Below are positions 1-64,000 of a stretch of DNA of 64,000 nucleotides, piece by piece. Each line of letters begins with the position of its first letter. The first letter of the stretch is position 1. The stretch comes from a virus. The stretch is from positions 34,342 through 98,341 of IMG/VR virus record IMGVR_UViG_3300028840_001302; one strand, written 5' to 3'. The notes under the pieces were generated by a model. It had not been told where the DNA came from and made no database searches. It saw nothing but the letters and a program-made list of their open reading frames with translations. Both the position numbers and the translations under genes were made by a program.

Positions 1-75
1 GACGCAAGTGAATCATACGGAATCCGCTCGTCACCATTTTACTTTGAGTACGGAACATTGGGATTCGGCAATTGA
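1..75 (+). CDS. C-terminal end of a neck/tail-completion-like protein (partial)
   Basis: Frame 1 is open from the window edge to a TGA at 73-75 and reads 24 residues ending in PFYFEYGTLGFGN. The 'P-Y-x-x-x-x-E-Y-G-T' pattern resembles the C-terminal half of HK97 gp10-like or neck proteins, which would suit a gene just upstream of a tail completion gene. A second open frame (2-88, stop TAG overlapping the next GTG) also exists and would be translationally coupled, so the frame choice is uncertain. The start lies outside the window. Confidence 0.45.
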   Translation, partial: DASESYGIRSSPFYFEYGTLGFGN

Positions 76-87
76 GGACTACGAGTA

Positions 88-855
88 GTGGCAAAAGGCC
101 GTTCATGGGAGGTTATATCTAGCGGTGGATTCGTTCAAGTCGAACTCGACAAAAACGAATTAAAGCAACTACTCGAATTCCATAAAAAGCTCCTTGAAAA
201 TGTGCGGTGGATACCTTCTAAAAATAATCCGTACCAACGGATTCAGAAGTATATGTATATTTCTACCAAACAGAAGTTTAAACAGGAAGGTATCTCTCCA
301 TCCGGGAAAACAAAATGGTGGGGGAAGTGGACCGAGAAATACAGAGATTTTCGCGTCCGTATTATGAAACAACCTTCACCTATTTTGCAGTTGGACGGAA
401 CATACCGGAGTAAGAGTGGACAGGTTTACGTTTATAACCGAAGACTGATTAAATCGATTAAGAAGACCGCTCCGAATGCCGGGATGGTGATGCTCGAATC
501 CAATACACCTTACTCTTGGATTCACCAGAAAGGTTCGGAAGGCGGTCCCTCAAGATGGGGTCGTGGTAAGATTCGCGGGAAAGAAAGAAAGTCCGGATTG
601 CGGGATGATAATAAAAAATCTCCACGCAGAATAAAGAACAGGGGAGGAAAAAAGGGTTATAAACGGGGAGCCAAGAGCAGGAGAAAAGGGATACCGCGCA
701 GACCGTATTTTATCTGGATTAAAAGCGACATAACTTATGTCCATGCCGTTTTTAATCTTTTCTGGATTTCTCATTGGCAAGCTACAGGATTAAACTTTGA
801 CATGCAGCTAACGAATATTGGTGGAGGAGGAATCCAATTAGCCGGGATGATGTAA
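88..855 (+). CDS. Phage virion morphogenesis / tail completion protein
   Basis: 255 residues, GTG start preceded by a TGAGGA-type site. The order of motifs fits the phage virion morphogenesis family (Mu gpG / P2 gpS type tail completion): W...Y..R in the first 100 residues, PILQLDGTYR near 120, a 'SIKK...' segment, 'PYSWIHQKGSEGG' around 160, and 'RRPYFIWI' near 225, which matches the usual 'A..H..G......PARPFL.I' ending. A basic insert (residues about 165-215, rich in K, R and G) is longer than normal for the family. It probably acts at the head-tail or tail-completion interface. Its position, just before a terminator-like gene and the tail tube, supports this. Confidence 0.6.
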   Translation: MAKGRSWEVISSGGFVQVELDKNELKQLLEFHKKLLENVRWIPSKNNPYQRIQKYMYISTKQKFKQEGISPSGKTKWWGKWTEKYRDFRVRIMKQPSPILQLDGTYRSKSGQVYVYNRRLIKSIKKTAPNAGMVMLESNTPYSWIHQKGSEGGPSRWGRGKIRGKERKSGLRDDNKKSPRRIKNRGGKKGYKRGAKSRRKGIPRRPYFIWIKSDITYVHAVFNLFWISHWQATGLNFDMQLTNIGGGGIQLAGMM

Positions 856-875
856 GCAACCTATAGGAAAACAGG

Positions 876-1382
876 ATGGCAGTTGAAACCAAATTTTCAA
901 TCATAAGTAAGATTATCACGGAGCTTCGTGATAATGGGAAATTGGATGCCGCTATCGCTACAATTAATGCACAGATAGGCGGTCCGGTTTTACCATCTCC
1001 GCAATTTTATCATTTCGGGGACCGAGTGCTTGAGAAGAAACTGAAGAGGGGGCAATGGGTTCTCTGCGTTCTTTACGATAATACGACAACGGCGCAAGAT
1101 GAGCGTAGATTCCGTTTAGAGGATTGGGCTTTTGCTTTGGTCGGCGTTATGCACGAAGGTAAGCAAGTTCTTTTGAACAAAAAAATAATCAAGGCCGAAG
1201 AAGCTTTGATACTCGCGGTTGATACAGAATTGACGCAGCAATTCCCTTTCCAATTTGATGTAGAGACCGTGAAGGATATCGAGAAAACCGATTCGGGTTT
1301 GTCCACTTTAGATTATGTGGGAAACTCGTATTTTATGGAATGTTCACTTTCATTACGAATTCGTACTGCGGTATGTAGATAA
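876..1382 (+). CDS. Probable tail terminator-like protein
   Basis: 168 residues, alpha/beta-looking and without recognisable catalytic motif. The start is an ATG 20 bp after the previous gene with an AGGAAAACAGG ribosome site. In siphophage tail modules the gene between the completion protein and the tail tube usually encodes the tail terminator (lambda gpU type), and size and position fit. This call is from gene order; the sequence itself (for example 'GQWVLCVLYDNTTTAQDERRFRLEDWAFALVGV') is only compatible with such a fold. It could also be another neck or connector protein. Confidence 0.35.
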   Translation: MAVETKFSIISKIITELRDNGKLDAAIATINAQIGGPVLPSPQFYHFGDRVLEKKLKRGQWVLCVLYDNTTTAQDERRFRLEDWAFALVGVMHEGKQVLLNKKIIKAEEALILAVDTELTQQFPFQFDVETVKDIEKTDSGLSTLDYVGNSYFMECSLSLRIRTAVCR

Positions 1383-1397
1383 AAAAAGGAGGAGGCT

Positions 1398-1694
1398 ATG
1401 CCTTACAAAGTTCAGTTCAACGGGAAGGAAGGACAGAAGTTCAGTTTTCCGAACCCGGATAACCCCTCAGAAAAGGTTAGCCTTGCAGCGGGGGAGTCAC
1501 GGGAATTCGAGAAAGAACCGGAAATCGGAGAGCATCCTTACGTCAAGGTCAGTGGCAAGGGAAAACCGATTCCTGCACCAGAACCGGAGACCGAAGAGAT
1601 GAGTGAAGAGGCTCCGAAGGAGGAGAAACCGAAAAAGAAAAAAGGCAAAAAGAAAAAGAAAGACAAGTCAATTGGAGAAGACCGAATCGGTTAA
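1398..1694 (+). CDS. Small structural-region protein with lysine-rich tail
   Basis: 98 residues with a strong AAGGAGGAGG site before ATG 1398. Residues 1-55 form a compact, beta-prone domain; residues 56-75 are Pro/Glu-rich; residues 76-90 are almost pure lysine, and the protein ends in SIGEDRIG. A similar 'IGE..RIGE' ending occurs in the tail protein at 9209. The function is unknown. The lysine tract is one of many in this genome (see findings). Its place between terminator and tube genes suggests a virion or tail-assembly role. Confidence 0.6.
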   Translation: MPYKVQFNGKEGQKFSFPNPDNPSEKVSLAAGESREFEKEPEIGEHPYVKVSGKGKPIPAPEPETEEMSEEAPKEEKPKKKKGKKKKKDKSIGEDRIG

Positions 1695-1720
1695 TCCATA
1701 AATCATAAGGAGGATTGAAA

Positions 1721-2500
1721 ATGTCATTGATTGCTCAAGGCGACCTCCAAAATCTAATCGACTCGATGGCGCAACAAGTAATTGAAGCGTTAGCGAAGTT
1801 CGACAATGATGGGAGTCTCGCTAATTCCATGACGCTAGGAGCGAAAAACAACCAAGACCGTTGTGTGGCTCTTGGGGATGCGGAACAGGAAGCGGATTTA
1901 ATTCAGTCTGCTATCAACGCATTCAACTACTCGAAGGCTTACCCGCTTCTGTATGACCGGAGTAAAACACTCATTAATGCTTTGAATGTTCACATCCGGA
2001 AATACAATCTCGAAGGTATCAACGGATATCTCGGTTCGGCGGGTTTCCGTGCAGCCCCGGAGTTCACGGACATTCATCTCGCATCTGTTGGGACTTACCT
2101 GACTCCCGCGAATGTATGGCCTCCACTTTCTCCCACGAATGACGCACCTTACGGGATGGCTAAATTCGTAGGTTCCGGTCCGGGTGCGGGAACTTTTAAT
2201 GCGGGTAACGTAATCGACTCGACCAAGTACGGCGGCGGTAATCTCGTTATTGAGAACACGGGTGTCGGCGCACTTTCAGGTACGGTTGATTTCGATATCG
2301 ACCTTGTTAAAGCAGACGGTACTACCGAGACCAAAAACGTAGTTGCCGACTCACTCGCTATCGGAGCCACGTTGCCAATAGGTACGCCGGGAACGGACCA
2401 GTATGTTGAGGTAACGGATATCCGTATGAACAATGGCGCGGCTAACGACACTATTACCGTAAAGACAACGGCAGACCGCGATATCTCTGGTTCGCTGTAA
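1721..2500 (+). CDS. Putative virion protein with C-terminal Ig-like domain
   Basis: 259 residues. The ATG at 1721 is chosen over the in-frame TTG at 1715 because the AAGGAGG site (1707-1713) is 7 nt from it. Residues 1-150 are helical and hydrophilic. Residues about 160-259 alternate beta strands and glycine turns ('GGGNLVIENTGVGALSG', 'TVDFDIDLVKADGTTETKNV') and look like an immunoglobulin-like or CARDB-like domain common on phage tail and capsid surfaces. It is followed 56 bp later by the tail tube gene. It is likely a structural or decoration protein; I do not recognise the N-terminal family. Confidence 0.45.
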   Translation: MSLIAQGDLQNLIDSMAQQVIEALAKFDNDGSLANSMTLGAKNNQDRCVALGDAEQEADLIQSAINAFNYSKAYPLLYDRSKTLINALNVHIRKYNLEGINGYLGSAGFRAAPEFTDIHLASVGTYLTPANVWPPLSPTNDAPYGMAKFVGSGPGAGTFNAGNVIDSTKYGGGNLVIENTGVGALSGTVDFDIDLVKADGTTETKNVVADSLAIGATLPIGTPGTDQYVEVTDIRMNNGAANDTITVKTTADRDISGSL

Positions 2501-2556
2501 CCTAGAAAAAGTTTTGAACGAAAACTTTTCGATAACGTCCTGAAAGGAGAAACAAA

Positions 2557-3066
2557 ATGACCGTGAATTGCCAAAACGTCCTAGTCGGCATCGGGGAATT
2601 CATTCTCGATGGTAACGACTTGGGAGCGACCAGTGGCGGGGTCAATGTCGAAAAGACGGTTGATATCTTTGAGAAGGAAGTGGACCAGTTGCTTGATGCT
2701 TGCGGTCTGGTTCCTACCAAATGGACTGTCACCGTAACGACCAACCTTGCCGAAGCGACTCTTGCGAATTTAAAAATCGCATGGAATGAACCCGGAGCTA
2801 TCAGCTTCCCAACCGCGAACACGAGACGCTTGCCTGTCGGATACACACAACAACTTCCGGAACATACTCTGGAATTTCGTGGTGTGAGTCCGGAAGGTTA
2901 CGACAGAGCGGCACACTTCAGACGTGCCATTCAGTCAGCGGCATCCGCATGGATGGTCGGGAAAGGTGAAATGACGATGTTTCCGGTTTCCTTCCGGTGC
3001 TTGCCCGATGAGGCATTTGCACTCGAAGAAATCTACGGGGAAATCATCGACTATACCGCTCCGTAA
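2557..3066 (+). CDS. Major tail tube protein
   Basis: 169 residues, ATG with AAAGGAG 8-9 nt upstream. The N-terminal 'VGIGEFILDGNDLGATSGGVNVEK' and C-terminal 'FPVSFRCLPDEA..EIYGEIIDYTA' are typical of siphophage tail tube proteins of the gpV/Dit beta-barrel fold: a short N-arm, a beta sandwich with an alpha helix between, and a conserved aromatic ending. Length is normal. It is directly followed by the tail assembly chaperone genes and then the tape measure, the conserved order in siphophages. It polymerises around the tape measure to form the tail tube. Confidence 0.75.
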   Translation: MTVNCQNVLVGIGEFILDGNDLGATSGGVNVEKTVDIFEKEVDQLLDACGLVPTKWTVTVTTNLAEATLANLKIAWNEPGAISFPTANTRRLPVGYTQQLPEHTLEFRGVSPEGYDRAAHFRRAIQSAASAWMVGKGEMTMFPVSFRCLPDEAFALEEIYGEIIDYTAP

Positions 3067-3105
3067 CCGAAGTAAAACACGAGACCTGTCAGAGAGGAGT
3101 CTGTT

Positions 3106-3618
3106 ATGGACGAAGTAAAAACAACAGATGAAAAAACGCCAGAGGCAAGTGCCGATGTAACACCGGAGGAATTACCTGAAATTACGACTCCGGAAAAAAG
3201 CGGAGAGTTATCTTCGCGTGAAGAGCTTAAAGTATTGAGTAAAAAACCGTTCACCTTCGAGATGGAAGGACGCGAAATTACTTTGCGTCCTATCCGTCTC
3301 GAAGATTTGGACGATGTTCTCGATTCGTTTGTTGAACTCTTTTCGAGTATAGCAAACAGAGAAAGTGACGGGAAAATTCTCGATATTAAAAAGGGAATAG
3401 ACCCTTCCGCTCTATTGCTTCTCGGTTCAGCGAGAAAAGCCGTGAGTGAAATTCTCGGAATACTCACTGATACCGATTCTGATTTCATCTCAGGTTTATC
3501 ATTGGTGGATGTGAGTATTCTCATCCGCGCATTCGTTGAGATGAATCAGTTGGAGTTCATCATCGAAAATTTTTCGGCAGTAGCCTCAAGGTTGAACGAA
3601 CTGATGTCGAAGGTATAG
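3106..3618 (+). CDS. Tail assembly chaperone, gpG-like (upstream frame)
   Basis: 170 residues, ATG with GAGAGGAG upstream. A Pro/Glu/Thr-rich first 45 residues is followed by 'RPIRLEDLDDVLDSFVELF', a helical domain seen in tail tube chaperones. Position (tube, G, T, tape measure) and the overlapping second frame support a lambda G/GT-type system. A candidate slippery heptamer A AAT TTT at 3567-3573 lies in the correct reading phase, and the -1 frame is open from 3540 on, so ribosomes slipping there would make a GT-like fusion ending at 4094. Expected role: chaperoning of tape measure and tube assembly; not part of the virion. Confidence 0.7.
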   Translation: MDEVKTTDEKTPEASADVTPEELPEITTPEKSGELSSREELKVLSKKPFTFEMEGREITLRPIRLEDLDDVLDSFVELFSSIANRESDGKILDIKKGIDPSALLLLGSARKAVSEILGILTDTDSDFISGLSLVDVSILIRAFVEMNQLEFIIENFSAVASRLNELMSKV

Positions 3619-4094
3619 AATTAAAAGAAGGTGGGGATGGAACTCCTTCGGGAAAAAAAGACCTTGAATTCGTTGGAGAAGAATCCGCACGTTCTATAAC
3701 TTGGGGTGAAATTTACGAGACCTTCGCAAGCGCATACGGTTGGAGTCCGGAACAAGTCGGACGTTTGACTCTAGCTCAATGTCTGATTTATATGGACCAT
3801 CGAGTGAAGCGTATAGGTCGATATTGGGATACCGCCGAAAAAATCGTGTCTAGCTTTTTTGGCTCTTCCGATAAGAACTCTCCGAACATACCAGTACCAA
3901 AAGGAACTTTTCAGGATATCGAAAGTATCCAATTGTCGCCCGAAGTAATGCGCGAAGCGGCAGAAAAGATGAAAGCGAAAAGACCTGACGGAAGTTTTAA
4001 AGACGGGTATGTGAATCATAAGATTGTAAAAAAAGTTGCCCCGTGGAAGAAGGGTAAAAAGAATGCCGGAAACGACACTAACACTAAGGCTTAA
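3540..4094 (+). CDS. Tail assembly chaperone extension, gpT-like (reached by -1 frameshift)
   Basis: The -1 frame relative to the gene at 3106 is open from 3540 (after a TGA at 3537-3539) to the TAA at 4092-4094. The only ATG with an acceptable context lies far inside (3792), so translation is most easily explained by slippage at A AAT TTT (3567-3573). The extension contains 'ITWGEIYETFASAYGWSPEQVGRLTLAQCLIYMDH', the conserved core of many T-type chaperone domains, and a basic C-terminus. It overlaps the tape measure start at 4063, as is common. Efficiency of the shift cannot be judged from sequence. Confidence 0.65.
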   Translation, partial: DESVGVHHRKFFGSSLKVERTDVEGIELKEGGDGTPSGKKDLEFVGEESARSITWGEIYETFASAYGWSPEQVGRLTLAQCLIYMDHRVKRIGRYWDTAEKIVSSFFGSSDKNSPNIPVPKGTFQDIESIQLSPEVMREAAEKMKAKRPDGSFKDGYVNHKIVKKVAPWKKGKKNAGNDTNTKA

Positions 4095-7000
4095 AGCTAA
4101 GACTCAGGACATCGAGAAAAAAGTCCGTAAGACTCAGGGAGTCTTTAAAGGTTTTAGCGATAAAGTGAATAAGAGTCTAGGTCGTATTGTAATGACCTTC
4201 GGAAATGTTATGGGAGGTCTTCGTGCATTAGGTCGCGCTTTCAGTAATGTCGTGATGGCAGGAGTGGATTTTGAATACCAGATGGCGAAGGTATCCACGA
4301 TGTTGTATGGACAAATGGATGCCCTTGACGGTCTGGAACAAGGCGTACTCGACCTCTCAATTCAATTCGGTGAAACAACAGAGAACTTAACTAACGGACT
4401 CTATCAAATTCTTTCTGCACAGGTAGCCGCGAAGGATTCTTTGGAAGTCCTTCGTGTCGCAACCAAACTGGCAATCGGCGGTTTCACGGATGCAACGGCG
4501 GCAGCACAAACTATTGTGCAAGTATTAAAAGCATATCAGTTAGAGGCCGACCAAGCGGCGGCGGTAGCGGAAGTTTTGGCAAGGATTCAGTGGAAAGGTA
4601 TTACCACTGTTAATCAATTAACGCAATCGTTGGGTCAGGTACTTACCAACTCGAAACAGGCCGGGATTTCTTTTGAGGAACTCGGTGCGGCGATTACAAC
4701 GGCTACTCGTGCTGGTCTTCCTACTGCCGAAGCAATCACCGCGATAAACAAAGCCATGCTTGCTCTCGCGGGTCCGACTGAAAGACAAACCGAACTCTTC
4801 AAAGAACTCGGTATCGAAGCGGATGCCAACGGTGCGAAATTTAAAGACTTCGGACATCTGCTTGAAATGATAACCAATAATTCTGAAGTAACCAACCGAG
4901 CAATTAAAGAAATCTTCGGTATCCGTGGTCAACGTGCAATCAACGCAATGCGAACCGCAGCGAAAGAATTTGCTAAAGACCTTAAGGTAATGCGCGGAGA
5001 AATTGCGGGGAATGTCAGTATCCTCCAATTTATGTTTGAGCGCATGGAGACTACAACGTGGATGGCGATTCGGAGATTTAAAGCATCTATCAGAGCCTTT
5101 ATCATTAAAGGTATGAAGGATGCTCTACCAACATTAAAAGCGGCGTTCAATTATCTTACTACCATGTTCAAACAACTAGACCCTAAAGGTATAGGAAGTT
5201 TCATGGAAGGGATAATCATATTAGGTGTCAAAATTCTAAATATATTAGAAAAAATAATATTTTATGTAAACTACATCGTAAGAACGCTTGCAATTAAATT
5301 TAAAGTAGTCGGACAATTATTCGCGGAAGGTAAATGGATGGATGCTCTCGCATCGTTATTCGGGAGTACGGAAGATGCCATCGAGAGACTCTATCAATAT
5401 GGTCAGAAAAAAGGCAAGAAAGCATTATGGAATGCCGCCGTTGCCATGATGCAAGCCCAACAATCATTAAGAAATAATCTCAATCGGGGATTAAGTCAAG
5501 CCGAAAAAAGATGGCAGGATTTTATCTCCGGGAATCTTGAGCATCTTGACAGAGCGGAACAGGATGTCTATAAAAAGATTGATTATGGTCCGATTCCTCT
5601 TGCAAAAAAACGTCTCAGTGAAGCAAAGCAATCTGCAAAGGAATTAAAAGTCGAAGTTGAAAATGCGATTGCGAAATTAAAATTAAGCGGCATGACTCAA
5701 TTCGAGATTATGGCGAAGTCCATAGCAACATATAAAGAATTTCTAAAGTTGCTTAAGGAGGAGTATCCCGCTTCGATAAAAATTCAAACGGAGGTTATGA
5801 AGAAACTCGCGGCACTTCAATTGAAATTCACATTGACCCGTGAACGTGAAGCAAAAAAAGCATTCAATAATGAGATGCGAAGAATCAAGATGTTGACCGA
5901 TGATGAAGAAAAATTAACAATGTTAAAAATCGCATCCATTCGGAAGTGGATAAAAGAATTCAAACATGGCGGCGAACAATATAAATTGATGTATGCCGAG
6001 CTTATGAAGCTCGAAAAAGACCTTGCCATCATTCGCCGTGAAGGTCAGATAAAACAGATGGAAGACCAACTCGCATGGCTTGAAGTTATAGACGCGCATG
6101 AAATCGAGAAGGCCAAAACGCGGGTATCTTACTATAAAAAGATGATGGACAAGTTTAAACATAGTGAAGAAGAGTTCCGTAAATATTATTTCAAAGCAAA
6201 AAAAGCGGAACTCGAATTGGATAAACTTATCGCGGAACAGAAAAAGAAAATTCTTGAGCAACACCAGACCGAGAAGATGAAAAAACTTAAGGAAGATATC
6301 GAAGCATACAAAGCACGGGCGAGACTCCTTATCGGTGACGAAAAGAAATATCAGAGGATTATGGGTGATGTCCGGAAGGGTGAAGCGCAGTTAGCGAAAG
6401 CACAATTGCGTCAAGCAATTAATACCTCCAAACGGATGAAGGGAATGTCCGATGAGGAGCATTACCGAAATCTTGAACGCGCAAAAATACAAGCTGAAGA
6501 TGTAATGAAGAATGCAAAATTAACTAAAAAGGAAAAAGCGGCTGTTAAAAAATTCATGGACAAAATGGATAAGGAGCGCGAAGAACTTCTTAAAAAACAA
6601 TCGAAGGAAGAGCAAGAGCGTTGGAAAGATGATGAGCAACTCGCGGATGAGATGCGCGAGATGGACCTTTCCGAAACCGAAAAGCGTTGGCAGGAAAATG
6701 AAAAGCTCCGGCAACAACAGGAAGGCATACTCGAAGAAATCGCAAAGAAGATGGCAGACGTTAAAGGGCGTATGGTTAGTATGTGGGAAGAGTTAATGAC
6801 AAAGATGTACGAGAAGGGAAGCGGGTTCGTTGATAAAATGAAGGAGAAACTTGGGGAACTCGGCAAAGCTCTCGGTCTTCCTGAAGGCGGCATCGGTGAA
6901 TGGATGAAAACAGCGGGGGAAATGGCGAAGAAGTTGGGCGAAGGTCCGAAGGGAAAAACTCCGGAAGAAGACGTAGCCAAAAAATTAAAGGACGCGGAAC

Positions 7001-7389
7001 AAAGAAATCTCGAACTCTCGGATGAAATACAGGCGAAAGGTATAGAACTTGCACAATTACGCAAAAAAATTGAAGAACTAAAAGCAATATGGAGAAAAAA
7101 AGGTACTCCTGAAGATATGCTCGAAGCGTCCGTGATAGATATTATAACCGCGAAAAGGGAAGAAAAGAAACTCCAAGCGGAGTTAACCAAACTTCAGCAG
7201 GAAGCGCAAACGAGAAAACAACAACTTGAGGATATCAAAAAACTTCTCGCGGATAAACAAGGTGATATAAACCTCAAGATTGATAAAATTATTATCGAGA
7301 GAATTGACGATGCTCTCGAAGCAAGGGAAACCGCAAGAGATGTCGCGGGTTATGTCGTAGATGAAATTCAGCAAAGGATGAGAACCTAA
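4063..7389 (+). CDS. Tape measure protein
   Basis: 1108 residues. ATG 4063 is preferred over the TTG at 4036 because GAAGAAGGG lies 9 nt upstream and the protein then begins MPETTLTLRLKAKTQ. The N-terminal third (about residues 60-320) holds the classical tape measure motifs: Phe-Glu-rich 'VDFEYQMAKVSTML', 'FGETTENLTNGLYQILSAQ', 'GITTVNQLTQSLGQVL', 'GISFEELGAAITTATRAGLPTAEAITAIN'. A hydrophobic patch follows near residues 385-415, then a very long Lys/Glu/Ala-rich coiled coil to the end. Its length should set tail length. It overlaps the GT extension by 32 bp and is followed at once by the tail hub gene. Confidence 0.9.
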   Translation: MPETTLTLRLKAKTQDIEKKVRKTQGVFKGFSDKVNKSLGRIVMTFGNVMGGLRALGRAFSNVVMAGVDFEYQMAKVSTMLYGQMDALDGLEQGVLDLSIQFGETTENLTNGLYQILSAQVAAKDSLEVLRVATKLAIGGFTDATAAAQTIVQVLKAYQLEADQAAAVAEVLARIQWKGITTVNQLTQSLGQVLTNSKQAGISFEELGAAITTATRAGLPTAEAITAINKAMLALAGPTERQTELFKELGIEADANGAKFKDFGHLLEMITNNSEVTNRAIKEIFGIRGQRAINAMRTAAKEFAKDLKVMRGEIAGNVSILQFMFERMETTTWMAIRRFKASIRAFIIKGMKDALPTLKAAFNYLTTMFKQLDPKGIGSFMEGIIILGVKILNILEKIIFYVNYIVRTLAIKFKVVGQLFAEGKWMDALASLFGSTEDAIERLYQYGQKKGKKALWNAAVAMMQAQQSLRNNLNRGLSQAEKRWQDFISGNLEHLDRAEQDVYKKIDYGPIPLAKKRLSEAKQSAKELKVEVENAIAKLKLSGMTQFEIMAKSIATYKEFLKLLKEEYPASIKIQTEVMKKLAALQLKFTLTREREAKKAFNNEMRRIKMLTDDEEKLTMLKIASIRKWIKEFKHGGEQYKLMYAELMKLEKDLAIIRREGQIKQMEDQLAWLEVIDAHEIEKAKTRVSYYKKMMDKFKHSEEEFRKYYFKAKKAELELDKLIAEQKKKILEQHQTEKMKKLKEDIEAYKARARLLIGDEKKYQRIMGDVRKGEAQLAKAQLRQAINTSKRMKGMSDEEHYRNLERAKIQAEDVMKNAKLTKKEKAAVKKFMDKMDKEREELLKKQSKEEQERWKDDEQLADEMREMDLSETEKRWQENEKLRQQQEGILEEIAKKMADVKGRMVSMWEELMTKMYEKGSGFVDKMKEKLGELGKALGLPEGGIGEWMKTAGEMAKKLGEGPKGKTPEEDVAKKLKDAEQRNLELSDEIQAKGIELAQLRKKIEELKAIWRKKGTPEDMLEASVIDIITAKREEKKLQAELTKLQQEAQTRKQQLEDIKKLLADKQGDINLKIDKIIIERIDDALEARETARDVAGYVVDEIQQRMRT

Positions 7390-9207
7390 ATGGGTCGGCA
7401 TATTCAATTAGACGGTCCAACATCCGGAAGTCCGGGAGGCAACCCACCTCAGCCGAAAGGTGGAGAAGTCCCGAAAAGTTGTAAGCAACTTCCTGATTGG
7501 TCTATCTATATGGATTTCACTCCCGAAGAACTTGCAAAGATGAAAGAGAATAACTCAAGTCCGACCAAATATTTTGCTCCGGGTGCTGGTCCATTCAACC
7601 TATATGTTTATCCCTCTTTTGAAGGTGAACCGATAAATTATTCTGAAGGTGGTCAACCTGAAGGTGAGAGTGGGCCTCCCTCCGGAAAGCTTCAAGAGCA
7701 GGGGGACCAGAAAGAACGTGTGCGTGGAGAAATGGACCCCGGATGGAATCGTGCGGCGGGTCCGGGATTCGTAACTCGTGGTACGAATGAATTAAAGGGT
7801 CCGGTTACTGAAAGCGAAGTAAAAATAAGAGACCCTAAAAAAGATTCTCTTCGTAAAAAAATTAAAAAGAAAATCGAAGATACTCCGTTGGATGAAGCGG
7901 TCCATGATATCGTTTCAGAAAACATCCCCGGTATAAATACATATTATATCGAAGATTTCAGTACGATTATTGTTGAGGATATGACATTCCAAGAAACATT
8001 TGTCAGCACCGCGCTTAATCGTCTCTCACTTTTAGGTCAAGCGGATTGGATGATTCTCGGAGATGAATTTTGGTTTTTCAGACCTGAAGACCATTTTAAT
8101 ACGGAAGACCTTACCACTCAAGCAGGACACGGCAGCACATTACATTCTTTCGCTCCGGGTTATGGACCATCCGTACCCGGACCAAGTTTTCCTCCACCTC
8201 CTCCCGGAACCCCTACCATTCAAAGAGGAACGGCGAAGCGCACGGATGATACCAGTGAACAAAAAAATGTAGTGCAGGTTTTTAATCCGAAAAAGAAAAC
8301 GCCGAGACAGGAAACACCTCTTTATTATGATGATGAGGCTCACATTTCCTATCCTCCTGCACCGGAGGAGGGTTTTGATGTTTATTATTTCCATGACGGG
8401 GAGATTCCCTACTTGGAACAGATTCCGGTTTTTGAACATTGGATAGACGATACGGATGTTGCCCCATATTCTGCACCGCAAATTTCCGGACCGACTTTCT
8501 CCGTAGGGACTCATACATGCGTTGCATGGTTGGATATGTCGAATTGTGGTCCGTGTTCAAGAATTTTTAGATTAACTACGAGTGAAGACCCCCCTGTTAG
8601 ATTTACAATGCCCCCTCCGTGGATAGGACCACCTACTGATTCTTTGTTCGTAGATTATTATTACGAACAAACTGAATTTTACACCGTGAGCGACCCTGAA
8701 AGTATTGCCGAATATGGTGAATTAATGTTCCGTATAGTTACACCAGCGGGACATTCTTCGCAGGAAATGAGAGCATTAGCGGAGGCAATTCTTCGGGAAT
8801 ATTCACAACCTAGAACCCATTTCCAATGTTGCGTTTTCGCTCCGAGATATGAACTTGGAGATTCGGTTAATGTGAATGTTCCAGAACTCGATTTAAACAA
8901 TCAAGTAATGCCGATATGGAAAACGGTATTACGTTTTGATATGAAAAACAAAGACCGCTATTTCCCCGGTATCCAAGAACTGCATCTCGGAAAAAAACCG
9001 ATGGAGATTGGAGATTTTTTAGGTCAATATTTAGAAGACCGTATAGCGGGATTGGAAGAACCATATTATCGTACACGACCTCCTCTCCGTGACGTTGTTG
9101 TTTATCGTGAAGAGATTACTTTATATGAACAGTATAGATTTGAGTATAGTGAACCGGGAGAAGGTATAGGAACATCAGTAATCGGAACTGGAACGATAGG
9201 ACCATAA
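7390..9207 (+). CDS. Tail hub / baseplate protein
   Basis: 605 residues; the ATG follows the tape measure stop directly. The first 160 residues are Gly/Pro/Glu-rich and probably extended. Around residues 170-240 'IVEDMTFQETFVSTALNRLSLLGQADWMI' and 'EFWFFRPED' match the gp27-like hub pattern (a domain that reads '..W....G.LWF..P'). Near 500 'ELGDSVNVNVPELDLNNQVMPIW' and 'GIQELHLGKK' resemble the closing beta-barrel of hub proteins. A proline-rich stretch (about 258-272) separates the halves. Distal tail gene order (tape measure, hub, small tail protein, fibres) supports it. No lysozyme or peptidase motif is visible. Confidence 0.6.
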   Translation: MGRHIQLDGPTSGSPGGNPPQPKGGEVPKSCKQLPDWSIYMDFTPEELAKMKENNSSPTKYFAPGAGPFNLYVYPSFEGEPINYSEGGQPEGESGPPSGKLQEQGDQKERVRGEMDPGWNRAAGPGFVTRGTNELKGPVTESEVKIRDPKKDSLRKKIKKKIEDTPLDEAVHDIVSENIPGINTYYIEDFSTIIVEDMTFQETFVSTALNRLSLLGQADWMILGDEFWFFRPEDHFNTEDLTTQAGHGSTLHSFAPGYGPSVPGPSFPPPPPGTPTIQRGTAKRTDDTSEQKNVVQVFNPKKKTPRQETPLYYDDEAHISYPPAPEEGFDVYYFHDGEIPYLEQIPVFEHWIDDTDVAPYSAPQISGPTFSVGTHTCVAWLDMSNCGPCSRIFRLTTSEDPPVRFTMPPPWIGPPTDSLFVDYYYEQTEFYTVSDPESIAEYGELMFRIVTPAGHSSQEMRALAEAILREYSQPRTHFQCCVFAPRYELGDSVNVNVPELDLNNQVMPIWKTVLRFDMKNKDRYFPGIQELHLGKKPMEIGDFLGQYLEDRIAGLEEPYYRTRPPLRDVVVYREEITLYEQYRFEYSEPGEGIGTSVIGTGTIGP

Positions 9208-9208
9208 A

Positions 9209-9676
9209 ATGCTTACGAACAAAGGAAGATTACTGTTCGCAAAAATGCTTGCCGGGAATCTCCCGACAGGCGACCCATATTGTGAACTTGGAACAGATGA
9301 TACCCCTCCGGATAGAACCGATGAAGATTTATATGCAGGATACTTTCGGAAGGTTGCTTCCGTTTCTTACGAACATAATATTCTGTATTTTGAATGTCAG
9401 TTTGATGGAAGTGAGGGTACACCTCCCTCCGGAGAAATCCAAGAGGTCGCATTCTTTTGGGATAACGCCGATGGAACTCTTGGGACCGGAGAAATGTTTG
9501 CCCGGATGCTTGTGATTCCGGGAAGACCAAAACCAGCGGGAAGTATTTTCGTGGTGAAGTGGCAAGCTTACATTGGTCAATGTGAATTCCTTGAAACTCC
9601 GGTTGTGCCTCCTGTACCCCCAACGGGCGAAAACAGAATAGGTGAGGCAAGAATCGGTGAAGGTGAAATAGAGTAG
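9209..9676 (+). CDS. Small tail-tip protein with repeated IGE-RIGE ending
   Basis: 155 residues, starting one base after the hub stop. 'MLTNKGRLLFAKML' followed by 'CELGTDDTPPDRTDEDLYA' and 'GEIQEVAFFWDNADGTLGTGEMFARML' is a pattern I know from short phage tail-fibre network proteins in which a first helix is followed by a beta sandwich. The ending GENRIGEARIGEGEIE is a short tandem repeat shared with the ending of the small protein at 1398. It probably connects hub and fibres, inferred from position. No enzymatic motif is visible. Confidence 0.5.
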   Translation: MLTNKGRLLFAKMLAGNLPTGDPYCELGTDDTPPDRTDEDLYAGYFRKVASVSYEHNILYFECQFDGSEGTPPSGEIQEVAFFWDNADGTLGTGEMFARMLVIPGRPKPAGSIFVVKWQAYIGQCEFLETPVVPPVPPTGENRIGEARIGEGEIE

Positions 9677-9686
9677 GGAGCATAAC

Positions 9687-12329
9687 ATGGGATATCCGTG
9701 GGAGACAGGTGATAAAATTATAAAAGAGAGAGCCAATGGTTTTCTCGCCATGCCTGATTTTGTTGAAAGCGGGTTGGACCTTAGTGTTAATGTCGCGGAT
9801 ATAGATGTTGCGGCGGGTTGGGCTTTTGTCGGAGCAAACAGAGTCGAAGTATCAAGTCCCGTTACTGTCCCTATCATTGACAATAATCTTAATTATATCT
9901 ATCTTGAAATCACACAAGTATTCGTTTCGGGGAAATTAAATTCCGTTACAATTAATGGAATATCGGCCTATTCTTCTCCGCAGACTTATGTAGCACCTCA
10001 GTATGGAATACTCATCGGGACGGTACAGAAAACCGGAGGCTCAATAGTTACCGATAGCATTCAGGAAACGAATCGTGGTGTACCCATTAATAAAGGTCAG
10101 GACGTTTCCGATAATGTTTATACCGTGGCTCCGAGAGGTGGTGACTTTGAAAGTTTGGAACGGGCGATTATTGATGTTCCTGCGGATTCAACTTTGCTTC
10201 TCTACGAAGGAGCAAATTATATATTAACACAACAAATGACTATATCTAAAAATTTGAATATAATAGGAATGATGCCCGTTGACCCCCGGCAATGGTTCAA
10301 TCATTTTCATGCTGTTAATATAACAGTATCCTCCGGGGTCTCAATGCCATTATTCACTATAAATTCTGGTGTCGAAGTTTATTTTAAATCTCTTGATATT
10401 AAATGCGATTTGGGACAGATGTTTGATATATCCGGAGGTTGTAAAGTTGTTTTCGACCATTGCTCCCTTCGCGGCACGGATGTAGGTGCTGGTGTTTTTA
10501 TGATTGATTGCCAAGACTCCACTTTTGATTTTCTGGAATCTGTTTTGCTTCCCGATGGAACGGACCCGTGTTCGGGAATGTATTTCTCCGGGACCACTTT
10601 TGCACATCTTAGAGAGGCTACCATTTTCACTGATGGCATAGGTAATATCGGTGTGCTTACTGACTGTCTTGATTTCCGTTCATTACGTTCCGAAATTTTT
10701 GCGTTGGGACCAACGAATGCTTCTGTTGCTCTCCAACAGGACGGGGGAACTTGCACGGTATTCTTTTCAGTGATGTGGAATAATGGTTCGGTGAACCATG
10801 CCGTGCAACTAAATAGCGGAGGTTTTTTCTCGTACAAAAATACTTATACTTCCGCAGCCGGGAATCCGAAGATAATTCAAAATCCGGGACATACTTTCGG
10901 AACGGATAATCTTAGCACTTTTGTAAATGATGGTGCTAATATAATGAATGGTATTATACAATATCTCCGTAATCCTAGTGACGATTTTGAACCTATACGT
11001 TTACTCGATTTAAAATCTCATGTGAAACATGATGTATCTAGTTATAAAACCGTTGGACCGTCCCCGTATGACGACTTTAATGATTTTGAAACGGCGATTC
11101 TTCTAGCGAGTGATGGGGATACACTTTTATGTTTTCCGGGAGCGACATACAATCTTCCTAATCCTTTAACCATTACAAAGAAACTTTATATCGTTGCAGG
11201 AAACACTTATGACCCGCGAGATATAGAAACACCTATTGCAACTTTTCCGTTGGAAATCTCCGTATCGTGTTCTCTCGGTGCGCCGGGAAATATCTTCACT
11301 ATCGGAGCGGGAGGTGCGCTTTATTTTAAAGGGTTCTTTTTTAGTGTGGGCGCACCCCCAACATCTTATTTTGCGGAACTAAATGACCCGGATGCAATGC
11401 TCGTGCTAGACCATAGTTTTATAGCAACAGGAATCGGTAACGGTGGAGTTTTAGGAACTCTCGGAAAGCTAAAACTTTATGAAAGTCGTATGTACGATGA
11501 TGGTCCGGAAGGTTGTATTAATGGAATCGTTCTCGACCTATATATGCTTGAATCTGTTGTGGAGGCCGTTGGTGCTTCTTCTACGGCTATCGTGATGGCT
11601 GATGGGGATGCAGAGATTCATAACAGTCATATCAAGGGTGAAATTGGATACACCCGTGTTGGTTTGGGTGACGATAGTTTCCATAACTCTCATGTGGAGG
11701 GTACGGCACTCGTAGCTTACGGTCTTAACTTTGCGGGTGCATCGGCTTACTTTTATAGCGGAACTTTTCAAGGTACACCGGACGCAGTTCAAATCGCGGC
11801 GGGTACGATTTATTGGGGTGATGCTCACATGATACAAGGAGGACTTTCCCTGTTAGGTGGAATAGTTCTTCCGTTAAGAACCGAACTAGAAGATTTTGAG
11901 TTCGAGCGTGTCGGTGGAGTAACCAGACAAGTTTTCCATACGGTTGCGGAGGCAAGTGGAAATATTGGAGCTTTTCCACGCAAAAATATCGCATCTGGTC
12001 AAACCGCTTCGATGTCCGATATTGCACCGTGGGACTTTGGCAGTATTGCAGCTATTGAGATTATCGTTATTCCTAACAATACTAATGCAACCTTTGATTA
12101 TTCCGTTGATATAGATTTTGCCGCAGATGGACAGGCTTATAATGCAAACTCCAATTCTTCCGGGACTGTGAATTTTAATGCGGTTGCAAACCAGAAACAA
12201 GCGATTGATATTACCAGTTTATTTGCTGGTTTAGCGGCGGGAGATACATACGGAGTCAAGATTACCAATCAGGAAGGAATTGACTTACTCGATGTACTCG
12301 GTATAAGATTCCGTTGGAAGAAAAAATAA
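9687..12329 (+). CDS. Tailspike/tail fibre A with beta-helix repeats
   Basis: 880 residues, ATG with GGGAGCATAAC upstream. Three parts can be seen. Residues 1-135 are an N-terminal attachment domain (contains KERANGFLAMPDFVESGLD) nearly identical in pattern to the next gene. Residues 140-740 contain two copies of a pectate-lyase-like module (starting near 147 'TVAPRGGDFESLERAI' and near 455 'TVGPSPYDDFNDFETAI'), each with a D-P-R motif, followed by right-handed beta-helix style strands. Residues about 770-880 ('APWDFGS...', 'FAGLAAGDTYG', 'LGIRFRWKK') are a C-terminal domain also shared with the next gene, perhaps for trimerisation. It likely binds or degrades a host surface glycan. Confidence 0.75.
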   Translation: MGYPWETGDKIIKERANGFLAMPDFVESGLDLSVNVADIDVAAGWAFVGANRVEVSSPVTVPIIDNNLNYIYLEITQVFVSGKLNSVTINGISAYSSPQTYVAPQYGILIGTVQKTGGSIVTDSIQETNRGVPINKGQDVSDNVYTVAPRGGDFESLERAIIDVPADSTLLLYEGANYILTQQMTISKNLNIIGMMPVDPRQWFNHFHAVNITVSSGVSMPLFTINSGVEVYFKSLDIKCDLGQMFDISGGCKVVFDHCSLRGTDVGAGVFMIDCQDSTFDFLESVLLPDGTDPCSGMYFSGTTFAHLREATIFTDGIGNIGVLTDCLDFRSLRSEIFALGPTNASVALQQDGGTCTVFFSVMWNNGSVNHAVQLNSGGFFSYKNTYTSAAGNPKIIQNPGHTFGTDNLSTFVNDGANIMNGIIQYLRNPSDDFEPIRLLDLKSHVKHDVSSYKTVGPSPYDDFNDFETAILLASDGDTLLCFPGATYNLPNPLTITKKLYIVAGNTYDPRDIETPIATFPLEISVSCSLGAPGNIFTIGAGGALYFKGFFFSVGAPPTSYFAELNDPDAMLVLDHSFIATGIGNGGVLGTLGKLKLYESRMYDDGPEGCINGIVLDLYMLESVVEAVGASSTAIVMADGDAEIHNSHIKGEIGYTRVGLGDDSFHNSHVEGTALVAYGLNFAGASAYFYSGTFQGTPDAVQIAAGTIYWGDAHMIQGGLSLLGGIVLPLRTELEDFEFERVGGVTRQVFHTVAEASGNIGAFPRKNIASGQTASMSDIAPWDFGSIAAIEIIVIPNNTNATFDYSVDIDFAADGQAYNANSNSSGTVNFNAVANQKQAIDITSLFAGLAAGDTYGVKITNQEGIDLLDVLGIRFRWKKK

Positions 12330-12354
12330 AACCTGAGATTAAGGGAGAAATAAA

Positions 12355-15300
12355 ATGGGTAATGGACACGCATGGATTACAGGCGACACAATTATCAAGG
12401 AACGTGCAAACGGTTTCCTTGCTATGCCCGATTTCGTTGAGAGTGGATTGGATTTCTCTCAAAACGGAGATGATATAGATGTCGCTAATGGTATTGCGTA
12501 TGTCGGAGGTCTTCGTGTTCAATACGATACCGGACCAGCGACCATCGTAATCCCGGATGCTCAAACTACGTTCATCTATCTTGAAGTTCAAGCAATTTTA
12601 GCTTCAGGAAAACTTACAGGAGTTAATATTACCGGAATCAATGGGTACGCTTCCGAACAAAGTTTTGTCGCTCCGAATTATGGAATACTTCTCGGAACAG
12701 TTCGGAAGGCATCAGGCACACTCATCAGCGAGAGCATCGAAGAAACGAATCGCGGTGTTCCAGTTGGAAAAGGTTCGGACTTAGGCTCAACACTTCGCAC
12801 CGTTGGAGAAACCGGAGCGGATTATGAATATCTTGAACGTGCGATTCTCGAAGCGAATGATGGCGACACAATTTTGGTTCGGGAAGGTGCGAATTTAATC
12901 ATAACACAAAATATAGTTCTTACGGATAAATCTTTATTCATTGTCGGGGAAAAACCGATTGACCCCCGCCAATGGCAAACTTATATAGCGGGACCAACTA
13001 TCACCGCTCCGAATGTAACAGGAGTTTTATTTAATCTTCAAGGAAGTACAAAACTTTACGTTAAAAATCTGAGCATTGATTATGATGGTCAGCATTTTCT
13101 AAACGGAGTAACGAATGGAGTAATAGATACACATTTGATTCTTGACCATGTGCGTCTCGATGCAAATGATATCGGTGTTGGAAATTACATTATTTCTTGT
13201 GCGGGAAGTGCCGATATTATGGAAAGTTTTATTTCCGCGAATTTTACGTCTGTAGGCGGGAGTGGTATTGAAGTTAATGACGCATCTTACGCGGAAGTAC
13301 ATATCCGGGAGAGTACCGTTTATGCACGGGGTTTAGGTGCTTATGCCCTGCGTGTTGTCAATACCCCGGCGACCAGAGTGGTACGTTCAGAATTATACAT
13401 GGATAGTACGGATGATACCAGCGCAGCAATGAGAATGGATAACGGGGGTATGTTCGGATTCCAAAGTGTTTTTTGGGGGGCTAGTGGAAGGTGTATATAT
13501 CAGACAGGCGGGAGTATCGGTGCTATGGATTTATGTATCCTGTACTCAAGTGATATTTGCATCGAACAAATAGCCGGGAGTATAGGTGTAACCGCTCACA
13601 ATTCACTAATCGGTAATAACAATCCGAATACTATAGGAGGCACTCTCACCGAACTCCGTATTCCCGTGGATTCGTGGGAAGGCGCGAGAATAGCCGATGC
13701 AGGAGGTGGGGGAGGTCCGACTTCAAGCAATACGATTATCGTTGCCCCTTCAGGCGGGGACTTCCCGGATTTATACTCCGCGATAGTTGCGGCATCTAAT
13801 TTCGATACAATCGTTTGTTATCGTGGCGCAGACCTTTTAATACCGACAACGGTATTACTCGATACTATAAATATACGCATAGTTACGGAACGCCAACCTC
13901 ACGACCCGCGAAATCAATTACTACCGTCCGGCACTCCGATGATTATTACATACGGTGGTACTCCGGGAACAAATATGTTCGAGTTCCGGAATGGAGGTGG
14001 AGTAGAATTTAATGATTTCAGATTCACTTATGATTTCGGTCCTACTTGTATGTGTACCGGAGGTGGTCTTGCGAAATTTCACCATTGCCAATTTTATATT
14101 GACAACGGAGGTGCGCCACTTGCGGCTGTAATAGAAAGTGTCGCAACTTTCAGCACGGATATAAACTATTTCGAGTTCATTGACTGTGATGTGCAACTCG
14201 TAGCGGGTGTCGAAAGATTTATGCGTACAAATGCTCCGAGTTCGGATACGAATATCGGAGTGGTTAATACACAGATGTATATGCCCGACTTCACCACGCT
14301 TGCAATAGGGTTTGAATTATGGGGTGGTGGTCGGTGTCGTTTTGATGGATTGAGTATTCTTTCATTCGGCGGCGGTATTTCGATACAAGACCCCGACAAT
14401 CCATTAACTATCGAGTTTACAAAAGATAACTACATCTATGGGGAAAGCTTATTCGCGCTAGATGCACAAGCTTTTACTAATCCGGTTAATATCGGCGCGT
14501 TTGGGCTTATTTGCTATTCTCCCGGAGGTGTCGATATAAATGCAAACGGTCCCACTGTGAATTTCAGTTGGGGTGAAGTGCATTGTCTAGGAACCGGATA
14601 TTCTATTTCAAATCTTTCCAGACTCAGAAGCCCAATACAGGATGAAGAATACGCCACGATGGGTTCGATTGCCGCGAAGATTCCTGAAAGCGGTCAAGCT
14701 CAACAAGTAATTAAAGTAGGACCGACTCCCACGGCATTTGATTTTACGGACCTAGATACGGCATTGCTTATAGCATCCGGTAGTCCGGGTGATTGGACCA
14801 TTCTTTGTTGGCCCGGAGCGGATTATAATATTTACTCGAATCACTCTTGGAGCAACAAGAAAATAGAAATCGTATCTGCACATCAAACGGTTGACGGTAG
14901 AGAACAGCGAAATATCTTCTTCAGCGATATAGCAATTACCTCTTCCGTTTTGGTTGACACACCTTTGTTTACCGTTGACGGAAACGGCACAGATGCGGGA
15001 TTGCATCTGAGAGGAGTGCAAGTAACACATAATCTAGGACCGCTTTTCTATTCAACAGGTGGAGCGGGTCTGATGATTGATAACTGCAAGATACTCTGCA
15101 CTTATGGCGGCGGTTCACCTCCTACTTATTTCCAGACGGATAATACCGGGACAACCGATATTACGACAATTCAAGTTTACAATACATTTATGATTCTTAC
15201 TAACGTAGGGAGATTGGTACACGCTCCATTATCATTGCTCAATGCTGTCAGATGTACTTTCTATGATAGCTTTATTTTCTGTACGCCGACTTCGCCTATT

Positions 15301-17043
15301 ACTATGTTTGAATCGCAGCACCCGCAATTTGAACTTTTCTCTTTTGCATCTCTGTTTGCGTCTGATAATACCAGTTCCATTTTCCTCTTGCTCGATGATG
15401 GGCTTGTCAACATGAGTGCTGGTAGTTATGTTGATGTTGATGGCGGCGGTATATTTCAAACTGGTGGTACGGTTGAAGCAAGAAGTTTGGATATATGGTC
15501 CGTTCTGCCTCAAGATGCTCTACAAATCACCGGAGGAGTTTTTAATTGGGGAGAAGTTAACGTACTCGGAGGTGGTATCACCGATTTCGGAGTGATTCAA
15601 AGATACCGGGAAACAACACAAACCTATGAGTTTGCCACAATACAGAGAGCGCAAGGTTACAGCCCGTTTAGGAATATGGGGCTTCAGACTGTAACAGTAG
15701 GTCCAAATCCTAACGCTTTTGATTATACATCTCTCGGACAAGCTTTAATAAACGTAATAGCGTTCCCCGGTGATTGGGATATCCTCTGCTTCCCTGAAGC
15801 GGATTATACTCTTGATTATTTGACATGGGGACAATTCATACTCTCTAGTAAGCGGGTTCGGATTATTAATGCAACCGGGGCAATAGAGCCTAGAACTTTT
15901 CTACCGACAACCTACATGCCGATACAAATAACTTGCTCGAACTTTCCGGGAGGAGCGTTAGGTTTTGTATTCGGACTCAGCCTTGACGGTATTCTGGAAA
16001 TGCACGGGTTTTATTTTGATGAACAATCCGCTTTGTCCGATTATTATGCTTTCGAGCTTACCGCTTCTACCGCTAGACTTCACTTTGACAGATGCTTTGT
16101 GCAGGGGCATAGTGGGTTGGGGGGTCTTATTCATATTGCTTCTCCGGGGGGAGGAAGGGTGAGAATCTCTCACTCACAACTCTCGGACTTAGATGCTCCT
16201 GTGGCAACCGCTATTCATGCGGAAGAAGGAAGTATTCTTATAGAGGATTCCAAAATATTTGCGCTTGAATACTGCGTACTCGCCAATGGTTCCGAACTCA
16301 CTCATTTTGAGCTTCTCCGTAGCCATGCGGAATCAGATTCAACCGGGACTTCTGTTTTGGAAATCCTTCAGGGAGTCACTTACGATGCAAGGATAGAATA
16401 CTCTTATGTCAGAGGTAATGGTGCGGGTTGCACAGCACTTTTCGCAAATGGACCGGGAGACTTCAGGCTCCTATCTTCAAAATTCTATGCCCTCACCGCA
16501 GCAATCTTCAACAATGCAAATAATATCTATATTGACCAAGCAAGCGAAATGATTAATGGGACCATCGTTGGTCCCGCTCCGCTCAGATGGAGAACACCTT
16601 CCCAAGATTGGGAAACGGTTTCGCATCAGGAAGTTACCAAGCATCATTTCGAGCCAGTAGTTGACCCGGACGGTCAGACCGGAAAACATACTCGTAAAAA
16701 TCTCCCGGCAACCACGGGGGTAGGATATGTTGAAGGTTTTGCTCCGTGGGATTTGGGTAGCGCAACCATAATCGAAGCTGTTATAATTGCTCAAGCTACC
16801 AACTTGAACTTCGACTATGATGCGAATTTGGAGTATGCCGGAGATGGACAACTTTATAATCTTAATGCGGTAACTCTTGGCGGGTCTGTTTATAGTACGA
16901 CACTAAATAATATACATTATCTTGACGTTACCCCGATGTTTGCAGGAATCGCAGCCGATGAGATGTATGGTTTCGAGTTCCTAAATATTGATGCAACGGA
17001 CGCAGTTTACTTTGTAGGTCTGCGTTTCAGGTATAGACAATAA
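12355..17043 (+). CDS. Tailspike/tail fibre B, enlarged paralogue with four beta-helix modules
   Basis: 1562 residues, ATG with GGGAGAAATAAA upstream. It shares the N-terminal attachment domain (ERANGFLAMPDFVESGLDF) and the C-terminal domain ('APWDLGS', 'MFAGIAADEMYG', 'VGLRFRYRQ') with tailspike A. Between them are four modules beginning 'TVGETGADYEYLERAI', 'IVAPSGGDFPDLYSAI', 'KVGPTPTAFDFTDLDTAL' and 'TVGPNPNAFDYTSLGQAL', each with a 'D-T-I-L-x-x-x-G-A-D/N' strand and then a long Gly/Ser/Asn-rich beta-helix run. Growth by internal duplication of the module is the simplest explanation. It probably recognises a second receptor or builds a branched spike with A through the shared N-domain. Confidence 0.75.
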   Translation: MGNGHAWITGDTIIKERANGFLAMPDFVESGLDFSQNGDDIDVANGIAYVGGLRVQYDTGPATIVIPDAQTTFIYLEVQAILASGKLTGVNITGINGYASEQSFVAPNYGILLGTVRKASGTLISESIEETNRGVPVGKGSDLGSTLRTVGETGADYEYLERAILEANDGDTILVREGANLIITQNIVLTDKSLFIVGEKPIDPRQWQTYIAGPTITAPNVTGVLFNLQGSTKLYVKNLSIDYDGQHFLNGVTNGVIDTHLILDHVRLDANDIGVGNYIISCAGSADIMESFISANFTSVGGSGIEVNDASYAEVHIRESTVYARGLGAYALRVVNTPATRVVRSELYMDSTDDTSAAMRMDNGGMFGFQSVFWGASGRCIYQTGGSIGAMDLCILYSSDICIEQIAGSIGVTAHNSLIGNNNPNTIGGTLTELRIPVDSWEGARIADAGGGGGPTSSNTIIVAPSGGDFPDLYSAIVAASNFDTIVCYRGADLLIPTTVLLDTINIRIVTERQPHDPRNQLLPSGTPMIITYGGTPGTNMFEFRNGGGVEFNDFRFTYDFGPTCMCTGGGLAKFHHCQFYIDNGGAPLAAVIESVATFSTDINYFEFIDCDVQLVAGVERFMRTNAPSSDTNIGVVNTQMYMPDFTTLAIGFELWGGGRCRFDGLSILSFGGGISIQDPDNPLTIEFTKDNYIYGESLFALDAQAFTNPVNIGAFGLICYSPGGVDINANGPTVNFSWGEVHCLGTGYSISNLSRLRSPIQDEEYATMGSIAAKIPESGQAQQVIKVGPTPTAFDFTDLDTALLIASGSPGDWTILCWPGADYNIYSNHSWSNKKIEIVSAHQTVDGREQRNIFFSDIAITSSVLVDTPLFTVDGNGTDAGLHLRGVQVTHNLGPLFYSTGGAGLMIDNCKILCTYGGGSPPTYFQTDNTGTTDITTIQVYNTFMILTNVGRLVHAPLSLLNAVRCTFYDSFIFCTPTSPITMFESQHPQFELFSFASLFASDNTSSIFLLLDDGLVNMSAGSYVDVDGGGIFQTGGTVEARSLDIWSVLPQDALQITGGVFNWGEVNVLGGGITDFGVIQRYRETTQTYEFATIQRAQGYSPFRNMGLQTVTVGPNPNAFDYTSLGQALINVIAFPGDWDILCFPEADYTLDYLTWGQFILSSKRVRIINATGAIEPRTFLPTTYMPIQITCSNFPGGALGFVFGLSLDGILEMHGFYFDEQSALSDYYAFELTASTARLHFDRCFVQGHSGLGGLIHIASPGGGRVRISHSQLSDLDAPVATAIHAEEGSILIEDSKIFALEYCVLANGSELTHFELLRSHAESDSTGTSVLEILQGVTYDARIEYSYVRGNGAGCTALFANGPGDFRLLSSKFYALTAAIFNNANNIYIDQASEMINGTIVGPAPLRWRTPSQDWETVSHQEVTKHHFEPVVDPDGQTGKHTRKNLPATTGVGYVEGFAPWDLGSATIIEAVIIAQATNLNFDYDANLEYAGDGQLYNLNAVTLGGSVYSTTLNNIHYLDVTPMFAGIAADEMYGFEFLNIDATDAVYFVGLRFRYRQ

Positions 17044-17079
17044 CTGTAACCCAAAAAATCTTTTGAAAGGAGAAAAATC

Positions 17080-17316
17080 ATGGGTGCATACGATGAATTA
17101 ACTGAAACCGAAGTAACCAAACATGCGGCACAGCTTCGTAACGCGAGACAAAAGGTTCTCGAAGCGAAGGCGGCAATAGTTCGTTTGGAAAATCACCGCA
17201 CAAATATGGCTGATACCGATATTTTCGGTGACGACCAGACAGCGGTTGATGCAGAGGTCGCAAAGTTCGCGGCTATCAAGACCGCAATCGAGTCAAATGA
17301 ACCTACAACTTCTTAA
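17080..17316 (+). CDS. Small helical hypothetical protein
   Basis: 78 residues, ATG with GAAAGGAGAAAAATC upstream. Almost wholly alpha-helical and charged ('TKHAAQLRNARQKVLEAKAAIVRLENH') with no transmembrane segment and no known motif. It lies between the tailspikes and the probable lysis cluster. It could be a spike chaperone or a small virion protein; nothing in the sequence decides. The repeat ATTAAGGTTTATTTG appears 54 bp after its stop. Confidence 0.6.
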   Translation: MGAYDELTETEVTKHAAQLRNARQKVLEAKAAIVRLENHRTNMADTDIFGDDQTAVDAEVAKFAAIKTAIESNEPTTS

Positions 17317-17419
17317 TTAAGGTTTATACGGCAAATCGTATATGCGTTAATCGGAACACTTTTGAGGTTATTAAGGTTTATTTGCCTATTCTTAAAGACA
17401 CCTTTAGGGGAGTAGCCAG

Positions 17420-17713
17420 ATGGATTTTGTTACAATCTTCAAAACTTTCGGGCCTTCCGTTGGTTTCCTTATTGTCACTCTGATTATACTTAATCAGTTG
17501 TGGAAATATTTTCAAAAAAGGGAGGATAAACACACCGAAGCTCTGAAGGAACAGGAAGTGAGATATCAAACAGCAATAGACCGTCTGGTGGATGAGAAAA
17601 AGGAACTGGAAAAAGAGAACCGCGAACTCTACCAGAAAAATATCGACATTGCTCTGAAATCTCAGGAAGCACTCGGCAAAGTATTACCCTATCTCAGAGA
17701 CAGGGAGAATTAA
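17420..17713 (+). CDS. BhlA/UviB-like holin or membrane protein
   Basis: 97 residues. ATG 17420 has AGGGGAG upstream. Residues about 9-27 form one transmembrane helix ('PSVGFLIVTLIILNQLW'), followed by 'KYFQKREDKH' and a long charged coiled coil. This layout (short N-terminus, one TM, basic junction, coiled coil, under 100 residues) is that of the BhlA/UviB holin-like family. It starts a run of four closely spaced genes encoding membrane or envelope proteins, which suggests a lysis cassette. No endolysin is in this cassette, so the holin label remains tentative. Confidence 0.5.
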   Translation: MDFVTIFKTFGPSVGFLIVTLIILNQLWKYFQKREDKHTEALKEQEVRYQTAIDRLVDEKKELEKENRELYQKNIDIALKSQEALGKVLPYLRDREN

Positions 17714-17714
17714 A

Positions 17715-18197
17715 ATGCTACCGAAAGAAAAACATCCTAATCCGGAACTGAAGGAAAAAGCGGAACAGGCAATGCGCGAACTCGATTTAACCCAAAGCTT
17801 GATTTCAGATGAAATCGAGAAGAAGGAAAAAACGGGTAAGCGATTTTGTCTTCCGAAACGACCCGTGATTCTCTTCATCGAAGACGAAGCTTTCAGGAAA
17901 CAGATAGCCAGTTACTTCGTTGAAAATGAATTTGATGTTACGGAGGTCGAAAATCCCGGCGCGGTTCAGGACATGCTTATGAAAATTGGTGAATCATCTC
18001 CATTGGTTCTCGATTTTCGCAGCTTCCAAGAGTACGAGCCAACGATGAACGGACATACGCGCTCATGCGTGTTATTCTCTAAAGAGGAAGCGGAGAACAC
18101 GGAGAATCTTCTTCGTGTAAAAAACAAAAGCCTGTTTTTCTTCGCATCACCTTTGGATGTTCGTGCGCTTGTTACTCTCGTGAAGTGCGCGTTGTAA
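17715..18197 (+). CDS. CheY-like pseudo-receiver domain protein
   Basis: 160 residues, starting one base after the previous stop. Residues 1-48 are helical and charged. Residues 49-160 follow the response-regulator receiver fold: 'PVILFIEDEAFRKQIASYF' (beta1 with acid pair E56/D57, then alpha1), 'FDVTEVENPGAVQDML', 'SPLVLDF' (D100 at the phospho-acceptor position), 'SCVLFSKEE' (S122 at the CheY Thr87 position) and 'FFFASPLDVRALVTLVKCAL' (S145-P146 where receivers have Lys-Pro). The conserved lysine is missing, so it is probably a phosphorylation-dead or atypical receiver. No output domain. Inferred role: binding a host histidine kinase or partner protein; unusual in a lysis region. Confidence 0.55.
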   Translation: MLPKEKHPNPELKEKAEQAMRELDLTQSLISDEIEKKEKTGKRFCLPKRPVILFIEDEAFRKQIASYFVENEFDVTEVENPGAVQDMLMKIGESSPLVLDFRSFQEYEPTMNGHTRSCVLFSKEEAENTENLLRVKNKSLFFFASPLDVRALVTLVKCAL

Positions 18198-18270
18198 AAT
18201 CACGAGACCGTTCTGAAGGACGAGTCACAAAATATTTCTAACGAGACCCTATTTTCGGAAGGAGCGTAAC

Positions 18271-18741
18271 ATGAAAAATCTTTTTATCGCATTGATTTCG
18301 GCGTTACTCTTATTCGGACTGACGGGATGCAAAGTTCCCGGAAGTGTAATCACAGGCATTGATAATCTTGCGACCAAAGCGGAGTCCGGGGAAACCCAAC
18401 TGAAGGAAATCGAACAGGTCGTGAGACCTCTACTCGCGGCAACCATGCAGGAGAGTCAGGCACAAATTAAGACACTCGATGAGCAGATTGCCAAAGAGGA
18501 AGACCCTATTAAAAAGAAAGGGCTAGAATCAACTAAATCGGACTTCGAGAAGATTGTGAAAAATTGTACGAAGGCCGGGGAATATCTCGATAAGCTCTTG
18601 AAGGATATACCTAAAATTACCCGAAATTTGAAGCAAGCGTCCAAAACGCTAAAAGCGTTTAACGGCCTCTCAGACGCATTGAAACCAGAAGAGCAACCGG
18701 AAACACCAAAACCCGGAGAAAACGTCTCTGAGACCCCTTAA
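18271..18741 (+). CDS. Putative lipoprotein (possible outer-membrane spanin-like)
   Basis: 156 residues, ATG with CGGAAGGAGCG upstream. A signal peptide (residues 1-19, hydrophobic core IALISALLLFGL) ends in the lipobox L-T-G-C20, so the mature protein should be lipidated. The mature part is an alpha-helical coiled coil with a Pro/Glu-rich tail. A lipoprotein in a phage lysis cluster suggests an o-spanin, but it is much longer than a typical Rz1, so a superinfection-exclusion or virion lipoprotein is also possible. Two ACGAGACC octamers occur in the gap before it (18202 and 18241). Confidence 0.55.
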   Translation: MKNLFIALISALLLFGLTGCKVPGSVITGIDNLATKAESGETQLKEIEQVVRPLLAATMQESQAQIKTLDEQIAKEEDPIKKKGLESTKSDFEKIVKNCTKAGEYLDKLLKDIPKITRNLKQASKTLKAFNGLSDALKPEEQPETPKPGENVSETP

Positions 18742-18773
18742 ATCGTCCAGAACAGGCCATTATGAGGTGATGT

Positions 18774-19040
18774 ATGAGCGAAAAACTCGATGAGGTGAAA
18801 ACCCTAGCAAATACCCTCCGGAAAAACCTGTCAAAACGACAGAGGGAGGCTCTTGCGGATTACTTCAAGAGCTTCGTTACATCCGAGTCCAGTGATGAGA
18901 TTGACGAGAACCTAGACCCTCTTGATAAGGATTATCTCGCAATGAAGCGGGATGAAGACGCGCTCCGGAAACGGAACGAAGCGGTCAAGGTACTTAAGCA
19001 ATTAGGTGAGAAAGCATTACTCTTGGCACTCAAGATATAA
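18774..19040 (+). CDS. Small helical hypothetical protein
   Basis: 88 residues, ATG with a TGAGGTG site. Contains 'NTLRKNLSKRQREALADYFKSF' and a second amphipathic helix; no signal, no transmembrane segment, no motif that I recognise. Its TAA overlaps a short ATG of the next frame, so it is probably translationally coupled to the membrane protein that follows. The cluster suggests a role in lysis or envelope interaction. Confidence 0.6.
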   Translation: MSEKLDEVKTLANTLRKNLSKRQREALADYFKSFVTSESSDEIDENLDPLDKDYLAMKRDEDALRKRNEAVKVLKQLGEKALLLALKI

Positions 19041-19051
19041 TGGAGGGAGCT

Positions 19052-19456
19052 ATGGAACTGTTACAAACTTATTGGCCTCACATTGCGCTTGTAATCGTGG
19101 TTGCCTTTTTCGTTGCCGTGACTTTCATCCGGCGCAAAGGAGAGAAGGACAACAACGATACTCTGAAAAAATTCGCGGATGGTATGACTAGCATCATGCG
19201 AAGTGTTTCAGATAAGGATGCAGTATTGAGGCAGACCTTCCGGAACGTGGAGGAGCTTAAGAAAAAACTCCAACCGCTGATTGACGGAGGGGAACTTCCA
19301 AAGGTCGGAGAATTTTTCAAAGGACTTAATGAAGAAGTCGGTATGGAAGATTTAATCCGCGACCACTACATTGATTCGATAGGTCCGGAAATCGGATTGA
19401 AGAAAAACGATGATGGCGATACCGTCTTCATCGAAGTTCCGGAACCCGAAGAATAA
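19052..19456 (+). CDS. N-terminally anchored membrane protein (holin or i-spanin candidate)
   Basis: 134 residues. ATG 19052 is chosen over ATG 19040 because the GGAGGG site (19042-19047) lies just before it. One transmembrane segment at residues about 9-26 ('HIALVIVVAFFVAVTFI') is followed by RRKGEKD and a cytoplasmic or periplasmic helical domain with acidic end. This is the last gene of the rightward late region and a strong terminator follows at 19487. Topology fits an i-spanin or holin; the family is not recognised. Confidence 0.5.
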   Translation: MELLQTYWPHIALVIVVAFFVAVTFIRRKGEKDNNDTLKKFADGMTSIMRSVSDKDAVLRQTFRNVEELKKKLQPLIDGGELPKVGEFFKGLNEEVGMEDLIRDHYIDSIGPEIGLKKNDDGDTVFIEVPEPEE

Positions 19457-19486
19457 AGGCACTCGCTTTCGGGCGGGGTCTCGTGA

Positions 19487-19523
19487 GGGGACGGTTTTCA
19501 TTTGAGGACCGTCCCTTTTTTTA
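19487..19523 (+). terminator. Rho-independent terminator of the late + strand operon
   Basis: Stem GGGACGGT (19488-19495) pairs with ACCGTCCC (19508-19515) over a 12-nt loop and is followed by seven T. It closes the tail/lysis transcription unit 30 bp after its last gene. Confidence 0.85.
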
Positions 19524-19526
19524 TTC

Positions 19527-19554
19527 TTGACAATTGATGTTCACGTTGTATAAT
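19527..19554 (+). promoter_or_regulatory. Sigma70-type promoter for a short RNA
   Basis: TTGACA at 19527-19532, 16-nt spacer, TATAAT at 19549-19554: both boxes match the consensus exactly. It lies immediately after the late terminator and only about 45 bp before a second + strand terminator, with no room for a protein gene. Confidence 0.8.
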
Positions 19555-19560
19555 AATAGT

Positions 19561-19633
19561 GTAACGTGCCTTTACAGGTTTTACCTCCTGTAGTTTGAGA
19601 GCGGTTGTTTTCGGTTTCAACCGCTCTCTTTTT
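19561..19633 (+). ncRNA. Candidate small RNA with anti-Shine-Dalgarno loop
   Basis: Predicted from a perfect promoter (19527-19554) and a terminator hairpin GAGAGCGGTTG / CAACCGCTCTC (19597-19607 with 19618-19628, then TTTTTA). The roughly 73-nt RNA has a first hairpin TACAGG - TTTTACCT - CCTGTA whose loop and 3' arm expose TTTTACCTCC. This is the reverse complement of GGAGGTAAAA, a ribosome site found before several genes of this phage (27492, 51767, 56247, 56688, 61752, 62892), and includes the ACCTCCT of the 16S rRNA 3' end. No open reading frame of useful length. Existence is inferred from signals only. Confidence 0.6.
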
Positions 19634-19639
19634 ATTTAA

Positions 19640-19669
19640 ATAAAAAAGCCGGGAGGATTAATCCCGGCT
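19640..19669 (-). terminator. Rho-independent terminator facing left
   Basis: On the - strand AGCCGGGA, a short loop, then CTCCCGGCT followed by TTTTTTATTT. It ends leftward transcription (the long - strand operon and/or the short RNA starting near 19806). Confidence 0.8.
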
Positions 19670-19806
19670 GTCCTGAGAGACAGGATTCTTTGCCTAATTG
19701 TCAAAGAACCCATATCAAAATCTGAATTGTCCGTTCTGGAAATCTGTCGGGTTTAGTCACCGACTACCGCATGATTCACCTCCTCTTATTCGAGTAGAAA
19801 AATCAT
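19640..19806 (-). ncRNA. Candidate structured small RNA with two-codon mini-ORF
   Basis: A - strand promoter (19813-19841) and terminator (19640-19669) bracket about 165 nt without a normal gene. The RNA would carry a strong GAGGAGG site (19779-19785), 6 nt later ATG-CGG-TAG (19764-19772), and then successive hairpins GTCGG/CCGAC (19746-19764), TTCTTTG/CAAAGAA (19686-19708) and CTGTC/GACAG before the terminator. It is convergent with the + strand small RNA. It could instead be only the 3' untranslated region of the upstream operon; the separate promoter argues against that. Confidence 0.45.
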
Positions 19807-19812
19807 AGTGCG

Positions 19813-19841
19813 ATTATATATTTTGCCGAAGAATTAATCAA
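19813..19841 (-). promoter_or_regulatory. Promoter at the end of the leftward operon
   Basis: Read on the - strand: TTGATT (19841-19836), 17-nt spacer, TATAAT (19818-19813). The -35 box overlaps the stop codon of the gene ending at 19838. It would drive only the short structured RNA to the left. Confidence 0.55.
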
Positions 19842-20308
19842 TCATATTCGTACTCATCTCCGTACCAACGCATCGGCTTTTGCGTCTCCGGATTTCTGCT
19901 CCGGGGTTTTCTCGTGAGAGGATAAGCAAGCTCCGGGTGAAACTTTTTCAGACAGGCGTTACAAAAGATATCACCGTTGATTTCTACCGGAGTTTTTCGC
20001 TTCGGATTTACCATCGTCTTGCAAAAAGAACAGGGCTTACGTCTATTCGCTTTCTGTTTCGGAGTAGCCCTCTGACCTTGCGGCCTAGTTGAACCGTGTT
20101 CCTTTTTCAACCGTTCCCTGTATGCCGCATCTCTCGCAAGTTTCTTTTTCCAAAGCTCCGGGTCGTTTTTGATTTTTTCATAACCCCGTTGTGCAGCTTT
20201 CTTCGATGTCTCTTTCATTAATTTTAAACGGCAAAGGTCGGAGCAAGTATGTCCCGCTCCTTTCTCATCGTACTCCGTCCCGCAGATTCTACATGGTTTC
20301 ATTACCAT
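19838..20308 (-). CDS. Double zinc-ribbon protein
   Basis: 156 residues, ATG (or ATG two codons on) with a weak AGGAAAC site. Two metal-binding clusters: C6/C9/C22/C26 at the N-terminus and C93/C96/C116/C119 in the middle, joined by a basic helical linker. The first cluster has exactly the same spacing (C-x2-C-x12-C-x3-C) as the upstream neighbour at 20948, so the two are probably paralogous in this domain. It may bind nucleic acid or act as a transcription/translation effector; the target is unknown. Last gene of the - strand block. Confidence 0.65.
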   Translation of the reverse strand: MVMKPCRICGTEYDEKGAGHTCSDLCRLKLMKETSKKAAQRGYEKIKNDPELWKKKLARDAAYRERLKKEHGSTRPQGQRATPKQKANRRKPCSFCKTMVNPKRKTPVEINGDIFCNACLKKFHPELAYPLTRKPRSRNPETQKPMRWYGDEYEYD

Positions 20309-20330
20309 AATTTTGTTTCCTACGAATAAA

Positions 20331-20948
20331 TTATGCGGTTACGGCTTTATAGACATACGGAGGTGTTCCGATTTGTCCTTTGATACGTTTCCGCTGAGTA
20401 CGTTCCAGCTTGCCTTGTTTATAAAGAGTGAAGGCTACATGCTGAACGTAGAACTCGATTTTGAAATTTTTAGCAATCCGTTTATTCTGAAATCTTTTTA
20501 TAACCGCTTGAGGAGTGAGACCCCTTTTCGTGGTCATAAAAGCTTTCTCGATTGCGTCCCATAGTTTTTGAGACTCCGGGGTTCTTCTCCGATTCCCGGA
20601 AGCTCTCCGGACGGACCCGTTGCCGCCTTTGGTTTTTACTCCGAGAAGTTCATTGAGTTCGTGGAGCTTGGATTCTATCGCCGCCTTTTTCTTTTCATAC
20701 TTCGACAGCTTTTTTTCGACCCGCTCACGTTCACCCTCAAGAATTTTTCGTTGGCTCTTGATGGTAACAATGGCTTTGTCGAGTTCGGAATCCTGACTCC
20801 CGTTACGACTCTTTTTCTTTTTCTTCCTTCCCCTCCCCAACGTATCGCGGATACGTTTGTATGTGTCCCTGCATTCTTCTTTACAGGTCCGGCGATTTCC
20901 GTTTGTTTGAAACTCGCTCTGACATACGATGCACTTTCTGTTTTTCAT
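20331..20948 (-). CDS. Zinc-finger, coiled-coil protein with winged-helix-like C-terminus
   Basis: 205 residues. N-terminal zinc finger C6/C9/C22/C26, a lysine-rich patch (about 42-46), a long coiled coil (about 55-105), then a basic domain from about 125 ('QKLWDAIEKAFMTTKRGLTPQAVIKRFQNKRI...YVQHVAFTLYKQGKLERT') that reads like a winged helix: helix, helix, recognition helix, and a wing with 'PPYVYKAV'. A DNA-binding regulator is the best guess. The zinc finger is shared with the next gene downstream. Confidence 0.6.
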   Translation of the reverse strand: MKNRKCIVCQSEFQTNGNRRTCKEECRDTYKRIRDTLGRGRKKKKKSRNGSQDSELDKAIVTIKSQRKILEGERERVEKKLSKYEKKKAAIESKLHELNELLGVKTKGGNGSVRRASGNRRRTPESQKLWDAIEKAFMTTKRGLTPQAVIKRFQNKRIAKNFKIEFYVQHVAFTLYKQGKLERTQRKRIKGQIGTPPYVYKAVTA

Positions 20949-20975
20949 TGTGGACCTCCTTTGTCCGGTAGAAAG

Positions 20976-21296
20976 TTACGCCTTGTATTTATTGCGGATG
21001 AATTTATACATCTCTTCGTGACCGTTAAGTTTTTCTTCGCGCATTGCCTTAAGTATCTCGTTGTGTTTTAAACGTGCGTCTTCCATGAACTCGCTGAGTT
21101 GCACTCCGAGTTTTTCGAGTATATGGATGATGAAGTGATTATAAAAAGTATCGGTGCTGAAAGTAACTTCAACACGTTTATGCCTGTCCACTTCTTCCAG
21201 TATCAAAACGAATTCCGCACCCGCTCCAATTTCAAAGTCACGAACTTTTTTGAGTTCGATGCTGTCAATACCGTTGAGATTAATTTCAATACTCAT
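20976..21296 (-). CDS. Hypothetical protein
   Basis: 106 residues. The start is set at ATG 21296, overlapping the upstream stop as TAATG, with GGGAGGAAG upstream; the longer reading frame to 21419 would run through the neighbouring gene and is rejected. Composition is alpha/beta ('SIEINLNGIDSIELKKVRDFEI') with a helical, charged second half. No recognised motif. It belongs to a string of small genes coupled by stop/start overlaps. Confidence 0.65.
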   Translation of the reverse strand: MSIEINLNGIDSIELKKVRDFEIGAGAEFVLILEEVDRHKRVEVTFSTDTFYNHFIIHILEKLGVQLSEFMEDARLKHNEILKAMREEKLNGHEEMYKFIRNKYKA

Positions 21297-21502
21297 TATT
21301 TTTTCTTCCTCCCACATATAGGACAGATAACTTTCTCCGGTGCGTTTCTCGGTTTGAATGGAACCATCATCATATACTCTCGGAACGGAGGTATGGCTAT
21401 GGATTTGAAGTGACCGCATTCGAGCGTTAGGAAATAATACCTACCTCCCCGTGTACCTTCGCAAATTTTTATGTGTGTTACTTTCTTCCAGTTCAGAGCC
21501 AT
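21296..21502 (-). CDS. Small zinc-binding protein
   Basis: 68 residues. 'LECGH' (C29, H31) and 'CPICGRKKK' (C60, C63) form a single zinc site, with C14 as another possible ligand; the end is basic. Starts with ATG overlapping the upstream stop (TAATG). This 'CGH...CPIC' layout is frequent in small phage proteins. Function unknown. Confidence 0.65.
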   Translation of the reverse strand: MALNWKKVTHIKICEGTRGGRYYFLTLECGHFKSIAIPPFREYMMMVPFKPRNAPEKVICPICGRKKK

Positions 21503-21876
21503 TAATAGCTCCTCTCGAAAACTATCTCACCTTCTTTACGACTGATACGAATTACAAAACGATGTTCAATATACCCACTCTGCCAGCGTGGATTGAAAAA
21601 CGAATCGTAAAAAGTTTGAAAGTAAAGCGGTTTGATTTCTTCATCAGTATCTTTCATTACTTCGATACCTTTTTTATAACGGTAAAGTAACACCCTACAA
21701 TTTTCGCAACCGAAATGAAACTCCTTCGCGGCCTCAAAAACTTCGTGAGGGGAAGACAATTTATTTTCCATAAGATGTTTAACCAGTTCGTCAATCTGGT
21801 AGCCATTACACCCTACGACCATTTTAATTTGGACTCCACGTTTCGTGCAGATAACGAGCATTCCTTGTGTTGCCAT
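21502..21876 (-). CDS. Hypothetical protein
   Basis: 124 residues from ATG 21876, which overlaps the stop of the upstream gene; a TTG at 21885 is too close to the GGGAGGAG site to be likely. The N-terminal part ('MLVICTKRGVQIKMVVGCNGYQIDELVKHLME') suggests an alpha/beta fold. A C-x2-C pair (GCENC) sits near the middle. No family recognised. Confidence 0.6.
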   Translation of the reverse strand: MATQGMLVICTKRGVQIKMVVGCNGYQIDELVKHLMENKLSSPHEVFEAAKEFHFGCENCRVLLYRYKKGIEVMKDTDEEIKPLYFQTFYDSFFNPRWQSGYIEHRFVIRISRKEGEIVFERSY

Positions 21877-22250
21877 TAGTACCAATCTCCTCCCTGTGCG
21901 GAGTCAAGTCTTCCGGGAGTCGGAAGATAATAAAGCTCTTCGCACTTCTGACCTTTTGGGAGTGTGCCTTCAAAAACAGCAAACCCGTCAAAATAGATAT
22001 GGAGCCAGATGGTACTCCAATTAGTAGAGATATTATTTTCTTCCTTTTCAATTTTGAATTTGCATCCGGCTTTAAGCAAAGCCCAACATTGACCGACCTT
22101 CGTTTGCGAAGAGGCAGAGTCACGATTATGCCAATTCTCTTCAGCGACAATCGCTCTTTCACAGATTTCGATTAGTTCCTCTCGCGTATAATCGGTCTTG
22201 ACATCCGATTTATTTACGCACTTTTTTTCTGGTTTTTTTCTTTCGTCCAT
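21876..22250 (-). CDS. Hypothetical protein
   Basis: 124 residues. ATG 22250 has AAGGAAGG at the right distance; the longer frame to 22289 overlaps the upstream gene more and lacks a site. Residues 1-25 are Lys-rich; the rest is a compact domain ('GQCWALLKAGCKFKIEKEENN', 'STIWLHIYFDGFAVFEGTLPKG') with scattered cysteines. Function unknown. The 3' end overlaps the next gene start by four bases. Confidence 0.6.
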   Translation of the reverse strand: MDERKKPEKKCVNKSDVKTDYTREELIEICERAIVAEENWHNRDSASSQTKVGQCWALLKAGCKFKIEKEENNISTNWSTIWLHIYFDGFAVFEGTLPKGQKCEELYYLPTPGRLDSAQGGDWY

Positions 22251-22680
22251 TTGTCTTCCTTCCTTTGCAATCCGGGCATCCGTTGACATACCACTTGTAA
22301 GCGTTCCAATCGTATTTCATCGTGAACCCGTTTTTCTTAAACGGACTTTCGCTGTTATGGGTTTTTTTCATGTCCGGAATTTTTGAAGGTTCATGTTGAG
22401 CCTTACACTTTTTGCATGGAATCGAAACGGTTACTTCAGGATACAAAACCTCTTCACCGTGCAATTTGAAATGGAGTAGTGCAAGCATCGTAGCCATGTG
22501 CTTTGCGAGACACTCCGGGCAGAGTGCGCTACCACCTCCGTACTTCCCGGTTATTACCAGTGTCTTCGGGTGTAATCTGCACCAATCAACGTCAAGGTGG
22601 TCGTGGGTCTCGAAGACTTCTTCAAACATATAATCTTTGAAAAGTTTACCGCAACTTCGACATTCGTGTGCCTTCGCCAT
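22210..22680 (-). CDS. Multi-zinc-knuckle protein
   Basis: 156 residues, ATG overlapping the upstream stop (TAATG). Four C-x2-C pairs: C7/C10, C54/C57, C89/C92 and C135/C138, enough for two zinc ribbons, with several histidines between (H26, H28). The C-terminus is Lys/Arg-rich (KKKTRKKVRK), as in many proteins of this phage. A nucleic-acid or ribosome-binding role is an inference. No similar named family comes to mind. Confidence 0.65.
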   Translation of the reverse strand: MAKAHECRSCGKLFKDYMFEEVFETHDHLDVDWCRLHPKTLVITGKYGGGSALCPECLAKHMATMLALLHFKLHGEEVLYPEVTVSIPCKKCKAQHEPSKIPDMKKTHNSESPFKKNGFTMKYDWNAYKWYVNGCPDCKGRKTNGRKKKTRKKVRK

Positions 22681-22928
22681 TAGTTACCTCCTCTCAGAAG
22701 GAAGAGTATATTTTTAGTAAGCTCCTCTTTCTTTCGCGTGTACGCCGTGGAGTCTTTCGGGTCTTTGCAATAAACCATCAACTTACTCGTGAGGAAAATC
22801 GCCGCTTCCTGAAATCCGTTTGCCCGGAGAGCCTTCGGAATAAATTCCGCGACATCGAAAAAGTTGTAACCCGAATAAGAATTGAGAAAAAGCTGTGCGA
22901 TAATATCAAGATTTTTTAGCTTTAGCAT
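22680..22928 (-). CDS. Small hypothetical protein
   Basis: 82 residues, helical and mildly basic. The start ATG 22928 lies inside the 3' end of the upstream gene (overlap 23 bp). No cysteine clusters and no membrane segment. The overlap on both sides supports it as a translated member of the small-gene operon. Function unknown. Confidence 0.55.
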   Translation of the reverse strand: MLKLKNLDIIAQLFLNSYSGYNFFDVAEFIPKALRANGFQEAAIFLTSKLMVYCKDPKDSTAYTRKKEELTKNILFLLRGGN

Positions 22929-23259
22929 TCTTCCTCCGTTTCTTTTTCTTTTTAGGGAACGGATTTTTGACGTAGAGTTTATCGCGCCATGTGAGCTTCT
23001 TATAATTCTTCCGACACTTCGCGCAATTATGGTCCACGATTACAACCTCCGTTGCATCATAAACGCTTCCGAGTTGGTCTCCGAGTTGCGCTCCACATCT
23101 CGCGCAATGGAAATAACCCCAACACGTTTCCTGAATCCGAGAGTGACCGATGAGAGAGCAAACCACGTTATTGCGTTTCGCTTTATCCATCGGACCGAGA
23201 GCCTTTAATTTTTCCATGAGTTCTTTCCGGGTCATGGGTTTTTCTTTTGCTTCCGGCAT
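22906..23259 (-). CDS. Zinc-finger protein with lysine-rich C-terminus
   Basis: 117 residues. Ligand set C34, H39, C46, C52, C55, then C79 and C82 ('CARCGAQLGD' and 'NCAKCRKN'), consistent with two zinc sites. The C-terminal 20 residues are almost all Lys/Arg. ATG overlaps the upstream stop. Probably a nucleic-acid-associated small effector; not identifiable further. Confidence 0.65.
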   Translation of the reverse strand: MPEAKEKPMTRKELMEKLKALGPMDKAKRNNVVCSLIGHSRIQETCWGYFHCARCGAQLGDQLGSVYDATEVVIVDHNCAKCRKNYKKLTWRDKLYVKNPFPKKKKKRRKNAKAKKS

Positions 23260-23483
23260 TACCGCACCAACCTTTCTACCAGATTAACCAGTTCGATTTT
23301 TTGTTTCCCTGAAATTCTTTCGTACAAATAAATTCCGTGGAGGAAACCGCACCACCATGTACCCCGTTCTTTGGTGAGTCCTTTATCACCCGCTTCGATT
23401 TCGATGCAGCCTTTCACATGGTCGAAGGGGACAATGGTTTCTTTTTTCCCTCCGAGTTTTATTGTTACAGTTTTCGGAGGCAT
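23259..23483 (-). CDS. Small hypothetical protein
   Basis: 74 residues, starting with ATG overlapping the upstream stop. Beta-rich N-terminal half ('PPKTVTIKLGGKKETIVPFDHV') and a short C-terminal helix. No known motif. A single-domain protein inside the coupled gene string. Confidence 0.6.
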   Translation of the reverse strand: MPPKTVTIKLGGKKETIVPFDHVKGCIEIEAGDKGLTKERGTWWCGFLHGIYLYERISGKQKIELVNLVERLVR

Positions 23484-23917
23484 TATTTTTTCCTCCTGTT
23501 CTTTTTCAATCGTGGATTGAAGGGGAGTTTTGCACGGAAATGTCTCTCCATATATCCACTTGTATCATCATTACCTTTAAGTAATGCTTTCAGTTCTTTC
23601 TTTTCTTTCGCGGTGAGTTTCCGAGTCATATCATCGTCAGCGGCCTTCGAGTTCCCTCCGGCAGCTTCGAGAGCTTTCCGCAAAGAGACGAGCAATGTTA
23701 ATTCAGCATCCTTCATTGCTTTCGCTTTTTTTCCGTACTTACCCCTCCATGCTTGCTCATCATCCCCAAAAAGACTTACGCCTTTTTGAACGTAAAAATT
23801 TAGTTGTTGTTTATATCGGACGTAGAGAGTAGTTGCCCGATGTGCCGCTCTACCTTCCGGAGTAATTGCGAAGGGTTTACTTCTACTACGATTTAATTCA
23901 GCGAAGTTATGTTCCAC
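23483..23917 (-). CDS. Hypothetical basic protein
   Basis: About 144 residues. The GTG at 23917 sits 6 nt from a GGGAG site and is preferred; ATG 23923 overlaps that site and is the alternative. The frame further upstream is inside the neighbour and rejected. The protein is helical, alanine- and lysine-rich, ending KKNRRKK. No recognised fold. Coupled to the upstream gene by an 11-bp overlap. Confidence 0.55.
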   Translation of the reverse strand: MEHNFAELNRSRSKPFAITPEGRAAHRATTLYVRYKQQLNFYVQKGVSLFGDDEQAWRGKYGKKAKAMKDAELTLLVSLRKALEAAGGNSKAADDDMTRKLTAKEKKELKALLKGNDDTSGYMERHFRAKLPFNPRLKKNRRKK

Positions 23918-24098
23918 TCTCATCTCCCTTTTTACTCTTCCGGATGTAGTTGAGCATCCAGCGTAAAGTGAAATCCGCTTCCCGGCAAAGTTCTTCATCC
24001 GGGTCCGGACGCGAGTGTAAATCAGTGGTGACTTCCGCTAGGACTTCAGCCCACTCCAATAAATCGTTCCGTTCAACTTTAACTTTTGTATCAGCCAT
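23907..24098 (-). CDS. Small acidic hypothetical protein
   Basis: 63 residues, ATG overlapping the upstream stop (TAATG). Mostly helical: 'ERNDLLEWAEVLAEVTTDLH' and 'LRWMLNYIRKS'. Acidic first half and basic end. No motif. Real by context (tight coupling both sides), unknown by function. Confidence 0.6.
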   Translation of the reverse strand: MADTKVKVERNDLLEWAEVLAEVTTDLHSRPDPDEELCREADFTLRWMLNYIRKSKKGDESGT

Positions 24099-24415
24099 TA
24101 ACCCTCCCGTTCCGGCATCTTCGTGAGATAAAAATTAAACCAATCTTCCCACGTCTTGCCGATGATAAATCCGAGTTCGATAAATTTTTGCCTCCGAGTT
24201 TCGTTTAATACGGAACAGCAACCGTGACCCATTGCCGGGGAAAATGGTTGCTCCAATTTTTTCTCTGCCGCGATAATCTCTTCATATTTCTCGCAGAGAT
24301 TTTTTTCGGTGAGGTAAGCACATCGTTCTTTCGCATCGTCCCACTTACCGAAGGGACAGACACCGCGAGTGCAACAGTAACCGCATTGTACGCAATCGAA
24401 GACCGGGAGTTTCAT
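24098..24415 (-). CDS. YkgJ-like cysteine-cluster protein
   Basis: 105 residues with 'FDCVQCGYCCTRGVCPFG' giving C8-x2-C11-x2-C14-C15-x4-C20, then C32 and C41 in 'RCAYLTEKNLCEKYEE'. This is the CxxCxxCC signature of the putative zinc- or iron-chelating YkgJ family. Length is about that of the core domain. Its biochemical role is not established in the family; a metal- or cluster-binding protein is a fair description. Its ATG lies inside the stop of the small membrane protein upstream. Confidence 0.7.
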   Translation of the reverse strand: MKLPVFDCVQCGYCCTRGVCPFGKWDDAKERCAYLTEKNLCEKYEEIIAAEKKLEQPFSPAMGHGCCSVLNETRRQKFIELGFIIGKTWEDWFNFYLTKMPEREG

Positions 24416-24534
24416 TACAACCTCTTCTTACCGAGACAGACTTCCAATGTGTAAAGACAAACGGCGAGAACCGCCATCATAATTATCTTTACGATTTCAG
24501 CACAAGCATTGAGAACGCCTATAAAAATTTTCAT
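24415..24534 (-). CDS. Small single-pass membrane protein
   Basis: 39 residues (begins MKIFIGVLNACAEIVKI, ends CLGKKRL). An excellent AAGGAGGATAA site lies just before ATG 24534, and its TAA overlaps the next ATG (TAATG), as in the rest of the operon. Residues about 12-32 are hydrophobic with three cysteines and the end is positively charged, so the C-terminus is probably cytoplasmic. Too short for ordinary gene callers. Function unknown. Confidence 0.6.
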   Translation of the reverse strand: MKIFIGVLNACAEIVKIIMMAVLAVCLYTLEVCLGKKRL

Positions 24535-24543
24535 TTATCCTCC

Positions 24544-24798
24544 TTAGTGTTCGCAATCGCAACGGGAGTAAGTCCCCCCGGCAACCGACTTCCCTTCCCA
24601 TATTTGGGCAGGACTTGAATCACAACAATCAATACACACGGGTTCGATATGCGCCGTGACAAACGGGAGGTCTATCGTTGCCGTGTTACAACATACAGGT
24701 CTATAGTTACCGCACACGATACACTTTGCGTTCCCGTCCATCTCTGGAATCAGGACCGGAGTGTTTCCGTACAGGTAAAGATTCCGGTTGTTTATCAT
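24544..24798 (-). CDS. Cysteine-rich zinc-knuckle protein
   Basis: 84 residues with C26/C29, C36/C37, C55/C58/C59 and a C-terminal CDCEH. The ligand spacing suggests two zinc sites. Weak ribosome site (GTTGAGGT). It is separated from the upstream gene by 110 bp that hold a hairpin (24861-24897). Function unknown. Confidence 0.6.
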   Translation of the reverse strand: MINNRNLYLYGNTPVLIPEMDGNAKCIVCGNYRPVCCNTATIDLPFVTAHIEPVCIDCCDSSPAQIWEGKSVAGGTYSRCDCEH

Positions 24799-24860
24799 CG
24801 TAACCTCAACTTTCTTTCTAACATAATAATAAAGTGGTTACGCAAACTTTTAAACACAGC

Positions 24861-24897
24861 GGGGAGAACCGTCAAGGAGGGCTAGACGATTCTCCCC
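24861..24897 (-). terminator. Hairpin after the lysine-tail protein gene (attenuator or weak terminator)
   Basis: GGGGAGAA (24861-24868) pairs with TTCTCCCC (24890-24897), extended by CG pairs, with a 15-nt loop. No clear T-run follows on the - strand, so partial termination or mRNA-end protection is more likely than full termination. Confidence 0.45.
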
Positions 24898-24907
24898 ACA
24901 CTACCCG

Positions 24908-25996
24908 CTACTTTTTCTTTTTCTTCTTTTTCTTCGAGTCCTTTTTCTTGGTCGATTTCTTTTTCTTATCGGATTTCTTCTTTGAAGACTTCTTCGACTT
25001 TTTGGACTTCTTCTTCTTTTCCTTTTTCTCTTCCGCTCTGCGCTCACGGGCCTTTTCTTTCCTCCGTTCCCGTTGCGCTTCCTTCGTTTCAACATCCCTC
25101 TCGATGCCTTTGTCAATCAGTTTCTTGACTTTCTTTTCGAGCATCGTGATTGCTTTTATCGAGTCCTTTGCTTTGTACTTCAGCAAGTCTTGATAAGCAC
25201 TCACCTTTGTACGCAGTTTATTGAACTCATCGAGTTTTTTCTGCATTGCGGAAGTATGGTAACGGTTCTCCGCGACCTTCGCCAGTTCTTCATGGAACCG
25301 GACGATTTCGGCCTCCATCTGTTCCGCGAAACTTTTCTTGACTTCGACCCGTGCCTGTTTCGTGTCGGCAACCGGGAGAGTATAAAAGTGACTGTTGTTT
25401 CCGAGACGGTCCAGAAATACTTTGAGTCTCGCAATCTCTCCGATGAAAGTATTCGGAACGAAGTAAATGCCGCCGTGGTCCCGGACGCTATGTGCCTGAC
25501 ATTTTTCGTTCAGGTAATCAATCACGATGCGCCGGATATCCGTATGGTTATGGTACTCGCGGTTTTCCTTGTAAAGCTTTTTGAAAACATCCGTGAGGAA
25601 AACGCCGCGAATATCGAGACTTCCGGTTTGCTTATCGAGAAGTATGGTAGTCTCGTGCGCGTAATTGATTTTGTCGTTATCCTTCTCGGAATCGTCACGA
25701 GCGACCAGAGCGACCTTCGCGGTGTCGGCATCATCTTCAAACAGGTCTGCGAATCCTTCCCCTGCGGTTGCGCGTTCAAACTGACGGGTTGCGCGTCTGA
25801 AAGCTTGCCACGGCTGTACGGGTTTGATTTCATAACCGGACGGGAGACCCGATGCCGCAAATGCTTTCTGAAAAGCCGTGTGTAGAACCCTACCCGAAAG
25901 ATTGTACCAGACGAGATAGCCGACTAGCGGGGCGTTACTCGCCTTGAGTTCTTTCGCGTATTCCTTTACCGTGAATCGTTTCGGTTTCGTTTTCAT
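24908..25996 (-). CDS. Protein with long poly-lysine tail, partner candidate of the MoxR ATPase
   Basis: 362 residues, ATG with AAAGGAGCAATACATT upstream. Residues 1-250 are a folded domain ('PLVGYLVWYNLSGRVLHTAFQKAFAASGLP', 'RRIVIDYLNEKCQAHSVRDHGGIYFVP', 'ARLKVFLDRLG'); residues about 205-305 include a coiled coil; the last 60 are nearly pure Lys/Ser/Arg/Asp. It may belong to the uncharacterised DUF6744-like proteins that occur near AAA+ ATPases in phages, but I cannot verify this. It follows the MoxR gene by 32 bp, so the two are cotranscribed and probably act together. Confidence 0.6.
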   Translation of the reverse strand: MKTKPKRFTVKEYAKELKASNAPLVGYLVWYNLSGRVLHTAFQKAFAASGLPSGYEIKPVQPWQAFRRATRQFERATAGEGFADLFEDDADTAKVALVARDDSEKDNDKINYAHETTILLDKQTGSLDIRGVFLTDVFKKLYKENREYHNHTDIRRIVIDYLNEKCQAHSVRDHGGIYFVPNTFIGEIARLKVFLDRLGNNSHFYTLPVADTKQARVEVKKSFAEQMEAEIVRFHEELAKVAENRYHTSAMQKKLDEFNKLRTKVSAYQDLLKYKAKDSIKAITMLEKKVKKLIDKGIERDVETKEAQRERRKEKARERRAEEKKEKKKKSKKSKKSSKKKSDKKKKSTKKKDSKKKKKKKK

Positions 25997-26028
25997 AATG
26001 TATTGCTCCTTTATCGAATCAGGATTGA

Positions 26029-27198
26029 TTATCCGAGTTTCTCACGGACGATTTCTTCGCGGTAGCCCTGTACGACCTTCAGAGCTTTCTTCGCCCTACC
26101 GTGAATACGTTTCTTACGGGGATGGTCGATTATATCCTCAAGTTCCTGTTCCCCCTGTTTCAGTTTTTCAACCGCCTGAAAAACGGTTTCCATTGAGGAA
26201 GAACTTGCCATTGCATCGTGGTGAAGGCTTTTGGAGTTTTCGATGATAGTATCAACCTTCATAGCATCCGGATTGCTCATCTTTTTGATGATAACCGAAA
26301 TTTTATCACGCTCCTCAATCGTGTGCCAGAAGCAATGTTCGAGAACCATGAGGTCGTCTTCGTTGACTTCAGTACGACCATTCAAAAGCGCGTGTGCCTT
26401 CAGGATGTTCGGTCTCATGTCACCATTGCGGTCCCGGTTCGCACAGGTCCGGTAAAGAACACGGTCACTGAGCCAAATGCCTTCCTCCCGAAGTTTGTCC
26501 TGAATTTTCAGGATGGTCTTTATAATATCGTCCGGAACTTCAACCTCTTTGCAGGACGCGACCAACGTATCAAGTTCCTTGAGAGTTATCGAAGCTTTAC
26601 GAGTCGAAGCGGTGTTACCGGAGAGAAGTTCAATCCGGTTTACTCTTTCGTTGATGCTCACGACTTCGAGCTTCACAACGTAACGGTCAAAGAGTGCCTC
26701 CATCTCTTCGCCTTCAAAAAATTCGTTTGAGGCACTTACCAGAGAGCGAAGCGGAACGTCTTGCGGTGTCCTGCCGTTATGAAATTTCTTTTCGTTGATA
26801 AGAGTGAGCAACGTGTTCAGGATACTCGAAGAAGCTTTCCCCGGTTCATCGAGAAACGCGAAGGTTGCTTCCGGAAGTTTGTCTTCAGTATTGCGAGAGA
26901 AGTTTTGTTCGTTCATGTATTTGTCAAGGTCAACCGGACCGAAGAGTTCTTCCGGCACAGTTGTTTTTGACATGAGCCACTCGAAGTAGGACGCGCCTTT
27001 AATGCGTCCGAAGTATTCCCGGCACATCATTGATTTGGCAGTTCCGGGTTTGCCGATAAAGAAGACGTTTTCGCCGGAGAGAAGAGCGCAAGTAAACGTA
27101 TCAACGTGGTCCTCACGTTCAAGCAATGCCGACTTCATTTCCGCTACAACCGACTGTAGCTTTTTCAATTCTTTCGTGTGTCCGTTTTTCTTTGCCAT
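26029..27198 (-). CDS. MoxR/RavA-like AAA+ ATPase
   Basis: 389 residues, ATG with AAGGAGGGCTACC upstream. Walker A GKPGTAKS (49-56), Walker B FAFLDE (113-118), sensor-1 Asn in 'LVSASNEF' (about 158), an arginine-rich sensor-2 region and the helical lid typical of MoxR proteins. C-terminal coiled coil from about 330. MoxR ATPases work as chaperones or remodellers together with VWA proteins (RavA/ViaA, CobS/CobT, NorQ/NorD). A ViaA-like VWA gene lies 3.3 kb upstream under the same type of promoter. Substrate unknown. Confidence 0.85.
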   Translation of the reverse strand: MAKKNGHTKELKKLQSVVAEMKSALLEREDHVDTFTCALLSGENVFFIGKPGTAKSMMCREYFGRIKGASYFEWLMSKTTVPEELFGPVDLDKYMNEQNFSRNTEDKLPEATFAFLDEPGKASSSILNTLLTLINEKKFHNGRTPQDVPLRSLVSASNEFFEGEEMEALFDRYVVKLEVVSINERVNRIELLSGNTASTRKASITLKELDTLVASCKEVEVPDDIIKTILKIQDKLREEGIWLSDRVLYRTCANRDRNGDMRPNILKAHALLNGRTEVNEDDLMVLEHCFWHTIEERDKISVIIKKMSNPDAMKVDTIIENSKSLHHDAMASSSSMETVFQAVEKLKQGEQELEDIIDHPRKKRIHGRAKKALKVVQGYREEIVREKLG

Positions 27199-27257
27199 AA
27201 TTGGTAGCCCTCCTTTTATGGTTTACTGAAAAGTAGTATCTCCACTAAAACTACCGT

Positions 27258-27286
27258 ATTATACCAAAATTCTATCTATTTGTCAA
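27258..27286 (-). promoter_or_regulatory. Promoter of the MoxR operon
   Basis: On the - strand TTGACA (27286-27281), 17-nt spacer ending ATTTTGG, TATAAT (27263-27258). The TGG before the -10 makes it an extended -10 promoter. The same ATTTTGGTATAAT core occurs at 31968, 54258 and 55130. Confidence 0.85.
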
Positions 27287-27309
27287 CACCTTTTTTTATT
27301 TTCTTCAAA

Positions 27310-27492
27310 CTAATTTTTTGTGCATGAATCGCACAATTCAAGCACTTTTGCGATACCCTCATTGATACCGATTTGTTTACTCATCTGTTGCTTCACGGTA
27401 TCAACCGCATCGGTCAAACTGTGTACCCATACGGCGAGAATACAAATGGCAATTATCAGGACCACGATAGTTATAATACATACGGTCAGCAT
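27310..27492 (-). CDS. Small membrane protein
   Basis: 60 residues from ATG 27492, which has GGGAGGTAAA directly upstream; the longer frame to 27558 lies in the neighbouring gene. Residues about 2-25 are a strong transmembrane helix ('LTVCIITIVVLIIAICILAVWV'), followed by an amphipathic helix and an ending with a C-x2-C pair. N-out or N-in topology cannot be fixed. Function unknown. Confidence 0.65.
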   Translation of the reverse strand: MLTVCIITIVVLIIAICILAVWVHSLTDAVDTVKQQMSKQIGINEGIAKVLELCDSCTKN

Positions 27493-27493
27493 T

Positions 27494-27808
27494 TTACCTC
27501 CCGATGATACCGCGAATATTTTCCGCGATAATCTGAGCCTCTTTTTTCCGGAGACCACGGATACCCATTGAGTTACCGCCGCGAGTTTCGATTACAACGG
27601 TGTCCCAAATCAAACCTCTGTTATGCGAGACCGAAGCTATCTCCGCTTTCGGAACGAAGTCGTGGATACGTTTCCACGGAAAATAAAATGCTTCGATTTC
27701 GTTCAGATGCACTCCGTCTTCTTCGAGTCTGAAAGACGGAGGGAAAATAAAATTGGTGATGCTCCCATGAAAGAGAGAACACCAGCGAGATATTTTAACT
27801 CTGTTCAT
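27494..27808 (-). CDS. Possible PH-like domain protein
   Basis: 104 residues. From about residue 24 'PSFRLEEDGVHLNEIEAFYFPWKRI' and then 'WDTVVIETRGGNSMGIRGLRKKEAQIIAENIRGII' read as a beta-barrel of about six strands closed by a C-terminal helix, the layout of bacterial PH (YdbT/bPH) domains. It overlaps the upstream gene by 14 bp and the next membrane protein follows after one base, so the pair may act at the membrane. Fold assignment is by pattern only. Confidence 0.45.
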   Translation of the reverse strand: MNRVKISRWCSLFHGSITNFIFPPSFRLEEDGVHLNEIEAFYFPWKRIHDFVPKAEIASVSHNRGLIWDTVVIETRGGNSMGIRGLRKKEAQIIAENIRGIIGR

Positions 27809-28340
27809 CTTCCTTCACCTCTTTCGCTTTTTCTAAAAGTTTACGAGCCATATCAACCGGAGACACTCCGGATTTTTTTAATTCTTTATATAGCTTCTCG
27901 AATAATTTTTCCGAATCTTTTTCGCGCATCTCCTCTTCAAAAGGTGTCTCGGTTCTTTGTAAAAATCCCGCCGCTGAAAGAATGCAAACAACGTCCGACA
28001 TCTCCGGATACTTCCAACCGTGTTCACGGGGGAAGTTTGCAAGACCCTCACCGAGAGCTTTGAAAAGTTTCGTAACCGCTCCCTTACCGATGCCCTTGAA
28101 AGCGTCACGGTGGAAACGTACTTCGCAATCAAAGTAAGTCATACCTCCGGTGTTGAAGTGTTCATGTTCCTTCCAGATTATTGAGAAATCACAGTCCGGA
28201 AGATGAACGTATATCCGATGTTTTTTTTGCTCCAAAATAAAATAACGGTAACGCTTGTTGTAACACACTTCGCAATATTCCGCATCGGAGTCTATTGCGA
28301 TTTTACAGTCTTTACAGTAGGATTCATTTGGCGGTCTCAT
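27795..28340 (-). CDS. Zinc-ribbon hypothetical protein
   Basis: 181 residues. N-terminal zinc ribbon C9/C12/C23/C26 ('YCKDCKIAID...EYCEVCYNKR') followed by an alpha/beta domain ('RYFILEQKKHRIYVHLPDCDFSIIWKEH') and a helical, charged C-terminus. No catalytic motif. Lies in the small-gene block upstream of the PH-like and membrane proteins. Function unknown. Confidence 0.6.
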   Translation of the reverse strand: MRPPNESYCKDCKIAIDSDAEYCEVCYNKRYRYFILEQKKHRIYVHLPDCDFSIIWKEHEHFNTGGMTYFDCEVRFHRDAFKGIGKGAVTKLFKALGEGLANFPREHGWKYPEMSDVVCILSAAGFLQRTETPFEEEMREKDSEKLFEKLYKELKKSGVSPVDMARKLLEKAKEVKEDEQS

Positions 28341-28348
28341 AGTAACTC

Positions 28349-28789
28349 CTACTCGTTCACCAGCAGACGATTAATAATTTTGTTCAACCGTTTGAGAGTG
28401 TGAAGGTCCATAGCGTAACCTTCCCCGTCTTCCTCCTGTTCGCGCATACATTTCAGGAGGTACTTATCGTCTTCGGTCAGAGCGAGTTTATCAATGACTC
28501 CGGTTGCGAGCGCGAGAAGTGTTGACAGATTAATCGGACACTCATCGTTATGGTCCTCATCCATCACGACAACCGTAAGCTCCTGATTGTTCTTATGGTA
28601 GTTACTGCCAAAAGCGTTATCGAGTTTGAGACCAGTAACGAGAGCGGTCACGCCGGAGTTATCCGGTTCATGCCATTGCTCATTGATGTCGAACTTCTCC
28701 ATAAATTTAATCAGACGGTTATGGTCTTTGAGAAACATTTTCCGGGTACTCTCCCGGCGTTCATCGAAGGTTATTGTTTTTCTCGGCAC
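28349..28789 (-). CDS. Hypothetical protein
   Basis: 146 residues; ATG overlaps the stop of the upstream gene (TGA/ATG overlap at 28789). Basic N-terminus, then an acidic, mixed alpha/beta body ('ELTVVVMDEDHNDECPINLSTLLALATGVIDKLAL'). No motif recognised. Close coupling supports that it is real. Confidence 0.55.
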   Translation of the reverse strand: MPRKTITFDERRESTRKMFLKDHNRLIKFMEKFDINEQWHEPDNSGVTALVTGLKLDNAFGSNYHKNNQELTVVVMDEDHNDECPINLSTLLALATGVIDKLALTEDDKYLLKCMREQEEDGEGYAMDLHTLKRLNKIINRLLVNE

Positions 28790-29502
28790 TATTCACCTCC
28801 CGCGATTTCGAGAGCCTCTTCCAGTTTTGCGATAGCCGCCTTACGCATCTTACGAATCTTCCCCGGATTGATAATGTTCGCCGTGGTATCGGTTTCCTGT
28901 AATGCCGTAATCGCCGCTTCCATAGCTTTCTTCGCCTTACCGTTGAGATTGATTTCCGGTGCGGGTTTCGGTTTCACAGGTTCGTAATAACTTTTCGCGG
29001 ATTTCTTCTTATCCGATTTTTTCTTCGTTCCCTTTTTCTTCGACTTCTTTTTGCCCTTTGTCTTTTCAGACTTTTTCGATTTTTTTGATTTTCCATTCAT
29101 TGCCTTTACTTCCTCTCTTTCCTTCACGAGTCGCATTGCGGTTGCGAGTACCCGCTTCTTTTCAGCCGGGGTCGATTCCTCAAAGACCTGTTTCTCTGTT
29201 GCTTCCTTTTTATGGCGATATCTTTTCGGAAGTGGACCGGACTGAAAAATCGGTTTAAGTTTTCCGGCCTTGATTAACTTACGAGCCTCATCAGAACGGT
29301 TGCCTCCCTTTTTCGTTTCGGCAGCATAGAACCAGAGCGCAACGAGAGACATACGATAGTCCCGGTACTCAGGACTCTCAGCCTTCACGCGCTTAATATG
29401 GACGGGACGTTGCTTGCCAGCGTGGATAGCGAGATAGATTCCCTTTACCCGCTTCTTTTTGGGAGACTTCTTCTTTGAGGATTTCTTTTTCCTCTTTGAC
29501 AT
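28789..29502 (-). CDS. Lysine-rich hypothetical protein
   Basis: 237 residues, ATG with GGAGGGCTACC upstream, the same extended site used by the MoxR and ViaA-like genes. The N-terminal 20 residues and the region about 137-170 are Lys/Ser-rich; a conserved-looking basic domain lies between ('YLAIHAGKQRPVHIKRVKAESPEYRDYRMSLVALWFYAA'). The C-terminal 45 residues form two helices. Might bind DNA or RNA through its basic tracts. No family recognised. Confidence 0.6.
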   Translation of the reverse strand: MSKRKKKSSKKKSPKKKRVKGIYLAIHAGKQRPVHIKRVKAESPEYRDYRMSLVALWFYAAETKKGGNRSDEARKLIKAGKLKPIFQSGPLPKRYRHKKEATEKQVFEESTPAEKKRVLATAMRLVKEREEVKAMNGKSKKSKKSEKTKGKKKSKKKGTKKKSDKKKSAKSYYEPVKPKPAPEINLNGKAKKAMEAAITALQETDTTANIINPGKIRKMRKAAIAKLEEALEIAGGE

Positions 29503-29526
29503 TTGGTAGCCCTCCGTCTCGAAATT

Positions 29527-29691
29527 TTAAGGACGGTGAACGATACGCTCCTTACGTCCACGGTCAGCCTTATATCGAGTATTACAGTTCGTGCAGATGC
29601 GATACCCGCCGACACCTTTTTTATTATAGATGCTCTTGCAAGACGGGCAAACGTACTTAGTAATTTTGACGTGTCCTTTTTTCACTCGCAC
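29527..29691 (-). CDS. Small zinc-ribbon protein
   Basis: 54 residues beginning MRVKKGHVKITKYVCPSC and ending KERIVHRP. Four ligands C15/C18 and C33/C36 form a compact zinc ribbon. GAAGGAG lies upstream; the first GTG (29691) is very close to it and the second GTG (29685) has better spacing. It is basic overall, as nucleic-acid-binding ribbons are. Too short for the usual length cut-off. A 30-bp palindrome lies 15 bp upstream (29707-29736). Confidence 0.6.
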   Translation of the reverse strand: MRVKKGHVKITKYVCPSCKSIYNKKGVGGYRICTNCNTRYKADRGRKERIVHRP

Positions 29692-29706
29692 ATCTCCTTC
29701 AGGGTT

Positions 29707-29736
29707 GATTCGTGTAGTATATATACTACGCGAATC
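29707..29736. repeat. 30-bp near-perfect palindrome (operator or mRNA hairpin)
   Basis: The 15-base left arm GATTCGTGTAGTATA is matched by its reverse complement with one G/T difference. It lies between the genes at 29785 and 29691. It has no T-run on either strand, so it is not a classical terminator; an operator or a hairpin shaping the ribosome site of the zinc-ribbon gene is more likely. Confidence 0.6.
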
Positions 29737-29784
29737 AAGGGTTTAAACGGGAACAGGGGAGACCCGTGGGCCTCCCCCGGTCCA

Positions 29785-30069
29785 CTAGAGGGGGTATTCT
29801 TCCGAGAGATATTCGTTCACTTCAACCGCTTTCTCTGCGGCATCCTGTGGGTCGTCCATGTAACATTTGATGGTCCATGTGACCGCACCGTTTTTGTCCC
29901 GCTTCATCTCCACGGAACTTTGCGACCTGACAACAAGCGCATCCGGATTTCCGAAATCGCCGCCATCAGCGAGACCCTTCTTTACTCCCTTCGAGAGTTT
30001 TTTCTTTTTGGTCTTCTTTGACTTTTTTTCGGTCTTTTCTTTTTTTGTCTTCTTTGCTTTCTTTGGCAT
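29785..30069 (-). CDS. Small protein with lysine-rich N-terminal tail
   Basis: 94 residues, ATG with GAGGAGGTAAAC upstream. Residues 2-32 are mostly lysine; residues 35-94 form a compact beta/alpha domain ('DALVVRSQSSVEMKRDKNGAVTWTIKCYMDD'). The 65-residue core has no motif I recognise. It is the first gene behind a consensus promoter (30117-30145). Function unknown. Confidence 0.6.
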   Translation of the reverse strand: MPKKAKKTKKEKTEKKSKKTKKKKLSKGVKKGLADGGDFGNPDALVVRSQSSVEMKRDKNGAVTWTIKCYMDDPQDAAEKAVEVNEYLSEEYPL

Positions 30070-30116
30070 GTTCGGTTTACCTCCTCTTTTTGGTTATAGT
30101 TAAGTTTAGCGTTAGT

Positions 30117-30145
30117 ATTATACTCACTGATACACTAAATGTCAA
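30117..30145 (-). promoter_or_regulatory. Promoter upstream of the lysine-tail gene at 30069
   Basis: On the - strand TTGACA (30145-30140), 17-nt spacer, TATAAT (30122-30117): a perfect sigma70 consensus. It lacks the ATTTTGG spacer end found in the other phage promoters. Confidence 0.85.
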
Positions 30146-30162
30146 CGTCTAAAATAATTTTT

Positions 30163-30546
30163 TCATTCAATATACTTTATCTCAAAATCCTTAATACTCA
30201 TACGAGCGAATCTAAAGTAATCCATATCTTTGAAACAGGCAAGCAAAACTTCCTGCAAGACGTTATCTTGGTCCAGAACCTTGACGATGAAACCGTCACC
30301 GAAAATTCTTCCTGCCATTGCGACCCGTTCCTCCATCGAGTCATTTTGATTTTCCAGTTCGAGAATATATTTCACGTCCCGGTGATGGTATGTAGGTGCG
30401 GCAATCAAGATTCGGTCAACCTCCTCTTTCACCGCACCTTTAATTATATTGGGTCCGGGTTCGCGCCAGAGTCCTAGTCGCTGTATCATCGTCTTCGTGA
30501 AACCAGAAGGACAAACTATTTCTTTGTATTCTGAGTTGTTACCCAC
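30163..30546 (-). CDS. Hypothetical protein coupled to the VWA gene
   Basis: 127 residues from a GTG 7 nt after a GGAGG site that lies within the end of the VWA gene, so translation is probably coupled (31-bp overlap). Residues 1-50 are mixed; from about 60 the protein is helical and charged. No motif recognised. Because it shares the VWA transcript it may be part of the same system. Confidence 0.55.
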   Translation of the reverse strand: MGNNSEYKEIVCPSGFTKTMIQRLGLWREPGPNIIKGAVKEEVDRILIAAPTYHHRDVKYILELENQNDSMEERVAMAGRIFGDGFIVKVLDQDNVLQEVLLACFKDMDYFRFARMSIKDFEIKYIE

Positions 30547-31922
30547 TGAAGAACCTCCGCATCATTATTGGTCCGGGTATTCACACGAGCTTGTTTATCG
30601 CAAATCATATCGAGCGAATTTGAATTATACCCTCCGACCTGTACTCCGAGAACAGTAAAACCATTTTTTTCTTGCTTACGTTTAAATTCTTCGAGCCAAG
30701 TGTTATCAACGGGTGCATCCCCGTCAGTAATTATAATGATGTCGCAATCCTCTTCGGTCTCGCAGATTTCCGCAGCTTTGTCGAGAGGCTTTTGGAAATC
30801 CGTTCCACCTCCCATGAATGCCCGGAAAAAATTCATCAGTTTGTCAAGCGTCATTTTGCTGTCGAACTTATATTCCTTACCAACCGAAGAATCGAAAGGA
30901 ATCCAAATAACCTCACGCTTCTCTTTTTTACAAATTCTCCAAGTTGCCATCACCAGAGCTTTCGCCCATTGGTCCGGAGTTCCGGACATCGAACCAGATT
31001 GGTCTTCGAGAATAATGAACGGTCCTTTTTTCTTTTTCTCTTCCGCTCTCATTTCATATTGCAGTAATCCGCGTTCAAGATATCCGCGATAAAATTCTTT
31101 TTTCAGTCCGGGATGTTTTGCCTTCACGAGTTCCGAAGGAAGAAGTCGAGTCAAGTCATTGCCCTGTTCGACTCCGATGATTTCGTCACGGCCATGAGTA
31201 TATGATGAACGCTTGTTCGCATCCATCGTCAGGAACATCCGTCCAGCGAGTTCGAGAATTCTTTTCAGGATGTAATCGTTCTTAAGTTTTTCCGCTATGC
31301 GTTCCCTGTCACCTTCCGGAACTTCGCTCCACTCCGACATCCCGGTTCCGTAACCGAGAGCTTGCGCCAACATCTTAACTTCCTGCGCTTTTTCTTCGGC
31401 CTCATCGAGAGCGTCTTGAATCGCAAACGCGATTTGCGCTTCCGTCTCAAGTTCATCACGACCCTCTTTGTAATCTTCGAGTTCCTCTCCGGTTTCATCC
31501 GCGAGTTGTTTCATCATGTCGGAGAAATTATTTCCACCTCCTACTTCATCATCAAACTGCGGAACGGAATCGAGATGGTCGAAATTATTTTTCTGGTTTT
31601 GCGGTTGAGGTTTTTCGCTGACCGGAATTTCACCGTTCATAATTTTTTCGTTGATAGCCATTGTTGCGAAGGTAGAGTTAAGTGAATCCTTCACGGAAAA
31701 TTTTCTCATGCGTTTGAAAGAATCGTGACCGTGAATTCTCTCCGCGATTTTGCTCTTCGCTTCCGGAGGTGTGCAGTTGTAAAAGGAATCGAAAATGTTT
31801 TCTGAGAGTTCTTCAAATCCCGGTTCAATATCCGGAAGAGATTGACTCCCCTGTTGGACTTGCTCCCGAAGTTTATTTCTCCGGGACATCACATCTCGAA
31901 ATTTGCTCTTCGTTTCTAGCAT
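30516..31922 (-). CDS. ViaA-like VWA domain protein
   Basis: 468 residues. ATG 31922 (site AAGGAGGGCTACC) is used; the longer frame would start inside the promoter. The N-terminal half is helical. 'AGRMFLTMDANKRSSYTHGRDEIIG...DLTRLLPSEL' followed by 'GPFIILEDQSGSMSG' (MIDAS DxSGS, about 307-314), 'WAKALVMATWRICKKEKREVIWIPF', a GGGTDF threonine loop and 'DIIIITDGDA' match the ViaA/CoxE-type VWA family closely. In E. coli ViaA partners RavA, a MoxR ATPase; here the MoxR protein at 26029 is the natural partner. The metal-binding residues are intact. Confidence 0.8.
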   Translation of the reverse strand: MLETKSKFRDVMSRRNKLREQVQQGSQSLPDIEPGFEELSENIFDSFYNCTPPEAKSKIAERIHGHDSFKRMRKFSVKDSLNSTFATMAINEKIMNGEIPVSEKPQPQNQKNNFDHLDSVPQFDDEVGGGNNFSDMMKQLADETGEELEDYKEGRDELETEAQIAFAIQDALDEAEEKAQEVKMLAQALGYGTGMSEWSEVPEGDRERIAEKLKNDYILKRILELAGRMFLTMDANKRSSYTHGRDEIIGVEQGNDLTRLLPSELVKAKHPGLKKEFYRGYLERGLLQYEMRAEEKKKKGPFIILEDQSGSMSGTPDQWAKALVMATWRICKKEKREVIWIPFDSSVGKEYKFDSKMTLDKLMNFFRAFMGGGTDFQKPLDKAAEICETEEDCDIIIITDGDAPVDNTWLEEFKRKQEKNGFTVLGVQVGGYNSNSLDMICDKQARVNTRTNNDAEVLQWVTTQNTKK

Positions 31923-31967
31923 TAAGGTAGCCCTCCTTTTTTTGCTAAAGTGGTTCATTTGATACAT

Positions 31968-31996
31968 ATTATACCAAAATATACTTTAGAATTCAA
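31968..31996 (-). promoter_or_regulatory. Promoter of the ViaA-like gene
   Basis: On the - strand TTGAAT (31996-31991), 17-nt spacer ending ATTTTGG, TATAAT (31973-31968). Shares the ATTTTGGTATAAT core with the MoxR promoter. Confidence 0.8.
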
Positions 31997-32080
31997 GTAT
32001 AAAACAAATTATTTCGATAAAATAAAAATCCCCGTCTAATAGGCTTACTAGACAGGGATAGACGGAAATGGAGAGAGGTA

Positions 32081-32539
32081 TCATTTCCTTTTCTTCTTTT
32101 TCTTTTTCTTCCGATGTTTGGGTTCGTCAAAGATGGTTAAGTCAGGTTCGATTTTTCTAAGGGAAGCTCCGACATTAATCAGGGAGGATTGTTTGAACTC
32201 AAAAGATTTACATGCCCGTGTGAGAATCCCGACATTGTGTTTTGCTATGTTGATTTTTTTCTTGAGACGTTGCCATTTCTTTTTTAACTTCAGGAGACTT
32301 TTCACCCGCGCTTCGGTAGCACGTTCCTCTTCGTTTTCCAGAGTTGCCCGGATGATTTCTTTTTGTGTCTCTTCGTAAACTTCGAGTCGAGTTTTCAATG
32401 AGCGAAGTTTATGTTCTTCGTCTTCCAACATTGCGCCGTAGTGAAAATATATTCCGGGAAGTTCCAAAAAATCTTGGTTCATATCTTCACTTACATCTAA
32501 GTCTCGAACTATCTGAGGACGGTCATAATTGGACATCAT
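32081..32539 (-). CDS. Possible UvsY-like recombination mediator with lysine tail
   Basis: 152 residues, two adjacent ATG codons. Mostly helical: 'FLELPGIYFHYGAMLEDEEHKLRSLKTRLEVYEE', then 'EARVKSLLKLKKKWQRLKKKINIAKHNVGILTRACKSFEFKQ'. Size, helical layout and the pattern of an N-terminal short helix, a central long pair and a C-terminal 'K.F..K' segment recall UvsY-type mediators that load UvsX onto SSB-coated DNA. The neighbours are recombination genes, which fits. The sequence is too divergent to be certain. The last 11 residues are Lys/Arg only. Confidence 0.4.
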   Translation of the reverse strand: MMSNYDRPQIVRDLDVSEDMNQDFLELPGIYFHYGAMLEDEEHKLRSLKTRLEVYEETQKEIIRATLENEEERATEARVKSLLKLKKKWQRLKKKINIAKHNVGILTRACKSFEFKQSSLINVGASLRKIEPDLTIFDEPKHRKKKKKKKRK

Positions 32540-32545
32540 TAACTC

Positions 32546-35341
32546 CTAGTGTATCCAGTGTTCCCCAATACTCCACTCGATAAGAAAGTCAACCTTCTTA
32601 AACTTTCTATTTTGAGCAAAGCGACTTGGGGAAGGAACATTTTTCCATTCGAGAATCCGGGTTGCGTTCCGGAGAATCTTTTTCTTTTTCTTCTTCGGTA
32701 TATCAATGGTTACATCATCGTGGACCTGAAGAATGATACGGGCCTTCGGATATTTTTTCAAGTGATTGTTGAGTTCGATGATGCGATAGTTCATCAGGTC
32801 GGCAGCAAAAGATTGAATCGGAAAATTATAAACCTGACGGTCAACGTGAGCGACCAGCATATTAATCCAACGCTTACTCGAACCCGCTCCCGTGCCTCTT
32901 ATATTTCTTTCAACGAAGGAATAAAATTTATACGCGAGACCTACGTTTCTTCTCCTGCCGAAAAAGTTTTCAACGTAACCTTGCTTTCTTGCAACCGCAA
33001 CTCCTTCGTCCCACCATTTTTTTATTCGCGTGTATTTTTTATTGAAGTAAAGATGCTCTCGCCGTTTCGCTTCCTCATAATCAACTCCGGTTTTCTCCAT
33101 CATGGTCTTTACGCCGCCGCCATAGTTCAAAGAGAATCCGGAAGTTTTGGAATCATATCGTTGGAGGGGTGAAACATCTTCGGGCTTGACATCGAAAAAC
33201 AGACTCGCATTCTGAGTGTGCATGTCAAGACCTTTTGAGAATTCCCGCAGACCATTCTGGTCCCCGGAGAGCCACATCATAATACGAAGTTCGAGAGCTT
33301 TATAGTCGAGACTGAGAATACAATTACCATCACGATAAGGTATGAAGATTTCGCCGTAAGAGAGGAGGCCGCTGGTATCCGGCTTACTTCCCTTCTTCGC
33401 CTTTCCCTCTTTGATTTTTTTCTTATGCGCTTTACGGACACGCTTCCAATTTTCCGGGAAGAGTTTTTTCGCCATCTTCAATGCGCGTCCTGTAATTTCG
33501 GGCATACTCCCGGCACGTCTCACGTTCTGAAGATTAATGCCACGAGAAGAAAGTCTCCCGGTTTTAGTAAAGTCGATTTGATAAGACGTGTGAGCATACC
33601 CATACTTATCTATGAATCCGAGATATCCTTCCGACTTCCCACCTGTCTCAAGAGAGCCAAGCATATTTGTCACGATGGATTTGCACTTACCTATATTTAA
33701 AATGTACTTCGCAATCTCCCGGTCTTTCTTCGGGACCGATTTATCTTCCGTGATTTTTTCGAGAACATAACTCGAAGTGGAATCATCTCCCTTATCCGTG
33801 AGTTTGAAAGAAGGGAGTTGCAGACGTTCAAACAATAAATTCTTTTTCTTCGGTCCGGAACCGATTTTAAATTCATCGACATCAAAACCTTTACACTTCG
33901 GGTGTTTGCGTATTGCTTTTCGCAGAGCTTTATCGAGCATCTCAACCTGAGTCTCGTAAACCATTGCTATATTTTTCATACGCTCAACATCTATCTTCAC
34001 TCCACGGAATTCAACATCTTCAAAAACATCACGCATCGGAAGCTGAATATCATACATGATGCGTTTCATATTTTCATCGGAGTCAATAATCGGCCTCTGT
34101 TTTGCTTCGAGTTGCCATGTCACATCCGCATCGACACATTGATAAAGCCAGAGCCAATAGTTCGGGATATCCGCGAACTTCCTATCCTTCTTATCATCAC
34201 GGGGAATATAGTCGTAATTTTTTTCATCGTATTTACCGTAACGGATACCGTGCCATTGACAGAGATAATTTAAATTGGAGGGACGGTTTTCATCCTGCAC
34301 TCTGGAAGCGGTCATGCTGTCCCAAACAATATTCGGTTTTATTTTTTTACGCCGGAGATTCAGGTTATCGAACTTAACATTCTGTCCGGCGAATTTATTT
34401 TTTGGGTTGTTGAAAAACTTCCGGAGGATACTGAGGACTTGTTTCTCTTCCTTCGGGCTATTCCAAAATTCATAATACTCAACTTCCTTATCGAGTACGA
34501 GTCCTTCAGTCTCCATCGTCCGATTGATTTTACGAAACCCGCTTTTCTTAAATTTCTTAACTTTAATTTCGGAAGGACAAATCCTTCTCGAAGATTTAAG
34601 CGGGATAACAAAGGCACGATGTTTTGCAGGAGAAAGGCCGATACAAAGTATCTCGTCTTTCCAATGCTTAAGTCCCGTGGTCTCGATATCCACCGCAATC
34701 AAATTGGACTTCTCGCATTCCTTTACCGCCGCCTTTACTTTTTCAATCGTATCGCAGATAACATACTTACCCTGCTCAAAAAACTTTTCGTACTTCACTC
34801 GCTTCGGTTTGAAATTGTTTTTTACTACACGAGCGACTTCATTGAAGTCCATGATGGTATCGTAAACACGAGACCATTTGGTAAGTAACTGCGCTCCATC
34901 GTAAGTAAGAATAGTAGGAACTTTGATACGCTGATGGAATTGACCTACGTTCCACCATCCGCGCATCGTATCGAAAGAGCTTGTTTTGTTAAGAACTTCG
35001 GCAATAGTTTGTCCGAGAAGAATAACCAACTTTGGTTTCAGCTTTTTAATTCGTTCAAAGAAATTTTCTATATACGGCTCAGTATCTTTCTTCGGTGGTT
35101 TCTTAACCCAATGAGGCATCAGACGTATGAACTCAAAAGGCACATCTTTTAAATCGGAACGCCGCTTGCAATATTCGAGAGCCAACCGTTCCGCAGTTCG
35201 ATTGACCAGAGCGGGAGAAGTTTTTTCGGTCTCATGTTTGCCGGGGGATAATTCGACTACAACTATCCCGGAACGATTGACCTTAACCTTCTTAACTTTC
35301 CGCTTACCTTTTTTTGATTTTTTTCCTTTTACTTTCGACAT
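32546..35341 (-). CDS. Family A DNA polymerase with N-terminal UDG-like domain
   Basis: 931 residues; start ATG 35341 lies within the end of the nuclease gene. A Lys-rich first 22 residues leads into a domain (about 25-165) with 'LKPKLVILLGQTIAEVLN' and 'MRGWW' resembling family 4 uracil-DNA glycosylase, as known for the SPO1-type polymerases. It lacks GEAPG and iron-sulphur cysteines, so it is probably inactive. A 3'-5' exonuclease follows (D218/E220 in AVDIETTGL; 'FAGQNVKFDNL'). The polymerase has motif A around D679 (SLDYKALELR), motif B R728...K732...Y740 and motif C H874-D875-D876. It is the replicative polymerase; both activities look intact. Confidence 0.92.
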   Translation of the reverse strand: MSKVKGKKSKKGKRKVKKVKVNRSGIVVVELSPGKHETEKTSPALVNRTAERLALEYCKRRSDLKDVPFEFIRLMPHWVKKPPKKDTEPYIENFFERIKKLKPKLVILLGQTIAEVLNKTSSFDTMRGWWNVGQFHQRIKVPTILTYDGAQLLTKWSRVYDTIMDFNEVARVVKNNFKPKRVKYEKFFEQGKYVICDTIEKVKAAVKECEKSNLIAVDIETTGLKHWKDEILCIGLSPAKHRAFVIPLKSSRRICPSEIKVKKFKKSGFRKINRTMETEGLVLDKEVEYYEFWNSPKEEKQVLSILRKFFNNPKNKFAGQNVKFDNLNLRRKKIKPNIVWDSMTASRVQDENRPSNLNYLCQWHGIRYGKYDEKNYDYIPRDDKKDRKFADIPNYWLWLYQCVDADVTWQLEAKQRPIIDSDENMKRIMYDIQLPMRDVFEDVEFRGVKIDVERMKNIAMVYETQVEMLDKALRKAIRKHPKCKGFDVDEFKIGSGPKKKNLLFERLQLPSFKLTDKGDDSTSSYVLEKITEDKSVPKKDREIAKYILNIGKCKSIVTNMLGSLETGGKSEGYLGFIDKYGYAHTSYQIDFTKTGRLSSRGINLQNVRRAGSMPEITGRALKMAKKLFPENWKRVRKAHKKKIKEGKAKKGSKPDTSGLLSYGEIFIPYRDGNCILSLDYKALELRIMMWLSGDQNGLREFSKGLDMHTQNASLFFDVKPEDVSPLQRYDSKTSGFSLNYGGGVKTMMEKTGVDYEEAKRREHLYFNKKYTRIKKWWDEGVAVARKQGYVENFFGRRRNVGLAYKFYSFVERNIRGTGAGSSKRWINMLVAHVDRQVYNFPIQSFAADLMNYRIIELNNHLKKYPKARIILQVHDDVTIDIPKKKKKKILRNATRILEWKNVPSPSRFAQNRKFKKVDFLIEWSIGEHWIH

Positions 35342-35873
35342 GCTTCTTCACCTTCGTCCGATTTATTTTTTTCAATTCTTTCGCATCGAAGATACCGACC
35401 ACCTTCATCAGTTTCGGTGCGCCGGGAAAAGTCACGCGCATGTACCGACACTTTTTTCTTTCCGATTTCGGTATCGCAGCGAGAGGAATGAAAATAAAGT
35501 TTGTGTGTGACCGTGGGAATCGAGCGAAGACCATTGGGAAGGTCTTGCCGCCAATAGCTCTCTGTGCCGTTTTTAAATACCATCCGGTAATATTGTTTCC
35601 GGGTTTCGGGGGTTTGCCAACCAGTTCCGTGATGTTCATAGCTTTTCGTTTTTTACACTCAACGAAAAATGGAAAGGAGTAATCAATGACATCGGAACTC
35701 GGAGATTTTTCTTTCGGGTCGAGAAGTCTCACGATATCCGGACCACGAGCGTCCCATTGCCATCCTGCTTTGAGAGGAAGTCTGCGAAACTGTTTTTTAT
35801 TCCCGTCCCACCATATACTCAGAAGTTCGGCGCATTGCCTCTCGTATTTTTTCCATCCTCCACGGTCAGACAT
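35304..35873 (-). CDS. PD-(D/E)XK nuclease, possibly Holliday-junction or recombination endonuclease
   Basis: About 189 residues from ATG 35873 (GGAG 8 nt upstream); an ATG two codons earlier is too close to the site. 'WKKYERQCAELL' (N-terminal helix with E), 'DARGPDIVRL' (catalytic D) and 'FPFFVECKKRKAMNI' (E-x-K) form the PD-(D/E)XK active site, followed by 'TGWYLKTAQRA'. The C-terminus is Lys/Arg-rich. The fold fits a VRR-NUC or resolvase-like nuclease. It is encoded directly upstream of, and overlapping, the DNA polymerase, so a role in replication or recombination is likely. Confidence 0.65.
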   Translation of the reverse strand: MSDRGGWKKYERQCAELLSIWWDGNKKQFRRLPLKAGWQWDARGPDIVRLLDPKEKSPSSDVIDYSFPFFVECKKRKAMNITELVGKPPKPGNNITGWYLKTAQRAIGGKTFPMVFARFPRSHTNFIFIPLAAIPKSERKKCRYMRVTFPGAPKLMKVVGIFDAKELKKINRTKVKKHVESKRKKIKKR

Positions 35874-36078
35874 TTTCATCTCTCCTGCATGAAGTAAAAA
35901 CCCCGGAGCTAATGAAACTTTTCCAACATTTAATACAAAACTTATTCTCCGGGTCGCCTTTTTTTTCTTTTTGGTCCGGGCAAGTTTTCGTATTGCGGAG
36001 GATACTTACCGCAATCGAATCTGGAAGTCCTTGTGCATTATCAACGATTTGTCGTATCTTATCCAACTGTTCGTCCAT
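35866..36078 (-). CDS. Small zinc-binding protein
   Basis: 70 residues, ATG with AAAAAGGAAATAGC upstream. N-terminal helix ('EQLDKIRQIVDNAQGL'), then a cysteine set CPDQ...FCIKCWKS...SC giving four possible ligands. Its end overlaps the nuclease start by 8 bp. Unknown function; a zinc-ribbon accessory of the replication cluster. Confidence 0.55.
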   Translation of the reverse strand: MDEQLDKIRQIVDNAQGLPDSIAVSILRNTKTCPDQKEKKGDPENKFCIKCWKSFISSGVFTSCRRDENV

Positions 36079-36080
36079 TG

Positions 36081-36482
36081 CTATTTCCTTTTTAATGTCG
36101 AAGGGTCAACCGGGACAAAAAAATAAGCCTCCCGCCACTCGCCATCAAGACCATCATCGGAAGGATGCGGGTCGTGAACGATACCACCTCTATGAGCCAC
36201 TACCGCATGTTGAACGTCCGAGCGCGGGGACTTACCTGATAGTATATAATAAGTGAAGGGTCCGGGGAGAATTGTTTTCTCTCCTGTATTATTAATCCGG
36301 AGAAGTTTCGCACCGCAATTTTTCAAAAGCCAGTTCTGCGTTGCGGTCCACCAATTTTCATCGGCGCAATCAGGGATGTCTTCAATCGGGAGTTCGAGAA
36401 TACTTGCGATACATGCCTCCCAACAATTACCGATACTCCCTTCCGGTTCATTATGAAGTCGTGTTTGTTTTACTGGAATCAT
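36081..36482 (-). CDS. C39/papain-like cysteine peptidase-fold protein
   Basis: 133 residues. 'QTRLHNEPEGSIGNCWEACIASILELP' with Cys20 at the start of a helix, 'QHAVVAHRGG' (His92) and 'IVHDPHP' (Asp104) form the Q-C-H-D arrangement of the C39-like/papain-like fold. Similar short proteins are widespread in phages with no known substrate. It could cleave a host or phage protein, or be a non-proteolytic member. It overlaps the SbcC gene end by 4 bp, so it belongs to the replication operon. Confidence 0.5.
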   Translation of the reverse strand: MIPVKQTRLHNEPEGSIGNCWEACIASILELPIEDIPDCADENWWTATQNWLLKNCGAKLLRINNTGEKTILPGPFTYYILSGKSPRSDVQHAVVAHRGGIVHDPHPSDDGLDGEWREAYFFVPVDPSTLKRK

Positions 36483-38377
36483 GCAACCTCCAACGTGGAT
36501 ATATCATTTTTATATTTTGCAGTAAGTATCGAATCGAAACCAGCGGTAGAAAGTTCTTTGTGTGAGATGAGGAAGATACTTTCGATGTCGCTTTCCGTGA
36601 GTATATCATAAACCAGAGCGACACCCTTTTTATCGAGTGAAGTAAGTATCTCATCGAGTATCAATATATTAGTCGGATGCCCGGAGCCTAAGAATGAAAG
36701 TTTGCGGAGCGCGAGAAGCGCAGCGATATTAATTCGCTTACGTTGGCCTCCGGAAAGTTGTTTGTATGTACGCCGCTTCGTTCCCCGCTGAATCTCGAAA
36801 TTAATTTTCATACGCTTCGGTAACGCACCGTCTTTTTTTGTTTTCAACTTTTGCACCGGGGAAATCGAGACCGAGAAAATTCCGTGCGTGACCTGTGATA
36901 GTATATTGGTGATTTCCTCTTCGAGAAATTTCAGAGCGTTATCAAGTAGGACATTTTTCAAACCGGAGTCACCGAAACCATGCTCCCAAAATTCCGCATA
37001 CTTCAGGTTACGCTTCAAACGTCTCTCCTGTTTTTGGAATTTTCCGAGTTCTTTTTTTGCTTTCTTCTCTTTATTTTTCTGGTTACTCAATATTTTCTTA
37101 AACGGGGGTTCTTCGTTAACCATCTCATCGAGTTCTTTTGTTAAGCGTTTGATGGTTTCCCGGACCGTGACCAATCTCTCTTTATAAATTTCCAGACGAT
37201 TATTTTTCTTTTCCGCTTTACGAATCCTCTTATTTATTTTCTCAAGTTTTTCATCGAGAGCCTCTAAAGATTTTTCATGTTCATCATGTTTGGTTTTAAG
37301 CGCGGCCTCTTCACGTTCCGCAGAGTCAAGTTCTTTTTCGTAGGTCCGGAGTTGCTTCCGCGTTTTCTCTTTTAATTTCTTCAATTCCTTTTTCGATTTG
37401 AAAGCGCGTTTACACTTCGGACAGACGGGTTTTTTCTTTGTGAGTTCCGTGAACTCCGCTCCGATTTCCGCGTATTGCGTTGAGATATGCCGGACGTAAG
37501 CGGAGGAGTCGGCAACTTTCTGCGTCAATTTCCTGAGTCCATTTTTAATTTTAAGATGGTCTTGGACTATATTAGCTTTCTTTACATTAAGTTTCGACAC
37601 ATCCGTTTCTTTGAATTCTTTTATTTTAGCTTTTATCTTCTTACGTTTCTTTTTCGCGTCCCGGAGTTCATCTTCCCTCCGAGTTTTCGACTCTTTAAAT
37701 TCTTTCACCCAATTTTTGTGCATTCTTCTCATCCGCTCTTTCGTCTCTTCAACTTCCTTGAGCGTGGAGAGAAGTCTTGATAATTCCGACCTTACTCCCG
37801 TGAGTTCTTTATTTATATTCTTCTTATCATCGGCAGCACGTTTCCGAGCTTCACGGATTTTTTCGAGACCTAGAATCTGTTCGAGAAGATGCTTGCGCTC
37901 TGAGTCGGTGAGAGCGGCAAAAAAGTTCATCCCTTCCTGCGGGAAGAAAGTTGAATTGGTGAACGAGATGAAATTGTAACCGATGAGTTTGCAGAGATGT
38001 TCGCGTGTCTTGGCATCCGTGGATTTACGTTCATCCTGTCCGTCCAACCAGACCCATAAATGATTCTTATATTTTTTATGCTTACGTCCCCGGATAATTT
38101 TCAAACGCTTACCATCAAGTTTCGTAAGGAGCTTTCCGTAACCTCCATCCGCACCATCTCGTAACATTTCATCTTTGGAAATGTCTTTGGTAGTTTGGTC
38201 GAATAGAATCCAGTTCATAATATCGAAGGCCATAGTCTTTCCCGCACCGTTGGAGTCCATACCTTCTTCACCTTCGACCTCTCCGAGAACCAGAGTTAGT
38301 CCACGGTTTCTTACATCGAAGTCGAGTTTTTTATACGGTCCGATGTTCCTGCCGATGATTTTTTCTATCGTGAACAT
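36479..38377 (-). CDS. sbcC: SbcC/Rad50-like (T4 gp46-like) SMC ATPase
   Basis: 632 residues from ATG 38377 (AAAGGAC site; the longer frame starts in the neighbour). P-loop 'GMDSNGAGKT' near residue 50, a Q-loop region, two long coiled-coil arms around the zinc hook 'VCPKCKRAF', signature 'LSGGQRKRINIAALLALRKL' and Walker B 'NILILDEILTSLD'. All ATPase motifs are intact. With the adjacent SbcD/gp47 it forms a DNA-end resection nuclease complex for recombination-dependent replication. Confidence 0.92.
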   Translation of the reverse strand: MFTIEKIIGRNIGPYKKLDFDVRNRGLTLVLGEVEGEEGMDSNGAGKTMAFDIMNWILFDQTTKDISKDEMLRDGADGGYGKLLTKLDGKRLKIIRGRKHKKYKNHLWVWLDGQDERKSTDAKTREHLCKLIGYNFISFTNSTFFPQEGMNFFAALTDSERKHLLEQILGLEKIREARKRAADDKKNINKELTGVRSELSRLLSTLKEVEETKERMRRMHKNWVKEFKESKTRREDELRDAKKKRKKIKAKIKEFKETDVSKLNVKKANIVQDHLKIKNGLRKLTQKVADSSAYVRHISTQYAEIGAEFTELTKKKPVCPKCKRAFKSKKELKKLKEKTRKQLRTYEKELDSAEREEAALKTKHDEHEKSLEALDEKLEKINKRIRKAEKKNNRLEIYKERLVTVRETIKRLTKELDEMVNEEPPFKKILSNQKNKEKKAKKELGKFQKQERRLKRNLKYAEFWEHGFGDSGLKNVLLDNALKFLEEEITNILSQVTHGIFSVSISPVQKLKTKKDGALPKRMKINFEIQRGTKRRTYKQLSGGQRKRINIAALLALRKLSFLGSGHPTNILILDEILTSLDKKGVALVYDILTESDIESIFLISHKELSTAGFDSILTAKYKNDISTLEVA

Positions 38378-38378
38378 T

Positions 38379-39443
38379 TTACTGTCCTTTAAGATAAACG
38401 AGACCACGTTCAATGTAGCGCGGTCTCGATTTCTTACGCTTGACTCTATCGTTTACCCAAAGCTCCACGAGTGATTCGGTAGTAAGTTTCGTGTTGCCGA
38501 TTTCTTTCATACCGATGTCGAGTTCTTTTTTCACGCTCAAGAGTTGTATGCGGCACTTCCCCTTCTCAACCAGTTTCAAAATGCGCTCACGCTCTTCGGA
38601 ATTTTCCGGACGGAATCTTACGAAGTGTCCTTTACCATCGAGTTCCAAAGCTTTTTCGATATCTTCCGTAACGTGAAAGCGCGGGGATTTTATTCGTACA
38701 TGCTTCCACTTATTTTTTAATTCGTTCAAAAGAATAAAGCCTCTACGCTGACCGACATCACCGAAGTTGTGTTGCGTCAATGCTCCGACATAAACAATGT
38801 TCCCGGCGATAACCTGATGATGATGGAAGTGTCCGAGAAAGATTGTGTCGAATTCTTTGATGCCGAACTCTCGCGGGGGTAAACCGTGTTTACTTTTCGC
38901 ACGGGAATTCATGGTCGCGCCTTTTACTTCCGCATGAGCGAAGAGATATTTTTTACCCTTCACCTTCTTCGCTTCCTTCCGGACGCTCCGAAGAACCGTG
39001 GCTAGGTCTTCATTGTTATCATAGTAAGGCACGAACCAGAAGTGTACTTTTTCATTGTGAAGAGTTCCGTGGTAAGAGCCTTCGATTACTTCGACCCGAA
39101 AAAGTTTTTTGAATGCGAAGACCGAGCTTCTCAGGACATCAGTATTTTTTGTAGCGAAGTCGTGATTGCCGGGAACTATAATCGTATGGTCGTCTTCCTC
39201 TTTCGGTTCAACGGTATCGAGTGCGAGATTATAAAGTTCCGCATCGAGTTTTCCCCGGCGTTCAAAAATGTCTCCGAGATTAATATGGAGAGTGCTACCC
39301 GCTTTCCGGGAGGCTTTTTGCATACGCCTGTATGCCCGGATGGTATCACGAAGTCGAGAATTGATATGCAGACCTTTATACTTAACGAGCTTAGAGAAGT
39401 CAGCCCAATTCTCAAAATGAATATCCGCAGTAAGTGAAATCAT
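38379..39443 (-). CDS. sbcD: SbcD/Mre11-like (T4 gp47-like) nuclease
   Basis: 354 residues. Metallophosphoesterase motifs in order: 'SLTADIHFENW' (D-x-H), 'LHINLGDIFERRG' (GD), 'IIVPGNHDF' (GNHD), 'YLFAHAEV' and 'LGHFHHHQV' (GH-x-H). All metal ligands are present. Starts at ATG overlapping the stop of the upstream exonuclease gene and is followed after one base by its partner SbcC. It is the nuclease subunit of the resection complex. Confidence 0.92.
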   Translation of the reverse strand: MISLTADIHFENWADFSKLVKYKGLHINSRLRDTIRAYRRMQKASRKAGSTLHINLGDIFERRGKLDAELYNLALDTVEPKEEDDHTIIVPGNHDFATKNTDVLRSSVFAFKKLFRVEVIEGSYHGTLHNEKVHFWFVPYYDNNEDLATVLRSVRKEAKKVKGKKYLFAHAEVKGATMNSRAKSKHGLPPREFGIKEFDTIFLGHFHHHQVIAGNIVYVGALTQHNFGDVGQRRGFILLNELKNKWKHVRIKSPRFHVTEDIEKALELDGKGHFVRFRPENSEERERILKLVEKGKCRIQLLSVKKELDIGMKEIGNTKLTTESLVELWVNDRVKRKKSRPRYIERGLVYLKGQ

Positions 39444-40369
39444 TAACCGCCGCTCCTATTTTCGAGACGTTCCAACGCCTTATAATATTTCCCCATGTTC
39501 AGTAGAATACTTTTATATCCCCGGCGTAAACAGAACTTCCGGAATTTTATTTTGTTCCAGTGTCCGACCTGAAGAGAAGACTTTTTTATTTTAACTTTAC
39601 GGGAGGCTAGGTCCATTAACTTTCTGTTCCGATGTATGATAGACCATTCCTCACGGACCTTCTCGATTCGATTCTTCTCCGCAACCGCCATCTCTTCGGA
39701 ACCCGTACAGGAAAGCGCACGTTCAAGATTACCCCAATTGTTTACGATGGAGCAACCGTATTTCCAACCGATGCCTTTGATGCCGGGAACCTTATCGGAA
39801 GAATCCCCTGCCATACACTTTACATCTACGAAATGTTCCGGTTCGCATCCAATCATATCTTTGAAATTTTTAGGACTGATAACCATTTCTTTATTTGTAA
39901 GATAAACTCTAACTTTTTTATTCACGAGTTGGAGCATATCTTCGTCACCCGTGATAATTATTTTACGACCCTTGATGAATTTCGCAGTAGCATAGTGAGC
40001 CATGAGGTCGTCCCCCTCCTCACCCTTTTGCTGTACGCATCGGACCGGGAGGAAGCGTAATACTTTTGGAAGACGTTCAAGCTGGTCGTGGACCCTCTCA
40101 CGCATCTCCGCTTGCTTGACATTACTAGGGTCGCGTTTTTTATATCCGGGGAAAACTTTTCTGCGATAGATACTCCCGGAAGGATGGTCGAAACAACAGA
40201 TAACGAATTGGGGATTGAACTTTTTAATGTAGCGGAGTATCTCTTTCACACAACCCCAAATTACTCCCGTGGGTCTCCCCTGCTTATCCTCAAAGTCTTG
40301 GAAGGTCCAACCTACACGGAACGCGAGATTGTTCATATCGAAGATAAGTGTCGGCGGTATCTTTGCCAT
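39443..40369 (-). CDS. 5'-3' exonuclease / flap endonuclease (RNase H-like, T5/T4 type)
   Basis: 308 residues. 'LIFDMNNLAFR' (first Asp), 'ICCFDHPSGSIYRRKVFPGYKKRD', 'GEEGDDLMAHYA', 'IITGDEDMLQL' and the H3TH motif 'MAGDSSDKVPGIKGIG' follow the FEN/5'-nuclease family, with the metal-binding acidic residues in place. Expected to remove RNA primers and flaps on the lagging strand. It overlaps neighbours on both sides in the replication operon. Confidence 0.9.
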   Translation of the reverse strand: MAKIPPTLIFDMNNLAFRVGWTFQDFEDKQGRPTGVIWGCVKEILRYIKKFNPQFVICCFDHPSGSIYRRKVFPGYKKRDPSNVKQAEMRERVHDQLERLPKVLRFLPVRCVQQKGEEGDDLMAHYATAKFIKGRKIIITGDEDMLQLVNKKVRVYLTNKEMVISPKNFKDMIGCEPEHFVDVKCMAGDSSDKVPGIKGIGWKYGCSIVNNWGNLERALSCTGSEEMAVAEKNRIEKVREEWSIIHRNRKLMDLASRKVKIKKSSLQVGHWNKIKFRKFCLRRGYKSILLNMGKYYKALERLENRSGG

Positions 40370-40860
40370 TAGTCCCTCTCCAAATATTTAAGTCGGGTTT
40401 GTTTGGTCCAACCTTTTTTCATTTTCAATATACAAGTCTGTACTCTTGCTCCGGGAAATGTTTTTCGTGGCAGATGTGTCACTGAAATTAATCCGAACTC
40501 AAAAATATCGCGGGTACGTTTTGCCGAATTAATTAAAACCAACCACGGCATCAGAGCAATAATTCGTTTCGACATATCCATACATTTATAAAGGATATGA
40601 TATCCTGTACGCATTGGAGAGAATGGAGGATTCATTACCACGCAATCGAACTTCTTTTTCTTTTTCGGTGTGTCTAAATCAAAACGGAAAAAATCTTCCG
40701 GTGCTGTAACCGAGAATCCCTTACGGTCCAATGCGCGAACCAGATTTCCTTTCCCCGGAGTCGGTTCAAGAATCCGCTTGCATTTCTTAGGAACCAACGA
40801 TGCCATATACTTACAGCACCATTCCGGGGTTTGAAAATTTTCGGTATCGAATTCAGGCAT
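40369..40860 (-). CDS. Small DNA N6-adenine methyltransferase-like protein
   Basis: 163 residues. 'TPEWCCKYMASLVPKKCKRI' leads to SAM motif I 'LEPTPGKGNL' (31-40) and motif IV 'CVVMNPPFSP' (NPPF, about 77-80). It lacks a separate target-recognition domain and is shorter than usual. It may modify phage DNA against host restriction, which would fit the scarcity of some palindromes, or act on another substrate. Flanked by UvsX and the exonuclease gene. Confidence 0.75.
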   Translation of the reverse strand: MPEFDTENFQTPEWCCKYMASLVPKKCKRILEPTPGKGNLVRALDRKGFSVTAPEDFFRFDLDTPKKKKKFDCVVMNPPFSPMRTGYHILYKCMDMSKRIIALMPWLVLINSAKRTRDIFEFGLISVTHLPRKTFPGARVQTCILKMKKGWTKQTRLKYLERD

Positions 40861-42005
40861 TATTTTTTCACGTCCGTTTCCGGGAAGAGTTCATCGTAAA
40901 GCTCATCACCTTCGAGAAGTTCCGGAGGTGCGGCCTCAAGAATCTCAGGATGTTTGTCCATGAACTTCCTGAATTTTTTACGGGGAAATTTATACTTACC
41001 CCAACGATAAACTTTTGCTCCTTTGTCTCTGGTAACAATACCGGACTCCACGAGCGTTGCGAGAAGCCCGGAGTATTTTGTGAGACCGCTATCGAAAAGG
41101 ATGTTGACTTTCGTTTCCATGAAGGGTCGAGCAATTCTATTTTTATCAACCCGTATCGTAGGCTTGACTCCGACAGCGAGATTCAGTTTGCCCTTCGTGT
41201 TCATCAGACGTTTCGGATTTGCGAAGTGCAGGGTAATCGTGGAATAGAATCGGAGTGCCTTACCGCCCGGAGAAGTTTCCGGGTTGCCGTACATCACACC
41301 GATTTTTTCGCGGGTCTGATTTAACATCACGAGCATCACGTTCATCTCTTCGCATTGCTTCACGATTTTTCTGAATGCCTGAGAAAGTTTCCTTGCCGCT
41401 CCTCCCATATCCGCTTTCCCGAACTCCGCATCCAGTTCAGCTTGAGTTGTGAGTGCGGCAACGGAATCACAACCGACAAGGATAGGACTGTCCGGGTCTT
41501 TTGCACGGATGCGTTCAACCAGACCCTTCTGACGTTTCTGACCTTTACCCTGACCGAATGCCATTGCAAAAAACTCTTCGATGGTAACGGGTTCAAAGTT
41601 AAGAAGACGTTTATCAGAGATGCCGTTTTTTCTCGCCCAAAGTGGGTCGAGTGCTTTTTCATTGTCTGCAAGGAAAGCGTATCCACCTCTCGCCTGTACT
41701 TGTGCAATCAGGTCGTAAAGCAAAAGAGATTTTCCGCTTGAGCTTCCTCCGAGAAACTCAAGTATGCGTCCGGTTGGGAATCCTCTTCCCCCGGAGACCG
41801 CGAAGTTGATTGCGAGATTCGTGCAGGGAATAAACATCGGCGGGGGAGATTTGAAAACGTACTCAACGGCCTCATCACCGAATGTTTTTTTAAATCCGGT
41901 TATGGCATTCGTGAGGAGTTTATCTTTATCCTTCACGTTGAGTTTCTTTTTAGTTTTCTTCGTACTGCCTTTTGAGGTACGTCCACCACGAGATTTTTTC
42001 GCCAT
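40860..42005 (-). CDS. RecA/UvsX-like recombinase with lysine-rich N-terminus
   Basis: 381 residues from ATG 42005 (GAAGGAGAAACCCG site), located inside the end of the UDG gene. The first 25 residues are basic. 'GRILEFLGGSSSGKSLLLYDL' carries Walker A GGSSSGKS; 'SPILVGCDSVAAL' is Walker B; 'MNVMLVMLNQTREKIGVMYGNPETSPGGKALRFYSTI' is the L1/L2 region with the conserved Gln of RecA. The C-terminal 100 residues are a basic winged domain. Strand-exchange recombinase for recombination-dependent replication and repair. Confidence 0.92.
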   Translation of the reverse strand: MAKKSRGGRTSKGSTKKTKKKLNVKDKDKLLTNAITGFKKTFGDEAVEYVFKSPPPMFIPCTNLAINFAVSGGRGFPTGRILEFLGGSSSGKSLLLYDLIAQVQARGGYAFLADNEKALDPLWARKNGISDKRLLNFEPVTIEEFFAMAFGQGKGQKRQKGLVERIRAKDPDSPILVGCDSVAALTTQAELDAEFGKADMGGAARKLSQAFRKIVKQCEEMNVMLVMLNQTREKIGVMYGNPETSPGGKALRFYSTITLHFANPKRLMNTKGKLNLAVGVKPTIRVDKNRIARPFMETKVNILFDSGLTKYSGLLATLVESGIVTRDKGAKVYRWGKYKFPRKKFRKFMDKHPEILEAAPPELLEGDELYDELFPETDVKK

Positions 42006-42612
42006 CGGGTTTCTCCTTCGATAACTTGAGAGCGTTGGCAAGCTCCTCTCTGTAATCCGTTCTGATATGTTTGTAATTATTTCCGAGTACCCAACGTGGA
42101 TGCGGCATGGGAAAGATTCGCATGGTCCCGCGAATCTTCATCTTACCGCGCAGTTTCATAATCCCGATTTTCGTGTTGAGTAAAGTTTGAGATGCAACAC
42201 GTCCGAGCGTTACGATGATGTTGGGTTTAATAATTTCGAGTTGCTTTTGCAACCACGGGAGGCACGTCTTTATTTCTTTTGGATTCGGGTCGCGGTTCTT
42301 CGGGGGTCGGCATTTTACTATGTTCAAAAAGAAAACTTTGTCCGGGGATATTCCGACTTGCTCCATATCCTTCCGAAGCATTTGCCCGGACCGACCAACG
42401 AAACCCTTTCCCTTAAAGTCTTCCATCTCGCCGGGAGCTTCCCCGACTACTACCATCTTCGCGCAAACATCTCCCTGCCCGAACACAACTTGATTACGGG
42501 TCCGGTGGAGTTTGCAAGCGGTACAACTCGTAACATCCGGAAAGAGTTTATGAATTTTTCTTAGCCGGATTTTCCGCTTTTTGCTCTTCTTCTTTTTCTT
42601 TTTCTTTGGCAT
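41950..42612 (-). CDS. Family 4 uracil-DNA glycosylase with poly-lysine N-terminus
   Basis: 220 residues from ATG 42612; the longer frame overlaps the Nudix gene further. Residues 3-18 are mostly lysine. Motif A 'GEAPGE' (58-63), 'GFVGRSGQ', 'KCRPPKNRDP', 'ITVTLGRVA'-type core and motif B 'PHPRWVL' are present. Cys30/Cys33/Cys101/Cys117 have exactly the spacing (3, 68, 16) of the [4Fe-4S] ligands of the Thermus family 4 enzyme. An active, iron-sulphur UDG is therefore expected. It could repair deaminated phage DNA or work with the UDG-like domain of the polymerase. Confidence 0.9.
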   Translation of the reverse strand: MPKKKKKKKSKKRKIRLRKIHKLFPDVTSCTACKLHRTRNQVVFGQGDVCAKMVVVGEAPGEMEDFKGKGFVGRSGQMLRKDMEQVGISPDKVFFLNIVKCRPPKNRDPNPKEIKTCLPWLQKQLEIIKPNIIVTLGRVASQTLLNTKIGIMKLRGKMKIRGTMRIFPMPHPRWVLGNNYKHIRTDYREELANALKLSKEKPDGEKISWWTYLKRQYEEN

Positions 42613-43042
42613 TGACAGGAACCATAACCCTTCTGAAATCAACAGGCCACTCATGGTGTTCGAGCATGAGCGGAATCATCCAACGAATATCATTTACAAC
42701 CGGGACATTAATCTCGTCCACGGGAAATGACTTGACTTCCTCATCGGTCATGGTTTGGATTTGTTTGAAGTTTTCGATATTAGTTCTGAAGACCCATACC
42801 TGATACGGTTTCCCGTCCTTACCTTTACCGTGCAGACTAAAAACGTGGGTCCATTGATGGATTATAACTCCGACTTCGGCACGGACTTTCCGGCGCATTG
42901 CTTCAACCGGGATTTCCCCATACGCATGTTCGCCGCCGATTCCGTTGTAACTCCCTTTCATCCAATCGGGTCTAGCCTTCTTAATAAGGACTACATTTTG
43001 ATTGTCCTCATCGAAGATGAAACCCAAGCAATAGTGTTTCAT
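42548..43042 (-). CDS. Nudix-fold protein with degenerate Nudix box
   Basis: 164 residues. The N-terminal half follows the Nudix fold ('LGFIFDEDNQNVVLIKKARPDWMKGSYNGIGGE') and the box region reads G-EHAYG-E-IPVEAMR-R-K-V-R-A-E-V-G-V. Compared with GX5EX7REUXEEXGU the first Glu after Arg is Lys and one of the paired Glu is Ala, so metal binding may be weakened or the protein may be a Nudix-like binder. C-terminal 25 residues are Lys/Glu-rich. Phage Nudix proteins often clean nucleotide pools or RNA ends. Confidence 0.7.
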   Translation of the reverse strand: MKHYCLGFIFDEDNQNVVLIKKARPDWMKGSYNGIGGEHAYGEIPVEAMRRKVRAEVGVIIHQWTHVFSLHGKGKDGKPYQVWVFRTNIENFKQIQTMTDEEVKSFPVDEINVPVVNDIRWMIPLMLEHHEWPVDFRRVMVPVNAKEKEKEEEQKAENPAKKNS

Positions 43043-43044
43043 GG

Positions 43045-43251
43045 TTAACTCCTTTTAGGAATAATACCGCAAGCGATATCCGGGGAAGTCCCGGTGAGTT
43101 CTTCGGTGTCCATGTCGTAACATAAATCGCAGTTCGTACAAACTATATTTCCCTGCTCATCATCCATACATATCTTCCCGGCTTTACAACACGGGCAAGT
43201 GGATTCGACCAGAGCAAGTAGTACGATTTTTTTAATCTTCACCTTTGCCAT
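43045..43251 (-). CDS. Small zinc-ribbon protein
   Basis: 68 residues from ATG 43251, overlapping the upstream gene by 20 bp; the longer frame (to 43410) lies inside that gene and is rejected. Cysteines at 19, 21, 22, 28, 38, 41 and 44 ('STCPCCKAGKICMDD', 'VCTNCDLCYD') resemble a TFIIB-like or Zn-ribbon fold. The ribosome site is weak. Function unknown. Confidence 0.55.
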   Translation of the reverse strand: MAKVKIKKIVLLALVESTCPCCKAGKICMDDEQGNIVCTNCDLCYDMDTEELTGTSPDIACGIIPKRS

Positions 43252-43882
43252 AATCTTTATGCTCCCGTAAAAACTGTAAGGCATCATCGTCATTATAAAG
43301 GTCCGGGAAACGATGCTCCCAAAACTTTTTGAATACCGCAATGGCTCCGACACTGATAGCTTTTTTGAAACGCTGGTGAACGATGGCGCAAAGTCTCGCG
43401 GCCTCCGCATCGTTACAAGCTACCCCTACATGCCAACCGCAACAACCTCCTCCGGAATCCGAGATAACAAAGTTATTCCGTTCCAGAGTCGTGATTACCA
43501 TTTGTAGGACACCACCTTCAGTTTTTAATTGTTCGGTAATCGCACCGTGAATCTTTTCATCGTTTGGTGAGTAACCGGAGATGGAGACTTGGGTTTTATC
43601 GGCGGGAACATCTTCAGGGATAGGAAACTTCGCGGCAAGGTTTTCTACGTTGCACGAATCCTTCCCGACAATATCAACCATCCAGCTAATCATTATCGGG
43701 GAGAGTTCAGGCATCGAAGCGTAAAAAGCCATGTGTGTTTTTAAATCGTGTTCCTGTTCCTGCATCTTTGCAAACTCTCCCGGAGGTATCTGGTCCTCCG
43801 GGAGTTGCATGAATGCCTGTTTATACTTCGAGATGTTCAACATCTTTTGAGCAATCTCGATTTTAGCTTGGATGATATCCAT
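43232..43882 (-). CDS. Hypothetical protein
   Basis: 216 residues, ATG overlapping the upstream stop. Helical N-terminal third, then a mixed alpha/beta segment 'GVLQMVITTLERNNFVISDSGGGCCGWHVGVACNDAEAARLCAIVHQRFKKAI' which includes a conspicuous GGGCCGWHVGVAC cysteine/histidine cluster. No family recognised. Coupled with the gene at 44433, and downstream of the RNA genes. Confidence 0.5.
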   Translation of the reverse strand: MDIIQAKIEIAQKMLNISKYKQAFMQLPEDQIPPGEFAKMQEQEHDLKTHMAFYASMPELSPIMISWMVDIVGKDSCNVENLAAKFPIPEDVPADKTQVSISGYSPNDEKIHGAITEQLKTEGGVLQMVITTLERNNFVISDSGGGCCGWHVGVACNDAEAARLCAIVHQRFKKAISVGAIAVFKKFWEHRFPDLYNDDDALQFLREHKDYGKGED

Positions 43883-44433
43883 TACTCATCCTGCTTTTCC
43901 GCTTCCGACTTTTCTTTTTCGGACGGAGCTTGTTGCGGGTCGGTCTCTGCCGCTCCCGGCATCTTCACAATCTTCGGGTCTCCCGAAGCGGCACGTTCAT
44001 CGTATTCTTCTTTCGCCGCGATTCTCATATCATCGAGTGCGGCTTGTTGCTCTTCCAGTTTTTCTTTTACTTCCGGAGGAAGAGTGAAAGCGTGTTGTGC
44101 GGAAGTCGCCGCTCTCTGATGAACGGTCATAAAGAATTGACAGATTTTTTGCAGGAGGCAACGAGCGAACACCGTTGATTTATTAATGTCTTCCGGGTCC
44201 GGTATCTCACTCTCTTCCATCCCGACTTTTTCGTAACAGTATTTAACGAAGTCTTCGGGTTCCCTGTCAGCCGCTTCCTTTTGCAGCGGGAGCGCGGTAG
44301 TCAAAGCGGTGAATGCGAGATTGGCAAGGTCAGCTTCAATCTCTTCTTCGCGTCCTACCTTGTTCCAGATATCTTGAGCCTTCATAACCTGACTCATAAG
44401 TTGCCCTACGGGTTCTGCGAATATTGGAGGCAT
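43882..44433 (-). CDS. Hypothetical acidic helical protein
   Basis: 183 residues from ATG 44433 (AAAGGAG 8 nt upstream; the in-frame TTG at 44439 is too near). Almost entirely helical, acidic, with an Ala/Glu/Lys-rich C-terminus without fixed structure. No motif. First protein gene after the tmRNA/tRNA cluster. Function unknown. Confidence 0.55.
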   Translation of the reverse strand: MPPIFAEPVGQLMSQVMKAQDIWNKVGREEEIEADLANLAFTALTTALPLQKEAADREPEDFVKYCYEKVGMEESEIPDPEDINKSTVFARCLLQKICQFFMTVHQRAATSAQHAFTLPPEVKEKLEEQQAALDDMRIAAKEEYDERAASGDPKIVKMPGAAETDPQQAPSEKEKSEAEKQDE

Positions 44434-44518
44434 GTCCAAAACTCCTTTCGTTGAAAAGAAAATAGGTGTTATGTTTTTTTAGAGGGAAGCTGAAGTGCTT
44501 ACCTCCATGTCCGTCTTG

Positions 44519-44589
44519 CTACCCTGCTAGGACTCGAACCTAGAATGGAAGGTCCAAAACCTTCTGTGTTACCATTACACCACAGGGTA
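44519..44589 (-). tRNA. tRNA-Gln (anticodon TTG)
   Basis: Cloverleaf on the - strand: acceptor TACCCTG/CAGGGTA, anticodon stem GAAGG/CCTTC around loop TTTTGGA (anticodon TTG at positions 34-36), T-arm CTAGG-TTCGAGT-CCTAG, discriminator G73 as expected for glutamine. CCA is not encoded. It follows the tmRNA by 4 bp, so the two are probably processed from one precursor. Short D-arm but standard. Confidence 0.9.
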
Positions 44590-44593
44590 ATTG

Positions 44594-44947
44594 TGGAGGT
44601 GCGGGGAATCGAACCCCGGTCCTAGCTTAACTTCCGTCCCAACGGTCTTACAGCTTTATCCCGTGATTGCCTGTGGCTTAAGCTCATCGGGCAAGCTCCG
44701 TCCCGTCTTTCCGGAATGCCAACACATTTTAAACGGGTGTGCGCCGTTCCCGTGATTTCCGGGAGCCATCCGATATTTGCCCGGAGGTCCATCTATCGGA
44801 GTCAATAGGTCCGGGTGCGGCTACGCCGCAAGTTTTACAGGCTGTTTGGCATGTAAAGGGTTATAGTCGGATTTTTAAACGGAGCCATCCGACCAACTCC
44901 GTGCTGAGTTGAAAGTTCCGTTACCTAGTCGAAACCAGTTCACCCCC
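44594..44947 (-). ncRNA. ssrA: Transfer-messenger RNA (tmRNA)
   Basis: One-piece tmRNA, about 354 nt on the - strand. The 5' end GGGGGTGAACTGGTTTCGAC and the 3' end with T-arm (CCGGGGTTCGATTCCCCGCACCTCC) form the tRNA-like domain: acceptor GGGGGTG/CACCTCC with a G3-U70 wobble, the alanyl-tRNA synthetase determinant, and discriminator A; CCA is not encoded. The tag reading frame (44821-44850) reads AKQPVKLAA then TAG, with the stop in the loop of a GCGGC/GCCGC hairpin as is usual for helix 5. GC-rich pseudoknot arms follow. Role: rescue of stalled ribosomes and tagging of proteins with a C-terminal degradation signal. Confidence 0.95.
44821..44850 (-). other. tmRNA tag-peptide reading frame
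   Basis: Resume codon GCC (44850-44848), codons for AKQPVKLAA, stop TAG (44823-44821). With the alanine added from the tRNA-like end the full tag is A-AKQPVKLAA. The ending LAA is the form recognised by ClpXP-type proteases. The resume point is inferred from the LAA-stop and the preceding ACAT context. Confidence 0.85.
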
Positions 44948-44969
44948 AAATTTTGAAAGAGCTTAGTAG

Positions 44970-45043
44970 TAGCAGGGGAGGGATTTGAACCCCCGATGTC
45001 TTGCTTATGAGGCAAGTGAGTTACCAGACTACTCTACCCTGCG
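44970..45043 (-). tRNA. tRNA with anticodon CAT (Met, or Ile if lysidine-modified)
   Basis: - strand cloverleaf: acceptor CGCAGGG against CCCTGCT, anticodon stem CTTGC/GCAAG around loop CTCATAA (CAT), T-arm GGGGG-TTCAAAT-CCCTC with one G-U, discriminator A. The first pair C1-U72 is a mismatch. The anticodon stem lacks the three G-C pairs of initiator tRNA, so an elongator-type tRNA-Met or a tRNA-Ile2 is likely. CCA is not encoded. Confidence 0.85.
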
Positions 45044-45049
45044 TGATTA

Positions 45050-45088
45050 TAAAAAAGAAGCCGGGGAGATGGGTCACAACTCCCCGAC
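45050..45088 (-). terminator. Terminator of the SSB gene
   Basis: On the - strand CGGGGAG (45086-45080), 11-nt loop, CTCCCCG (45068-45062), then CTTCTTTTTT. It separates the SSB gene from the tRNA-CAT gene that starts 7 bp later. Confidence 0.75.
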
Positions 45089-45097
45089 TACTCGTGA

Positions 45098-45180
45098 CCC
45101 TTAATCTGAGAGGGGGGTTAGATTAAGGGCAGACTTCGCATTACCTTACTTGAGGAACCCCCGGTCAGTCAAGCAAGGGG
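45098..45180 (-). other. Two stable hairpins in the 3' region of the SSB gene
   Basis: CCCTTAATCT/AGATTAAGGG (45098-45107 with 45120-45129) is a perfect 10-bp stem. Further upstream CCTTGCTTGA (45179-45170 on the - strand) can pair with TCAAGTAAGG with one G-U. Together with the terminator they make a three-hairpin 3' end. They may protect the SSB messenger or guide processing of the tRNA/tmRNA precursor. Confidence 0.5.
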
Positions 45181-45237
45181 AAATTTTTTGTTGTGCATGT
45201 ATTTTACAAAGAGCAAAGCAAGAGTCAAGAGGGAAAA

Positions 45238-46656
45238 TTATTTTTTCTTCTTTTTCCCTTTACCCTTACCTTTCGCTTTTCCCTTAGTCTTCGTGTCTTT
45301 CTTACCTTTACCTTTGGCTTTGCCTTTGGTCTCGGTCTTCTTTTTGCTCTTCGTTTCTTTTTTCGATTTGGACTTGGACTTGCCTTTCGCCTTCCCCTTT
45401 TTACCTTTACCTTTCTTCGGGGACTTGTCTAGGAATTCGTCTTCCTCATCATCATCGTCCTCTTCGTCTTCTTCGTCTTCATCGTCTTCGTCTTCTTCAT
45501 CATCGTCCTCATCGTCCTCATCGTCTTCGTCCTCATCGTCTTCATCATCATCGTCCTCCGAGTCTTCATCATCGTCCTCTTCATCATCATCGTCTTCGGA
45601 GTCCTCATCGTCTTCATCATCGTCTTCGTCTTCATCGTCCTCTTCGTCTTCATCGTCCTCCGAATCCTCATCATCATCGTCTTCATCATCATCGTCTTCG
45701 TCTTCGGAGTCCTCATCATCATCGTCTTCATCATCGTCTTCCGAATCCTCATCATCGTCTTCGTCTTCGGAATCATCATCGTCCTCATCATCGTCTTCAT
45801 CGTCTTCGAGTTCTTCGTCTTCGAGTTCCTCTTCCGGTTCTTCGCCTTCTTCTTCAGCGTCCCACTCTTCACCTTCGAGAGCGAGTTGCGATTGTTCGTA
45901 AGACGGGATGGCAAAGATTTCCGAGAAATCGAAAAGCTGGTCGATGATAGTCTTGGCCTTCTTTATGGCAGAAGGTTTCGCGTCCGGGACAACGGTGTAC
46001 TTCGTGTTGATTTTCATTTTCGGCACATTCTTATTAATAGTAAGAGTGCGGCCTTTCTTCATATCTGTGATGTCGCCGTAGCCTTTCTTCGGGTCGATGA
46101 AAGACATCACACCGTCCCACACTTGGAAACCCGTGGACATAACCTGTACGCCTGACTCCGGGTTATCCATGTCGAGTACGTTAAAGTAAATCTTCGCTTT
46201 CTTACGATGGTCCTTGACCTCTTCCTTGAGAGCTTTGATTTTCCCGGCGTTCTTCTTCGGGTTCTTCGCGGTGAGCTTCTTAATTTTTTCCCGCTTCTCT
46301 TCGACCATCTCGCAGATTGCACAGGCAACTTTATGGTCGGTAGCATCGGCGGGACACATGATACTTCTCTGTCCGTCCGGACCTACATTATAATGATAGG
46401 CCGTGGACATGAAAAAGTCTTCGCTACCAGCGGGGGGAGGAAGAATGCGGATACGGTTATCACCGGGAGAAAGTTGCATGAACGGGAGGTCTCCCCCGCC
46501 GAACTTCGACTTCGCTTCCTGATGCTTCTTACGAGCGCGGTCCATGTTGGCCTTACCCGCGCCTTTGGGTTTCCCTTTTCCTTTCTTCTTCTTTGAAGAC
46601 TTCTCTTCCTTTTTCTTACCCTTCTTTTTCGTGTCTTTCTTTTTCGCTTTCGCCAT
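45238..46656 (-). CDS. gp32-like single-stranded DNA-binding protein with polyampholytic tail
   Basis: 472 residues, ATG with AAAGGAGGAATGTTCC upstream. The first 35 residues are Lys-rich. 'FMQLSPGDNRIRILPPPAG' begins the core; H88/C101/C112/C115 reproduce the H-C-C-C zinc site of T4 gp32 (spacing 12, 10, 2 against 12, 9, 2). The core ends near 265. Then about 150 residues are almost exclusively Asp/Glu with Ser, and the last 50 are Lys/Gly-rich. An acidic C-terminus is normal for SSB proteins (partner binding), but this length and the appended basic end are extreme. Coding DNA is a GAT/GAC/GAA triplet repeat. Confidence 0.8.
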   Translation of the reverse strand: MAKAKKKDTKKKGKKKEEKSSKKKKGKGKPKGAGKANMDRARKKHQEAKSKFGGGDLPFMQLSPGDNRIRILPPPAGSEDFFMSTAYHYNVGPDGQRSIMCPADATDHKVACAICEMVEEKREKIKKLTAKNPKKNAGKIKALKEEVKDHRKKAKIYFNVLDMDNPESGVQVMSTGFQVWDGVMSFIDPKKGYGDITDMKKGRTLTINKNVPKMKINTKYTVVPDAKPSAIKKAKTIIDQLFDFSEIFAIPSYEQSQLALEGEEWDAEEEGEEPEEELEDEELEDDEDDDEDDDDSEDEDDDEDSEDDDEDDDDEDSEDEDDDDEDDDDEDSEDDEDEEDDEDEDDDEDDEDSEDDDDEEDDDEDSEDDDDEDDEDEDDEDDEDDDEEDEDDEDEEDEEDDDDEEDEFLDKSPKKGKGKKGKAKGKSKSKSKKETKSKKKTETKGKAKGKGKKDTKTKGKAKGKGKGKKKKK

Positions 46657-46711
46657 TGGAACATTCCTCCTTTTTGTCCGTTAACGGTAAAGCAAACCGA
46701 TAATAAGTGTC

Positions 46712-46739
46712 TGTATAGTTATAACCCGTGTCGGTTCAA
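46712..46739 (-). promoter_or_regulatory. Promoter of the SSB gene
   Basis: On the - strand TTGAAC (46739-46734), 16-nt spacer, TATACA (46717-46712). Weaker match than the other promoters but correctly placed 56 bp before the SSB start, after a 100-bp gap. Confidence 0.5.
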
Positions 46740-46781
46740 AATCTCATAAAAAAATAAATTTTTTTGCTAGGTCTTATAACT

Positions 46782-48254
46782 TTATGAAATGGTCTTGATT
46801 TTAGGAGGGAACGATACTTTATTCTTTTTCTTAAAATTATACTCCCGGATTTCAAACCCCATCTTTTTATAAAACTTCAATCTATTCCGTGAGTGTTTTG
46901 CAGTAGTGGCACTTCCCCCATCGTAGCCATCTATAATGAGTGCGTGAGTTTTCGGTCCGATAGCACGGAGTACACGTCCAAGTCTTTGCTCAAGCCTCTC
47001 CTCTTTCTGTTCACCCACCGCGAGTAACAGAGTAGTTACATAAGGGATGTCAACACCCTCATCGAAAATCGGAGTGCTGATAAGGAAAGGAATCTCACCG
47101 TCATTTAATTTATCTGCCATCTCATCTATATAAGAACTCTTCATCTTGCCGTGGATGAAATGAGCTTCGGTCCCTTCCTCATTAAAGTATTCTTCGAGAT
47201 GTTCCCCGTGGTCGAGATATCTTACGAGACCGAGAATTAAGTGGTCGCGTCTCACGAGTTTTTTTATGAACCAATTAAAAACGGTGTTACGGTTTTCGTT
47301 ATAGACAATCGAATGGTCGTAGTCTTCTCGGTAGCTCCCGGTCTTAACTTTCTTAGTCGGATATTTAATCCACGCGATTCTCGCTTCAGCGCAGTACCCC
47401 ATTTTAATTAACCAACTCAGAGAGTACGAAGCGAGTACCGGACCGAAGAGACCTTCACAAAGAAGTGTTTCATTTTTAAGATTGATGGTCCCGGAGAAAC
47501 CTATACGCGAGTGCGTCCGGACTTCCCGGAGAAAAGCCTTGTGATTATTTGCAATCGCGTGATGGCATTCGTCAACCATGAGTAGGTCAACTGTCCGGGC
47601 AATCTTCCGCGCTTCCTTTTTCCAAATAAGCTTCCCGCCTTTTTTCTGTCTGATAGGAAACAGGGAGCGGTAAGTTGCAACGATGATGCGGGTATCATCC
47701 TCCCACTTCCCGTCACCGATTTGTCCCGCCCTCTCTCCGGAGTGTTCATAAATTACTCGTATGGTTTTGTGGAGAAGTTTAATTGTGGGGACGAGAATTA
47801 AAATTTTTGCTTTCGGATAGGTCATACAGAGTCCGGACATAACGTGGGTCTTACCACCTCCGACCCCGACATGAACCAGACCGTAACCTACCCGGATAAA
47901 ATTTTCTAACACTTCCTGTTGGAACGGTCTCTCTTCAACGAGCTTCCGCGCTTTCCGCAAACCTTTCTTATTATATTTAATCTTTTTTCTATCGTCTATG
48001 ATTTTCAGTTTGCGAAACTTCTTAGGGAACCGAGCTACAACTTTAACTACGCGCCGGAGAAAACCAGCTTCGGTGAGATAACTTTTCTTTGCAGCACGGA
48101 TGAATCCTGTTCGCCCGTCCCAATCGCCGCTCTGGTAACGGGGTTCCATGAAAAAATTCTTTTTAAAATACGAGAGTTCTTCACGGAGTTTCTCCTGCAA
48201 GGAATCCGTGACTCCTTTGAGACGCAAACGATTTTTTTCTACAATAATTTTCAT
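46782..48254 (-). CDS. SF2 DNA/RNA helicase, UvsW-like
   Basis: 490 residues. Q-motif 'RPFQQEVLENFI' (110), Walker A 'VGVGGGKTH' (129-137), Ia 'LVPTIKLL', DECHH box (228-232), SAT-like 'GFSGTIN', motif V 'FDEGVDIPYVTTLLLA' and motif VI 'QRLGRVLRA'. The N-terminal 100 residues ('YQSGDWDGRTGFIR') resemble the double-stranded-DNA-binding domain of T4 UvsW. Expected role: branch migration and recombination intermediates. All helicase motifs look intact. Divergent from the next gene across a 45-bp promoter region. Confidence 0.88.
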   Translation of the reverse strand: MKIIVEKNRLRLKGVTDSLQEKLREELSYFKKNFFMEPRYQSGDWDGRTGFIRAAKKSYLTEAGFLRRVVKVVARFPKKFRKLKIIDDRKKIKYNKKGLRKARKLVEERPFQQEVLENFIRVGYGLVHVGVGGGKTHVMSGLCMTYPKAKILILVPTIKLLHKTIRVIYEHSGERAGQIGDGKWEDDTRIIVATYRSLFPIRQKKGGKLIWKKEARKIARTVDLLMVDECHHAIANNHKAFLREVRTHSRIGFSGTINLKNETLLCEGLFGPVLASYSLSWLIKMGYCAEARIAWIKYPTKKVKTGSYREDYDHSIVYNENRNTVFNWFIKKLVRRDHLILGLVRYLDHGEHLEEYFNEEGTEAHFIHGKMKSSYIDEMADKLNDGEIPFLISTPIFDEGVDIPYVTTLLLAVGEQKEERLEQRLGRVLRAIGPKTHALIIDGYDGGSATTAKHSRNRLKFYKKMGFEIREYNFKKKNKVSFPPKIKTIS

Positions 48255-48267
48255 AGCGTTAAATCTC

Positions 48268-48285
48268 GGTTATAATAGTATAACC
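48268..48285. promoter_or_regulatory. Palindrome overlapping the divergent promoter
   Basis: GGTTATA-4 nt-TATAACC, a perfect 7-bp inverted repeat. It contains TATAAT at 48271-48276 for rightward transcription (weak -35 TTTTCA at 48248) and a TATAC box on the other strand for the helicase gene. A dimeric regulator bound here would control both directions. Confidence 0.5.
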
Positions 48286-48299
48286 GGAGGAAGCATAAC

Positions 48300-48818
48300 A
48301 TGAACAAAACTTTTTACAGTTTTCTACTCGTTTGGGTTCGAGCAAAGAAACATTATCATAAACGATACATCGGATTTCCGCGAGAGGGGACCGCAACATA
48401 TTCGACACTGAGGCAAGCTTGGCAGATATGTATTAAATATGATATACCTTTCCAAACTTATCTCGATGCTCAACTGCAACACTTCAAAAGAAGTTTCCCT
48501 CATGCCGCTCAACTCGTAACCGATGCCGCCTTGACACGGGCGTTGGAACTGCACGACAATCAGAAAGCGGAGAAGGAAATTAAAGACCCATATAAAAAAG
48601 CGAAGGCAACTCACCGCAGGAGGATGGAGAAGTACAAACACCGTTGGCAAACATTCTCTACCGCCGCATGGAACGAAGATGATTGGTGCATAGGACCGGA
48701 CAACGATAATAAAGACATCGTGCTTTACCGTCTCGATAAATATTGGTATCACAAAATGAAGAAACGCAAACTCCGCTTAAAGCTCAAGAGGAGGTTGAAA
48801 GAACTGTCTAAAACCTAG
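48300..48818 (+). CDS. Basic hypothetical protein
   Basis: 172 residues, ATG with CCGGAGGAAGC upstream. Strongly basic, helical, many aromatic residues ('YSFLLVWVRAKKHYHKRYIGF', 'LYRLDKYWYHKMKKRKLRLKLKRRLKE'). Could bind nucleic acid. No motif recognised. First gene of the rightward early region, behind the divergent promoter. Confidence 0.55.
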   Translation: MNKTFYSFLLVWVRAKKHYHKRYIGFPREGTATYSTLRQAWQICIKYDIPFQTYLDAQLQHFKRSFPHAAQLVTDAALTRALELHDNQKAEKEIKDPYKKAKATHRRRMEKYKHRWQTFSTAAWNEDDWCIGPDNDNKDIVLYRLDKYWYHKMKKRKLRLKLKRRLKELSKT

Positions 48819-48871
48819 AAAATCTTTTGTACGAAATAAAATAAAATTTTTACTTTTAATAGATTTTTTTC

Positions 48872-48900
48872 TTGGCAAGATGTAGGTTCCGGGTTAAGAT
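48872..48900 (+). promoter_or_regulatory. Promoter upstream of primase-helicase
   Basis: TTGGCA (48872-48877), 17-nt spacer, TAAGAT (48895-48900). A hairpin AGCGATAG/CTATCGCT (49010-49030) lies between this promoter and the coding region and may influence translation. Confidence 0.5.
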
Positions 48901-49080
48901 GTATCTCACCGTTACGAAAATATCACTACCCGCTCATCAGCGAAAGCAAATAAGAAACAAACGAGTCGGGCAGGGGGGTCTCGAAAACGTAACGTCTTTG
49001 TCATAAAGTAGCGATAGGAATTCTATCGCTTCAGGGTGAGTGAGACTCTCTCTGCATGGCTCCGGGAAATCGGGGCAAAC

Positions 49081-50898
49081 ATGGCAGGAATGGAAACCGA
49101 AGTAAAGAATTTTATTTCTTCGAGAGGTTGGGAGTATAAAAGACAGGGAGATGAATACCGAATAAAGCTTTGCCCTTTTTGTGGCAACGCGAAATATAAG
49201 TTGTGGATTAATGCAGACACCGGAGCCTATCGTTGTTTCATCTGCGAGACCGAAGGCAAGGAACATGCGAGAGGAAGTCTTAAGCAACTTAAAGATAGAT
49301 GCGGAGACTTCGACCAACCCTTCCGAAAGAAAACCTACAAAAAACCAACAAAACTTTTTATCCGTAATTGTCACAAAAGACTCTTTAAAAAGATAGGCCG
49401 TAAAGGTCTCAAATATCTTAAGAAGCGCGGATTCTCTAAAGAGACCATCAAACGATTTAAACTCGGTTACGCAATGCTTGAGCATTTTGAGACCGGGGAG
49501 AAATCACCTTATGTAATCATACCTCATATTGATGCGGAAGGTCACGGCTATGATAATTGGAAAGGCCGGAGTCTTCCCCCCGCATCCAAAGACTTCCGCA
49601 GATTCTACGGAGCCAAAACAGTTCTATGGAATCAAACGGCATTGAAAAAATTCCCGGATGAAATCATTGTGACCGAAGGTGAAACTGACGGTCTTTCTTT
49701 TTGGGAAGGCGGTTTCAAAAATGTCGTTGCCGTTACTGCCGGAGCGGGGACATTGGAACCCACATGGTTCGACAAACTTGTGGGTAAAAAAATCTACCTT
49801 GCTTACGATGCGGATGCGGCAGGGCAAAAAGGGATGTTGGAAGCGGCGAAGAGATTGGGAGAGGACAACACGTTCTTTCTCGAACTTCCGAAAGACGATG
49901 ATATAAAAGATTGGAACGATGTCCTTACGAAGAAACGGAAACACTTCAAGGCAATCGTTCAGAAAGCAATGGACAATGCGAAAGCTTTTTCAATGCTGGA
50001 TATCTTCACGACCCGTGAAGCGTTCTCAGAACTTTTATTAAATGCGGAGACCGGGGACGAAGCGATAATGACACCGTGGCCTAGATTCAACGAAGTCTCT
50101 AAGGGAATTAATCCGGGAGACCTCTGCATTCTAGCGTCACCTCCGAAGCAAGGGAAGACCGCTATCGCACAGGGAATCGCGTTGCACAATCTTCTCGATG
50201 TCTCCCCTCCGGTCCCGACCCTTTTCTTCTGCCTTGAATCCCGACCATATAAAATAATGCAGAGATTTATAGCTTCGATATGCAGAGTCGAAACGGACCA
50301 CATCACCAAAGATGAAATCATGCTTGCTCAAGCGAAGTTGTGGGACAAGCCTTTGTACTTCGGTTGGTGCAAGCGTTCAGTAAAGCCGGACGTAATTTTC
50401 GATACCATCTCACATGCGGTCCGGAGACTCGGAATTAAATTGTTGGTGTTCGACCATCTTCAATTTCTGGTCCGGGATAAACGACACATCGTTGAAGAGA
50501 CCAGCATCGTCAGTAAGAACTTTAAATTTCTCGCGGAGGAACTCGGTGTCGCTTTAATATTGATTGCTCATCCGAGAAAAATCCCTCTCGATAAACCGAT
50601 GAATATGTATGACCTCCGGGACTCTTCGAGTATCCCCGGTGATGCCGACAGGATTTGGCTCATGCACCGCAGGAGACTTCCGGTAGAAGGGAGTGATGAT
50701 GAGCCTCAAAAATATGAGTGGGAACCTGAAACACTACTCTATGTCGAAGCTTCCCGTTGGTCCGGAACGGGAAGCGTGATGCTATACTTCGACCAGAAGT
50801 ACCTTTACTTCGAGCAACTTGACTCATGGAAAAATAAACAAAAAAAGTCGAAAAAGAAAAAGAAAAAGAAAAAGCGCAAAGCTTCGGGAATACACTAG
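49081..50898 (+). CDS. DNA primase-helicase (T7 gp4-like) with lysine tail
   Basis: 605 residues from ATG 49081; GTG 49036 and ATG 49090 are alternatives because no site is strong. Zinc motif C31/C34/C52/C55 ('LCPFCGN...YRCFICE'), TOPRIM 'EIIVTEGETDGLSFWEGG' and 'IYLAYDADAAGQKG', then a DnaB-type RecA domain: Walker A 'ASPPKQGKTAIAQGIA', Walker B 'LLVFDHLQFLV', H4 'LILIAHPRK'. It unwinds the fork and makes primers. The last 25 residues are Lys/Arg-rich. It starts an operon with the sigma-like gene. Confidence 0.9.
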   Translation: MAGMETEVKNFISSRGWEYKRQGDEYRIKLCPFCGNAKYKLWINADTGAYRCFICETEGKEHARGSLKQLKDRCGDFDQPFRKKTYKKPTKLFIRNCHKRLFKKIGRKGLKYLKKRGFSKETIKRFKLGYAMLEHFETGEKSPYVIIPHIDAEGHGYDNWKGRSLPPASKDFRRFYGAKTVLWNQTALKKFPDEIIVTEGETDGLSFWEGGFKNVVAVTAGAGTLEPTWFDKLVGKKIYLAYDADAAGQKGMLEAAKRLGEDNTFFLELPKDDDIKDWNDVLTKKRKHFKAIVQKAMDNAKAFSMLDIFTTREAFSELLLNAETGDEAIMTPWPRFNEVSKGINPGDLCILASPPKQGKTAIAQGIALHNLLDVSPPVPTLFFCLESRPYKIMQRFIASICRVETDHITKDEIMLAQAKLWDKPLYFGWCKRSVKPDVIFDTISHAVRRLGIKLLVFDHLQFLVRDKRHIVEETSIVSKNFKFLAEELGVALILIAHPRKIPLDKPMNMYDLRDSSSIPGDADRIWLMHRRRLPVEGSDDEPQKYEWEPETLLYVEASRWSGTGSVMLYFDQKYLYFEQLDSWKNKQKKSKKKKKKKKRKASGIH

Positions 50899-50907
50899 GA
50901 GGGCATA

Positions 50908-51525
50908 ATGAATAGGACGGATAAGTTGATTCAGGAAAACATGGGAGCGATTTGGGAAGCTACCGAAGGATGGACGAACTCGCTCCCGGAAACACCTTCG
51001 TTCAGCAGGGAGGATTTATTTCAGGAAGGGGTGCTTGCCGTAGTAAAGGCCATCCGCTATTACAAAAAGAAGATGGGTAAAGTTACCACGTTCATCTTCA
51101 CGGTTGTTAGCCGACATCTTTCAGAACACGTTTACCCTAAACAGAAAAAGAAACGTGAACACGCGAAGGAACATTCCACGGAACATCTCGGTTCTTACGA
51201 ACAGAAAAATTATATCCCTTCACAAACTCCGGATGTTATATCGAGAGTAAACGGTAGAGAGATGATAGCCGCGTTGGAGCGGGGATTGGATACGGATGAG
51301 ATGTTCGCTTTGCAATGCTACGTTAATCCTCCCTCCGATTTGTGGAGGTTGGCACGGCGCAGGAAATTGAAGTGCATGAAAAAACAAAACAAAAAATTAC
51401 GAAAGGTTAGGATTACTAACGAAGATGTGATAGTATTTCTGACCGACATTGGGGGAGAGGCATGGGCAAAATACATCGTCCGAGAGATGAAGAGGAAAGT
51501 AAACGCCATAGCGAAGAAGTATTAA
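50908..51525 (+). CDS. Sigma70-family-like transcription factor
   Basis: 205 residues, ATG with AGGAGGGCATA upstream, 9 bp after the primase gene. 'FSREDLFQEGVLAVVKAIRYYKKKMGKVTTFIFTVVSRHLSEHV' matches region 2 of sigma factors ('DL.QEG..GL..A...F....G..F.T....I...L'). A region 4-like helix pair is not obvious; the C-terminal half is basic and helical. It may redirect host RNA polymerase to phage genes. An excisionase-like regulator is encoded 1.1 kb downstream. Confidence 0.65.
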   Translation: MNRTDKLIQENMGAIWEATEGWTNSLPETPSFSREDLFQEGVLAVVKAIRYYKKKMGKVTTFIFTVVSRHLSEHVYPKQKKKREHAKEHSTEHLGSYEQKNYIPSQTPDVISRVNGREMIAALERGLDTDEMFALQCYVNPPSDLWRLARRRKLKCMKKQNKKLRKVRITNEDVIVFLTDIGGEAWAKYIVREMKRKVNAIAKKY

Positions 51526-51770
51526 CTCTTGAAGTCCAGAAAAGATATCAAGAGATTTTACTTTCAGGAACGTGGGAGCAATTGCGTATCGCCATCGTGG
51601 AGGTACGACCTGATTTTGCGACTCTACCTGATACGACTTTTCAAATAATGTTTCATCAGGGTCGGGCAGCAAGACCGGGAATCCCGGATAAGTTAAAAGA
51701 CGAATCAACCAAATGGTTGCTTGACAGGAAAATACCTGTTACGCAAAATCTTGAGGGAGGTAAAAAATGA
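51462..51770 (+). CDS. Hypothetical protein overlapping the sigma-like gene
   Basis: 102 residues. ATG 51462 with GGGGGAGAGG upstream lies 64 bp inside the sigma-like gene in another frame, an unusually long overlap. Helical and charged N-terminus, then 'LRIAIVEVRPDFATLPDTTF'. No motif. Its stop overlaps the next gene start (ATGA). Good sites make it credible. Confidence 0.6.
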   Translation: MGKIHRPRDEEESKRHSEEVLTLEVQKRYQEILLSGTWEQLRIAIVEVRPDFATLPDTTFQIMFHQGRAARPGIPDKLKDESTKWLLDRKIPVTQNLEGGKK

Positions 51771-52474
51771 TGATGTGTCCCGTCTGTAAAAGTATGACGG
51801 TATATCGAAAACAGGTAATCCTTGTCGGTGAGTCCGGAACTCCCTTCGAGTGTAATGATTGCGGGTTCTCTTTCTACCTCACAAACGGAAAGATGAAACC
51901 TATCTTCGAGAAGGGTAAAGCATACAAGTGTCCTTTCTGCCAACAGGGAGTCCCGATGCAAGTCAACCTTCCCTTGATGGTTCCCCGTCTCGGACTCGAA
52001 TGCACGATATGTAAGAAGACTCTTTGTATATGGGAGGGAGAGAATAGTGAACTCCCGTTTGCGAAGTATCTTAATGTCGCTGATTGGGTCGAAGGTTTTG
52101 AGGCATACGAAGACCCGTTCCGTGAGTCGGTCCGGGATATCCTTTGTACCGTGTTCTTCGATTCGATGCCCGTTCTCTTAGGTCAGGCAGTTGAGCTTAT
52201 GGCTAAACGTCTGGAAGAAACGAAGATGGTCAGCCGTAGAGTTATCAATCGCATTGCGCGTGAACGTGCGAAGACACGCGAAGAAACACAGAAAAAGACA
52301 CGCGAGAAAAAGGAAGCGAAACCAAAAAAGAAATCGAAAAAGAAACCGGATAAGAAAGCGAAAAAGGGAACGAAGAAAAAGGGTAAGCGGAAGGCCAATA
52401 AAAAAGAGGCAACCAAAAAGGTTGCCTCCCCGGACAAAGAGGTATTGGCTGGTGAAGAAACCAGCGAAAGCTAA
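51767..52474 (+). CDS. Double zinc-ribbon protein with lysine-rich tail
   Basis: 235 residues, three ATG codons after GAGGGAGGTAAAA. First ribbon C4/C7/C29/C32, second C55/C58/C79/C82, both with C-x2-C knuckles typical of transcription-factor-like Zn ribbons. A helical domain follows (95-155), then a 70-residue Lys-rich tail. A role in transcription or DNA binding is plausible given the sigma-like and HTH neighbours, but unproven. Confidence 0.6.
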   Translation: MMMCPVCKSMTVYRKQVILVGESGTPFECNDCGFSFYLTNGKMKPIFEKGKAYKCPFCQQGVPMQVNLPLMVPRLGLECTICKKTLCIWEGENSELPFAKYLNVADWVEGFEAYEDPFRESVRDILCTVFFDSMPVLLGQAVELMAKRLEETKMVSRRVINRIARERAKTREETQKKTREKKEAKPKKKSKKKPDKKAKKGTKKKGKRKANKKEATKKVASPDKEVLAGEETSES

Positions 52475-52659
52475 AAGTAGTATTACCCGGAAAAATTAGA
52501 CTTGCAAGGGTATTTTAAATTTTTTTTCGATGAAAATAAGAACACTGTTACTATTAATAATTTTTATTTTTTTATTGATTAGTTCTATCTTTAATAGTAA
52601 ACTTCTCTCGTAACGTCACTTGTTAACACGAGACCACCGATAACCTGAAAGGAGATTCA
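52475..52659 (+). other. AT-rich gap with possible 27-residue hydrophobic ORF
   Basis: This 185-bp gap is very AT-rich. An ORF at 52530-52613 (MKIRTLLLL..., almost entirely hydrophobic) could encode a small membrane peptide but has no ribosome site, so it is not called as a gene. An ACGAGACC octamer (52628-52635) precedes the next gene. Confidence 0.3.
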
Positions 52660-53286
52660 ATGTCGAAGGTCAAGAGTAAACCAAAGAAGAAGTCCAAGAA
52701 AAAGGATAAAGAGAAGAAAAAGAAAAAGACCAAAGTGAAGGTCGAGAAGAAAAAGAAATCGAAGTCCGGTAAGAAAACGAAAGGTAAAAAGAAGACCGGG
52801 ACCAAAAAGAAATCCACGAAGGTCAAGTCCAAAAAGAAAGATAAGAACGGACTCCCCGAAATTCTCACCACGGGAATCATTGCAGACTTTCTCGGTATCT
52901 CGCAGCTTGCGGCGGGGAACTGGATTGATGATGGTCACATAAAGGGAAGCAATCTTCCGAGTACGATGGAAGGTCGTGTAGGCCGGAGACGTGTGAAACG
53001 TCAGGACTTCATTGACTTCCTTGAGGAACAGAACGTACCGCTGGACCGTCTCAAAAAGGAAGTGGTTTTCACAACCTCACAACTCGCAAGAGCGGCGAAG
53101 GTCTGCACCAGAACTATCACACTCTGGATTGACCGGGGACTCATCGAACATTTTACAATCGTGTCGAAACGCAGACTCGTGTTCGAGAAGGATGCTCTGA
53201 GATTTTTCAAAGACAACAACATGAACACGAAGCTCCTGAAGAAGCAACTCGAAAAAAGAAATCCGGGACTTCCGAAAAGGGACTAG
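52660..53286 (+). CDS. Tandem excisionase-type HTH regulator with poly-lysine N-terminus
   Basis: 208 residues, ATG with GAAAGGAG upstream. Residues 4-62 are mostly lysine. Two MerR/excisionase-like winged helices follow: about 65-128 ('LTTGIIADFLGISQLAAGNWIDDGHIKG...RRRVKRQDFIDFLEEQNVPL') and 135-190 ('FTTSQLARAAKVCTRTITLWIDRGLIEH...RRLVFEKDALRFFKDNNM'). The W-I-D-x-G turn is conserved in both. It is a likely DNA-binding switch protein. It ends the operon before a terminator. Confidence 0.75.
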   Translation: MSKVKSKPKKKSKKKDKEKKKKKTKVKVEKKKKSKSGKKTKGKKKTGTKKKSTKVKSKKKDKNGLPEILTTGIIADFLGISQLAAGNWIDDGHIKGSNLPSTMEGRVGRRRVKRQDFIDFLEEQNVPLDRLKKEVVFTTSQLARAAKVCTRTITLWIDRGLIEHFTIVSKRRLVFEKDALRFFKDNNMNTKLLKKQLEKRNPGLPKRD

Positions 53287-53310
53287 ACTGTAATTCGAGA
53301 TTAAATGTAA

Positions 53311-53342
53311 AACGGGAGGCAATCAAGCCTCCCGTTTTTTTA
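53311..53342 (+). terminator. Terminator after the HTH regulator
   Basis: ACGGGAGGC (53312-53320) pairs with GCCTCCCGT (53327-53335), followed by TTTTTTT. It ends the rightward early operon; the convergent gene at 53378 starts its 3' end just beyond. Confidence 0.9.
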
Positions 53343-53377
53343 TGTAAAAATATAAAACGACTTTTAAATGTTGCGGG

Positions 53378-53707
53378 TTATATGTTCTCTTTCAACGCTT
53401 CGAGTTTTCCAATCGTGGCTCTCGCCCGTTGCTCTCCGAGCATGTAGTTGATTATCTTTACGTCACGCTCTTGCAAGTCGAAGAGACCTTCAGACAGGAC
53501 CGTGAATCCACAATTACGGCAGACACCGATGGTCCCCCCGAAAGCGGGTTTGATAATGAAGTCGTGGTCCTCTTCCCTCTCGCACAATCCATCTCTGTCC
53601 ACACCGTTACGACCTTTGAGCGCAGACCAGAGAATCAGTCCGAGAAACAATGCGACACCTGTACCGATGCCGCCGAAGAATATCAATAGTGTGTTGAAGA
53701 GTTCCAT
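53378..53707 (-). CDS. Membrane-anchored zinc-knuckle protein
   Basis: 109 residues from ATG 53707 (GGAG 8 nt upstream; the longer frame begins in the promoter). Residues about 5-29 form one transmembrane helix with GxxxG motifs; C42, C63 and C66 ('VCRNCGF') suggest a zinc knuckle in the soluble part. A lone leftward gene with its own promoter between two rightward blocks, as often seen for early effector or regulatory genes. Function unknown. Confidence 0.6.
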   Translation of the reverse strand: MELFNTLLIFFGGIGTGVALFLGLILWSALKGRNGVDRDGLCEREEDHDFIIKPAFGGTIGVCRNCGFTVLSEGLFDLQERDVKIINYMLGEQRARATIGKLEALKENI

Positions 53708-53756
53708 GCGTCTTTCTCCGTCAAGGGAAAAATAAAGTAGCTTACATTTACACACT

Positions 53757-53786
53757 ATTATAACCGGATAAATTCGGAATCTTCAA
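53757..53786 (-). promoter_or_regulatory. Promoter of the gene at 53707
   Basis: On the - strand TTGAAG (53786-53781), 18-nt spacer ending CCGGT, TATAAT (53762-53757). The CCGGTTATAATAG context is close to the divergent promoter at 48268. Confidence 0.65.
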
Positions 53787-54234
53787 AAAAATTTTTGAGA
53801 ACGAATAAATTTTTTTGGTCCTAAATATATTTGAGAGGATTTCGGGTATTGAGATAAAGATGAGTATTAAGGTTTATTTGCCTATTCGCGTCACATGCGC
53901 GTGGGGTAGGTAGATTAAGGTTTATTTGAGAGTTTGCGTATGTGAGATAAAGATGGGTATTAAGGTTTATTTGTCTGTTCGCGCTTGTGTATGCGGGAGG
54001 TCCGGAGGGTTGGGGACCGAAAACCCCAACCCTCCGGAAAGTCAATGAAGTCTAAGAAACCGAAAAAGTCTCACGACCCCAATTTGTCGCACAAACCTAA
54101 AAAGTCCAACCCCGGAATTTTTGTACCAATTAATTCCCGTGGTATAAACTATTTCGATTTCGCTTAACCAGCTATCTTAACCCGCTGTTTAAAATATATG
54201 CAACCATAAAATTATTTTGTACGAAAAAAAGTTA
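53787..54234. repeat. Non-coding repeat region: three ATTAAGGTTTATTTG copies, a 15-bp hairpin and a TCTCACG tract
   Basis: Copies of ATTAAGGTTTATTTG at 53866-53880, 53914-53928 and 53959-53973, two of them preceded by GAGATAAAGATG. Then a perfect 15-bp stem with loop ACCGAAAA (54001-54038), and a tract with AAGTCTCACGA words. A short ORF of 40 residues (54045-54167, MKSKKPKKSHDPNLSHKP...) lies in the tract with a poor ribosome site and is probably fortuitous. The same combination recurs at 60657-60940. Confidence 0.65.
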
Positions 54235-54263
54235 TTGACACCGGGGTTATATTTTGGTATAAT
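54235..54263 (+). promoter_or_regulatory. Promoter of the right-arm accessory region
   Basis: TTGACA (54235-54240), 17-nt spacer ending ATTTTGG, TATAAT (54258-54263). Perfect boxes and the phage ATTTTGGTATAAT core. Confidence 0.9.
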
Positions 54264-54279
54264 ATGTGTCCTGAATAAT

Positions 54280-54364
54280 CGTGCTAGTTTCTACCGAAAT
54301 AGTGTGCCGTTGTATTCTGGATTTTATCCGGTTGCGGTTACAGGTCTGAAACGAAACTAGCACG
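54280..54364 (+). ncRNA. Structured leader RNA element
   Basis: CGTGCTAGTTTC (54280-54291) and GAAACTAGCACG (54353-54364) are perfect 12-bp complements enclosing 61 nt. Inside, CTGGAT/ATCCGG and short GC arms give at least one more hairpin. It starts about 10 nt after the predicted transcription start and ends 45 nt before the ATG at 54409. This long closing stem with a multi-helix interior suggests a cis-regulatory RNA. It matches no riboswitch class that I recognise. Confidence 0.5.
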
Positions 54365-54408
54365 GGAAACTTTCTAACCGTTCTTTTATATAATGGGAGG
54401 TATAGCCA

Positions 54409-55020
54409 ATGGAAAACGGGAAACCGGAAGTACAGACTTGCAAGCCGGAAGTTGAGACTTTAATCGTCAAAAAGATTTATGACGATATTGCCGATGTTTC
54501 GTGGATTGGTGAATTCACGGATAATTGGCAAGAGGGCGCAATTGACTTAAAAGAGATTGGTGAGCATTACGGCGGGGATTATTTGTATTTTGTGTCCTGC
54601 AATCACGGTGTTTACAAACCGGGAAATTGGGACCATGTTAAACAGGAAACCAAAAACGAGTTGATTGCAAAACACGGAAGTTTGCAAGCGGTTGAAGAGC
54701 ATTACGCAATGCAGGATTATGAACGTATGAAGGATTTTCAAAACGGCAATTTTGTGTTAATCGGTATTCGCGCCGAATGCACGGTTAAATACAAATGCCC
54801 TAATCATCCGGGAAGTTACAGAATTGAGACTTTTACTAGCGCGGGATTGTGGGGTATAGAATCAGACAGCGGGGACGATTACCTTAACGATGTTGCAAAA
54901 GAACAGATAGCAGATTTAAAAATTCACCTCAATTGCTTCGGTGTTGATACGTCCGGAATTGAAGAGTTAACCCCGGATGCAATTGAAGAGTTTGAACTCG
55001 CAGACATAACGGAAAATTAA
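54409..55020 (+). CDS. Phage/plasmid accessory protein of unknown function
   Basis: 203 residues, ATG with TGGGAGGTATAGCC upstream. The segment 'DYERMKDFQNGNFVLIGIRAECTV', 'YRIETFTSAGLWGIESDSGDDYLNDVAKEQIADLKIHLNCFGV' is a pattern I know from uncharacterised proteins on plasmids and phages (the 'SGGLWGIESDS' family). Function is not established. It is the first gene behind the structured leader, which suggests regulated expression. Acidic, soluble; no membrane segment. Confidence 0.7.
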   Translation: MENGKPEVQTCKPEVETLIVKKIYDDIADVSWIGEFTDNWQEGAIDLKEIGEHYGGDYLYFVSCNHGVYKPGNWDHVKQETKNELIAKHGSLQAVEEHYAMQDYERMKDFQNGNFVLIGIRAECTVKYKCPNHPGSYRIETFTSAGLWGIESDSGDDYLNDVAKEQIADLKIHLNCFGVDTSGIEELTPDAIEEFELADITEN

Positions 55021-55043
55021 CCTCCCTGTAGTTTTCCGGTGAA

Positions 55044-55077
55044 ACGGTGTTAGGACGGTCCTAACACCGTTTTTTTA
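55044..55077 (+). terminator. Terminator after the gene at 54409
   Basis: ACGGTGTTAG (55044-55053) pairs with CTAACACCGT (55061-55070) with loop GACGGTC, followed by TTTTTTTA. The first accessory gene is thus a single-gene unit. Confidence 0.9.
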
Positions 55078-55106
55078 TTTAACCCTGTTTTGCCTCAAAA
55101 TAATAC

Positions 55107-55135
55107 TTGACATATATATAGGATTTTGGTATAAT
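55107..55135 (+). promoter_or_regulatory. Promoter of the gene at 55221
   Basis: TTGACA (55107-55112), 17-nt spacer ending ATTTTGG, TATAAT (55130-55135). Same core as the other phage promoters. Confidence 0.9.
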
Positions 55136-55220
55136 GTGCTAACATTAAGAATGCGTTAACACTTATGACAAATCAGGACCGAAAACCTTTATAACTCTTA
55201 TTTGCAAAACGGGAGGTAGA

Positions 55221-55892
55221 ATGCCGAAAACTGAAACGAGACTTAACTTTCACAGTGTTCAAAATCAAGAGATTGCCGGACGGTTTGTAGCAAACCATGT
55301 TATCATGCTAGGCACGTCAATTATTACGGATTTGCTTGAATGCGGAAAATTGGATTATTGCGATTTTGAGCATACGCAGTATTATTATGAAACTTTATCG
55401 GACGGGGATTTTGAAGGTAATGAAAGTGAACGGGACGAAAAAGTTGAAGACCTTGAAACCCGTATAACTGAAATCCATGAAAGTATTGAAACCGCAACCG
55501 ATGAACGGGACGATTTGGAACTTGACTTGACGTATGACGATTTCGATGAAAACCCGGAACTTAAGGAAACCAAACAAAAGCGGATTGCTGAGTTAAATTC
55601 GGAAATTGAGAAACTTGAAAAAGAACTCGAAAACGCGGATAATGATAAAGACCTTTTGGAACTTGCCGAACCTAATGAAAACGATGTTTTTGAATATTGG
55701 TTTGTGTCTGATTACCTTTACCGCCAGCTTAAGGACCGTGGGGAAACTGTACTTGACTCGGCATACGGTTATGTTTGGGGACGTGGTACTACAGGGCAAG
55801 CGATTAAAATTGACGGTGTTATCACTTCCATTATATCAAGCGGGGAAAATTTCGCAGGGCAAAAATACGGTCCCGAAATCGAAAACGATTAA
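55221..55892 (+). CDS. Phage/plasmid accessory protein of unknown function
   Basis: 223 residues, ATG with CGGGAGGTAGA upstream. A central acidic coiled coil (about 75-145), then 'VFEYWFVSDYLYRQLKDRGETVLDSAYGYVWGRGTTGQAIKIDGVITSI'. The 'E.W.VS.WL...L...GE.V......WGR.TTGQAI..D.VI' ending is a signature of a widespread uncharacterised family of plasmid and phage genes. No enzymatic residues are evident. A GC hairpin (55903-55924) follows the stop. Confidence 0.7.
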   Translation: MPKTETRLNFHSVQNQEIAGRFVANHVIMLGTSIITDLLECGKLDYCDFEHTQYYYETLSDGDFEGNESERDEKVEDLETRITEIHESIETATDERDDLELDLTYDDFDENPELKETKQKRIAELNSEIEKLEKELENADNDKDLLELAEPNENDVFEYWFVSDYLYRQLKDRGETVLDSAYGYVWGRGTTGQAIKIDGVITSIISSGENFAGQKYGPEIEND

Positions 55893-55902
55893 GCAATATG
55901 AT

Positions 55903-55928
55903 AGCCGGGGAAACCTCCCCGGCTTTTC
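55903..55928 (+). terminator. Hairpin terminator after the gene at 55221
   Basis: AGCCGGGG (55903-55910) pairs with CCCCGGCT (55917-55924), followed by TTTT then CG. The short T-run suggests partial termination, letting some transcription reach the following genes, which have no obvious promoter. Confidence 0.65.
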
Positions 55929-55974
55929 GCGTTTAAATTCATTTCACTTTTATTCTATAACAGGGAGGTAAACA

Positions 55975-56229
55975 TTGCCGGATTATACCGTATTAGGCAA
56001 GTATGATAACCAAACGCATTGGAGTTTTTACGGGAGGTTTAAAGCGAAAAGTCTTATTAAGGCTTTTGAGTTTATTAAGAAAAAATTGGAGTTTCGGGGA
56101 TTGGGGAAACCTGCCATTAAAGTTGAAAGTCAAATGTATTACCGTAATATGCAACGTAAAAAATATACAGTCTTAACCGCCGAAATTGTAAAAGACTGTT
56201 TTCATATCCGCATAATGCGGAGTAAGTAA
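55975..56229 (+). CDS. Small hypothetical protein (TTG start)
   Basis: 84 residues. TTG 55975 is 5 nt from a GGGAGGTAA site and no ATG is nearby. Basic, with 'FYGRFKAKSLIKAFEFIKKKLEF' helix and a beta-rich end. No motif. First of a series of right-arm genes, each with a cGGGAGG site and very short spacing. Confidence 0.55.
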   Translation: MPDYTVLGKYDNQTHWSFYGRFKAKSLIKAFEFIKKKLEFRGLGKPAIKVESQMYYRNMQRKKYTVLTAEIVKDCFHIRIMRSK

Positions 56230-56246
56230 ACGGGAGGTAAAAATCT

Positions 56247-56681
56247 ATGGGTAAAGGCAATTGGGTTTTGCAAAATGGTAATGAACGGGAGGCAAGTCAA
56301 GTTTATATTGATTTGGATATCCCTGAAGACGCAACCGATTGGTCAATGGAGTTTGAGGATTTAATCATTTTTCTGGAAAGTTTGCTTCCGAAGTCTTTTG
56401 AAAGAACTCACGAAAGGTCTAGCATTCATAATGATTTTTATAATTATAGCGCGATGGTTTTATTCAATAATAGGTTGTTTGCGGTTTGCGTAGAATCCGG
56501 CGGTTATCATTGGCATTTGGGTATAGGTATAACTGTACTACCGGACGCGCCGGAATTTGCAGATTTCCAAATGGATAAAATCAAGACGAAACTGTTTGAC
56601 GCTATTGCCGATTGTTATAAAACGTATAAACGTACAGGACCGTGGACCTCAGAACGGTACACAAAATCAAACGGGAGGTAA
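56247..56681 (+). CDS. Hypothetical protein
   Basis: 144 residues, ATG with CGGGAGGTAAAAA upstream, a site perfectly complementary to the loop of the predicted small RNA. Alpha/beta composition ('AMVLFNNRLFAVCVESGGYHWHLGIGITVLPDAPEF'). No known motif. Lies in the right-arm accessory series. Confidence 0.6.
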   Translation: MGKGNWVLQNGNEREASQVYIDLDIPEDATDWSMEFEDLIIFLESLLPKSFERTHERSSIHNDFYNYSAMVLFNNRLFAVCVESGGYHWHLGIGITVLPDAPEFADFQMDKIKTKLFDAIADCYKTYKRTGPWTSERYTKSNGR

Positions 56682-56687
56682 AAACGT

Positions 56688-57473
56688 ATGACAGAAGAAA
56701 CCAAAAAAACCGAAAAAGTCGAAGTGACCGACAAAGCCGCATTGTTGATAGCGTCCATGTTAACCGAAAATACCGGAAGTCACATGCTAGACTCCGGAGG
56801 TGCATACGGACGTAACCATGAACGTAACGCCGGGAAAACCGCCGCTGATTTTGAAAATGAACCCGCCGTAACTTTTGATGAACTTTCCGAGACCGATACC
56901 AAATCAACGGATATCTGCTATGGTATATCGGTTTATCATTATCTTAAATGCCAATTGGAACTTGATGAAATCTGTGAAAAGTTTAATAAACTGCAAGATG
57001 AGAATTCTGATTGGGACGGACCTTTTTACGGTGTCTCTGAAAAAGCCGGAAATTGGTTGAAAGAGACTTTTGATATTATTCAGAGTAATACGGTTAACTC
57101 GTATAACGGGGAGTCTAGTTTATCTCAGGTAATACAATATACAAATCTTGCGCTTGAATATTCCGGGGACGATACGGAATTGCAAGACCTTTTTTGCGGT
57201 AAAGAGTTTTACGTTATACTGCAATTGCACGGCGGTTGTGATGTCCGGGGAGGCTATACACATGCGCGTATGTTTAAACTCGCAAATGATTACCAATATG
57301 AATGCGGGTTTTTGAATTGTGAAGATGTTTTCGGAAGTATAACCAAACCGGACGGGACCGCAATACAAATTGATAACGGATATAACGGTTGGAGTTTGAC
57401 CGATGAATCCGGGGAGGCAGTTGAGATAAATCCCGAAACCGATAAAATCGAACTCTTTACACTTAACGAATAA
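56688..57473 (+). CDS. Accessory protein of the 'LDSGGAYGR' type
   Basis: 261 residues, ATG with CGGGAGGTAAAAA upstream. 'SMLTENTGSHMLDSGGAYGRNHERN' near residue 25-50 is a hallmark of uncharacterised proteins seen in phages, plasmids and genomic islands; a long acidic, mixed domain follows with 'FYVILQLHGGCDVRGGYTHARMF' near 190. Function unknown. Acidic and soluble. Confidence 0.65.
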   Translation: MTEETKKTEKVEVTDKAALLIASMLTENTGSHMLDSGGAYGRNHERNAGKTAADFENEPAVTFDELSETDTKSTDICYGISVYHYLKCQLELDEICEKFNKLQDENSDWDGPFYGVSEKAGNWLKETFDIIQSNTVNSYNGESSLSQVIQYTNLALEYSGDDTELQDLFCGKEFYVILQLHGGCDVRGGYTHARMFKLANDYQYECGFLNCEDVFGSITKPDGTAIQIDNGYNGWSLTDESGEAVEINPETDKIELFTLNE

Positions 57474-57495
57474 AACCAAACGGGAGGTGAAATTA

Positions 57496-58020
57496 ATGAC
57501 AGCGACAAAAACCGAAAAAGTCTCAAGACCTGAATATCGTGAAAAGCAATGGACCGCAAACGGTATGCAGCAAATAATTGATACCGCTCATAAAACTTTC
57601 AATAGGCAAACATCGGCAATATGCCGGGGAAACCAAATCGGGGATACAGTCACGTCTTTTTTTATTCGGCCTTATACCGAAACCGAATGCAACGGACACA
57701 AACGAGAACCGGGACATTTGCAAAATTTCGATTTGGGGTATTTCAAAAACCTCCCAAATCATGTACGGAACTTTATCCTTAAAAACGGACGTGACCGATT
57801 TTTAATTTTGTATAAACTATTTCACAGTTACAAACCGTCCGGACATTGGCAGTATATTCAATTGATACATGGTTACGTTATAACCGATTACGATTATAAC
57901 CATGTGCAAACTTTTCAAATTAATCCGGGAGTTAAAAGTTTTTCTGTACTTGATACCGCAAAAGATTTTATTTGCCGTTTTCATTACGCCGATAAACTTT
58001 CAAGACGGGAGGGAAAATAA
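57496..58020 (+). CDS. Hypothetical protein
   Basis: 174 residues from ATG 57496, 9 nt after a GGGAGG site; GTG 57487 overlaps that site and is rejected. Basic, with many aromatic and histidine residues ('HKTFNRQTSAICRGNQIGDTVTSFFIRPYTETECNGHKREPGH'). No motif known to me. Next gene starts one base after its stop. Confidence 0.6.
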   Translation: MTATKTEKVSRPEYREKQWTANGMQQIIDTAHKTFNRQTSAICRGNQIGDTVTSFFIRPYTETECNGHKREPGHLQNFDLGYFKNLPNHVRNFILKNGRDRFLILYKLFHSYKPSGHWQYIQLIHGYVITDYDYNHVQTFQINPGVKSFSVLDTAKDFICRFHYADKLSRREGK

Positions 58021-58021
58021 T

Positions 58022-58237
58022 ATGCCGAAAAAACCAAAAGAGAAAAAACGCTTTACTGCGAGAATTGAGATTAAAGTGGAAGTTGAGTTTGATGAGGGTA
58101 TTCCGGTTGGTCAGGTACTTGATGAAATTACGGAGGGTTGCGATTATAAACTTAAGTATAAAGATAGCCGCATGGAAGTTATAGAGACCGAATTAGTTGA
58201 CAGCCGTATAACCCATTGCCCGGAGGTGCTACCCTAA
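58022..58237 (+). CDS. Small hypothetical protein
   Basis: 71 residues; ATG 58022 has GGGAGGGAAAATAAT upstream. Lys-rich first 10 residues, then 'FTARIEIKVEVEFDEGIPVGQVLDEITEGC', a beta-alpha ferredoxin-like pattern. The longer frame from 57902 is inside the previous gene. TAA overlaps the next ATG. Confidence 0.6.
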   Translation: MPKKPKEKKRFTARIEIKVEVEFDEGIPVGQVLDEITEGCDYKLKYKDSRMEVIETELVDSRITHCPEVLP

Positions 58238-58524
58238 TGGCACAATTCAGAGCCGGGATGCAAAATGGTATGATGTCAAAAGACTTGACTCGGTTAGGAC
58301 ACAAAACAAAAGGCATTGAGATATATGCGGAAAGTTGGGAGGGCAGGATTAAAATCAAATGTTGGTATGATAACGAAACCGACAAAAATTTGTTTAAGAT
58401 TATGTTATGTAAACACGGCAGTAATACAGGGCAAGTTATAGCGTCCGGGGAATTGTCTGAAAAACGTATCAAGGTAATAAAACCCGCAACCTTTAAACGC
58501 CGGAAATTACGGGAGGGAAACTAG
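58237..58524 (+). CDS. Small hypothetical protein
   Basis: 95 residues from ATG 58237 (TAATG overlap with the previous stop; GGAGG 11 nt upstream). Basic, beta-prone ('GIEIYAESWEGRIKIKCWYDNETDKNLFKIML') with a Lys/Arg-rich end. Not recognised. Confidence 0.6.
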   Translation: MAQFRAGMQNGMMSKDLTRLGHKTKGIEIYAESWEGRIKIKCWYDNETDKNLFKIMLCKHGSNTGQVIASGELSEKRIKVIKPATFKRRKLREGN

Positions 58525-58525
58525 C

Positions 58526-59254
58526 ATGAAATTTAAAATCGGACCTAACCATGTAACCTTTTATCGTGAAGACGGTGAAAAAGCAATCGGTAAAGAAACC
58601 GAGTTTTTTCATAAGGCAAAAGTTTTGCTTAATCGTTTCGGTTTTGAATTCATTAAAAAATTAATGTATAAGGATGGTCACATGGTATCGGATTATGAAT
58701 ACTATATCCGGTCCCGTTTGCCAAATCCGAAACGTGATAAAACTCATAACCGGGGAATATTTTGTCTGCATGATACGATGTTTAACATCCGGCAAATTCA
58801 TACTGAGTTTAATAAACAACGTGAGGTTACACTTGCAATTGAGTACCATGATAATAACCGGAGACTTTTCAACTTTGAGACTTTTGAGTTTTCCGATGCG
58901 TCCGGGGAAAATCCTATTATTTATAGTTTTGAACTTTACGCAATTCCTGAAACTGCAACCGATAGAACTATGGAATATATTGTCCGGAAAATCATACCGC
59001 CGAAAAACACATGGTCAAAAGCAAAAATGATAACACTATTCAGCGGTAAAGATTTCCGGCACGGTGCAATACGAAATCCGTTTGACGGTCCTGCAATTGC
59101 AGACCTTATATTTTTTCATACGGTCAAACCCGGAGATGTTGACTCGGAATATTATGCCGATTGGTCCCCGGCACAATTGGAGTTTGCCGATGAACACGGG
59201 GACGAAATCCGCATGGAACTTGAAAACCGTTACGGTCCGGAAGTATTAGCTTAA
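58526..59254 (+). CDS. Hypothetical protein
   Basis: 242 residues, ATG with GGGAGGGAAACTAGC upstream, one base after the previous stop. Mixed composition, basic N-terminal half, acidic C-terminal half ending 'DWSPAQLEFADEHGDEIRMELENRYGPEV'. No known motif found. Member of the right-arm accessory operon. Confidence 0.55.
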   Translation: MKFKIGPNHVTFYREDGEKAIGKETEFFHKAKVLLNRFGFEFIKKLMYKDGHMVSDYEYYIRSRLPNPKRDKTHNRGIFCLHDTMFNIRQIHTEFNKQREVTLAIEYHDNNRRLFNFETFEFSDASGENPIIYSFELYAIPETATDRTMEYIVRKIIPPKNTWSKAKMITLFSGKDFRHGAIRNPFDGPAIADLIFFHTVKPGDVDSEYYADWSPAQLEFADEHGDEIRMELENRYGPEVLA

Positions 59255-59274
59255 CCCGGACGGGAGGTATAACC

Positions 59275-60000
59275 TTGACAAACGAAACCGAAAACAAAGT
59301 TGATAACGGCACGTCCCCGGACGATGCAAGTCTTGATTGCGCGGTATGCCCGGACGTTGGAAAATCCTGCCCGAATTGTCCGGAGTTTGAACCCGGACCG
59401 TATAACGATAATGCACGGGCAAACCAATTGGAGAAACATTATAACGATACCGTTAAATTCGAGACCGCTCTTGACTCTATACTTGAAACCGAAACCGCCG
59501 GGAGTTTGCTAACAATTCCCGGCATTACCGAAATCGTTTCAGAGCATTTTAATAATGACGTGCTAGACAAAATGAAATCCGAGTTTGATAATGAACACGG
59601 GGAAAACATTTTATTTTGCGCGGCCTGTGAAAAGCCGATTGATAGAACTGATACCGATGAGACTTTAAGGAAAATCGGGGACAGTTGGTATTGTGATGAT
59701 TGCAGTATGAACTGTGAAGAATGCGGAATTCCGATATTTAAGCAACAATGGATAAACGGCAATCCGCAATGGTCCGATACATACGACCACGGCGTTAATT
59801 TTGCAAACCCGCTTGATATGTATTGTCAGGGAATTTGTGTTGACTGTTTTGAAAAGATACCGTCTTGCGCGTATTGCGGTGAAAGTTATACGGACCGGGA
59901 CGGGTTTTGTGATGAAACCGGATACGGTCCATGTTGCCGGGACCGTGCTAATAAAAGACGTGCCGAAATTGGTCTTGACCTTTTGCCCGAAACCGATTAA
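59275..60000 (+). CDS. Cysteine-rich multi-zinc-ribbon protein (TTG start)
   Basis: 241 residues. TTG 59275 lies 7 nt from a GGGAGG site and no ATG competes. At least six C-x2-C pairs: 'CAVCPDVGKSCPNCPEF', 'FCAACEKPI', 'WYCDDCSMNCEECGIPI', 'CVDCFEKIPSCAYCGE', 'CCRD'. The C-terminal half reads like LIM- or DksA-type treble-clef repeats. Probably binds nucleic acid or protein. A terminator follows 20 bp after the stop. Confidence 0.65.
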   Translation: MTNETENKVDNGTSPDDASLDCAVCPDVGKSCPNCPEFEPGPYNDNARANQLEKHYNDTVKFETALDSILETETAGSLLTIPGITEIVSEHFNNDVLDKMKSEFDNEHGENILFCAACEKPIDRTDTDETLRKIGDSWYCDDCSMNCEECGIPIFKQQWINGNPQWSDTYDHGVNFANPLDMYCQGICVDCFEKIPSCAYCGESYTDRDGFCDETGYGPCCRDRANKRRAEIGLDLLPETD

Positions 60001-60015
60001 TCATTTTGCACAAAC

Positions 60016-60050
60016 GAAAAAGCCGGGAGGCAATCCCGGCTTTTTTTATT
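60016..60050 (+). terminator. Terminator ending the accessory operon
   Basis: AGCCGGGA (60021-60028) pairs with TCCCGGCT (60034-60041), followed by TTTTTTT. Marks the left border of the 1.4-kb gene desert. Confidence 0.9.
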
Positions 60051-60971
60051 TAACCAAAATCAAAACCGTTTGCCTATATGACGGGACCGAAAACGGAAAA
60101 CATTTTTCAAAAATTAAAACTATCTTTTTCAATTTAATGTTTTTCAAAAATCGGATTTAATGTTTTACCGGGGAAAATTTTTTAAGATAGCTTGCCCGGA
60201 ATTAATCTTTACCTCCCCGCCTCCCTGTATAAAATCCGGATTGCCTCCCGGTGTCTTGCCTCCCTGTATATAGGACCGTGCTACCATTGCCGGGACCGTG
60301 TATTATATAGGATGCAGGGCAGGGCATACGGCACGATACGGGGACCGTACAGGGCATTTATAACCGCCTATATACTCTAGGGTATTCGGGGACCGTACAG
60401 GACCGTATAACGCCGTATAACGTCCCGTATTGCCGGGAGGTAATAACAGTCTAGCACGGTCCGGAAATCGTTATACAGGGCATTCTATGGCCCCGTATGA
60501 ACGTGCTACAGGGCAGGAATACAGGGCAGGGAAACCGGACGGGATACAGGGAAACCGGGACCGGGGACCGGGGATTATGTTAGGATGTTTGTTAGGGATA
60601 TATGATAGGTCCGGGGACACCGGGGACACCGGGGAGGTCTTGAGACTTATAAGAGAATTAAGGTTTATTTGTGAATTCCCGCTATGCGTATGCCTTGAGG
60701 GATATTAAGGTTTATTTATCTTTGCGAAAATTAAGGTTTATTTGTGAGTTTGCGTATGCGTATATGGCCCTACCCCTTGCAATTTTGAAAATCATCCTTC
60801 TCTCAGAAACCTCAAAAATCTCACCGCCCGGATTTCTCTCAAAAATCTAAAAAATCTCACGGTCCGAACTTATCTCAAAAATCAACTAAGTCTCACGAGT
60901 CAATTAAGTCTCACGAATCAATTAACTCTCACGGACCTAATTAATCGCAATGCCAATTTAATTTTGAATAG

Positions 60972-61022
60972 TGATTAAAGTCTAACCCCGGCAACTCGTG
61001 TTAGACTTTAATCATTTTTTAT
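60972..61022 (+). terminator. Strong terminator inside the gene desert
   Basis: TGATTAAAGTCTAAC (60972-60986) pairs perfectly over 15 bp with GTTAGACTTTAATCA (61000-61014), followed by TTTTTT. The nearest upstream terminator is at 60050, so any transcript ended here must start inside the non-coding region. Confidence 0.85.
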
Positions 61023-61069
61023 TCGATTGCCGAAACTCAAAATATAATTGACTGTAACATTTTAATCAA

Positions 61070-61097
61070 TTGCAAAATTCGATTTTAATAGTATAAC
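61070..61097 (+). promoter_or_regulatory. Possible promoter for the far-right operon
   Basis: TTGCAA (61070-61075), 16-nt spacer, TATAAC (61092-61097). A second candidate TTGCGT (61382-61387), 16-nt spacer, TATACT (61404-61409) lies closer to the first gene. Both are imperfect. Confidence 0.4.
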
Positions 61098-61193
61098 ATT
61101 AAATCCGGCAATAGTCAAGTTAACAAACCATTTTTTAAAAATAGTTTCGGACCGGACCAAACGCCGGGACGGTCCCGGCAAAACGGGCAAAAC

Positions 61194-61330
61194 TTAATTG
61201 ACGTAAGTTATTATATACCAATATGTTACGTTAACGCGTTTGCACGTTTTGCTTAAAACGTCCGGATTATACAATTATTTTAATTTTATGAAAAAAATTT
61301 TTAATTGACGTAAGTTATTATATACCAATA
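61194..61330. repeat. Pair of 30-bp direct repeats with internal inverted repeat
   Basis: The same 30 bases (TTAATTGACG... to ...TATACCAATA) occur at 61194-61223 and 61301-61330, 107 bp apart. In the second copy GTAAGTTATT and AATAACTTAC (61310-61319, 61327-61336) form a perfect 10-bp inverted repeat; the first copy is imperfect there. Iterons of an origin or operators flanking a promoter are likely. Confidence 0.7.
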
Positions 61331-61487
61331 ACTTACAACGTAACATCGAAATTATTTTGAACGTAATATAATGTTAAGCGGTTGCGTATATATGATATTA
61401 TGTTATACTTTGGTGCAATGAAAAACATAACAAACAAAACAAACGCGAAAACAAACCGGACGGGCAAACGGCAGGGAGGCAAAACAA

Positions 61488-61544
61488 ATGCCGGGACCGG
61501 GACCGGGGAAAACGTCAAACCATTACAGGGAGGTAATACCATGA
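61488..61544 (+). CDS. Possible 18-residue leader peptide
   Basis: ATG 61488 follows a CAGGGAGGC site, reads MPGPGPGKTSNHYREVIP and stops at TGA overlapping the ATG of the next gene (ATGA). The start-stop overlap suggests translational coupling or an attenuation-like leader. It is Pro/Gly-rich and could stall ribosomes. It may be an accidental frame through the next ribosome site. Confidence 0.35.
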   Translation: MPGPGPGKTSNHYREVIP

Positions 61545-61750
61545 AACCGAAAACCGAATACATGAAAACAAACGCATTACGGGACGCAATAAACACCGTC
61601 CGAATTGAAACCTTGCAAACGCATAAAAAACACATTGCCCGAATATCACGGGACGCATTAACGGACGGGGATATCAAGAGTTTTTCAGAATCCGAAATTA
61701 TCTTAAACGCGATTAATTCCGAAATCAACCGCTTAAAGGCAGGGAGGTAA
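61541..61750 (+). CDS. Small helical hypothetical protein
   Basis: 69 residues. ATG 61541 stands behind the standard right-arm site ACAGGGAGGTAATACC; the longer frame from 61382 has no site. Basic and helical ('ALRDAINTVRIETLQTHKKHIARISRDAL'). Function unknown. Confidence 0.6.
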   Translation: MKPKTEYMKTNALRDAINTVRIETLQTHKKHIARISRDALTDGDIKSFSESEIILNAINSEINRLKAGR

Positions 61751-61751
61751 A

Positions 61752-61904
61752 ATGCAGGAATTGACCTTGCCATTATTCGCAATTGCAACCGTCTTAACGG
61801 TTGCGGTTTTCGTTTTGATTGTAGCACGGGAAAACGGGGAAACCGTCAAACGGTTTGCCCGTTTTGTTTTTAATGAACTTCGGGACACAATAAACGGGAG
61901 GTAA
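61752..61904 (+). CDS. Small single-pass membrane protein
   Basis: 50 residues starting MQELTLPLFAIATV and ending RDTINGR; ATG directly behind AGGGAGGTAAA, one base after the previous stop. Residues about 5-25 form a transmembrane helix; the rest is basic and probably cytoplasmic. The TAA overlaps the ribosome site of the next gene. Below usual length cut-offs but with excellent signals. Confidence 0.65.
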   Translation: MQELTLPLFAIATVLTVAVFVLIVARENGETVKRFARFVFNELRDTINGR

Positions 61905-61905
61905 T

Positions 61906-62130
61906 ATGTCAAACGGGACCAAACAAATAATTGACCGTCTTAATGCAATGCGGGTTAAACTCGAAAACCTGCAATCAGAATCCGAAGATATCCGGGAGGC
62001 AATCCATAGAATAGACACCGGATTTAAAACCGAAGTTATAAATAAGTTTTATCACATAATGTCCGATGTTACCAGACAATGCGACATTGCGGAAAATTCG
62101 GTTTTTCTTGCAATTAACAAAATCGATTAA
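61906..62130 (+). CDS. Small coiled-coil protein
   Basis: 74 residues, ATG with ACGGGAGGTAAT upstream. 'KQIIDRLNAMRVKLENLQSESEDIREAIHRID' is a clear heptad coiled coil. Probably oligomeric. Function unknown. Confidence 0.65.
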   Translation: MSNGTKQIIDRLNAMRVKLENLQSESEDIREAIHRIDTGFKTEVINKFYHIMSDVTRQCDIAENSVFLAINKID

Positions 62131-62158
62131 CTCGAAACCATTACAGGGAGGTAATACC

Positions 62159-62377
62159 ATGCAAACAAATCTTAACAAAGTTCATACGGCAACCGATACC
62201 GCTTGCCCGGTTTGCCGGACAAATCGCAACCGGACCGTTAAGGCAAATGTCCGGATTTGCCGTTTTTGTCAAGCGGTATATAGGACCGTGAAACCGAAAA
62301 CGCGAAAACCAAAAAAAGTTAAGGTATCGTGGAACTTGTCAAAATTCAAAAAACCGAAAAAACGCAACCGCAAATAA
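62159..62377 (+). CDS. Small zinc-ribbon protein with basic tail
   Basis: 72 residues from ATG 62159 (ACAGGGAGGTAATACC site). 'ACPVCRTNRNRTVKANVRICRFCQAVY' is a four-cysteine zinc ribbon; the last 25 residues are Lys/Arg-rich. A nucleic-acid-binding role is likely by charge. Longer frame from 62066 rejected as it runs through the upstream gene. Confidence 0.65.
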   Translation: MQTNLNKVHTATDTACPVCRTNRNRTVKANVRICRFCQAVYRTVKPKTRKPKKVKVSWNLSKFKKPKKRNRK

Positions 62378-62395
62378 TAACAGGGAGGTAATACC

Positions 62396-62890
62396 ATGAA
62401 AAGCAAATCAGACATAGCACGGGCAAAACGCCGGGATAATGCAGGGAGGTTTATTAAAACCGAAACCAAACCGGACCGGACCGGGACGGGGAAACCTCCC
62501 CGGACCGTCAAACCCGTTTCGGTTAAATCACTTGCCTATATACAAAACGCGATTGCAAAACGGGAAACCGGGAAAACGGTTGCAGAGTTTAACCGGATGC
62601 AATCCGAAGTTAACCGCAAAATCGAAAAACTATCACAAACCGTCCGGGACGGAAAAACCGATATCATGTTAGATATCGAAAAAAAGATTAAAACTGCCTT
62701 GCCTTATATCGTCCCGTTTGCGGTTATGTCCGGTTGCATAATCGCCGGATATATCTTGCCCGTTTTGTCAATTGTGTTTTTGGTTTTCGGTTTTGTGTCC
62801 GGTTATATCGTCCGGGGAAAACTCGAAAAACCGAAACCGGAAAACGCCGAAACCGAAAACGCCGGGGAAACCTCCCCGGCAGGGAGGTAA
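62396..62890 (+). CDS. Membrane protein with two transmembrane segments
   Basis: 164 residues, ATG with ACAGGGAGGTAATACC upstream. Basic N-terminal 50 residues, coiled coil (60-95), then two hydrophobic helices about 100-120 and 122-142 ('TALPYIVPFAVMSGCIIAGYIL', 'LSIVFLVFGFVSGYIV'), ending in a Glu/Pro/Asn-rich cytoplasmic tail. Hairpin topology. Possibly a superinfection or membrane-targeting protein; unknown. Confidence 0.6.
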   Translation: MKSKSDIARAKRRDNAGRFIKTETKPDRTGTGKPPRTVKPVSVKSLAYIQNAIAKRETGKTVAEFNRMQSEVNRKIEKLSQTVRDGKTDIMLDIEKKIKTALPYIVPFAVMSGCIIAGYILPVLSIVFLVFGFVSGYIVRGKLEKPKPENAETENAGETSPAGR

Positions 62891-62891
62891 A

Positions 62892-63077
62892 ATGTCAAAC
62901 CGTAATAAATGCAAACGGTGTCAAACCGACATTAAACCCGAAACTATCACAAACCGAAATTATATCAAATTCGATTTAACCCGGCATTTGGTTTGCCGGG
63001 ATTGCCGGGACCGTTTTATTAAATGGTTTGCCCGTCCGAAATCGTCAAACGGATTCTATAACTTTGCAGGGAGGTAA
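62892..63077 (+). CDS. Small zinc-binding protein
   Basis: 61 residues from ATG 62892 (AGGGAGGTAAA site, one base after the previous stop). 'NKCKRCQTD' and 'LVCRDCRDRF' give a four-cysteine zinc site. The longer frame from 62772 is inside the previous gene. Function unknown. Confidence 0.65.
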   Translation: MSNRNKCKRCQTDIKPETITNRNYIKFDLTRHLVCRDCRDRFIKWFARPKSSNGFYNFAGR

Positions 63078-63081
63078 TACC

Positions 63082-63489
63082 ATGAATGCAGACTATTACA
63101 TATTTAACGCCGATGTTTATTGCCCGGATTGCGCCGGGGAAATCGAAACCGAAGTTTTACAGAATACAAAACCGGAATATCACGATTTGATTAACCCGGA
63201 TGCAATGCCCGTCCCGGTGTTTTCCGGGGAAAATGATTGCCCGTTACATTGCGGTAATTGTCAAGTTTTTATCGGTAATACATTAACCGATTATGGCAGG
63301 GATTATATAATTGAGAGTTTTAAGGATTTTCTCGAATTCCGCAATGGCAATCGGGAGGTTTTGTTAACATGGTTTGATTTTTACGCCGGGGATTATGACA
63401 TTAACCGGGAGTTTTCCCCGTCCGATTTTGAAAAACTCGAAACCGTTTTGAATGCAACCGAAACCGAAACCGAAACCGCAAACAATTAA
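63082..63489 (+). CDS. Zinc-knuckle accessory protein
   Basis: 135 residues, ATG with CAGGGAGGTAATACC upstream. 'YCPDCAGEIE' and 'CPLHCGNCQVFIGN' form a zinc site; the body is acidic with 'DYIIESFKDFLEFRNGNREVL'. It ends with an ETETETA run. Resembles short uncharacterised phage/plasmid zinc-finger proteins. Function unknown. Confidence 0.6.
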   Translation: MNADYYIFNADVYCPDCAGEIETEVLQNTKPEYHDLINPDAMPVPVFSGENDCPLHCGNCQVFIGNTLTDYGRDYIIESFKDFLEFRNGNREVLLTWFDFYAGDYDINREFSPSDFEKLETVLNATETETETANN

Positions 63490-63506
63490 CAGGGAGGTTA
63501 ACCGCT

Positions 63507-64000
63507 ATGTCAAATTATAGCAAACATCCGGACCGGACCAAACGCGTTAAAACGTCCGGCATTACACTTAATAACACTATGGTATATACTGAAGACGGGA
63601 AAACAAACGTCAAACATTTTCAAACCGTAATTGTCTCATTTGACGAAAAAATCGTAACATTGCGGAATAACGGATATTTGACTTATACTACAAAATTGAG
63701 ACTTAACCAAACCGCGTCCGAATTCGGTTTGCCGTTTGACGTTTTCCAAAAAAATCGGCAATGGTTTATAACCTCCCCGGCGTATGCAAAACCCGTCCCG
63801 TTTTTTGACGGGATGCAACTTGACAGGGAAACCGGGGAAATTGTTAACCCGGACGATTGCCCGGACGTATTACCGCAAACCGCAAAACGCAATAATAAAA
63901 ATATATGGTTTGCAATGCTAACAGGGAAACCGAATACACAAACGGTTAAACAATCAGAATTAACCGCTGATTGTTTTCGAGTTCAAATTGACGGGTTAAA
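63507..64000 (+). CDS. Accessory protein, 3' end outside the window (partial)
   Basis: ATG 63507 with ACAGGGAGGTTAACCGCT upstream; open for 164 codons to the window edge. 'TVIVSFDEKIVTLRNNGYLTYTTKLRLNQTASEFGLPFDVFQKNRQWFI' and 'VPFFDGMQL' match a widespread uncharacterised phage/plasmid family ('TTK.R.NQ..N.....V.Q....W.V......PF..G'). Function unknown. The C-terminus is missing. Confidence 0.7.
   Translation, partial: MSNYSKHPDRTKRVKTSGITLNNTMVYTEDGKTNVKHFQTVIVSFDEKIVTLRNNGYLTYTTKLRLNQTASEFGLPFDVFQKNRQWFITSPAYAKPVPFFDGMQLDRETGEIVNPDDCPDVLPQTAKRNNKNIWFAMLTGKPNTQTVKQSELTADCFRVQIDGL

Follow-up and report, generated by a model that had tools for sequence, protein, structure and literature searches.

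We identified a three-gene locus in a 64,000-nucleotide stretch of DNA (the window), itself a segment of a viral contig of 98 kb. The locus encodes a MoxR-family AAA+ ATPase, a VWA protein and a protein of the DUF6744 family, together with a small overlapping open reading frame (ORF). The DUF6744 gene starts 32 bp downstream of MoxR, just outside the interval delimited by the sequence-only reading, and is probably on the same transcript as MoxR. The features of the locus are as follows.

31968..31996, minus strand: sigma-70-type promoter of VWA, TTGAAT-17-TATAAT with the shared ATTTTGGTATAAT
31926..31936, minus strand: VWA extended ribosome site, GGAGGGCTACC
30516..31922, minus strand: VWA protein (ViaA/CoxE-like), 468 aa; N-terminal half helical, C-terminal VWA domain with its MIDAS residues intact
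30163..30546, minus strand: small orphan ORF that starts with GTG and overlaps the VWA stop
27258..27286, minus strand: sigma-70-type promoter of MoxR-DUF6744, TTGACA-17-TATAAT with the shared ATTTTGGTATAAT
27203..27213, minus strand: MoxR extended ribosome site, GGAGGGCTACC
26029..27198, minus strand: MoxR-family AAA+ ATPase (bpMoxR, PF20030), 389 aa; RavA-like core without LARA domain
24908..25996, minus strand: DUF6744 protein, third component, 362 aa; PF20529, 1.2e-30
25094..25996, minus strand: DUF6744 core, an alpha/beta part and a C-terminal three-helix coiled coil; AlphaFold mean pLDDT 87.6
24911..25093, minus strand: lysine-rich DUF6744 tail of about 60 residues, not conserved in the family

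The sequence ATTTTGGTATAAT occurs exactly four times in the window (27258 and 31968 on the minus strand, 54251 and 55123 on the plus strand) versus 0.005 expected copies. In all four copies, TATAAT is preceded at a spacing of 17 bp by a hexamer, either TTGACA or TTGAAT, and we therefore interpret them as sigma-70-type promoters, two of which drive MoxR and VWA. The extended ribosome site GGAGGGCTACC is present in exactly three copies in the window, at MoxR, at VWA and at the gene at 28789-29502. Thus, the promoter sequence and ribosome site that the sequence-only reading described as common to MoxR and VWA are indeed shared, but neither is exclusive to the pair, given the two promoter copies elsewhere and the third gene with the same ribosome site.

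The MoxR protein matches Pfam PF20030 with an E-value of 3.7e-49 (167 bits, cut-off 27), above the curated cut-off for a member of the MoxR family (PF20030 bpMoxR / AAA_5). As had been read from the sequence, its Walker residues are intact: Walker A (GKPGTAKS) and Walker B (LDE), as well as the sensor and arginine-finger positions N158 and D171-R172, are kept across 18 relatives, and G49, G52, K55, D117 and E118 are invariant (n=19 sequences). The VWA protein matches PHROG 24053 (2.4e-55) and carries the conserved MIDAS residues D307-S309-S311...T374...D400. Pfam VWA models score below their cut-off on this protein; its AlphaFold model shows a VWA fold at residues 297-465, with Z about 17 to VWA domains. 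The fold together with the conserved DxSxS...T...D residues places it among the VWA/MIDAS cochaperones, in agreement with the earlier description of a ViaA-like VWA protein with intact MIDAS. The VWA domain extends nearly to the C terminus (297-465 of 468 residues), and neither Pfam nor the AlphaFold model indicates a further domain after it.

The closest NCBIfam models are RavA for MoxR (6.3e-54) and ViaA for the VWA protein (6.5e-27), so the likeness to RavA/ViaA proposed earlier stands as one of nearest curated families. However, both scores are far below the equivalog cut-offs (183.8 versus 681 bits and 94.9 versus 500 bits), and we therefore regard the two proteins as relatives of RavA and ViaA rather than as RavA and ViaA themselves. 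The match of MoxR to the RavA model ends at about position 329 of 498, indicating that the LARA part is missing, and no LARA domain was detected in MoxR with Pfam at E 0.1. Like RavA-ViaA of E. coli, the pair combines a motor with a VWA partner that has a MIDAS; unlike it, the pair is carried by phages and plasmids and has DUF6744 as a third partner.

The DUF6744 protein scores 107 bits against PF20529 (gathering cut-off 27). A 362-residue protein with a lysine tail had been described as following MoxR, and this was confirmed, including the roughly 60 lysine-rich residues. The suggestion that the tail binds DNA fared poorly: most DUF6744 homologues are tail-less, and lysine tracts are frequent in the phage, with at least 50% K+R in some 30-aa stretch of 14 of the 66 window genes, the DUF6744 tail being the most extreme. 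We thus rejected the tail as a defining DNA-binding feature. A DUF6744 match at 51767-52474 of the window was due to a lysine tract and disappeared after masking. In a fold search with the model, no whole-fold relative of DUF6744 was found in the PDB. Partial likenesses to the RnlA repeat domain, KA1 and CENP-N (Z up to about 8) and to the CorA/ZntB coiled coil (Z about 9-11) do not go beyond commonly seen arrangements, and we draw no functional conclusion from them. Neither the fold search nor the core, which is not basic, lends support to DNA contact by DUF6744, which is at most a possibility. Other hints of a DNA side are the SAP domain fused to DUF6744, at the place of the tail, in one homologue (L014, 1.5e-9), and neighbourhoods rich in DNA-metabolism genes.

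Searches of IMG/VR with the three single window proteins returned zero matches because the relatives are too diverged, and alignments of relatives were therefore used; a two-row DUF6744 alignment also gave zero matches in IMG/VR. Among viral contigs found through MoxR that also encode VWA, 17 of 20 encode DUF6744, in 16 of the 17 within 10 kb and on the same strand; six more distant MoxR loci (L026-L031), which lack a clear VWA partner, were left out. One 218 kb IMG/VR contig (L011/G006) has DUF6744 about 10 kb from its MoxR-VWA pair. In the reverse direction, starting from DUF6744 in loci of phages, plasmids and chromosomes whose flanks were usable, MoxR and VWA are within 10 kb in 27/34 loci (new viral contigs 6/8, plasmids 11/12, GTDB contigs with flank 4/4, further loci from phylum-wide scans 6/10) and not within that distance in the other seven. 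The co-occurrence of MoxR, VWA and the third gene is therefore strong, contrary to the absence from related phages that would have spoken against the earlier reading, and DUF6744 is a conserved third partner of MoxR-VWA. The association is kept throughout the four gene orders observed, and all three protein types are present in the haloarchaeal tailed virus HVTV-1. The three proteins also diverge in step, with a Mantel r of 0.61-0.76 between their pairwise distances against permutation maxima <=0.25; this co-divergence may stem from shared replicon descent. Around the trio, every other gene family is limited to at most 7 of the roughly 50 loci. The small ORF at 30163-30546 does overlap the VWA stop, as the earlier coupling claim had it, but it has no relatives detectable in Pfam or PHROGs and no neighbour of its kind recurs among the relatives' loci; its membership in the MoxR-VWA-DUF6744 system is doubtful.

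In the window, the trio is encoded amid replication and repair genes, including those for DNA polymerase, SbcCD, UvsX and an exonuclease; the tail genes are on the other strand. The neighbours in a Moorella phage are UvsX, a Holliday junction (HJ) resolvase and ribonucleotide reductase (RNR), the last beside DUF6744, and DnaB/primase and helicases are found at other loci. The trio is also carried by Nocardia and Pseudanabaena plasmids that encode a T4SS, a relaxase and Par proteins, and on which no terminase, portal, capsid or tail genes are annotated in the (incomplete) gene tables. Early and middle phage genes are often located near replication genes, whatever their function.

Because these genes co-occur in many phages and large plasmids that are unrelated to one another, we consider it probable (roughly 0.5) that MoxR, VWA and DUF6744 are the three components of a single AAA+ remodelling machine serving the DNA transactions of these elements; we infer the DNA-related role from the neighbourhood and the plasmid distribution. 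By analogy with CbbQO, NorQD and RavA/ViaA, the MoxR hexamer would be the ATP-driven motor, and VWA would dock on it and grip the client through the MIDAS metal site. This predicted mode follows the rubisco activase CbbQ-CbbO (PMC4660213) and NorQ-NorD (PMC13036017), with a MoxR hexamer motor and a VWA adaptor gripping its client by MIDAS; unlike for those two, no rubisco or NO reductase is present in the neighbourhoods inspected here. DUF6744, with its alpha/beta core, three-helix coiled coil and sometimes a DNA-binding-type extension, may be an element-specific adaptor, a scaffold or a dedicated client. The targets would be protein complexes in the replication, repair or maintenance of the element's DNA, and not the virion.

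We weighed this machine against other functions known or proposed for MoxR-VWA proteins. The pair might be a chaperone in the maturation of head or tail proteins, the role suggested for p618/p892 of Acidianus two-tailed virus (ATV) and for jumbo phages. These virus-encoded MoxR-VWA pairs have been given a part in the assembly of tails or virions: p618 is itself found in the virion and binds both p892 and virion proteins (PMC4124505), Iyer et al. propose such a role for the jumbo-phage pair (PMC7824862), and ATV proteins, although distant relatives, are among our tblastn matches. A purely virion-assembly role is nevertheless disfavoured by the replication and repair surroundings of the trio and its presence on conjugative plasmids without annotated virion genes, and we judge it quite unlikely. 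A conflict system is possible, if still unlikely: DUF6744 would be the sensor or effector of a MoxR-vWA ternary system directed against host defences or rival elements. The layout of MoxR, vWA and a variable third protein is that of ternary conflict systems (PMC7159879), PF20030 is named after such a system, and conflict between elements would suit genes that phages and plasmids carry. However, the window VWA protein has no C-terminal effector domain after its VWA domain, DUF6744 shows no enzyme signature, and DUF6744 is kept in phages, plasmids and an archaeal virus alike rather than exchanged like effectors. PADLOC gave only a chance Cas9 match on the window, and no Pfam match to the VMAP, iSTAND or beta-propeller third proteins of such systems was found in the immediate window genes scanned.

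Metal insertion, either as a CobS/CobT cobaltochelatase or as a metal inserter for RNR, appears very unlikely. Liu et al. label the AAA/VWA pair of haloarchaeal viruses CobS/CobT and associate it with class II RNR (PMC8651126), RNR is near DUF6744 in HVTV-1 as well as beside it in the Moorella phage, and NorQD, which inserts iron, is a precedent (PMC13036017). On the other hand, CobN (PF02514) is missing from all 40 trio-related records (a host CobN is possible), which disfavours a cobaltochelatase; HVTV-1 matches CobS only weakly, and the window proteins have RavA/ViaA as their nearest NCBIfam models and no CobS/CobT match. With RNR in only 9/40 records, we rejected an RNR link of the trio. 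Finally, DUF6744 could be just a frequent neighbour, with MoxR-VWA acting alone and the tail an artefact of lysine-rich phage proteins, as the lysine tracts of the window genes and the same-clade MoxR-VWA pairs without DUF6744 (L002, L003, L004, L020, L023, L024) might suggest. We give this little credence, as the association is two-way and is found in very distant replicons despite changing gene order.

The three-component machine would provide a firm context for DUF6744, a family without described function, and would turn scattered notes on phage MoxR-VWA proteins (virion chaperone, cobaltochelatase, metal chaperonin) into one testable system. That the trio is also found on plasmids lacking annotated virion genes shifts the experimental focus away from virion assembly, towards DNA maintenance or conflict between elements. 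We tentatively suggest, as a more specific and rather speculative version, a previously unrecognised remodeller of mobile-element replication complexes, common to tailed phages, haloarchaeal viruses and large plasmids, in which DUF6744 would be the DNA-side adaptor and the target might be a replication protein bound to DNA, such as the sliding clamp. The gene dnaN is an immediate neighbour of MoxR-VWA, with or without DUF6744, in CL131, in a gut phage and in Alicyclobacillus, a link limited to only about four independent lineages. The three-gene machine has probably not been described as such so far. The same MoxR-VWA pair was noted in 2007 in Bacillus phage 0305phi8-36 as the 'MoxR-type chaperonin' orf66/orf63, in an account in which the DUF6744 partner went unnoticed (PMC2147016).

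The window, which spans bases 34342-98341 of a viral record of 98,341 bases, encodes three proteins considered here as a trio:

24908-25996, minus: DUF6744 lysine-tail protein, 362 amino acids (Pfam PF20529, 1.2e-30), directly behind MoxR
26029-27198, minus: MoxR ATPase, 389 amino acids (Pfam bpMoxR PF20030, 3.7e-49)
30516-31922, minus: VWA protein, 468 amino acids (PHROG 24053 at 2.4e-55; slightly under Pfam cut-offs), 3.3 kb upstream of MoxR

The sequence-only reading had reported intact Walker and MIDAS residues in the pair; they are indeed intact, and are also conserved in 19-sequence alignments. It had likened the pair to RavA and ViaA, which are indeed the closest NCBIfam models, but each scores far under its cut-off. 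The lysine-tail protein that it placed behind MoxR is present as described and belongs to DUF6744.

We tested the association of the three genes in two directions. Starting from MoxR, we recovered 26 viral contigs, 20 of which also encode the VWA protein. DUF6744 is present in 17 of these 20, within 10 kb and on the same strand in 16; in the other (contig L011/G006) it lies about 10 kb from MoxR. The co-occurrence in phages that the earlier reading proposed to look for is thus found. Starting from DUF6744, MoxR and VWA were detected within 10 kb at 27 of 34 loci: 6 of 8 other viral contigs, 4/4 GTDB contigs with flank, 6/10 further loci from phylum-wide scans, and plasmids of Brevibacillus, Alicyclobacillus, Streptomyces, Nocardia, Rubrobacter, Pseudanabaena and Subdoligranulum, with the trio clustered in 11 of 12 and on one replicon in the twelfth. 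Moorella phage MTATph1 holds all three genes inside 4.2 kb. Cellular genomes with DUF6744 are uncommon (5/396 in an Actinomycetota sample, 14/398 in a Bacillota sample). The trio occurs in four gene orders, and any further gene family recurs in at most 7 of about 50 loci. Pairwise protein distances correlate (r 0.61-0.76 versus permutation maxima ≤0.25), to which the replicons' shared descent contributes. The two-way association strongly suggests that DUF6744 is a component or dedicated client of the MoxR-VWA machine.

Earlier work records MoxR-VWA pairs from phage 0305phi8-36 (PMC2147016), jumbo phages (PMC7824862), ATV (PMC4124505) and haloviruses (PMC7911831; labelled CobS/CobT in PMC8651126), and ternary MoxR-vWA conflict systems are described (PMC7159879), although their third proteins are other than DUF6744. 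CobN was detected in 0/40 records tested, and the literature searched contained no mention of DUF6744 and no description of the trio. Thus, we regard this as a MoxR-VWA machine in which DUF6744 as third component and the phage-plasmid distribution are new.

In the biochemically characterised systems CbbQO (PMC4660213) and NorQD (PMC13036017), the MoxR hexamer is the motor and the VWA protein an adaptor that grips the client through its MIDAS. Given the intact motifs, the window pair likely works in this way: a MoxR hexamer would be the motor, and the MIDAS of the VWA adaptor would grip the client. The AlphaFold model of the VWA protein combines a helical N-terminal half with a canonical VWA domain close to those of Rpn10, TFIIH p44 and ArnB. 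The confident AlphaFold model of DUF6744 (pLDDT 87.6) joins an alpha/beta part to a three-helix coiled coil at the C-terminus; a fold search with it found no whole-fold match in the PDB. The DUF6744 fold first led us to the haloarchaeal virus HVTV-1, which encodes DUF6744 (gp25, Pfam 3e-19) 15 kb away from an AAA_5 ATPase (gp59, no PF20030 match) and a VWA protein (gp57).

Neighbours of the trio in the window include a DNA polymerase, an SbcCD-like nuclease, an exonuclease, a UvsX-like recombinase, an SSB-like protein and helicases, and the tail genes lie on the opposite strand. Replication, repair and nucleotide genes also surround the trio or pair in the Moorella phage, CL131, HVTV-1 and the Alicyclobacillus and Brevibacillus plasmids. 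The sliding-clamp gene dnaN adjoins or lies near the pair or trio in several unrelated replicons:

L048, L055, L069: Alicyclobacillus
L047: Brevibacillus
L002: phage CL131
L003: gut phage

On the trio-bearing Nocardia and Pseudanabaena plasmids, genes for conjugation and partition are present and none is annotated as a virion gene, in gene tables that are incomplete and rich in hypotheticals. Gene context and plasmid distribution argue, with moderate strength, for a role in the element's DNA transactions rather than virion assembly. The same viral record encodes a ribonucleotide reductase large subunit outside the window (G000:14375-15943).

The shared promoter core and ribosome site reported for MoxR and VWA are real but not exclusive to them. 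ATTTTGGTATAAT has exactly 4 copies in the window (0.005 expected), each inside a sigma-70-type promoter in which a hexamer resembling TTGACA stands 17 bp upstream of TATAAT. One copy lies ahead of MoxR and one ahead of VWA; the others lie at 54251-54263 (+) and 55123-55135 (+), the latter ahead of a gene of an unknown-function family at 55221, and may mark a co-regulated gene set. The ribosome site GGAGGGCTACC has 3 copies: besides MoxR and VWA, the gene at 28789-29502 has one. MoxR and DUF6744, being 32 bp apart, probably share one transcript.

The lysine tail, read earlier as DNA-binding-like, is real and suggestive of nucleic-acid contact, yet it cannot carry the argument: most DUF6744 homologues stop at the coiled coil, so that it is not a family feature, and strongly basic stretches (≥50% K+R over 30 residues) occur in 14 of 66 window genes. 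Lysine-rich genes include those at 24908, 28789, 29785, 45238, 51767 and 52660. One other homologue (L006) has a similar AKKAP-rich tail, another (L014) a C-terminal SAP domain (1.5e-9, above cut-off) and a third (L018) a weak MarR-like stretch; others are neutral or acidic. Four homologues have in common a small undescribed domain (LRAM..QL.TLWDALG...LVEA) that extends the C-terminus:

L012:8747-9799
L010:4173-5186
L015:8782-9804
L021:8601-9659

The window also encodes a phage tmRNA (44518-45043, minus; tag AKQPVKLAA; Rfam RF00023, 84 bits), with tRNA-Gln and tRNA-Met genes on its flanks.

Follow-up and report, generated by a model that had tools for sequence, protein, structure and literature searches.

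A complete one-piece tmRNA gene with a short basic tag, set between two tRNA genes of a tailed-phage contig

Results

Identification and structure of the tmRNA gene

A tailed-phage contig, the IMG/VR virus record IMGVR_UViG_3300028840_001302 (98,341 bases), carries a complete standard-form (one-piece) tmRNA gene (ssrA) between two tRNA genes. With a probability of roughly 0.75, we read it as a functional phage gene that would rely on the SmpB, AlaRS and protease of the host to recycle ribosomes during infection. The window analysed is a stretch of 64,000 nt (positions 34,342 to 98,341 of the record), and coordinates refer to this window (Table 1).

Table 1 Features of the tmRNA array and its upstream region
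Feature	Positions	Strand	Evidence or sequence
Promoter-like site TTGACT-16-TAAAAT	45201..45228	minus	Promoter scan, 10/12
Structured leader or 3' UTR, three hairpins	45051..45178	minus	Fold z -4.35
tRNA-Met(CAU), initiator-like	44969..45043	minus	ARAGORN, Rfam
tmRNA (ssrA), standard form, complete	44593..44947	minus	ARAGORN, RF00023, helices
PK1	44866..44901	minus	5+7 bp, CGGAG/CUCCG + GUCGGAU/AUCCGAC, Watson-Crick throughout
Tag frame AKQPVKLAA*	44821..44850	minus	GCC AAA CAG CCU GUA AAA CUU GCG GCG UAG; nt 98-127 of gene (ARAGORN)
PK2	44770..44815	minus	6+6 bp, CCCGGA/UCCGGG + CCGAUA/UAUCGG
PK3 region	44711..44762	minus	Outer 6 bp CCGGAA/UUCCGG; inner 5+4 bp AACGG/CCGUU, CACA/UGUG
PK4	44680..44705	minus	4+6 bp, CGGG/CCCG + GAGCUU/GAGCUU with 2 G-U; weakest of the four
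tRNA-Gln(UUG)	44518..44589	minus	ARAGORN, Rfam

The tmRNA gene is real, its detection lying well past chance level. Infernal aligned positions 44591-44947 of the minus strand to RF00023 with 84.2 bits (E = 3.5e-31) from model position 1 to 374, the full length, so that the curated cut-off of 47 bits was exceeded across the entire model. Together with the ARAGORN call, this covariance match bears out the initial annotation, which had proposed a complete one-piece phage tmRNA at 44594-44947; that interval is exact to the discriminator base A73, and the strand, which had been left unstated, is minus.

The acceptor stem (GGGGGUG/CACCUCC) comprises six Watson-Crick pairs plus G3-U70, the pair for AlaRS, and the T-arm is paired at 5/5 positions; G3-U70 and a T-arm were both part of the initial reading of this tRNA-like domain. 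H2 is formed by the segments CUAG/CUAG, AACUUUC/GGAAGUU, AAC/GUU and CAGC/GCUG. What had been described as pseudoknot-like arms corresponds, in this one sequence, to clear PK1, PK2 and PK3 and a weaker PK4, and the potential of the tmRNA for H-type pseudoknots was higher than that of ~98% of dinucleotide shuffles. The 3' end reads A-C-A-A, and CCA is not encoded. By the standard of this family the score is low, two other one-piece tmRNAs having reached 145 and 192 bits under the same scoring versus 84 here, and the best identity to any tmRNA compared was ~69% (72.6% across a shorter alignment).

Tag and reading frame

UUUACAU precedes the resume codon and places A at -4 and U at -5. These bases map a frame which ends in LAA-UAG, with the stop at the loop of H5 (UGCGGC-GUA-GCCGCA); the tag AKQPVKLAA and its termination in a hairpin loop, both proposed initially, were thereby recovered without a frame shift, and ARAGORN returned the same tag. 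An A at -4 was present in 35/35 one-piece viral tmRNAs compared, an agreement partly due to ARAGORN, which scores that motif. In E. coli tmRNA the frame is set by A86 at -4, changes to the tag are tolerated and the coding part past the resume codon is loosely constrained (PMC2481249). PK1 and the resume codon lie 15 nt apart in the phage tmRNA versus 11 in E. coli, a spacing reported as non-critical (PMC2481249). An AUG in the +1 frame, read from the sequence as opening MPNSL*, was rejected, its -4 base not being A and its end not LAA.

The tag is nine residues long, has a charge of +2 and a proline at position 4, and contains no Asn, Asp or Glu. When searched as degenerate DNA, the exact tag had no match in 84,980 species genomes (GTDB) and none in IMG/VR apart from its own record. 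Among 32 distinct one-piece viral tags, AKQPVKLAA included, the median length was 14 and charges ranged from -8 to +4; a charge of +2 or more was seen in 4/32 and a length of nine residues in 3/32, while LAA was the commonest ending (15/32). AKQPVKLAA is thus unusual, lying at the short and basic edge of the viral range, though with company, as similar short or basic phage tags (ANTPVRMAA; GNKNRVRAFGFKSRELALAA) exist. Several viral one-piece tmRNAs (L110, L115, L087, L083 and L043) have long tags of 20-29 residues starting with Gly, e.g. GKIKNVVNAIFGRGSRNESFVGGELALAA, and possibly form a distinct group of phage tmRNAs.

The tRNA array and the surrounding contig

The two neighbouring tRNA genes noted initially were identified as tRNA-Met(CAU) and tRNA-Gln(UUG), both on the strand of the tmRNA and at distances of 21 and 3 nt from it, respectively. 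Because they sit so close on the same strand, the three genes probably constitute one processed array. Elsewhere in IMG/VR, a same-strand tRNA was found within 300 nt of the tmRNA in at least 16 of at least 82 other viral cases. The tRNA-Met bears initiator-like marks (a C1xU72 mismatch and A11-U24, positions assigned by eye), and its anticodon stem (CUUGC/GCAAG) is without the three G-C pairs of initiators. Its closest E. coli match (72%) was the tRNA-Met gene flanked by argG and rimP, which we take to be metY, an initiator. Neither tRNA encodes its 3' CCA. In 14 phage genes CAA was used 180 times versus 117 for CAG, a preference that fits tRNA-Gln(UUG).

The array lies inside a replication gene block, and the tmRNA, on a virus record and with replication and structural genes around it, is within the phage genome rather than in host flank. 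Replication and repair genes on the contig include those for a family A DNA polymerase, SbcC, SbcD, an exonuclease, a UvsX-like recombinase, a primase-helicase and a helicase; ribonucleotide reductase, thymidylate synthase, portal, major head protein, DNA methyltransferases and tape-measure protein are also encoded. The contig proteins had only distant matches to known phages. SmpB and ClpP were not detected in the contig, which may be incomplete.

Two further loci were recorded. An ATPase (phrog_19600), related to those of archaeal viruses and a Moorella phage, and a vWA-like protein are encoded a few genes apart on the minus strand (26029-27198 and 30516-31967). In another stretch (L003:5125-12312), two adjoining large ORFs of 529 and 1862 aa with matches to DNA methyltransferase families lie between portal and head genes.

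Relatives and known phage tmRNAs

A tmRNA on a phage is of a well-known kind, and the present case extends a known pattern. The initial description of phage tmRNAs as rare goes too far: in a published survey 402/18,146 phage genomes (2.3%) had one (PMC9004378), and ARAGORN reported tmRNAs in at least 82 more IMG/VR stretches (at least 34 one-piece and at least 48 permuted), some of which may be prophage or host sequence. These came from at least 120 IMG/VR stretches picked up by the 5' consensus of tmRNA. Such genes recur across several phage lineages, including mycobacteriophages of the C1 subcluster such as Pinkcreek (PMC9476963) and Stenotrophomonas phage Marzo (PMC8928761), and are likewise complete ssrA genes, often accompanied by tRNAs. 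In contrast to these, the present tmRNA has no close sequence relative that we found, and its array is very short (two tRNAs). Methylophilales phage Melnitz carries its tmRNA under a glutamine riboswitch (PMC9004378), and a structured RNA element thus precedes the phage tmRNA in both; the Melnitz tmRNA is two-piece (permuted), whereas ours is one-piece and its leader had no Rfam riboswitch match. The tmRNA of DS6A is also phage-encoded but, as it is cited in PMC11915505, tag-less, while the present one has a tag frame. Compared with bacterial standard-form tmRNA (ssrA, RF00023), the phage copy is alike in its full-length match, its domains and its LAA-ending tag; it differs in its score (84 bits versus 192 for a Fibrobacterota tmRNA), in a tag not found elsewhere and in a carrier without detected SmpB.

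IMG/VR searches with the DNA-binding protein, helicase and UvsX returned at most one relative (26%), without a tmRNA, and none that shares the array. When the array was compared by blastn with 50,697 phage records, the matches listed were essentially to tRNA-Met only, with no tmRNA match among the best 20 records listed. The pattern of the tmRNA 5' end had one cellular match, in a Fibrobacterota MAG with the tag ANDYSYAMAA; with an overall identity of only 66%, this match does not point to the host. Another stretch (L125) has the first 24 nt in common with the phage tmRNA but was set aside, its tmRNA being permuted.

Discussion

Proposed function and alternatives

Collectively, the phage is one more carrier of a clear one-piece tmRNA, here with a short basic tag and an initiator-like tRNA alongside, and the only unusual parts are the tag sequence and the ornate RNA just upstream. 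For its function we favour ribosome recycling, the most economical role and in line with the initial suggestion that a phage copy keeps ribosomes available. The array would be transcribed as a single RNA and cleaved by the tRNA-processing enzymes of the host, with CCA added since none is encoded. Host AlaRS would charge the tmRNA with alanine via G3-U70, and the charged molecule, in complex with SmpB, EF-Tu and S1 of the host, would enter ribosomes that broken mRNA has stalled in the course of infection; the host partners would be used since neither SmpB nor ClpP was found in the contig. Translation would resume at GCC, (A)AKQPVKLAA would be added and the UAG stop would free the ribosome, leaving a protein that host ClpXP would probably accept as a substrate on account of its LAA end. 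The phage would gain a rescue RNA, together with extra initiator-like and Gln tRNAs, when cleavage of mRNA and tRNA overloads the host. An intact acceptor, G3-U70, T-arm, H2, PK1-PK4, A(-4) and H5 stop argue for function, while the diverged tmRNA sequence and a terminator-like hairpin ahead of the array argue against it. The literature searched held no experimental test of the benefit of a tag-bearing phage tmRNA to its phage.

Alternatively, the tag could be reprogrammed, in keeping with the initial idea that a different peptide alters protease handling. The phage tmRNA might compete with that of the host, and its basic tag, without the N/D-rich head read by adaptors such as SspB in E. coli, might lead to slower degradation, degradation by another protease or none. 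The charge and composition of the tag, and its absence from the genomes and viral records searched, are consistent with such reprogramming, although the C-terminal LAA is retained. In E. coli, LAA is the core ClpX signal. Basic or short tags also occur in other phages, and drift suffices to account for this one because the E. coli coding part past the resume codon is loosely constrained (PMC2481249); we consider reprogramming unlikely and a changed proteolytic fate speculative.

That the gene is a passenger, i.e. a captured host gene without selected function or the remnant of an attachment site, would agree with the frequent use of tmRNA genes as integration sites (PMC3029335) and with a diverged orphan sequence that yields no selection signal. 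The gene is, however, whole rather than a 3' fragment next to an integrase, and no tyrosine integrase (PF00589) was matched in the contig, which may be incomplete; moreover, the tmRNA sits in a tRNA array within the replication block and the features kept intact are those that function requires, making this explanation very unlikely. More improbable still is an interfering decoy, an RNA that occupies SmpB or stalled ribosomes and so inhibits the host tmRNA, as a decoy has no need of the complete tag frame, stop hairpin and pseudoknots present here.

Structured RNA upstream of the array

Between the gene at 45238-46656 and tRNA-Met lies a strongly folded stretch, with 0/200 shuffles equally stable. 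Two of its loops, GGGGGUU (45162-45156) and AACCCCC (45119-45113), are complementary across 7 nt; the loop-loop duplex has -12.9 kcal/mol, a value reached by 0.45% of loop shuffles, for a pairing that was picked after being seen. The last stem (AGUCGGGGAG/CUCCCCGGCU), followed by UCUUUUUU, gives a terminator-like end 7 nt ahead of tRNA-Met, which the strict terminator scan omitted on account of a loop >8 nt. No Rfam family fits the leader, and LhrC was rejected as its identity (25 bits against a cut-off of 110).

The promoter-like site ahead of the leader is suggestive only, one such site being found in the region versus 0.7 expected by shuffling. The promoter scan found none between the terminator-like hairpin and tRNA-Met, and although a TATAAT lies three bases ahead of tRNA-Met, its start would fall inside the tRNA and it was not accepted as a promoter. 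A protein encoded at 50908-51525 (plus strand) matched sigma-70 region 2 barely over the cut-off and is perhaps a phage sigma factor, in which case scans for host-type promoters may overlook phage promoters.

The leader may be a small RNA or an attenuator, or merely the 3' end of the upstream gene. A bolder and quite unlikely reading is that its promoter, two hairpins with the 7-nt kissing-loop complement and terminator gate the array, so that readthrough at a defined stage of infection would switch on the initiator-like tRNA and the basic-tag tmRNA, a translation-takeover switch and a new class of RNA. If conserved in relatives, the leader could outweigh the tmRNA in importance. Additionally, GUGACCC (45077-45071), which lies in the loop of the terminator, offers a pairing partner for GGGUCAC (45100-45094).
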